A stretch of DNA of 25,466 bases, taken from IMG/VR virus record IMGVR_UViG_3300034375_006729, positions 1-25,466 of that record; one strand, 5' to 3'. Each line of letters begins with the position of its first letter. Within the stretch, counting starts at the first letter, position 1. The notes beneath the pieces were generated by a model, which saw only the letters and a program-made list of their open reading frames with translations, did no database searches and had not been told where the DNA came from. This document shows positions 1 to 25,466 of the stretch, in pieces. The translations under genes were made by a program, and so were the position numbers. This DNA is from a virus.

Positions 1-2092
1 CTGTATTTAATTGGAATTTTGATGATGAAATTTCTAGGTTTCCACTTGATCCGGATATAAATTGTGTTGAAGGATTGCCTAAGAAAAATGTTTCTGTATG
101 AACATCTAATATACTCGGATTTGTTCTATATCTAAAAAAGTTATTTGCATCAGAAACCATTTCTAATCCTACACCTTGATATATAGTTTCTGATTGTTGC
201 GGTAATGCAGATCCAGAAAATAATAAGAATCCTCCAGCGCCAGATCCAGTTGCTTGATTGAATCCTTCATAACCTAATGATCTAATATATCCAGTATTTT
301 GTAATCCAGATATTTCTACACCAGATGATAATGTATTAGCAACAAATAAAGATCCAGTTAACATTGAAAATCCACCGTCTATATATCTATTACCACCTTC
401 AAAATTTAAGTTTCTAACAAAATTAACAGTATTTGATTTATCTCCTAATCTATTATAATATTCAATTTTAAATGATAATTGATTGCCAGATTTAATTTTT
501 GTTGGTATTTCTGTTCTAAATCTTGTATAGTTTGGAGTATATCCATATTCTGCATCAGTTAATGTTCTAATATCAGAAATTTGCCAATCTCCAGATTCAA
601 TTACAAATAACAATACTCCAGTGCCAGATTGATCAGAATTAAATTCAAATGATATGTCATCATATCTTTTTGAAGTTCCTAAGCATTCTATTTCACCAAT
701 TTTTTTACCTAATTTTTTTGGAAGTTCCTGATTAAAATTATCAGTTGAATCAAATGTAAATGCAGAGCCAGATGCATAAATTGATAATATAGGATTTATG
801 TTACCAGATTTTTGTGCAAATGCATCTAATGTTACTGTATACATTGATTGGCTTACAAAAATACCAGAAAATTGATCTTTCAATTGAAATGTATATACAT
901 TATTTGAATTTGATAAATCTAATGTTCCTGCTATAGCAGTTGCATTATTTATTGAGCTTGTTGTCCAAGTTAATGTAGGAGCAGCTATTTCTGTTTTTCC
1001 TTGATATGAATGTCCTTCCCAATATGTATCAATGGTGCTTTGTGTTTCAAAAATTCCTAAAGATTTGTCTGGTGTTAATGATGATGTAGAATCAATAAAT
1101 ATTTCAGTATTTGGTAATAATATATCATTAACTTGTTCAAATGTTCCAACAGTTCCTGCAGAATTTAAATACACTTTGATTCTAGAAATATCCCCAGTGT
1201 CAGGTTCTAAATCAGATATTTGTATTAATGCAAATGATTCTGAATTTTGTGTTGGAGTATATTGAGGAGTTGCTTCATATTCAATTTGAAATGCTGAATT
1301 ATCAAAACTATTAAACGTATGTGATAAATTGCTTTGAGTATCAAAAACTTCATATGGAAAATCTAATTGCAATGTAGTGTCATTTAATACTTTACTAATA
1401 GTACTAGTATATGAAGTTGAGCTAGCATTAATATCAGATGTAGGTAAAGGATTAGATGGGGTCGGTACTGACAATGTACCGTTAATCATATCTCCGTTAA
1501 ATTTACCTCCAGTTAAAATTGCAGTTGGTTGATTATTTTGTGATATAAAACTTATTTGTCCTGTATTATAAATTGGAAATTGTCCGTTTGTATATGTTCT
1601 ATTTAATTGAACTCCAACATTTTCTGATATTGTTACTTTTGGTAAATCATCAAAAATAACAGTTGATGTATTTAAATCTAATGGGTTGACTGGTATAGTT
1701 CTTGTCCATTTAGCATTTAATTGATTTTGAAAATTATTAGGAATTTGTTGATTATTAATCTTTGTTATTTCTGTAACAAATATTATAGTTGCATTACCAG
1801 GAGCAGTATCTTCATATATGTATATTGAAAGTACTCTAGATCCATCTTGATCTATATAATCTATAAATTCTGAATATATAGTATCTCCATTTGAATCCAA
1901 TATCTCAACATCTATAGGAGCTCCTACTTTTAAAGAATTTAAATTACCACGAAATTTAATTAAATTTTTACCAACAGTTAAATTATTTGGAAAAAAACTA
2001 ATATCAAAAATATCTGGTGATAATAGTGAAGAATCAGAATAATACGTATTTAATGTATCATATCCTTTATATGTAGCAAGTTTTCGAGCCAT
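1..2092 (-). CDS. Large tail-fibre-type structural protein, 3' end cut by window edge
   Basis: I translated this by hand: an ATG at 2092 opens a frame without stops to base 1, giving about 697 residues of a longer protein. The N-terminus reads MARKLATYKGYDTL. The rest is beta-rich, low in Cys, and full of Ser, Thr, Asn and Gly, with recurring SGS/TGS turns, as in phage appendage proteins. A jelly-roll-like stretch lies near residues 370-520. The last residues visible (FISGSSGNLEISSSKFQLNT) resemble the repeated shaft segments of large fibres in marine T4-like phages; this resemblance is from memory. No catalytic motif is visible. The probable role is a structural tail fibre or baseplate appendage involved in host contact. 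It follows the SbcDC-like gene after a 25-base gap holding an ATATTTATA motif, so it may have its own late transcript. Family assignment is tentative; reality of the gene is nearly certain. Confidence 0.8.
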   Translation of the reverse strand, partial: MARKLATYKGYDTLNTYYSDSSLLSPDIFDISFFPNNLTVGKNLIKFRGNLNSLKVGAPIDVEILDSNGDTIYSEFIDYIDQDGSRVLSIYIYEDTAPGNATIIFVTEITKINNQQIPNNFQNQLNAKWTRTIPVNPLDLNTSTVIFDDLPKVTISENVGVQLNRTYTNGQFPIYNTGQISFISQNNQPTAILTGGKFNGDMINGTLSVPTPSNPLPTSDINASSTSYTSTISKVLNDTTLQLDFPYEVFDTQSNLSHTFNSFDNSAFQIEYEATPQYTPTQNSESFALIQISDLEPDTGDISRIKVYLNSAGTVGTFEQVNDILLPNTEIFIDSTSSLTPDKSLGIFETQSTIDTYWEGHSYQGKTEIAAPTLTWTTSSINNATAIAGTLDLSNSNNVYTFQLKDQFSGIFVSQSMYTVTLDAFAQKSGNINPILSIYASGSAFTFDSTDNFNQELPKKLGKKIGEIECLGTSKRYDDISFEFNSDQSGTGVLLFVIESGDWQISDIRTLTDAEYGYTPNYTRFRTEIPTKIKSGNQLSFKIEYYNRLGDKSNTVNFVRNLNFEGGNRYIDGGFSMLTGSLFVANTLSSGVEISGLQNTGYIRSLGYEGFNQATGSGAGGFLLFSGSALPQQSETIYQGVGLEMVSDANNFFRYRTNPSILDVHTETFFLGNPSTQFISGSSGNLEISSSKFQLNT

Positions 2093-2109
2093 TCATCAAG
2101 TTTCTTTTT

Positions 2110-2118
2110 TATAAATAT
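2110..2118 (-). promoter_or_regulatory. Intergenic ATATTTATA motif upstream of the fibre gene
   Basis: Exact copy of the 9-mer ATATTTATA on the coding strand, 17 bases before the ATG at 2092. It overlaps the last base of the stop codon of the preceding gene. It is one of five exact copies in the window, all intergenic. It may be a late promoter element or an AU-rich leader element. On the opposite strand it contains TATAAATA, the T4 late promoter core, but in the wrong orientation for these genes. Confidence 0.4.
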
Positions 2119-5100
2119 CAAACATGTTGAATATGACTGAAATTTTCTATCTTATTAACTTCAATTAAGTTATCTACCATATCTCTCATTGATTCAACAT
2201 GAGATATAATAATTGAAAAATCAAATTTTGTTCTAAAATATTCAAATAAATTTGTTACTGCAGAAATATGTTCTCTATCTAAACTACCCCATCCTTCGTC
2301 TATTGCAATAAAATTAGGTCTTGGTAATGCTGATACATTAATTAATGCTACACGAATTGCCAATGAAGAAATAAATCTTTCCATTCCAGATGTTAGTTCT
2401 AATGGCCAAAAATTATCTTCATCATAAATTATATAACCATTTATATTTTTACCATCTGTATTTAATACCATATTGAAATCAACTACTTGATTTAAAACAT
2501 TGTTAATTTCTGTTTCAATTTTAGGTAATGCTTTTTTAATTAATTCGTATGGAACACCATCACGCTTTACAGACTGTAAATAATATTCATATGCTTTATA
2601 TTCTGTTTCCAATTGTTTATATGTTTCTAATTGTTCTAAAGCTGTTTTCTTTTTTGTTTTAGCTACTTCAATTTCACCATGATTAGATTTAATTTTATTA
2701 GTTATATTCTTTATTAACTCTGTAGTTTCTAATATAAGTTTCTTTTTAGAATCTATTTTTTTATCTATAGATTCATTATATGTAATAGCAGATTCATTTT
2801 TACGAAATAATTCTTGTCGTTCAGCATTAGTTTCTAATTCTGATTCTTTTGTTTGCATATCACTTTCAAATATTTGTAATTGTAATTCTAATTTTTCAAT
2901 TGAATTTTTTAAATTTATTTTTTCTTGATATTCATGAATTAAAGAATTTAATTTATCAATTCGTTGTTGAAAGAATTGTACCGCTCCGTGTTTTGTTTTT
3001 AAATGCAATTCATTTCCAGGAAGTAATCTTTCTGCTTCTAATGCATCTTTTACAAATATATTTTCAATACAATACTTACATGTATGATCATATTCATGAG
3101 TCTTTAAATGATCAATTTTCTTTTTTTGTGAAGATATTAAACTTGTTAGTGTGCTTATTTCATTTGATAATATATCTTTTTTCTTGATAATATCTGATAA
3201 TTCATTTGATATTTTTTTAAATTGTTTTGAATCTATAGTTGTTTGATATGAAGATATATTAGATTTAGTATCATTAATTTTTGTCTCTAATGAACTAATT
3301 TTAACGTCTATATTTTCAATATTTTGTATTAAAACTGTTTCTTCTTGTTGTAATTTATTAATAGTAGGACCTTCATACGACATTGGTTGTTTTGATTCAA
3401 TTAATTCTACTATTTCATTTTGTAGATTATTTCTCGATTCTTGCAGTTCATTATCATTTTTTTCTAATTCAATTATTGTATCTTGATTTGCAATAATAAT
3501 ATCATCTGATTCTTTTATTATAGATCCAAAGTCTGTTTTTTTATACTCTTTTAATTTACCAGATGTTTCTTTTATTTCTTCAGCAGCTAAATAATATAAT
3601 TGCTCAAATACCGTTGTATCTAAAAATTGTGATAATAAATCTTTTCTTTCTCGTTGAGATTTTTCTATAAAATTATTATTATCTGCTTGTAATGAGAATG
3701 CTGTTAAAATAAAATCATCATATGTTCCTAAATATCTTCTAATACTTTTATTAGTATCACTTCTTTCTTCACCGTTTAAGTTTTGATCTTCATTATAAAA
3801 ATTAACATTTACTTTTACATGACCATGCTTTAATGTTATACCTTCTCGTTCAATAGTATATAATTTGTCATTTAACATGAATTTAAATATACCTTTAAAT
3901 CCAGACTTTTTATTATTTAGTACTTCTTTTGATTTACTTGTTTTACTACATTTATCAAATATAGTATATGTTATAGCATCAAGTAACGATGATTTACCAG
4001 ATGCATTTGCTGCAAACAATCCTATAACGTCTGATAATTTTGAAAAATCTACTTTATTTTTTTCTCCATATGAAAACATATTACTAAATTCAAATGATAC
4101 AGGATACCATGTTACATTTCTTACAGATTCTAAAACAGGTAATTTAGAATTAATTGTTCTATTAATATGTCTGATTGCATCTAATTCTTTTTTGTCTGCA
4201 TCAGGATAACTTTCCTCAATAAATTGTGTTATTAAATTATTTTGATGTTCTACATCTCTAACGTTTCCAATTGCAATTGATCCATTTTGATTATTTTCAA
4301 TATGATTTGCACTACGTTGTATAGATATATCTTGAACTTTATATTTTTTTCTAATTGTTGCAATTAATTTTTTAATATCAGACGCATCGGTATCATTAAA
4401 TTTAATTCTAACTCTTGGTTTTTTTGGAACTCTATATGGCGAATTAATAATTTTTGCATTATCAACTTCAAATGTAACATATCCATAATTATTTTCTATT
4501 TCTATAAATTCAGATGTACGATCAGGTAAGTCCCATACTAGTATTCCATGATCTAAAGCTTCTCCATGATTTTGTTGTATTAAAGATCCAGGATATCCAA
4601 TTGTTTTTTCTTTATTTAAAAATTGAGCTGGCTTATGTATATCTCCTAATAATGTTAAATCATGTCCTTCAAATAATTCTGTTGTAACATGATCATTTGA
4701 TATTTGAAATCCAATATCTGTTTTTGCATTATGTACAGCTCCATGATGTAATGCTATTTTATAATGAGCGTTAAAATCTTTAGCTCGAATATAATCTTTT
4801 GGAGCTACGTCAACGGCCATATGATTAAATACAACATTTGCAAATTTAAATAATCCATTCTCTTTTATGAAATGTATATTTGGATTATCAATAACATCTA
4901 GTATTGGAGATATTGCATCTAATCTATATAAATTATTTAAATTCATATCATGATTTCCTAATATAACAATAGTAGGAATATGAAATCCATTAAAGAATTT
5001 TGTTAACATGTTAATTAGTTCTGGTGACATATCTAATTTAGAGTGAACGATATCTCCAGTTATAACACAAATACTTTGATTGGTTGCATGTTGTGCTATA

Positions 5101-5228
5101 TGTAAAAATAATGTATCAAATACTTCTTGATATTCTTTATGCCGTTTTAACGTACGTATATGAATATCAGAAACATGAAATATTTTATCAATTGATGTTA
5201 TATTTGTTTTTAATTCTTTTATTTCCAT
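2118..5228 (-). CDS. Single-chain SbcD (Mre11, gp47-like) - SbcC (Rad50, gp46-like) fusion
   Basis: A 1036-residue recombination nuclease/ATPase; in T4 the two halves are separate proteins, gp47 and gp46, that resect DNA ends for recombination-dependent replication. Residues 15-235 hold the calcineurin-type phosphoesterase motifs: D21-I-H23, G58-D59, G91-N-H-D94, H161-H162-G, G195-D-I-H198. From about residue 375 the Rad50 ATPase begins: Walker A region 403-414 (ends SGKSS), a coiled coil of about 545-880 interrupted by a zinc-hook CKYC at 717-720, then the signature TSGMERF at 946-952 and Walker B FIAIDEG at 973-979. The start overlaps the primase stop by 10 bases, so the two are probably translationally coupled. 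The linker at 240-370 has no break or frameshift. The Walker A first Gly is Ala (A406). Function is confident; the fusion is directly visible. Confidence 0.95.
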   Translation of the reverse strand: MEIKELKTNITSIDKIFHVSDIHIRTLKRHKEYQEVFDTLFLHIAQHATNQSICVITGDIVHSKLDMSPELINMLTKFFNGFHIPTIVILGNHDMNLNNLYRLDAISPILDVIDNPNIHFIKENGLFKFANVVFNHMAVDVAPKDYIRAKDFNAHYKIALHHGAVHNAKTDIGFQISNDHVTTELFEGHDLTLLGDIHKPAQFLNKEKTIGYPGSLIQQNHGEALDHGILVWDLPDRTSEFIEIENNYGYVTFEVDNAKIINSPYRVPKKPRVRIKFNDTDASDIKKLIATIRKKYKVQDISIQRSANHIENNQNGSIAIGNVRDVEHQNNLITQFIEESYPDADKKELDAIRHINRTINSKLPVLESVRNVTWYPVSFEFSNMFSYGEKNKVDFSKLSDVIGLFAANASGKSSLLDAITYTIFDKCSKTSKSKEVLNNKKSGFKGIFKFMLNDKLYTIEREGITLKHGHVKVNVNFYNEDQNLNGEERSDTNKSIRRYLGTYDDFILTAFSLQADNNNFIEKSQRERKDLLSQFLDTTVFEQLYYLAAEEIKETSGKLKEYKKTDFGSIIKESDDIIIANQDTIIELEKNDNELQESRNNLQNEIVELIESKQPMSYEGPTINKLQQEETVLIQNIENIDVKISSLETKINDTKSNISSYQTTIDSKQFKKISNELSDIIKKKDILSNEISTLTSLISSQKKKIDHLKTHEYDHTCKYCIENIFVKDALEAERLLPGNELHLKTKHGAVQFFQQRIDKLNSLIHEYQEKINLKNSIEKLELQLQIFESDMQTKESELETNAERQELFRKNESAITYNESIDKKIDSKKKLILETTELIKNITNKIKSNHGEIEVAKTKKKTALEQLETYKQLETEYKAYEYYLQSVKRDGVPYELIKKALPKIETEINNVLNQVVDFNMVLNTDGKNINGYIIYDEDNFWPLELTSGMERFISSLAIRVALINVSALPRPNFIAIDEGWGSLDREHISAVTNLFEYFRTKFDFSIIISHVESMRDMVDNLIEVNKIENFSHIQHV

Positions 5229-6160
5229 AATGAATCTATTTTCAATTCCATCATTCTTTCAAATGAGAATTGATATGTGTCTTCTAATTTTTCAGTTATT
5301 TTTTTATATCCCAATTCATTTGGGTCTTTATCTGATAATTCTACAAAATATACATTTAATCCTTCTGCCATGAATTTTTTTGCTATCTCTATTGCATTAT
5401 TAATTGCATCTGAATCTAAACATATGTATATATCTTTAACATGTTCTTCTATAATCTTTTTTTGTAATACCGGTTGTATAATTTTTCCAAATAATGGAAT
5501 TGCATTTCTTTTTATTGTAATTGCATCAAAAGCTCCTTCACATAATATAATTGGTTCATTCCAATTAATTAACATTTCAAAACCAATTATATCTTTTGAT
5601 GTTTGCGGATTCTTATGTTTATGTGGATCACTTTTATAATAAGCCCTAGAAACAAAATAATTTAATTGACCATTTATATCATAGCTAGGAATAATAATTT
5701 TTCCGGAATATTGCCCAGCATCAGCATATCCAATTCTATATCTAATAATATCAAAAATATTAATACCTCTAGTTTTTAAATAGTGTATTGCATTTCTATA
5801 ATCTGGAGTTTTCTTTTCAATCCATAATGGTTGATATTCATTCGGAAGTTGTAATGAATATTCAACTTTTGTTTCTGAGGTATCTCTATATTTTGAAACT
5901 TCGATTATTCTATTAAGTTTATCAAATTTTTCTTTTGGTAAATTTAATTGTTTAAATAATGATCTAATCGTTCTACCTTTTTTATCAGATATCCAACAAT
6001 GCCATACATTTTGTCCTTCATTAGTAGTATTTAAATCAATTTCTAATTTAGGTTTATAATGTGAAGTAAACGGAGAGAAAAAAGCAATATTTGTCCCAGA
6101 CGTTTGTTTACCTTTACCTAGAACAGATTCTAGCAATTGAAGTAGTTTAAGATTCTTCAT
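5219..6160 (-). CDS. DnaG/gp61-type TOPRIM DNA primase with degenerate zinc ribbon
   Basis: A 313-residue primase that would make RNA primers for lagging-strand synthesis at the phage fork. The N-terminal 25-60 region aligns by eye to the zinc-ribbon of phage primases, but the first CxxC pair has become S29-P-F-T32 and the second reads C55-W-I-S58, so only one expected zinc ligand remains. The catalytic TOPRIM fold is intact: CEGAFDA at 207-213 with Glu208, LDSDA at 248-252, and DKDPNE at 277-282. A core basic/aromatic segment (RYRIGYADAG, 140-149) precedes it, as in DnaG-like proteins. It is the first gene after a 177-base regulatory gap and overlaps the SbcDC-like gene by 10 bases, forming a replication/recombination pair. 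A TATAAT lies 7 bases before the ATG. No Shine-Dalgarno is obvious. It might be a TOPRIM protein other than a primase, but length and order favour primase. Confidence 0.88.
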   Translation of the reverse strand: MKNLKLLQLLESVLGKGKQTSGTNIAFFSPFTSHYKPKLEIDLNTTNEGQNVWHCWISDKKGRTIRSLFKQLNLPKEKFDKLNRIIEVSKYRDTSETKVEYSLQLPNEYQPLWIEKKTPDYRNAIHYLKTRGINIFDIIRYRIGYADAGQYSGKIIIPSYDINGQLNYFVSRAYYKSDPHKHKNPQTSKDIIGFEMLINWNEPIILCEGAFDAITIKRNAIPLFGKIIQPVLQKKIIEEHVKDIYICLDSDAINNAIEIAKKFMAEGLNVYFVELSDKDPNELGYKKITEKLEDTYQFSFERMMELKIDSLWK

Positions 6161-6167
6161 ATAATAT

Positions 6168-6195
6168 ATTATAATAAAATTTACTGAAAGATCAA
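6168..6195 (-). promoter_or_regulatory. Candidate sigma70-type promoter for primase-SbcDC unit
   Basis: On the coding strand TTGATC (6195-6190, four of six matches to TTGACA) is followed after 16 bases by TATAAT (6173-6168, perfect). The ATG at 6160 starts 7 bases after the -10 box, so a transcript from it would be nearly leaderless. A second TATAAT (6211-6206) and a TATATT (6218-6213) lie upstream and could give a longer leader. In such AT-rich DNA a perfect -10 is not rare, so this is a suggestion only. Confidence 0.35.
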
Positions 6196-6219
6196 AAGGA
6201 TTGGTATTATATAATATAG

Positions 6220-6244
6220 GTTAGACACAATAAATCGGTCTAAC
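6220..6244. repeat. Inverted repeat GTTAGAC-11-GTCTAAC, operator-like
   Basis: Perfect 7-bp arms (6220-6226 and 6238-6244) around an 11-base spacer, containing G and C in an otherwise A/T gap. On the coding strand it lies immediately upstream of TATATT/TATAAT boxes. No T-run follows, so it is not a standard terminator. It could be an operator for a phage or host regulator, or an mRNA leader hairpin. Confidence 0.45.
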
Positions 6245-6253
6245 GAATCATCA

Positions 6254-6277
6254 TTTAATAATATACATTATATTAAA
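6254..6277. repeat. Inverted repeat TTTAATA-10-TATTAAA
   Basis: Perfect 7-bp A/T arms (6254-6260 and 6271-6277) with a 10-base spacer, nine bases from the GTTAGAC repeat. Composition alone could produce it, but two dyads of similar size side by side in the only long gap suggest regulatory use. Confidence 0.3.
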
Positions 6278-6337
6278 CGATTTCATCTTTTTATTAACTT
6301 ACATTAAAAAAATAATGAATATTTTTCAAAGATCCAA

Positions 6338-6814
6338 TCATAATGCAAAAAATTTTGTTGTAACTGGTGTTTCTCCTTCTTTACAACATTCATCTAACCA
6401 TTCTTTTGGCATTTCTTTTTTTGCTACATATTCAATTCCTATCTTTTTTGCATACATTTCATATGTAGTTTTTGAACCTTTTGAGATTTTTTGATTTGGA
6501 TTTTGAAATATAATTCTCAAATCAATATTTGGATGAGATGCTAAAATATGTTTCATTTTTTGTCTGTCAGTGCTTGTCCATCTTCCTTTGGTTTCAATAT
6601 ACATTGTGTTACCATTCTTTTTTGTAAAAATAAAATCAGGTGTATACTTTGAATTTTTTTGAGGAACAATATATTGTAATGTTTCTGTTTCATATTTTAC
6701 TGGATATTTTGATTCTTTAATTTGATCTGCTACTTTTAATTCTAATCCAGATCTATATCCATATTTATATGCTGCTTGGCGTTGTTTATTATTAGAGTGC
6801 CAATGATTTTTCAT
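6338..6814 (-). CDS. T7 endonuclease I-like Holliday junction resolvase
   Basis: A 158-residue protein that matches phage T7 endonuclease I (gene 3) in length and motif order. T7 uses Glu20, Asp55, Glu65 and Lys67; here the equivalents are Glu25 (SGLE), Asp60 (YTPDF), Glu74 and Lys76 (ETKGRW). The later segments LRIIFQNPNQKISKGSKTT and EWLDECCKEG also follow the T7 order. It should cut branched DNA such as Holliday junctions. Its start has a good ribosome-binding site (AAAGGA, spacer 5-6) and it lies 9 bases after the kinase-like gene, so it is at the end of the structural operon. Late expression would suit debranching of replicated DNA during packaging, the job of the unrelated endonuclease VII (gp49) in T4. 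No other fold seems likely. Confidence 0.92.
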   Translation of the reverse strand: MKNHWHSNNKQRQAAYKYGYRSGLELKVADQIKESKYPVKYETETLQYIVPQKNSKYTPDFIFTKKNGNTMYIETKGRWTSTDRQKMKHILASHPNIDLRIIFQNPNQKISKGSKTTYEMYAKKIGIEYVAKKEMPKEWLDECCKEGETPVTTKFFAL

Positions 6815-6823
6815 AACTTTCCT

Positions 6824-7369
6824 TTACCAGTCTATCATAACTAAATTACCATTCCATAACATGATATTTTCAGGTCTAAAATCTAATGATAATTCTAAGT
6901 CTCCAATTCCGGTTTTTTTAACTTGTTGTTCTAATGCTCTTAAAAATGTAATAATTCTTGGAGAATAATTTCTAGAAGCTTCTGTATTTAAAAAATTAAA
7001 TATACTTGTTTCTAATCCTTGACTTCTAGCATATTCTTTATAATCATTATAATAACGATTTAATTCAGATTTTAAATTATCTGTTAAATTTGAAGCTTGA
7101 CTCATTATATACATATTTTTTTGAGAGTCTGAATAATGTACAGGAATAAATGCGTCAAATTCATTTGGTCTTCCTACAATAACATCAGCTACAGCTGTTT
7201 CTTCTGGTTCTGTTGTTATTTTAAATAATAAATCTTCACCATTAATAGAATACACTTTTCCGTTATCACCTTGAGCTAAAAATGATAATTCTTTATTTCT
7301 TATTTTAGATAATAATCTATCAGCTTCTTCTTCTGATATTTCGTTTAATATATTCTTTAATTTAATCAT
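6824..7369 (-). CDS. Minimal protein-kinase-fold protein ending just after the DFG-position Asp
   Basis: A 181-residue protein with a kinase-like motif series: Gly-rich loop GDNGKV at 34-39, a Lys at 50 (LLFKIT), catalytic loop LDFRPENIM at 162-170 with Asp163 and Asn168 in the D-x4-N spacing of HRDLKPEN, and Asp180 in MID at the metal-binding DFG position. The chain stops one residue later (Trp181), so there is no activation loop and no substrate-binding lobe of a standard kinase. A helical insert (95-150) precedes the catalytic loop. The N-terminus (MIKLKNILNE) is of a type common in marine T4-like phages. Its ATG directly follows the stop codon of the adhesin gene, so translation is probably coupled. 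It could phosphorylate a host or virion protein, a small molecule, or be a nucleotide-binding remnant. Kinase fold is fairly likely; activity unknown. Confidence 0.7.
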   Translation of the reverse strand: MIKLKNILNEISEEEADRLLSKIRNKELSFLAQGDNGKVYSINGEDLLFKITTEPEETAVADVIVGRPNEFDAFIPVHYSDSQKNMYIMSQASNLTDNLKSELNRYYNDYKEYARSQGLETSIFNFLNTEASRNYSPRIITFLRALEQQVKKTGIGDLELSLDFRPENIMLWNGNLVMIDW

Positions 7370-8959
7370 TTACAAATTTACTTTTGGTTTATCTAAATCT
7401 ATTTTCAAAGAAAAATTTAAATCAATATCATTTCTATTTTTTATAGGAGATCCTGTTTTTCCAATCATTAATAATTGTCCTTTGTCATTATATAAACCAA
7501 TTGTAGTTATATAAGGATTAAATGCACTCCCAGTTGCAAACGATTTCATATTAACGTTATCATCTAACAATGTAGTGGGATTCAATGTTGCGTTAAAATC
7601 TCCTGAATCAATTGTTAAAAATACAGAATGTTCAAATCGTCTAACAGTACTTTTATATGTTAATGTATAATCAGAATTAATTAAATCTTTATAAAGATAA
7701 TTTGGACTAGAAATAATAAAAAATCCAGATTTATCAAAAACATTACCAACACGATTTGTTTGTAATATTTGTTTTGCATTTTCTGATCTATTACCTAATG
7801 AATTAATTTGATTTTGTGATAATGATTTATTATATATTCGTATTTCATCTAAATATGAATTTAAATAATTTGATCCAATTAAATCGTTTTGATAACCACC
7901 AATTGATAAATTATCATTATTATTAATATAAATAGATGATGTTGTTAGACTATCAATAGGAGTAGTAATAAAATCAAAACTTCCGGAATTATTTTTTATA
8001 GTATCAATAAATAATTCTAATGAACTTCCACTTTTTTGACATACAACATGATTCCATGTGCTAGTATTTAATCCAGATGATGTAATTTCAGCAATTAAAT
8101 TTTCTGATCCTTGTGTGGTAAATTTCAAATTACCAGACCCAGATAATTCTATTTTAAATGGGTATTGCTGATTTGATATTGTATTAGTTTTTCCAATAAT
8201 TAATTGTCCAGAGCCAAATTCAGATGCATTTGGTTTTATATAAAATGATATAGCATAATTATGATCTTTATCATAATATCCATTCAATTCTGTTTCAATA
8301 AAACTAGAACCAGTAAATAATGCAGAAAGTCCAATTGGTAACTGTTGTCCATTACTAGTAGTTACACCTGTATTAAATGTTAAATTATTATATAATGTGT
8401 ACGGAATTCTTGTTAAATCAAAATATTCATTAAATCCCTCATAAAATGTTTCTTGTAAAGGAAATGATCTAGTATTAATATTTGTATCAAATATATTTCC
8501 ATATCTATCAGAATTCAACGTTAATCCTGAACTAGAAACATATGTAAATGAATCTGGTTTAATTCCTTCTCCAAATTTAATTTGCGGTATACTAAAAACA
8601 GACGCACTTTGATATAAAAATTTTGAAGTTTTATTTAAATCAGTAGGACCAAAAGTTTTTGTAGGTTCATTTTTATATTTGTAAAATAAATGATTAATTG
8701 AATAATATGTTTGAAATTGATATGTGCCATTTGAATTTAATGGAGCAGTAAATATAGCACTAGCAGAAACATTAGGCAATGTTCTTTGATAAATTCCTAA
8801 TAATGGTATAAAATTATTTGATTCAGCACTAGCTGATGTAAAAGAAAAAGTTTTATTTGCTTCAAATTCATTTACTTTATAATTAACAGGATCTATTTTT
8901 TTAAATACTGTTGGTGGAGCGCCATAATATGTTGTTATATCTGAAGTTTGATTCGCCAT
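7370..8959 (-). CDS. Adhesin-like tail protein with LamG/jelly-roll domain
   Basis: A 529-residue structural protein. Residues about 225-400 look like a laminin-G-type jelly roll: paired strands ending in SIGGYQNDLIGSNYLNS and then LDEIRIYNKSLSQNQI, the usual closing strand and helix of LamG_3-type domains that bind sugars or proteins. The C-terminus shares a domain with the upstream 379-residue protein: YITTIGLYNDKGQLLMIGK here at 483-501. No signal peptide or membrane helix is seen. It is probably part of a tail fibre or baseplate decoration that contacts the host surface. The ATG at 8959 follows an intrinsic-terminator hairpin whose T-run ends 6 bases upstream; the Shine-Dalgarno is weak. 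The kinase-like gene follows with no gap. Structural role is likely; the ligand is unknown. Confidence 0.8.
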   Translation of the reverse strand: MANQTSDITTYYGAPPTVFKKIDPVNYKVNEFEANKTFSFTSASAESNNFIPLLGIYQRTLPNVSASAIFTAPLNSNGTYQFQTYYSINHLFYKYKNEPTKTFGPTDLNKTSKFLYQSASVFSIPQIKFGEGIKPDSFTYVSSSGLTLNSDRYGNIFDTNINTRSFPLQETFYEGFNEYFDLTRIPYTLYNNLTFNTGVTTSNGQQLPIGLSALFTGSSFIETELNGYYDKDHNYAISFYIKPNASEFGSGQLIIGKTNTISNQQYPFKIELSGSGNLKFTTQGSENLIAEITSSGLNTSTWNHVVCQKSGSSLELFIDTIKNNSGSFDFITTPIDSLTTSSIYINNNDNLSIGGYQNDLIGSNYLNSYLDEIRIYNKSLSQNQINSLGNRSENAKQILQTNRVGNVFDKSGFFIISSPNYLYKDLINSDYTLTYKSTVRRFEHSVFLTIDSGDFNATLNPTTLLDDNVNMKSFATGSAFNPYITTIGLYNDKGQLLMIGKTGSPIKNRNDIDLNFSLKIDLDKPKVNL

Positions 8960-8965
8960 ACTAGT

Positions 8966-9001
8966 AAAAACCCGTTATATCTTTAATATAAATATAACGG
9001 G
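8966..9001 (-). terminator. Intrinsic terminator between the two adhesin-like genes
   Basis: On the coding strand a perfect 10-bp inverted repeat CCCGTTATAT / ATATAACGGG (arms 9001-8992 and 8980-8971, 11-base loop) is followed by TTTTT (8970-8966). The plus strand has no T-run after the hairpin, so termination is directed leftward. It ends 6 bases before the next ATG, and an ATATTTATA motif lies in the 5' arm and loop, so it may also act as a read-through-specific translational hairpin. Confidence 0.8.
8987..8995 (-). promoter_or_regulatory. ATATTTATA motif inside the terminator hairpin
   Basis: Exact motif copy spanning the end of the 5' arm and most of the loop of the terminator hairpin, 27 bases before the ATG at 8959. 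If it is a promoter -10 element, a transcript starting a few bases downstream would lack the 5' arm and could not form the hairpin. Confidence 0.4.
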
Positions 9002-9020
9002 CTTAAATTCAATGATATTA

Positions 9021-10160
9021 TTAAAAATCTAATTTAACACGTATTAACGCTTCTCTTGAAAATGATTTTAATAATGGTTTACTTAATTTAGCTACTGCTA
9101 ATAATTCGTTACTATCATTATATAACCCAACTGTTGTAACATATGATTTAGGATTACCAACAAAAGAAGAATTTTTAAAATCTCCAACTGACCCAGTTAC
9201 ATATGAAGGATTATTTGAAAAATTAAAACTACCATTTTTAACTCTTACAAAATAATGTGTACTTGTAATTTCCTGCTCATTTCTAGCTTCGAATCCTACA
9301 TTGCCACCTGCAGCTGCAGCTGATCCAGATATAGAATTAAATAATAAATAATGATTATTACCTTCAGATAATGCTGCATTAGAAGCAGTTAAATTAGTTG
9401 AAAATCCCAATTGTTGATCTAACATTTTTCCATCTAATATCATTACTCCATGAGATGGATAAAATAATCCATAATAAACAGGATTTGTTGTGTTATGTAC
9501 TCCATTATCAATACTACCAGATACAATATTATATACAACACCAGATTCAGTTGTTGTTCCTCCAGGAACTATTGAAGAGTCATCTATTAATGTAATTCTA
9601 TTAGATCCTACAGTTACACTTCCTGTTGCATTTTGAGTATGTGTTGTTATATTTTGTAAAGGAATTTCCCAGTTACCAAAATCAATTGATTCTTTTTGTC
9701 TTGCTCTTTCAATATTAATAGCATAAATATAATCAGTACTACCAGATCCCGCTGTTACAAATCTAGATGCATCTTTATTTAATAATAATTGTTTATATTG
9801 TGCATAAATTGCTTTTGAAGCTGGACTTTCTTGTGTGCCTAATTTTGAAGAACCATTTCCATCTACATGTCCAAATGCCACTGCAAATTGTACTGCTCTA
9901 GTTTCATCCGATGTTGCTGCGTCAAATACGTCTACATAATGTCTTTTTTGTGATACTGTTTGTACATTTGAAGCAAAAAATGTAGTTAATGTTCCAATAC
10001 CTCCACTCCATAATCCTGCAGTTACTGTCTCTTTTTGTTGTGAAACAACATCTTCAGCAACATTAAATCTAGAATATGTTTCTCCAGATGTGCTAACCGT
10101 AGGTAAAGTGCCATCTTGTTTTTGATTTGGTAATTGTTTTAATTTATTTATTATTTTCAT
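9021..10160 (-). CDS. Tail/decoration structural protein sharing a C-terminal domain with its neighbour
   Basis: A 379-residue protein starting MKIINKLKQLPNQ. It is rich in Gly, Ser, Thr and Asn, with a His/Gly segment (LFYPSHGVMILDGKML, about 229-244) and a HYFVRVKNGSFNFSNNPSYV stretch before the end. The last about 60 residues match the C-terminus of the 529-residue neighbour: YVTTVGLYNDSNELLAVAK at 340-358. That shared module suggests that both attach to the same partner in the virion, probably a baseplate or fibre protein. No enzyme motif is seen. It starts 21 bases after the 226-residue gene, with GGA upstream as a weak ribosome-binding site, and is followed by an intrinsic terminator at 8966-9001, so it closes a transcription unit. 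Virion role is inferred from context and composition. Confidence 0.75.
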   Translation of the reverse strand: MKIINKLKQLPNQKQDGTLPTVSTSGETYSRFNVAEDVVSQQKETVTAGLWSGGIGTLTTFFASNVQTVSQKRHYVDVFDAATSDETRAVQFAVAFGHVDGNGSSKLGTQESPASKAIYAQYKQLLLNKDASRFVTAGSGSTDYIYAINIERARQKESIDFGNWEIPLQNITTHTQNATGSVTVGSNRITLIDDSSIVPGGTTTESGVVYNIVSGSIDNGVHNTTNPVYYGLFYPSHGVMILDGKMLDQQLGFSTNLTASNAALSEGNNHYLLFNSISGSAAAAGGNVGFEARNEQEITSTHYFVRVKNGSFNFSNNPSYVTGSVGDFKNSSFVGNPKSYVTTVGLYNDSNELLAVAKLSKPLLKSFSREALIRVKLDF

Positions 10161-10181
10161 TTTATTAATTCCAATTTAAGC

Positions 10182-10862
10182 TTAAAAAGTAGGAGCACTA
10201 CTTGCTATAGTCTCATTACTTGCTACTGTTTGTTTCTTAACAGTTACATTTACAGTTGTACTACCACCTGTTTCATTTGCAATAATATTTACAGTTGTGG
10301 TTTTATCTTCTAAAAGATTTTTAGCTGTAATTTGAAATGCAAATCCTGCTACCGCAATACTTTGTGCATCTGCATTATTACCAATTGCAGTTGGGGTAGT
10401 TGGCAACGTTCCTGGATTAGCCAATGGTTGAACAACACTAATATCAGCAATTGTACTATCTGCTAGTATTGCTGTATATCCAAATGTAGAATTACCAGAC
10501 GCAAAATTACTTGTATTTGGCGTTATAACTGCAGTGTCTCCGGCAGCTTGTAATGTAATTGATGGATTTGCAACAGTTATAACAGGAATTCTTGTTATTT
10601 GTTTTGGTAATGTAACTAATTTATATTTTAATGCTTGAGTTTCATCAGGAACTGCTTCTACTAACGGCATGTTTTCTATTAATATTCCATAATAACTTGA
10701 TCCTAATGGATGATTAATATTCCATAGTCCATAATCTACTTCATCATCTCCTAATGCAAACTGTGTGATATTGAAATCAGAACTACCAGCTGCTAATAGC
10801 TCTCTTCCTTTTTTGGTTAGAATAGCATCTACTGTAATTGTACTATTATTTAAATATCCCAT
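10182..10862 (-). CDS. Structural protein with conserved N-terminal module and Ig-like C-terminus
   Basis: A 226-residue protein. The N-terminal 75 residues (MGYLNNSTITVDAILTKKGR, then ALGDDEVDYGLW) are of a type I associate with small structural proteins next to tail genes in marine phages; the match is from memory. The remainder (about 90-220) is Ala, Thr and Val rich and reads like one bacterial Ig-like domain or a bundle of beta strands (VTVANPSITLQAAGD ... TVNVTVKKQ). Parts of its coding DNA are clearly richer in G+C (one sampled 60-base line is about 47%) than neighbouring genes, suggesting recent exchange of the C-terminal domain. The start has a good Shine-Dalgarno (AAAAGG, 9-base spacer). 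A near-copy of the intergenic motif lies 20 bases upstream. It probably decorates the tail or helps build fibres. The exact function is not recognised. Confidence 0.75.
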   Translation of the reverse strand: MGYLNNSTITVDAILTKKGRELLAAGSSDFNITQFALGDDEVDYGLWNINHPLGSSYYGILIENMPLVEAVPDETQALKYKLVTLPKQITRIPVITVANPSITLQAAGDTAVITPNTSNFASGNSTFGYTAILADSTIADISVVQPLANPGTLPTTPTAIGNNADAQSIAVAGFAFQITAKNLLEDKTTTVNIIANETGGSTTVNVTVKKQTVASNETIASSAPTF

Positions 10863-10882
10863 TGTATATACCTTTTATTTTT

Positions 10883-10891
10883 AATAAATAT
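10883..10891 (-). promoter_or_regulatory. Variant of the intergenic motif (ATATTTATT)
   Basis: Eight of nine matches to ATATTTATA, 20 bases before the ATG at 10862 and within a 53-base gap. The same variant also occurs inside coding sequence elsewhere, for example near 1098, so it is weaker evidence than the exact copies. Confidence 0.25.
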
Positions 10892-10915
10892 TATCTTATA
10901 AAATTTTCGTTGTTT

Positions 10916-13900
10916 TTATTTAAAAAACTCTTCTGGTTCTTCTCCAGATCTTCTTTTTCTTTTTCTAGTTTTACGTTCACGTATTTTTTCTACTTTAAAT
11001 GATCCTTCACTACTAGGAGTACTAACTGTAATATTATTCGGATTAACTTCAGAAAACTCTACAACTGGTCCTCCGTCAATTGTTTTAAAATTACCAGTAA
11101 ATCTTGTCGGTTCAATATTAAAATCTTTTCCAATCAATTTAGATCCATTAAATCTTGCATTTTCCATTCCTATAGGACTAAAATCTTGAACTTCGGCAAA
11201 TGAACCAGTTAAATTAAAATATTGCGTTACCCCAGAACTCACAGCTCCGGAACTTCCATATGTAGAAGATCCATATGTTCCAGATCCATATCCTCCCCCA
11301 CTACTAGGTGTTGTACTAGAAGATTGAATCATTGTTTTGAATATACTAGAAACTCTTGACCCGGTAATTGTTGGTAATATTGCTTCAGATTCCCAATATG
11401 GATTAGATCCTGTAACCCATGATCCACTATATCGATATATTATATTATATGAATATGGTGTTGCTGTATATGAAGTGCTACTAGTTAAATACGCTACATA
11501 GTCATTTGCTACAGATCCAGACATAATATTTTGATCTTCTGAATTTACAACTAATTCTGAATCTATAAATTCATATGAAGATGTGATATTTTGTGTTTCC
11601 GTTGAAACAATCAAATTAGCATTATATGTTTCATTGCTTCGCTGTAGATATCCTGTTTTTGTAGAGTCTTTACTTCGTTCTAATAATGTAGGTTGTATTA
11701 ATAATCCAGTTACTTTATTTACACGAGCTGGAAGTAATTGTTCAATTTGACCAAAAAATGATAAATCAAACAAACTAAAAACTCGCAAATATTCATTTAT
11801 ATTACTTTTTTCAGAATATTTTTTCCAATATGTTTCAGAAAATTTCTTTAATGCAGGATATGATTTTGCATCTTGATCTGCAGGATCTCCTATATAATCT
11901 TCTAAATTAACAAATCCTAATTGTGCAATTATATCATCATTAATCATTGTCTGAGGAGAATAAAATATTCCTAGTCTAGATGAATCTAATGGTGCTTTAT
12001 CAAATTGACTTTGTTCAGATCTAGAATCCGGAGATAATCCAGAAATTAAATTATTTGATTCAATTCGTATTTTATTATCATCTAATGTATCATTTCCTAC
12101 AGAAATTGCATCATAGTAATATGTTTCTTCTTGCGAGTCATATGGTTCTGATGATGACCATCCAGTAAAAGATGCAGATATTGTTGAAGAATTTGGTTCA
12201 ACTCCTTGTAAACTGGAAGTTAAAGTATGATTAGTTTTATCATTTAACGGAAATCTTGCAACTAATTCTTCATATGCATCAGAATTTGCATCATATGCTC
12301 CTGGCGCTTTTGTATGATTTGAAAATGGATTTATATCTAAACTTGAAGTCCATAATCTAAGTTCTTGAAGTTGTCCTTGTAATCTGGTACCAGCATTGCC
12401 ACCTGGATTTAATCCTAATGATATAGTACCTGTATTTGGCAAACTACCCGTAATAGATGCAGAAACCGTTGTTATAATTTTTCCATATTTAGATCGCTGT
12501 GCTAATAGTTCTAATGTGCCATTTGAACCACTTCGAAGTAATGTGTTAATATATTCTCCATCAAAACATTCAATAAAGCCAGACGCAGTTGTATTAATTC
12601 TTAATGTTCCAAGTGTACCGCTATTAAAATCAATTGTAACATTATTTCCACCTATTGAATATAAATTCATAGTAGATGGTACCGAAGGATTAGTTAATAC
12701 ATTATCTGTTCGGAATCTTAGTTCTACAGAGCGAATTGGCCTAGTATAATCTACAGTGACTGTGCCGGATGTATTATTAATTAAATCTAATGCATAATTA
12801 AATTCATTTGTTTCATAAATTGGAGCTCTTGTTATTCTAGGACCGCCATATTCATTGATAGATATCATAGATTGAGGAATACCATAACATGATAACATTG
12901 CTCGTATACTTCGTTTTGTACCTTTTGATTTTAATAATAATGGTAAGTTATTGACAATTCTTCTCCAAATACCATATGTAGTATCACGTTTTGAAACTGC
13001 AGGATCTCCTACTGACAATGATCCTGTAATAGGAATTCCTTGTTCATCAGTTCCAAATAAATACTCCCATAAATCTGATCCTTGGTTTCCTATAGATAAA
13101 TTCCATCCAAATTGTTTTGCTACTTGAAATAATAATTCATTAGGAACACCTCGTTTTGGGTGTTCATCACGATTATATATTTTTGTTAAATATCTAATAT
13201 ATGTATATAAAATATCAAAATGATGTCCCAACATATTAACAAAAATAATCATATCAGAATTATTTGAATCAAATTTAATAAATTCCGGAATACCATTTGT
13301 TAAAACATTAGTATTATAGCTATCATACAATTCAGCTGAATTATATAATGAATCATACCAATTAACAAAGTTGCTACTAGTAACCGACATCAATGAATAT
13401 GGTTTAGTAGAATTACTTTTTGGAGCTGGTTGTATATAACTTCCTGTTAATTCTGAAACATTTACATCTATACTATTATATTGATCATGAGTAAATAGTA
13501 TCGAAGAAGACTCATAGTAAAGATATTTTTCAAACTCATCAAATCCAGAAATTAATTTAGTTTTTAAATTTGTATAATCATTTGCATTAGTTGTACTAAT
13601 AGCACTATTAATATTTGAAACAATTGCAGATTGTGATGTATATGTTTCAATTAATCCTAATTTATATCTAAAATTAGCTAATCTTTCCGTAGCTGAACTA
13701 TAAAATATAAAATTATTGAAATCAGAATAATCTATATTTAAGTCTATTCCAGATAACGATCCTGAAAAATATGAATCAATTATCTGTTGTGACGTTTGAA
13801 TCGATGATCCTAATAAATCATTCCAAGATTTTAAATCTGTTTCTGTTGAAATATCTGTTGCATTTGTATTTGCTTGCCAATTTGGTCCAGCTAAAGTTTC

Positions 13901-14647
13901 TTGGGTCGCCGATAATATTTCTGGTGTTATTTCAACAGTATCAACATATGGTAATTTTTTTTCTTGTACTACCCAACATTTAAATTTTAAATCAATATCT
14001 AATGGTAATGGATTTAAAAGTTTTACATACAAATGTTCTCCAACAACAACACTATTAACAAATTGTATACAATTATTTTGACTAAAATTTAATAAGTATG
14101 TTTCAGTAACATTAGGATTTACTATATTGTCATTTAATTGCGTTTGTTTAACATCATCAATATAATTAACTAATTGAGTTAATGCTGATTGATTGCTTTT
14201 ATCAATTAATGTTAATTTTACTTCTGTACGATCTGGAGATATTTCTGATACTTTTAAATATTGATTGTCATAACTTCCAATTAAATTTTCAAAAAAGTTT
14301 AAAACAAATCTAAAATTACCTGCAGTTAGACCTAATGAATTAAATTCTGAATATAAATTAATATCTAATGAAGCAAATGGAAATGTAATAAAAGTATCTG
14401 TTTCAGTATCTCTAATATTAGGACTTAAACTAGAAGCTTGTATAGAATGATTACCTGTTATCCATGTGTCATTAGAATATACATGAAATTCAACTTTTTG
14501 AGTAGATGTAGAATTTAATTGAGCATTATAACTAATTCTATAATCCGGATAATCTAATAAATCATAATCAACAGAATCTAATCTACGAGCATTTAATGAC
14601 TCTTTTGAATTTAAAATTTGGTCTATATTTGAATATTGATTTAACAT
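10916..14647 (-). CDS. Very large baseplate/tail protein with gpI-like segment, LamG-like domain and basic tail
   Basis: A 1243-residue protein at the place where T4 has gp7 (1032 residues) after gp6. Residues 1-230 are beta rich. Residues about 460-610 are helical and contain WRRIVNNLPLLLKSKGTKRS followed by IRAMLSCYGIPQ (561-591), a pattern like P2 gpI-family tail proteins (Trp, LL, KGT, ALR, G). Residues about 615-800 resemble a LamG jelly roll ending in GQLQELRLWTSSLD. A further conserved-looking segment, SFFGQIEQLLPARVNKVTG, lies near 1000. The C-terminus has a Gly/Ser/Tyr linker (about 1130-1155) and a basic tail with 11 Lys/Arg in 16 residues (1218-1233) followed by acidic EEPEE. The start shares one base with the preceding stop (TAATG), implying coupling. 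Likely a baseplate wedge or peripheral tail component carrying adhesive domains; the gp7 equivalence rests on position and size only. Confidence 0.8.
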   Translation of the reverse strand: MLNQYSNIDQILNSKESLNARRLDSVDYDLLDYPDYRISYNAQLNSTSTQKVEFHVYSNDTWITGNHSIQASSLSPNIRDTETDTFITFPFASLDINLYSEFNSLGLTAGNFRFVLNFFENLIGSYDNQYLKVSEISPDRTEVKLTLIDKSNQSALTQLVNYIDDVKQTQLNDNIVNPNVTETYLLNFSQNNCIQFVNSVVVGEHLYVKLLNPLPLDIDLKFKCWVVQEKKLPYVDTVEITPEILSATQETLAGPNWQANTNATDISTETDLKSWNDLLGSSIQTSQQIIDSYFSGSLSGIDLNIDYSDFNNFIFYSSATERLANFRYKLGLIETYTSQSAIVSNINSAISTTNANDYTNLKTKLISGFDEFEKYLYYESSSILFTHDQYNSIDVNVSELTGSYIQPAPKSNSTKPYSLMSVTSSNFVNWYDSLYNSAELYDSYNTNVLTNGIPEFIKFDSNNSDMIIFVNMLGHHFDILYTYIRYLTKIYNRDEHPKRGVPNELLFQVAKQFGWNLSIGNQGSDLWEYLFGTDEQGIPITGSLSVGDPAVSKRDTTYGIWRRIVNNLPLLLKSKGTKRSIRAMLSCYGIPQSMISINEYGGPRITRAPIYETNEFNYALDLINNTSGTVTVDYTRPIRSVELRFRTDNVLTNPSVPSTMNLYSIGGNNVTIDFNSGTLGTLRINTTASGFIECFDGEYINTLLRSGSNGTLELLAQRSKYGKIITTVSASITGSLPNTGTISLGLNPGGNAGTRLQGQLQELRLWTSSLDINPFSNHTKAPGAYDANSDAYEELVARFPLNDKTNHTLTSSLQGVEPNSSTISASFTGWSSSEPYDSQEETYYYDAISVGNDTLDDNKIRIESNNLISGLSPDSRSEQSQFDKAPLDSSRLGIFYSPQTMINDDIIAQLGFVNLEDYIGDPADQDAKSYPALKKFSETYWKKYSEKSNINEYLRVFSLFDLSFFGQIEQLLPARVNKVTGLLIQPTLLERSKDSTKTGYLQRSNETYNANLIVSTETQNITSSYEFIDSELVVNSEDQNIMSGSVANDYVAYLTSSTSYTATPYSYNIIYRYSGSWVTGSNPYWESEAILPTITGSRVSSIFKTMIQSSSTTPSSGGGYGSGTYGSSTYGSSGAVSSGVTQYFNLTGSFAEVQDFSPIGMENARFNGSKLIGKDFNIEPTRFTGNFKTIDGGPVVEFSEVNPNNITVSTPSSEGSFKVEKIRERKTRKRKRRSGEEPEEFFK

Positions 14648-15987
14648 TATTGTTTACCATATCCTCCAGGTCCTGGATCATCTATTATTGAAATATCAAA
14701 TTTAACACTTTGTCTTAAATACCAAGCAGCACCGGTGGAGCTGGATTTAAAACCATATTGATCATATTCTACCATATCATTTGGATCTATTATATAAGTT
14801 AATTGTAGAGGTATATATGTGTCATTATGATCTTGTGAGCTACCTCCTCCTAGTTGTGCAGAACCTCTTTGAGCGATTGGATTATTATATACATTATTAG
14901 CATTAGCATTACTTGGCCAATTTCTATATACTACTGGCATTTTTCTATATAATATAAGTGTAACATTAGTATTGGTATTATTTTGTGGTCTCCCTACAAA
15001 TGCTGCAACAATTTTAATTGCTTTATTTCCTTCTTTAACATATTTTATTTTTGATGGTGTTAATACAAAAGCCGATAAATCTTTGTCTATAGGAGCGCCA
15101 TCTAAAGTTTTATCAATTGGCATTACTTCTAGATTTAAATTAGATGTATATGAAATAGTCATTGTTACATAATCTCCAATATCATTGCCTGATGCATCTT
15201 TTGGATTTAATATATGAAATCCAGTTATTGGATCAGTACCTGTGTCTTCAATATCAAAATCCATATTAAATGTTAAATCTAAAGTAGAGTCGACTCCAAT
15301 TCTAGCAGGAAATTTAAAATAATTAAATTGTGTATCAACTGCTTCAATAAATGATTTATTAGTATATGTTTCGATCGCTGGCTCTATAATTAAATTTTGA
15401 TTATTTTGAGAATTTTCTTCGAATAATAAATTACCAGCTGCATTTCTTTGATTGATAAATTTATTATTTGATTTAAATGTTAATCCTTTTTCAATATATT
15501 CTTGTTGTATGTTTGTATCTACAAATGGAGGAGCTTGATAAACTGCAACCGGTGGAGGCATCGGAGGAGTAATTGCTCCAGGTAAAAACATTGGTCCGGC
15601 ATTGCTAGGAGTATTTGTTCCTGTTCTTCCTGCACCAGCTGGGCCGCTGGGAGGAGGAGTTGGAATTTGTATTGTTTGTGGAGAGACATTTGATGGTCCG
15701 GTAGTGTTAGGTACATTTGGTGGTGGCGGTGGTGGCGGTGGCGTAATAATTGGAAATAATACATCTTCATTAGAAATATCAGTATGAGTTTGAATTGTTC
15801 CTTTTGTAATAACACCATTCGAATGCGAATGCCATGGACCTACATAATCAGCTCCAGTTCCATCTAGATATTCACCGCCAGGAGTATAACCATTACCTGT
15901 TGGTTGAGGACCAGATCCGCCTGAATTAGCTGCATATGATCCGCCTTGAGACTGATTAGGATATAATTTTAATCGATGTATTAACAT
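14647..15987 (-). CDS. Tail-associated protein with GPWHSHSNG motif and poly-proline linker
   Basis: A 446-residue protein. The N-terminal 80 residues are Gly rich and include YVGPWHSHSNGVITKGTIQT (49-68), a His-x-His element of the kind seen in phage tail-tip and baseplate proteins, perhaps for metal binding. Eight consecutive prolines (83-90) open a Pro/Gly/Thr linker reaching about residue 155. The C-terminal 270 residues are beta rich (LTYIIDPNDMVEYDQYGF near the end). The protein ends in GPGGYGKQ. It starts one base after the stop of the 383-residue gene and its stop overlaps the next ATG by one base, so it belongs to the baseplate operon. A linker like this would hold two globular parts apart or thread through a ring. 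No family is recognised for the C-terminal part. Out-of-frame open frames across the Pro/Gly repeats are artefacts. Confidence 0.75.
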   Translation of the reverse strand: MLIHRLKLYPNQSQGGSYAANSGGSGPQPTGNGYTPGGEYLDGTGADYVGPWHSHSNGVITKGTIQTHTDISNEDVLFPIITPPPPPPPPNVPNTTGPSNVSPQTIQIPTPPPSGPAGAGRTGTNTPSNAGPMFLPGAITPPMPPPVAVYQAPPFVDTNIQQEYIEKGLTFKSNNKFINQRNAAGNLLFEENSQNNQNLIIEPAIETYTNKSFIEAVDTQFNYFKFPARIGVDSTLDLTFNMDFDIEDTGTDPITGFHILNPKDASGNDIGDYVTMTISYTSNLNLEVMPIDKTLDGAPIDKDLSAFVLTPSKIKYVKEGNKAIKIVAAFVGRPQNNTNTNVTLILYRKMPVVYRNWPSNANANNVYNNPIAQRGSAQLGGGSSQDHNDTYIPLQLTYIIDPNDMVEYDQYGFKSSSTGAAWYLRQSVKFDISIIDDPGPGGYGKQ

Positions 15988-15988
15988 A

Positions 15989-17140
15989 TTATCTTACTAT
16001 TTTAAAATAGAAGTCATCTTCTATAAACTCATCATATATACCAGATGTAATTTTAAACATTAATCTATAATATCGTTCAGGCATTAATCCAGACATATCT
16101 AAATTTATAAAATTACTAGTTGAGTCACAACTAATTTTAGTATATGTATCATTAAATGGTATAACTACTTCTTCGGTTGCAGCATCTCTAATTGAATATA
16201 ATGATCCTGATGGTAAATATTTAACAGCTGTTTCTGGAAATAAATTAGTTGGAGATTTTTGTGGATATCTATCTCTAACAAATATTCGAATTTTATTTAC
16301 GCTTGTATCTAAATATTCTTTTTGTAAATCTGTATATATTTTATATGATTCAATATTAAATTGTTCTAATGATCCTGTTGCAAAAGAAGATTTATCAAAT
16401 AACATTAATAATTTTGGAACATAAATTGTATGTGTTTCTCTACTAAAGAATCTTACATAACCATGTTTATTATCAGCTGCTTCAGTAGCATCAGAAAATT
16501 GAATTAAAAATCCATAATTTGGAACAGTAACACCATATGAACCAGATTGCCAGATTCTCACTGCAGATGTTACATCCATATATAAATCAGTATTTCTTGT
16601 ACTAGCAGCTGTATCTAAATCTGTAATTTGTGAAAATGATTGTGAAAATACTAATTGTAATCCAGTATTTGGTGACTCTTCTAGATAACTTCCTCCTTCA
16701 CCAATACCTTTAATATATAAATTACTTCCGTTAGCTATTTCTTGATTTTGTGATCCAGATGTCCAATTACTTCCAGATATAGGATAAGACCATGTACAGC
16801 CTTCTTCTATAATAGGATTTGAATTAACAAAACCTAATCCATTATCCCAATCATTTCCTAAAATTTTAGCTTCTACAGAATATGTTGATGGTAAATTAAC
16901 TGCATGAGTTGTGTATAATTGCAAAAAGAATTTACAATCTTCGATATTAACACTATACTTTGATAATGCTGAATTAACTTGAGTTAAATCAAACTTTACT
17001 AGTGATCTAGATTTAGAATAAGATGTTCCACCTGTAGTATCACGTTTACCAATTTCTAGAATTTCATCTAGCCCAGTATTTAATGTTTTAGCAACTTCAA
17101 ATATTGATGTGTCTTGGGATGGATATAATATTTTAAACAT
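15989..17140 (-). CDS. Baseplate/tail protein with DNRLRE (CBM96-like) domain
   Basis: A 383-residue protein whose first 250 residues show the hallmarks of the DNRLRE domain seen in secreted and cell-surface proteins: DTSIFE at 10-15, SRSLVKFDLT at 44-53, DVTSAVRIWQSGS near 188 followed by YGFLIQF, and VRFFSRETHTIYVPKLLMLF to close. This fold is a beta sandwich related to carbohydrate-binding modules. The last 110 residues look like a second beta domain (RYYRLMFKITSGIYDEFIED). No catalytic residues are evident. It lies between the small 207-residue fibre-like protein and the poly-proline protein in a tight array, so it is probably a virion component that recognises a surface glycan or provides an assembly platform. 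The upstream gap is 13 bases with no Shine-Dalgarno of strength. Domain assignment is by eye. Confidence 0.75.
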   Translation of the reverse strand: MFKILYPSQDTSIFEVAKTLNTGLDEILEIGKRDTTGGTSYSKSRSLVKFDLTQVNSALSKYSVNIEDCKFFLQLYTTHAVNLPSTYSVEAKILGNDWDNGLGFVNSNPIIEEGCTWSYPISGSNWTSGSQNQEIANGSNLYIKGIGEGGSYLEESPNTGLQLVFSQSFSQITDLDTAASTRNTDLYMDVTSAVRIWQSGSYGVTVPNYGFLIQFSDATEAADNKHGYVRFFSRETHTIYVPKLLMLFDKSSFATGSLEQFNIESYKIYTDLQKEYLDTSVNKIRIFVRDRYPQKSPTNLFPETAVKYLPSGSLYSIRDAATEEVVIPFNDTYTKISCDSTSNFINLDMSGLMPERYYRLMFKITSGIYDEFIEDDFYFKIVR

Positions 17141-17153
17141 TTTTTATTTTCTA

Positions 17154-17777
17154 TTAATTTGAGTATGTTACACTAGGTGCTCCAATTACTCCTGTTACGT
17201 GCCAATATGTTCCATCACATATCAAATCATATTGGTCTCCAGTAAAGCTTCTAGAAGCTGCTATTTCCATTTGAACAAAAGGTCCACTACTTCGGCTAAG
17301 TGCCGTAGTACTATTAACAGTAAGAATACTGAATAAGGCAGTTCGATCAGAACTCTCAACAAAGATTGTAACTGGTCTTGCTAATGTCGCTGGACTAGCA
17401 ACATCATCACCCACTAGTCCAATTATAATTTTATACGCAGTACCAGGCGTTATAGTAGCTGGTCTAGGCAATTGAAATCCAATTCCATTTGAACCTTGAT
17501 TACCATCATCTAGAACTGTTAATACATATGTAGAAGTTGAATCACCATTTACATTAAATGTTATGGTCGAATCATCCGAAACTTGGGAAGTAATTATTTT
17601 TGATTTATTCCCTGATATAGTACCATTGAAAACAGTATCTCCTGTAAACGTAAACGATCCGGATGGAGTTAAATTATACGCATGAGTACCTTTTAATGCA
17701 TCAATCGATTGTGATACATGAGCAGCCTGAATTGTTCCTGAATTAGTTATTCCCGATGTTGATAATGTTAGTGCCAT
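17154..17777 (-). CDS. Small fibre-like structural protein, G+C-rich relative to neighbours
   Basis: A 207-residue protein, MALTLSTSGITNSGTIQAAH at the N-terminus, then a SIDALKGTHAYNL and a SGSFTFTGDTVFNGTISG element typical of short phage fibre or decoration proteins. The middle and end are beta rich and end in DGTYWHVTGVIGAPSVTYSN, which looks like the closing strand of a small beta domain (the D-G-x-Y/W pattern recalls DUF-type fibre tips). Sampled lines of this gene have 38-43% G+C, against about 20% in a sampled line of the adjacent gp6-like gene, suggesting acquisition of this module from another source. An ATATTTATA motif is only 7 bases before the ATG and there is no Shine-Dalgarno. 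A structural role is inferred from composition and operon position. Confidence 0.72.
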   Translation of the reverse strand: MALTLSTSGITNSGTIQAAHVSQSIDALKGTHAYNLTPSGSFTFTGDTVFNGTISGNKSKIITSQVSDDSTITFNVNGDSTSTYVLTVLDDGNQGSNGIGFQLPRPATITPGTAYKIIIGLVGDDVASPATLARPVTIFVESSDRTALFSILTVNSTTALSRSSGPFVQMEIAASRSFTGDQYDLICDGTYWHVTGVIGAPSVTYSN

Positions 17778-17784
17778 AATTTTA

Positions 17785-17793
17785 TATAAATAT
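17785..17793 (-). promoter_or_regulatory. ATATTTATA motif 7 bases before the small fibre-like gene
   Basis: Exact copy in the 23-base gap between the gp6-like stop and the ATG at 17777. At this distance a promoter would yield a transcript with almost no leader, so for this copy an RNA-level role or leaderless start should also be considered. Confidence 0.35.
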
Positions 17794-17800
17794 TTTCATG

Positions 17801-19681
17801 TTAATATGTTGTTACTTTTCCTTTAATATCTTTTTTAGGAAATTTAAGTTCAAATATACTAGGATCCAAACTAGGATAAATAATACCTTGTCTTGTTGCA
17901 GTCTCTAAATCATAAACATTACCAGAATAATTTTGATTTGTATTATATAAATTGCTAAAGTTTAATCCTACAACGCTCTGAACACCATCTGTGTTAGCTA
18001 ATGTATTCATTACTTCTGACTTTATTATAGGTTGATTGATTTGCCATTTATCTATTTCGAAATATTTTTGTAATGTGTCAATTGCATTTAGTAAAACTTC
18101 ATTAGAATTATAATTTGGAAGAATTGTTATTTCAAAGTCAATTCCAAAATTAATAATAAATGCATCTTTAATATTAATAGCATCTGTTAAAATTCTATAG
18201 TAGTCTAAATATGTTTTTAAATTGTTTTTAATAGCAGTATTCAATGTTGTTAATTGTTTCAATTCATTATATCCCAATACATATAAATTCATTGCTAATG
18301 GATTAGGTATTCTTGTATCTTCTAAATCATTTTGTGTTATTTGATCGTCTGGTACTATATATGATTTTGCAACGCTTCCAAATTTTGCTGGCATTGAATA
18401 TGATCTAACTATATAATCTTGTTTTGTTACCAATCTGTTTTGAGTTGCAAAAGTTGCAGCTGCATTATTTTTTATATCTTGTAATGAATCTGCAGACTTA
18501 CCTCCACGAGCTGGGGTTTCATTATTTATGGTAACGCTGGATTTAACAAAATTCATCATTGATTGTGAAGCTGTTGAATTTGGATCGTCATTAAATTCAA
18601 TAAAGTCAATTTTTTTAATTGTATTACTTTCAATATTGTCTGATATACCGTTTCCTATAGTATATGTAACAGTTAATGTAGTATTTGAAGGAGCTTCTCC
18701 ATATGCTTTTGTGTATAAAAAATTAGAAGGATCTATATCTACATTTACATTTTTTCTTAGTTGTTGTAATCCATTTCCTACATTAGCGGGGTTTGGAATA
18801 ATTTCTTCATCATTATTACTACTTACTCCTGCTCCGAATTGTAATTCTAGTTTTCCATCTGATCTTAATCTAGATATAAATCTTTTTGAAACTTTTTTCA
18901 TTTTTAAAAGATATGGAGAAGAATCACGATATTGATATGTATCTGGGTCGTTTTCTTTTATATTTAATACTTCTTCAAATACAGTATCTTGAGCTAAATA
19001 TGGAACTTCAGTCCATATATCTCCATCAGACTCTTTAATAGAAATTATTTCAATTATATTTGAATCTGGTAATACTATTTTATCATATTGTTTAGGAGAT
19101 TCAAATGTAAACTTTTTTGATTTAATTGTTCCAGATACTGCTTGCGTTTGTTTTTTTAATAAATAATATATTGGTTCATTTGTAGTTGGATCAATTTCAT
19201 ATATTGTAACTTCCGTAGGACTTAAAGATGAAGATAAATTAAAATCAACAACATCTAAAGTTCTAAATTCTGCAGAGCCATTTTCTTGTTTAATACGCAT
19301 ACCTGGAGCTATTGATAATGCAAAATCATAATTTGGTTGATTAGATGCACCTGATCCTTTTGCTGGAATTAATTGAAATACATTTAAATTTACATGAGAT
19401 GCTACAGAATTTAACGGTTTATATCCTAGCATATTAGCTAAATTAATAATATTTCCACGTTCTTGAGCTTGATTTAATATTGATTCTTTTAAATTGGTAT
19501 CAGTATAAAATGATAATACATCGCCTACATATGCTGCTAATTCAACAAATAACATACCAGGAGATGATTCATTAAAATCAGTATATTGATTTGGAAAATA
19601 TTGTTTAGTAAATTCTATTAAATTTTTTCTAAACTGATTAAAATCTTTATTTAAATATTTTACGTCTTTTACTACATCCAT
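17801..19681 (-). CDS. 6: Baseplate wedge protein, T4 gp6 / baseplate_J family
   Basis: A 626-residue protein (T4 gp6 is 660). The N-terminus has the family pattern: FTKQYFPNQYTDFNESSPGM at 24-43, then VELAAYVGDVLSFYTDTNLK at 46-65 and QAQERGNIINLANMLGYKPL at 71-90. Near residue 400 the segment AAATFATQNRLVTKQDYIVR matches the baseplate_J core (A-x-R-x-VT-x-DY). gp6 homologues form the inter-wedge ring that holds the six baseplate wedges together around the hub and drive the sheath-contraction trigger. It follows the gp25-like gene by 10 bases, the same partnership as in other contractile tails. The start has AAGGA with a 7-base spacer. This identification is one of the most secure in the window. 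Confidence 0.93.
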   Translation of the reverse strand: MDVVKDVKYLNKDFNQFRKNLIEFTKQYFPNQYTDFNESSPGMLFVELAAYVGDVLSFYTDTNLKESILNQAQERGNIINLANMLGYKPLNSVASHVNLNVFQLIPAKGSGASNQPNYDFALSIAPGMRIKQENGSAEFRTLDVVDFNLSSSLSPTEVTIYEIDPTTNEPIYYLLKKQTQAVSGTIKSKKFTFESPKQYDKIVLPDSNIIEIISIKESDGDIWTEVPYLAQDTVFEEVLNIKENDPDTYQYRDSSPYLLKMKKVSKRFISRLRSDGKLELQFGAGVSSNNDEEIIPNPANVGNGLQQLRKNVNVDIDPSNFLYTKAYGEAPSNTTLTVTYTIGNGISDNIESNTIKKIDFIEFNDDPNSTASQSMMNFVKSSVTINNETPARGGKSADSLQDIKNNAAATFATQNRLVTKQDYIVRSYSMPAKFGSVAKSYIVPDDQITQNDLEDTRIPNPLAMNLYVLGYNELKQLTTLNTAIKNNLKTYLDYYRILTDAINIKDAFIINFGIDFEITILPNYNSNEVLLNAIDTLQKYFEIDKWQINQPIIKSEVMNTLANTDGVQSVVGLNFSNLYNTNQNYSGNVYDLETATRQGIIYPSLDPSIFELKFPKKDIKGKVTTY

Positions 19682-19691
19682 TTATAAATCC

Positions 19692-20126
19692 TTACGAGTC
19701 AATTGTTATAGTATTATCATTTTTTGATGATAACGTTAATGATTGTTCTGCTTCTATATTTGAAACACGATATGTTATTTTAACATTAATATATGTATTA
19801 TTTGGAGAATTAAATATTATATTGATAGATTCAATATTAATATATGGCAACCATCTACTAACAGAATTTCTAATTTCTTCATCAATTGCAATTTTTAATT
19901 CATCGGTTTGTTGTTCAAATAAAAGATATTTTAATAATGTTCCAAATTCATTTAATTCATAACGTTCTCCACGACCAGTAAGTAATAAATTTTTAATATT
20001 GCTACTAGATTGTTCTAACGTAGTATAAGTAGAGTTGAAAATTCTACGTCCATTAAATGGAAATTTTATTCCTATAGCTATATTATTTTCTTCTAATATA
20101 TTGTTATTTTCAAACCGGTATGCCAT
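19692..20126 (-). CDS. 25: Baseplate wedge protein, T4 gp25 / GPW family
   Basis: A 144-residue protein from the ATG at 20126 (MAYRFENNN). A longer reading from a TTG at 20144 would add six residues, but the family normally begins near here and ATG is used by every other gene in the window. The fold signature is present: LLLTGRGERYELNEFGTLLK at about 47-66 and then LLFEQQTDELKIAIDEEIRN, the gp25/GPW sheath-initiator motif shared with type VI secretion TssE. gp25 joins the baseplate wedge core and nucleates sheath polymerisation. The start overlaps the preceding gene by 17 bases; AAAAAAGG precedes the ATG at a short distance. It is followed 10 bases later by the gp6-like gene, its usual structural partner. 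Confidence 0.9.
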   Translation of the reverse strand: MAYRFENNNILEENNIAIGIKFPFNGRRIFNSTYTTLEQSSSNIKNLLLTGRGERYELNEFGTLLKYLLFEQQTDELKIAIDEEIRNSVSRWLPYINIESINIIFNSPNNTYINVKITYRVSNIEAEQSLTLSSKNDNTITIDS

Positions 20127-20583
20127 TGCCTTTTTTCTTATCAATTGCTTTCATTAAAGCTGAATAATCTCGAGTCATTGCTTTTGCAACAATAGGATCA
20201 ACTTTCATTGTTTTTCCTGTTTCTGGATCATTTATAATAGAATTAGTTGTTTGTCTATTTAAATTAAATCCTTGTGCATCTTTAGAAGTCATTATAATAT
20301 CTTCTGACATTAAAGAAGCATAATCAGCTGAAGATTTTGTTTCAGTTAATTTATTAGTTTCATTTAATATATCAGAAAATTTATTTTTTTTAAATTTTGG
20401 ATTATTATTTGAAGTTGTTTTTTTAACTGGTATTTCAACTTTTTCTTGTTTTGTTTCTTGTAATTCATTAATTGTTGATTGTAATCCCGATTGTAATATT
20501 TCAGTTAATTCTTGTTTAATAACAGATCTAACTTCTTCATTTATAACTTTTTTTAGTACATTAATAAATTTTTCTTGTTTCAT
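20110..20583 (-). CDS. Conserved-looking hypothetical protein upstream of gp25
   Basis: A 157-residue hydrophilic protein that I do not recognise. The N-terminal 45 residues form a probable amphipathic helix or coiled coil (MKQEKFINVLKKVINEEVRS, followed by a Glu/Lys-rich stretch). A Lys/Pro/Asn-rich linker (50-65) follows, then FSDILNETNKL, and a C-terminal block AKAMTRDYSALMKAIDKKKG at 133-152 that is probably helical. Lack of Cys and of catalytic motifs suggests an assembly factor, chaperone or small baseplate subunit. Its position just before gp25 and gp6 supports a role in baseplate assembly. The end overlaps the gp25-like ATG by 17 bases. A leader of 38 bases holds an ATATTTATA motif; the ribosome-binding site is AAAAGAAA. 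It is probably the first gene of a sub-operon. Confidence 0.7.
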   Translation of the reverse strand: MKQEKFINVLKKVINEEVRSVIKQELTEILQSGLQSTINELQETKQEKVEIPVKKTTSNNNPKFKKNKFSDILNETNKLTETKSSADYASLMSEDIIMTSKDAQGFNLNRQTTNSIINDPETGKTMKVDPIVAKAMTRDYSALMKAIDKKKGNGIPV

Positions 20584-20599
20584 GATTATTTCTTTTTAT

Positions 20600-20608
20600 T
20601 ATAAATAT
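20600..20608 (-). promoter_or_regulatory. ATATTTATA motif upstream of the pre-gp25 gene
   Basis: Exact copy, 16 bases before the ATG at 20583, between the stop of the 278-residue gene and that start. It is followed by an A-rich run containing AAAAAGAAA before the start codon. Confidence 0.4.
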
Positions 20609-20621
20609 TAAACATATAAAT

Positions 20622-21458
20622 TTACGCCCATCCTGTATTTAATTTTGGTCCATAAACTTGATTTGAAGATATATCTACATAATAATCTCCTGATTTACCT
20701 AAATCATTATTCGGAGGTCCCGCTCCAGATAAAACTTTTGAAGGCGCTTCTTGTAAAGATGTTAATAAGTCACGTTGTTGATCAATTAATTCACGTATTG
20801 AATTTGCTCTGTCGTCTAAATCATCTATAGATACATTTTTTAATTGATAAAATTCACTATCTAATTGATCATTATAAAAATTATTATCTCGATTAAAATT
20901 ATCAATTGAGTCTTTTACTTGTTGTGGTACTTTTAAAACATCATTATTAATATCTTCTGCTCCACTACATGCTTCTGCTAAACGATTAGCTACTTTTGTT
21001 AATTCTTGAACTGCTAAATCAATTCCAATATTTAATCTGGATGGAATTGTTTGTAATTGTTCTAAAGATTTTTTTGCATTTTCTATTGTCATTGTTTGTA
21101 CCATACTTAAATCTGCTCCGGCAATAGCTTGTCCTACAACTGGTATTAAATATAAAGAAGATTTTACAGTTGTAGCAATATCAGCTAATGTTTTAAATAA
21201 ATCAATCATTTCTTGAATTTTTGGTATTAGCTCTTGTAACTTTTTAATTAATTCCATTACATCTTCTAATGATTTTTTTAAATCTTGAATTCTAGGATCA
21301 TCACATGCACAATTATCTTCTAGTTTTGTAGCTTCATCAACCAATGTTAATAATTTTTCAATAATTTTATTTAAAAAATCTACTATTGTATCAACTGCAA
21401 ATGAAGTTATTCTAGGAGGTATTTCGGGTATTTTATTTAATGGAAATGTTACTGGCAT
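20622..21458 (-). CDS. Helical tail protein with C-terminal GDYYVD tip motif
   Basis: A 278-residue protein. Residues 20-100 are strongly helical with heptad-like Leu/Ile spacing (LEDVMELIKKLQELIPKIQE), interrupted by an Asn-Cys-Ala-Cys element at 49-52. A hydrophobic Gly-containing segment, SLYLIPVVGQAIAGADLSMV (101-120), could be a membrane-inserting or buried helix hairpin. More helices follow to about 240. The final 35 residues (244-278) form a short tail with SGAGPPNNDLGKSGDYYVDI and YGPKLNTGWA, a pattern seen at the ends of many phage fibre and collagen-like proteins. It is coded between the gp5-like hub and gp25, where hub and tail-tip components are common, so it may form a helical bundle at the tail tip. 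No family is recognised. The ribosome-binding site is AAAGAAAG. Confidence 0.72.
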   Translation of the reverse strand: MPVTFPLNKIPEIPPRITSFAVDTIVDFLNKIIEKLLTLVDEATKLEDNCACDDPRIQDLKKSLEDVMELIKKLQELIPKIQEMIDLFKTLADIATTVKSSLYLIPVVGQAIAGADLSMVQTMTIENAKKSLEQLQTIPSRLNIGIDLAVQELTKVANRLAEACSGAEDINNDVLKVPQQVKDSIDNFNRDNNFYNDQLDSEFYQLKNVSIDDLDDRANSIRELIDQQRDLLTSLQEAPSKVLSGAGPPNNDLGKSGDYYVDISSNQVYGPKLNTGWA

Positions 21459-21473
21459 AATTATAACTTTCTT

Positions 21474-22481
21474 TTATTTTTTCATGAAGTATTTTTTACT
21501 TGTTAATTTTGATAATTTTTGTCTAGCTTGAGATATTTTTCCTAACGCTGGAAGTGAATATATTCCTCCACTACCAAATGTTCCTCCTTCAATTTCATCC
21601 ATTATTAAACCTAATATTGTTATTAATTCTTTTCCATGAACCATTGGTTCTGTAGCGCTTTCATCTCCTAATAATATTTCATTTGCATTTAAACTTATTC
21701 GATTTGAAGAATCTAGTATTATATTATTTGATTTTGAAGTTAATGTAATTCTATCTGCAGTTCCAATTAGTTGGGATTTATCATAATTTAAATATCCGCC
21801 AGATTTATTAGTATTTTTATTTAATTTTAATGTAGTTAATCGTTGGGTTGTTGTTAAATATAAAGAAGATACATCAGTATCTAAATTTTCAACCGTATAT
21901 TTTCTTCCATATGGATCTTCTTCACTATTCGAAGTGTGACCAGACGTATTTGATAATATAATTATAGGATCAGAATTTAATTTATTCATAGAACCATTAC
22001 CAGACCAATTTGGTAAAATAGAAGTTTGGGATATATCATTTGATATTGGAGAACTTCCTAAACGTATAGAATTTCCAAATCTTCCTTGAATTAAAGTATC
22101 ACCAGCAAATGATTGTAATGGGTTAATTATTTTATCAGGTAATACATTATCTGTAACGTTTGATCCTTCGGTACTAGGTAAAACATTTTTATATATAGAA
22201 GATTGAATTGGTAATGTACATAAATAATACCATTGTAATTCTGTGTTTATTTGTCCACTATATTGATTAGGTCCATTAAATATTAAAATTATTTCGCCTA
22301 CGGTTGGCGGAGTTTGCATATTAATAGAAGCAGGTCTTACTTGTACATCATGTTGAACTGTACTAGTATTATATATTTCTGCAGAAACAGAATATAAATT
22401 TTGTTGATTTTCGCCAGTGCGAATTTGTTCAACGTCAATTACTTCAGCTATTTCAAATACAACTCTAAATGAATTAGACAT
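21474..22481 (-). CDS. Baseplate hub / central spike protein, gp5-like without lysozyme domain
   Basis: A 335-residue protein. Residues 20-145 look like an OB-fold with family landmarks PPTVGEIILIFNGPNQYSGQ (58-77) and GDTLIQGRFGNSIRLGSS (127-144), as in gp5/VgrG-type spike proteins. The region 240-285 has short alternating strands (RITLTSKSNNIILDSSNRIS, then LNANEILLGDE), matching the start of a triple-stranded beta-helix needle. A Gly-rich piece (300-315) and a basic tail (SKKYFMKK) end it. T4 gp5 carries a lysozyme domain between these parts; here no muramidase motif is visible and the space is too short. So this spike is probably purely mechanical, and peptidoglycan cutting would need another gene. 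Start: AGGAG six bases before the ATG; it overlaps the preceding gene by 8 bases. Confidence 0.8.
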   Translation of the reverse strand: MSNSFRVVFEIAEVIDVEQIRTGENQQNLYSVSAEIYNTSTVQHDVQVRPASINMQTPPTVGEIILIFNGPNQYSGQINTELQWYYLCTLPIQSSIYKNVLPSTEGSNVTDNVLPDKIINPLQSFAGDTLIQGRFGNSIRLGSSPISNDISQTSILPNWSGNGSMNKLNSDPIIILSNTSGHTSNSEEDPYGRKYTVENLDTDVSSLYLTTTQRLTTLKLNKNTNKSGGYLNYDKSQLIGTADRITLTSKSNNIILDSSNRISLNANEILLGDESATEPMVHGKELITILGLIMDEIEGGTFGSGGIYSLPALGKISQARQKLSKLTSKKYFMKK

Positions 22482-22908
22482 TATTTTCTCCTGATACTAA
22501 ATCTTTAGCTTTCTGAATTTTTTCTTGTAATTCTTTATCTTCTGCATCTATTTTTTCTATTTCTTCGGTTAATTCATCTTCAAATTCTTTGGATGCCATA
22601 CCTAATAATTCTTTCTTTTCAGATTCACTTAATAGTGATGATTCTCCAGATATAGTCTGAGTAGTTGAAATATAACGTTGAGTGATAGCAGTTAATTTAA
22701 CTATATGATCATCATTTTTTACTGCTACGTCTAAATATTCTTTAATTAAAGGAACTATTATAGTAGCGTCAGATGCATTTCTTATTAAAGGTTGCAGTTG
22801 AGATATTAACTGATTTATTTGTCTATCTTTCTTTTTAGAATTATGATAAACATTTGACATTAAATCAGAAAAACTGACTCCTTTAAATAATTCTTCTTTA
22901 ATATCCAT
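22474..22908 (-). CDS. Conserved-looking coiled-coil protein next to the late sigma gene
   Basis: A 144-residue acidic, helical protein of unknown function. It begins MDIKEELFKGVSFSDLMSNV, continues with a basic patch NSKKKDRQ (23-30), a helical middle with PLIRNASDATIIVPLIKEYL, and ends in a Glu/Lys-rich coiled coil (100-138). No Cys, His clusters or catalytic signatures are seen. I recall similar proteins in marine T4-like phages, but without a function. It is encoded between the gp55-like sigma factor and the spike protein, and overlaps the spike gene by 8 bases. An ATATTTATA copy and AAAAGGA Shine-Dalgarno precede its ATG. It could be a transcription co-factor or a tail assembly helper. 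Confidence 0.7.
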   Translation of the reverse strand: MDIKEELFKGVSFSDLMSNVYHNSKKKDRQINQLISQLQPLIRNASDATIIVPLIKEYLDVAVKNDDHIVKLTAITQRYISTTQTISGESSLLSESEKKELLGMASKEFEDELTEEIEKIDAEDKELQEKIQKAKDLVSGENNV

Positions 22909-22925
22909 TATACGATCCTTTTAAA

Positions 22926-22934
22926 TATAAATAT
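22926..22934 (-). promoter_or_regulatory. ATATTTATA motif after the sigma gene stop
   Basis: Exact copy, 17 bases before the ATG at 22908 and overlapping the TAA stop of the gp55-like gene by one base. It is followed on the coding strand by TTTAAAAGGA, so motif, ribosome-binding site and start are all within 30 bases. Confidence 0.4.
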
Positions 22935-23635
22935 TAAAAGGGTAAATTCACGAATTCATTTTGTTCATATTCTTTGAATTTTGTTGTATATATTTGTTTT
23001 AAGACTTTAATTACCTTAGTAATATTATTAGTTTGAAGTCCTGTACGCTCACGTATAAATACATATAATGCTTTTTTATTATATTGCTCTATATTTTCAC
23101 GATTTTCAAATAAATGTAATATTGAATCAGCTACGTGAATGTCAGACTGATTTGTAAATATTCTATTTATATTATCATAACAATATTCAACATACGCATT
23201 CATAAAATACTTTAAAAGTTCTTGCATTTCCATATTATGCATTTCTGTTGGAATATTTCTTTCTTCATCAACATCTATAGGTTCAGATTCTTTTTTTAAC
23301 TTTGAATATCCTTTTTGATTTTCAGCAATTAAATAATTAAATGATGTTCTTGTATAATATGAATATGCTTTACCTGCGGCCGGATTAAATTTATCTAATC
23401 GCATTGTTAGATAAGTAACTAAATCAGTTTGTAGATCTTTGAAAGATGAATCGATATAATCACATTTCATCTTATTAATTAAATTTTCTGATAATTTCAT
23501 AAAAGCAGGATAAATAAATCGCCTATATATTTTTTCTTTTAATATTTGATTATCATTAGAACGATTATACGCAGCAACAGAATATTCAGTTACTTTAGTC
23601 CAATATCTATTACTAGCTTTTTTCTTTCTCGGCAT
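22934..23635 (-). CDS. 55: T4 gp55-like late-transcription sigma factor
   Basis: A 233-residue protein (T4 gp55 is 185). Residues about 28-115 look like sigma70 region 2: helices EKIYRRFIYPAFMKLSENLI, then DLQTDLVTYLTMRLDKFNPA, then a conserved AYSYYTRTSFNYLIAENQKG (90-109), which is the recognition-helix area that contacts the -10 element and core polymerase. The basic N-terminus (MPRKKKASNRYWTK) also fits the family. T4 gp55 directs host RNA polymerase to late promoters when a sliding clamp and gp33 activate it. Here an extra C-terminal helical region (125-230) may provide the polymerase-flap or clamp contact. It overlaps the upstream membrane-protein gene by 23 bases and is upstream of the whole tail block, which it probably activates. 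Identification is strong; promoter specificity is unknown. Confidence 0.88.
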   Translation of the reverse strand: MPRKKKASNRYWTKVTEYSVAAYNRSNDNQILKEKIYRRFIYPAFMKLSENLINKMKCDYIDSSFKDLQTDLVTYLTMRLDKFNPAAGKAYSYYTRTSFNYLIAENQKGYSKLKKESEPIDVDEERNIPTEMHNMEMQELLKYFMNAYVEYCYDNINRIFTNQSDIHVADSILHLFENRENIEQYNKKALYVFIRERTGLQTNNITKVIKVLKQIYTTKFKEYEQNEFVNLPF

Positions 23636-23903
23636 TAAATTCTTTCTCTAAGTTTGTTATTACTTGTTTTAATTGTTCAAACACAGTGCCAGTTTCGTCA
23701 TCTTGTTCAAATGCTCCTTTACTGTCAATCTTAGTTAATTGTGTATATGATTCTTTTATTTGATTATACATATATTGAGAATAATCTTCCAACTCTTGTA
23801 TATATTCTTCTTGATCAGCTAATTCTCCAGCTAATGAATATGCTCTATATATAAAATATACTGCAATTCCTGATATTAATATAAATAAAATTATAGTAAT
23901 CAT
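23613..23903 (-). CDS. Single-helix membrane protein with coiled-coil domain
   Basis: A 96-residue protein: an N-terminal hydrophobic helix (ITIILFILISGIAVYFIYRA, 2-21) with few charges, then an acidic coiled coil (LADQEEYIQELEDYSQYMYN, and a second helix FEQLKQVITNLEKEFNAEKE near the end). The predicted arrangement is a short N-terminus outside or in the membrane and the coiled coil in the cytoplasm. Such proteins are common in phages as inner-membrane anchors, spanin-like parts or host-takeover proteins; none can be chosen here. It overlaps the HD gene by 4 bases (ATGA) and the sigma gene by 23 bases, so its translation is linked to both. No Shine-Dalgarno is needed if coupled. Function unknown; reality well supported by the tight overlaps. 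Confidence 0.72.
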   Translation of the reverse strand: MITIILFILISGIAVYFIYRAYSLAGELADQEEYIQELEDYSQYMYNQIKESYTQLTKIDSKGAFEQDDETGTVFEQLKQVITNLEKEFNAEKEKS

Positions 23904-24676
23904 GATTCTCCAAATGTTTTAAATATATCTGTTATCGATTTATCAATATCTGGGTTTTGTTCTGCTAAATTTTTAATTGCTGTTTTTTTAGTAGATTTTG
24001 TTTTTGCACTAACAGGTTTAGGTGAGTTATTTTTATGAGATCTCCATCTTTCATATTCTATTTGTGATGCCATATGATCTGCATGATGTAACAATAAAGG
24101 TAAATTTGTTTTTAATTTAGCTTGTGCTGATCTTGCAATAAAATACGGTTTATTAGCATCATCATATATACCATCATGTATTCTAATAGCTTGATATTCA
24201 TTCCACGACATTTGAACTTGATATTTTTGAAGTAAATATAGTGAAAGATCTGGAACCATTGTAAATGGAATATTTTCATTATGTTTATACATTCTTCCCA
24301 TATTCTTTCTATGCCAATCAGAAGTTTCTACTTGATATACTTCTCTTCCTTTTCCTGGAAATCCGCATTTACCTAAATCGTGATGCATGGCAGCAAACAT
24401 CATTTCATTATATTCATATCCAGACATATCAGACCCCATACTTTCCCAAGAATTATATAATTTTTCTACACAATCCATAACTCTAAGTACGTGATCAATA
24501 TATCCCCCAGCAAATGCATTATGATAATGAGCGACTGAAGAAGCAGGCATCATTACGATTCGCTCTTCATAATCATCATATAATTTATTTAATTTTTCTG
24601 CTCTATCTGGAAATAACGTATTAACTCTATTTCTATATTCATCCCAGTTCGATTTAATTTTTTCAGCTTCTAACAT
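23900..24676 (-). CDS. HD-domain phosphohydrolase
   Basis: A 258-residue protein with HD-superfamily metal ligands: H62 (GGYIDHVLRV), the H99-D100 pair in FAAMHHDLGK, H167-D168 in AIRIHDGIYDD, and HHAD at 197-200. This series (H...HD...H...D) fits metal-dependent phosphohydrolases acting on nucleotides or nucleotide second messengers. The N-terminal 50 residues are helical. The C-terminal 45 residues are Lys/Ser/Thr rich (SPKPVSAKTKSTKKTAIKNL) and probably flexible, with a final helix DKSITDIFKTFGES. In a phage it could salvage or degrade nucleotides, or counter a nucleotide-signalling defence; the sequence does not decide. It lies between a zinc-ribbon gene (23-base gap) and a membrane protein gene overlapping by 4 bases. 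The start is ATG with AAAAAG upstream. Confidence 0.85.
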   Translation of the reverse strand: MLEAEKIKSNWDEYRNRVNTLFPDRAEKLNKLYDDYEERIVMMPASSVAHYHNAFAGGYIDHVLRVMDCVEKLYNSWESMGSDMSGYEYNEMMFAAMHHDLGKCGFPGKGREVYQVETSDWHRKNMGRMYKHNENIPFTMVPDLSLYLLQKYQVQMSWNEYQAIRIHDGIYDDANKPYFIARSAQAKLKTNLPLLLHHADHMASQIEYERWRSHKNNSPKPVSAKTKSTKKTAIKNLAEQNPDIDKSITDIFKTFGES

Positions 24677-24699
24677 AACTTTTTATTTATTATAATAAA

Positions 24700-24846
24700 T
24701 TATTTGGAATATTCCAATATACCTTCTGCCATTTTAAATGTACAGAAAGAACAGACAACTGACAAAGATGTTTTTGCAACTTCTACCATATTGGTACAAT
24801 TTTCACATCTACATTGTAACATTTTTGTTGATTTTTCTTTTTTCAT
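24700..24846 (-). CDS. 48-residue zinc-ribbon protein
   Basis: I translated this small gene by hand; it is too short for most gene finders. The ATG at 24846 overlaps the previous stop codon (ATGA), a strong sign of coupling, and the frame ends with TAA at 24700. The sequence starts MKKEKSTKMLQCRCENCTNM and carries C12-x-C14-x2-C17 and C32-x2-C35, i.e. a CxxC-x14-CxxC zinc ribbon. It fills what would otherwise be an odd 166-base gap between two tightly packed genes. Small zinc ribbons in phages often bind nucleic acid or RNA polymerase; being close to the sigma-factor gene, it could be a transcription regulator, but this is inference. The C-terminus (MAEGILEYSK) is short and probably helical. 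Confidence 0.8.
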   Translation of the reverse strand: MKKEKSTKMLQCRCENCTNMVEVAKTSLSVVCSFCTFKMAEGILEYSK

Positions 24847-25466
24847 GATATAACATTTGTTTTTCCTGGTGTAGGAGGGGTGTTTTTATTTTCTTCTTCG
24901 TAATGTAATCCTTCATTGCCATTTTGACCGATAATATTCATTCGCCTGTCAGCTTCTACTTCAAGATAATCTTCGGTATCAGAATAAGGAACTGCAGCTG
25001 CATCCGATGGATGTGGTGGCCTAAATGCATCTAGATTACTATTTTTTATAACTTTTTCTCCGTATATATTTTCTTTTATATTTGGTTTAATTATTTCAAA
25101 AGCTCTATTTGCAGCAATTAATAAAACTACAGCTAATGGATCAAATACAAATATAAAAATTAATATAAACCAATTTACTACTTGATTCATAGGACGATCT
25201 AATAATTCTGATACATATTTTAACGGACCTATTTCATTAGCAACTTCTGAATTTGATTGTAAATCTAAAACTTTTAGATCTAGTTTTGTTATTGAATCTG
25301 TTAATGATTCTATTTTTAAAGATACCTTATTTCTTTGTGTTTTAAAATCATTTAATTGAGTTTGTAATACTTTTCTAGTTTTACTTGAAGTAGATGTAAT
25401 AATTTGACCAGTTTCTTTATCTCTCCATTGAACTTTATTATTTGAAAGCCCCTTTGTTAATTCAGT
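24843..25466 (-). CDS. Membrane protein with N-terminal coiled coil, 5' end beyond window
   Basis: The frame runs without a stop from the right edge to TGA at 24843, at least 207 residues, so the internal Met at 25190 is probably not the start. The visible N-terminal part is a coiled-coil-like region rich in Lys, Gln, Thr and Leu (TRKVLQTQLNDFKTQRNKVS, then KIESLTDSITKLDLKVLDLQ). It is followed by YVSELLDRP and a membrane segment (VVNWFILIFIFVFDPLAVVL, then LIAANRAFE), and then a hydrophilic acidic/proline-rich C-terminal tail of about 85 residues (DAFRPPHPSDAAAVPYSD). The stop overlaps the zinc-ribbon ATG. Topology suggests one helix, or a short helical hairpin, anchoring coiled coils at the inner membrane. 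The family is familiar from marine phage genomes but I know no function. Partial gene; coordinates at the 5' end are the window edge. Confidence 0.8.
   Translation of the reverse strand, partial: TELTKGLSNNKVQWRDKETGQIITSTSSKTRKVLQTQLNDFKTQRNKVSLKIESLTDSITKLDLKVLDLQSNSEVANEIGPLKYVSELLDRPMNQVVNWFILIFIFVFDPLAVVLLIAANRAFEIIKPNIKENIYGEKVIKNSNLDAFRPPHPSDAAAVPYSDTEDYLEVEADRRMNIIGQNGNEGLHYEEENKNTPPTPGKTNVIS

Follow-up and report, generated by a model that had tools for sequence, protein, structure and literature searches.

The current analysis describes a 181-residue protein encoded at positions 6824..7369 on the minus strand of a 25,466-nucleotide viral sequence from IMG/VR (record IMGVR_UViG_3300034375_006729; the whole stretch is hereafter called the window), which, judging from its predicted structure, has a kinase fold in a naturally minimal form and belongs to a lineage of T4-like phages. 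Every member of the diverse family to which it belongs consists of an N-lobe, a catalytic loop, and a Mg-binding Asp, followed by one Trp and no more. The protein begins with a conserved leader, MI[KR]LK.[IL]LxE, a feature that the first-pass annotation of this DNA overlooked, and at the sequence level this leader is laid out like the T4 capsid targeting sequence and is common to many unrelated proteins of these phages. We consider it probable (roughly 0.6) that the kinase-like protein is head cargo that loses its leader to a gp21-type protease and is ejected with the DNA as a stripped-down kinase, probably one needing a host partner. The evidence for the fold, the leader, and the link to the head comes from sequence and from a structural model.

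All of the motifs reported by the first-pass annotation were found in the ORF. These include the Gly-rich loop G34-D35-N36-G37 (7259..7270, minus strand like all positions in this paragraph), which reads AQGDNGKVY around G34 and G37, the β3 lysine K50 (7220..7222), the catalytic loop D163-F-R-P-E-N168 (6866..6883), in which D163 lies within LDFRPEN168, and the DFG-equivalent Asp180, which is followed only by the C-terminal Trp181 (6827..6832), such that the protein ends in VMIDW directly before a TAA stop. Relatives were gathered in three scans of IMG/VR that spanned 40–100% identity, the last of which yielded 152 confirmed stretches, with 80 kept, and 49 diverse relatives of about 50% identity were aligned. 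The invariant positions of this alignment include M1, L4, E10, K22, I23, G34, N36, Y40, D46, K50, T52, E57, A61, D163, N168, M170, W172, D180, and W181, with the latter two being the last two residues throughout. E57 (7199..7201) was absent from the earlier description; it lies within a predicted helix (residues 55–64) and likely behaves as the αC glutamate. Accordingly, the Gly loop, the β3 Lys, the αC Glu, the catalytic Asp, the Asn, and the DFG Asp are all invariant or nearly so, and since these residues persist across 49 diverse relatives, the kinase motifs of the 181-residue ORF are not a product of chance.

The abrupt end of the protein is likewise a property of the family. A terminal (I/V)DW-stop was present in every complete relative inspected (~100 loci, 40–100% identity), the lengths of which range from ~178 to ~188 residues. 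Given this identical end, neither is the stop due to a sequencing error nor is the gene in the window broken, which disposes of reading "truncated form" as a damaged gene as well as of a false stop near the gene end, as the same stop occurs on many different contigs. The complete relatives inspected, rather than retaining the full C-lobe that would mark the present copy as defective, all terminate one residue past the Asp. We therefore count a sequencing error or gene decay as refuted, its probability being negligible. Readthrough or frameshifting into a hidden C-lobe was considered and rejected as well, as the next ORF usually begins only tens of bases further on and is either a nuclease gene without relation to kinases or one of the variable cargo genes.

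Outside of uncultured phages, relatives are scarce. None were found in the bacterial genomes searched, none were detected among cultured phages by tblastn, and searches of Pfam, PHROG, NCBIfam, and PDB sequences with the kinase-like protein returned weak, unrelated matches only. A profile search did identify a distant homolog (E about 2e-8) in the cultured Flavobacterium phage immuto, the 146-residue gp093 (L154:3366-3806), whose C-terminus, KIKIIDV-stop, also lies one residue past the DFG-equivalent Asp. Its gene is located just before the primase gene region, and the gene in the window is placed likewise. In gp093, a Ser replaces the catalytic Asp, which makes it a possible pseudokinase and suggests that some lineages may do without catalysis.

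When the 49 diverse sequences were supplied to AlphaFold (AF2), the resulting model reached a pLDDT of 89.5 and a pTM of 0.84, whereas 11 close sequences yielded a pLDDT of 57. The modeled chain comprises five N-lobe strands with helix 55–64, helices 97–117 and 137–153, the catalytic loop, and two strands, after which it ends. The helices that normally follow the DFG motif in the C-lobe are absent from the model, and the complete relatives end at the Asp plus one residue. Foldseek comparison with the PDB retrieved APH(2''), PRPK/Bud32, Lpg2603, and RIO kinases (E down to 2.3e-4, TM about 0.36–0.45), while comparison with the viral models of BFVD returned 84 proteins at E≤1e-3, many of which are annotated as protein kinases. 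The best of these, A0A6J5PIX4, comes from an uncultured Caudovirales phage, is uncharacterised, and belongs to the present family (180 residues, 48% identity, TM 0.91). A further fold match, a 142-residue protein of PaMx11, was not located in the PaMx11 record by length and motif. The structure-based check proposed by the first-pass annotation has returned a kinase fold, and the predicted fold, together with a C-terminus kept at DFG+1 in complete relatives, bears out its suggestion of an extreme minimal kinase-like protein.

Short kinases of several kinds are already known. Iyer et al. (2017) described kinases in phage polyvalent proteins that have no C-terminal subdomain but keep the active-site residues; these Kinase-PolyVal domains occur in elements of Bacteroidetes and Verrucomicrobia, also as stand-alone proteins, and are predicted to be injected with DNA (PMC5512222). 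Like Kinase-PolyVal (PF18762), the present family has lost the entire C-terminal subdomain and kept its active site. However, PF18762 does not appear in the Pfam matches reported for the 49 members, and none of seven records matched it at E≤10. Furthermore, unlike Kinase-PolyVal, the family is without the Glu before strand 2 (47 of 49 sequences have Asp at position 35), has no conserved Gln in the last N-lobe strand (residues 86–90), and occurs in T4-like phages with a leader of T4 type. Kinase-PolyVal also contains an insert between its catalytic His and Asp; no conserved His precedes D163 in the 49-member alignment. Membership in Kinase-PolyVal was rejected, based upon the profile and the two signature residues. 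As judged from these comparisons, the present proteins are a separate sequence family of the Kinase-PolyVal kind, which would be delivered by a T4 route if our reading of the leader is correct. Another parallel exists with OspG of Shigella and NleH, which are similarly minimal kinases encompassing subdomains I–VII and are delivered and partner-activated (PMC7943720), although their delivery route differs, and no OspG/NleH match was obtained among PDB structures by sequence or profile. The nearest BFVD match outside of the family is a short kinase-like protein of a jumbo phage, Pectobacterium phage CBB (A0A1L2CVI5), which shares the short fold and reduced C-lobe. In the CBB protein, the chain continues for about 30 residues beyond the DFG-equivalent Asp, in comparison to one in the present family.

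The leader, MIKLKNILNE (residues 1–10; 7340..7369, minus strand), resembles a capsid targeting sequence with a predicted protease site after Glu10. Within the 49-member alignment, it is better conserved than the next twenty residues (mean entropy 0.85 vs 1.48 bits), and an [LI]xE motif is found within residues 5–11 of all 49 members. The leader is disordered in the model, with residues 1–9 being its sole stretch with pLDDT <50, yet M1, L4, and E10 are invariant. In a 173-kb relative (L021/G001), 8 of 181 genes begin with the shape M..[hydrophobic]..[hydrophobic][LI].E, compared to 0.23 expected from shuffled N-termini (maximum of 3 in 2000 shuffles) and 2 occurrences at 935 internal Met residues. 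These eight proteins share no similarity beyond the leader and their leader codons vary synonymously, and conservation therefore acts on the peptide itself. At the DNA level, a search pattern for MIKLK[DN]ILxE matched at least 120 stretches in IMG/VR, whereas the same pattern written backwards, a control for base composition rather than for coding, had no IMG/VR matches. The 86 leader ORFs that were read fall into 55 unrelated clusters. Pfam recognizes among them zeta toxin, NUDIX, and RNase_T exonuclease as well as the wall enzymes M23 peptidase with tail lysozyme, phage lysozyme, and cell-wall hydrolase. As a point against the capsid-targeting reading, a few leader genes are without L-x-E at the expected place. 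We found no description of this leader in the open-access literature searched, which is not proof of its absence.

Several other characteristics of the leader genes were also observed. Among IMG/VR contigs L211–L290, several leader ORFs have YHFT-type starts that look ADP-ribosyltransferase-like by eye, and the leader ORFs of these contigs constitute a candidate catalogue of injected effectors. Two leader proteins (L061:2502-3566 and L070:3137-3913) continue into a zinc-ribbon-like segment, CDNC.W.W...DGG.DLY.CHKCGH, and then into variable C-terminal parts, an arrangement that looks like an exchangeable delivery module. At L106:2988-4004, a leader protein encoded directly upstream of the kinase contains a HELTH motif and is probably a zinc metallopeptidase. 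Additionally, a TATTTATATA/TATTTATAAA motif is located shortly upstream of many gene starts, including those of several leader genes (L061–L069; window position 17783, minus strand). The 173-kb relative has 19 copies of it on the coding strand vs 5 on the other, and it is possibly a late promoter.

The capsid targeting sequence of T4 is 10 residues in length, with positions 4 and 7 serving in targeting and positions 8 and 10 in processing, and the T4 protease gp21 cuts after L/I-x-E (PMC9026906). The present leader resembles those of the T4 internal proteins and Alt in its ten N-terminal residues, its hydrophobic positions 4, 7, and 8, its Glu10, and its L/I-x-E cut site. As in T4, unrelated cargo stands behind a common leader and a gp21-type protease is encoded in the same genome, in this case that of the 173-kb relative. 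Unlike the T4 internal proteins and Alt, the cargo here has a kinase fold, the cargo families are far more numerous, and packaging is inferred from sequence. The individual letters of the leader also differ from those of the T4 internal-protein leader. Being a 25-kb fragment, the window contains no head cluster of its own, and the protease evidence comes from relatives: the 173-kb relative encodes a gp21-type protease (phrog_207, E 3.4e-56) together with a gp20 portal and a gp23-type capsid protein, and a gp21-type protease is annotated in immuto as well, whose gp231 has the leader MIKLIDLLTE. On other contigs, leader ORFs occupy the interval from terminase to portal, follow the protease, or stand between the gp21 protease and the gp22 scaffold, with those next to the scaffold being homologs of g56 of the 173-kb relative; g56 itself starts MRIKDLLE. 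In addition, the presumed propeptide end of the capsid protein (MCP), [LI][LIV]xE|[AV] in 16 sequences, is similar to the leader end, [IL][LI]xE.

Upstream of the kinase gene lies an adhesin-like gene with a Laminin_G_3 domain (7370..8959, minus strand; Pfam E 9.7e-15), whose TAA stop (7370-7372) directly abuts the kinase ATG, as the first-pass annotation had noted. Of the 132 loci in which an upstream gene was seen, 130 have a homolog of this gene in that place, although these loci are not all distinct contigs. From this adjacency, a link to the virion had been proposed; the link itself is supported, with the leader of T4 capsid-targeting type providing stronger ground for it than the neighboring adhesin gene. 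Downstream is a homolog of T7-type endonuclease I (6338..6814, minus strand; Pfam Phage_endo_I, E 1.3e-35). Among more divergent relatives, the endonuclease gene is often replaced by a gene for one of several large proteins that begin in a leader-like manner, and the position thus resembles a variable cargo locus. Elsewhere in the window (2118-5228, minus strand), a 1036-residue protein matches phrog_100 (SbcD-like) over residues 2–351 and phrog_77 (SbcC-like) over residues 284–1033, and is apparently a fused gp47–gp46 recombination nuclease. The nearest capsid proteins belong to a Flavobacterium phage (57%) and to a phage deposited as infecting Microcystis (55%); the probable host of these phages is suggested by such proteins, and the nearest cultured relative infects Flavobacterium.

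Based upon these features, a route for the kinase-like protein can be proposed. The leader would bring it into the prohead core, where a gp21-type protease would remove the leader after Glu10, and the remaining 171 residues would be packaged and ejected with the DNA. In the new host, the protein would bind ATP-Mg and might then modify a host target, most likely by phosphorylation, a step we propose with less assurance than those preceding it. A kinase ending at DFG+1 is without both an activation segment and helix F, and it is plausible, by analogy, that a partner supplies the missing lobe. OspG resembles kinase subdomains I–VII only and is idle until bound to host ubiquitin (PMC7943720); the same logic would silence the phage protein in the producing cell. 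If the job of the missing lobe were performed by the target or by a host partner, the protein would be idle in the cell that makes it and active in the next. When SteC was trimmed to about 11–13 residues past its DGD motif, substrate phosphorylation was abolished (PMC13395416), which argues against stand-alone activity of the even shorter phage form.

The main rival to this explanation is a non-catalytic role, in which the head cargo is a pseudokinase that uses its ATP pocket for stability or ligand sensing, transfers no phosphate, and blocks a host or defence protein after injection. The absence of the substrate-holding lobe and the loss of the catalytic Asp in the immuto homolog both agree with such a role, as does the existence of a pure inhibitor among the T4 internal proteins, where IPI* blocks a restriction enzyme (PMC3012670). 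We nevertheless regard it as unlikely, since K50, E57, D163, N168, and D180 are invariant in 49 members, which mere folding or binding would not require. A split kinase, with its C-lobe supplied by a separate phage protein, would account for the wholly absent activation segment and later helices, but no conserved neighbor is C-lobe-like, different relatives have different genes downstream, and the next ORF usually follows so closely, at a distance of tens of bases, that a lobe made by readthrough would not fit, all of which renders this possibility very improbable.

A separate question concerns the destination of the leader. It could direct proteins to the tail or baseplate, or act as a scaffold-docking peptide that is kept in the particle, in which case the kinase-like protein would act in assembly and not in the new host. 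Its gene does follow just after tail/adhesin genes in the window and in relatives, and cell-wall hydrolases of the sort usual in tails occur among the leader proteins. Indeed, a counterpoint to head cargo is that several leader proteins are peptidoglycan hydrolases or peptidoglycan-binding proteins, which could belong to another virion compartment or serve in lysis. However, the leader layout and cut site match both the T4 capsid targeting sequence and the presumed site of the capsid protein itself, and leader ORFs, including the g56 homologs, are found inside the head cluster. We therefore judge another compartment to be a rather poor prospect and favor packaging into the head.

More broadly, this T4-like lineage may fill its head with a highly diverse and changeable assortment of proteins, very many in number, via one protease-cleaved ten-residue leader, with a near-constant cargo being a subdomain I–VII kinase that gains activity only once it meets a partner in the next infected cell, a combined proposal that we advance tentatively, at somewhat less than even odds. 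If the leader is a capsid-targeting signal, a simple text search exposes the injected proteome of a widespread group of uncultured phages, and most of that proteome would be of unknown function. Among its members, the kinase-like cargo offers a natural test of how little kinase still works, and a family fixed at DFG+1 would provide a direct test of whether a target or partner can replace the C-lobe.
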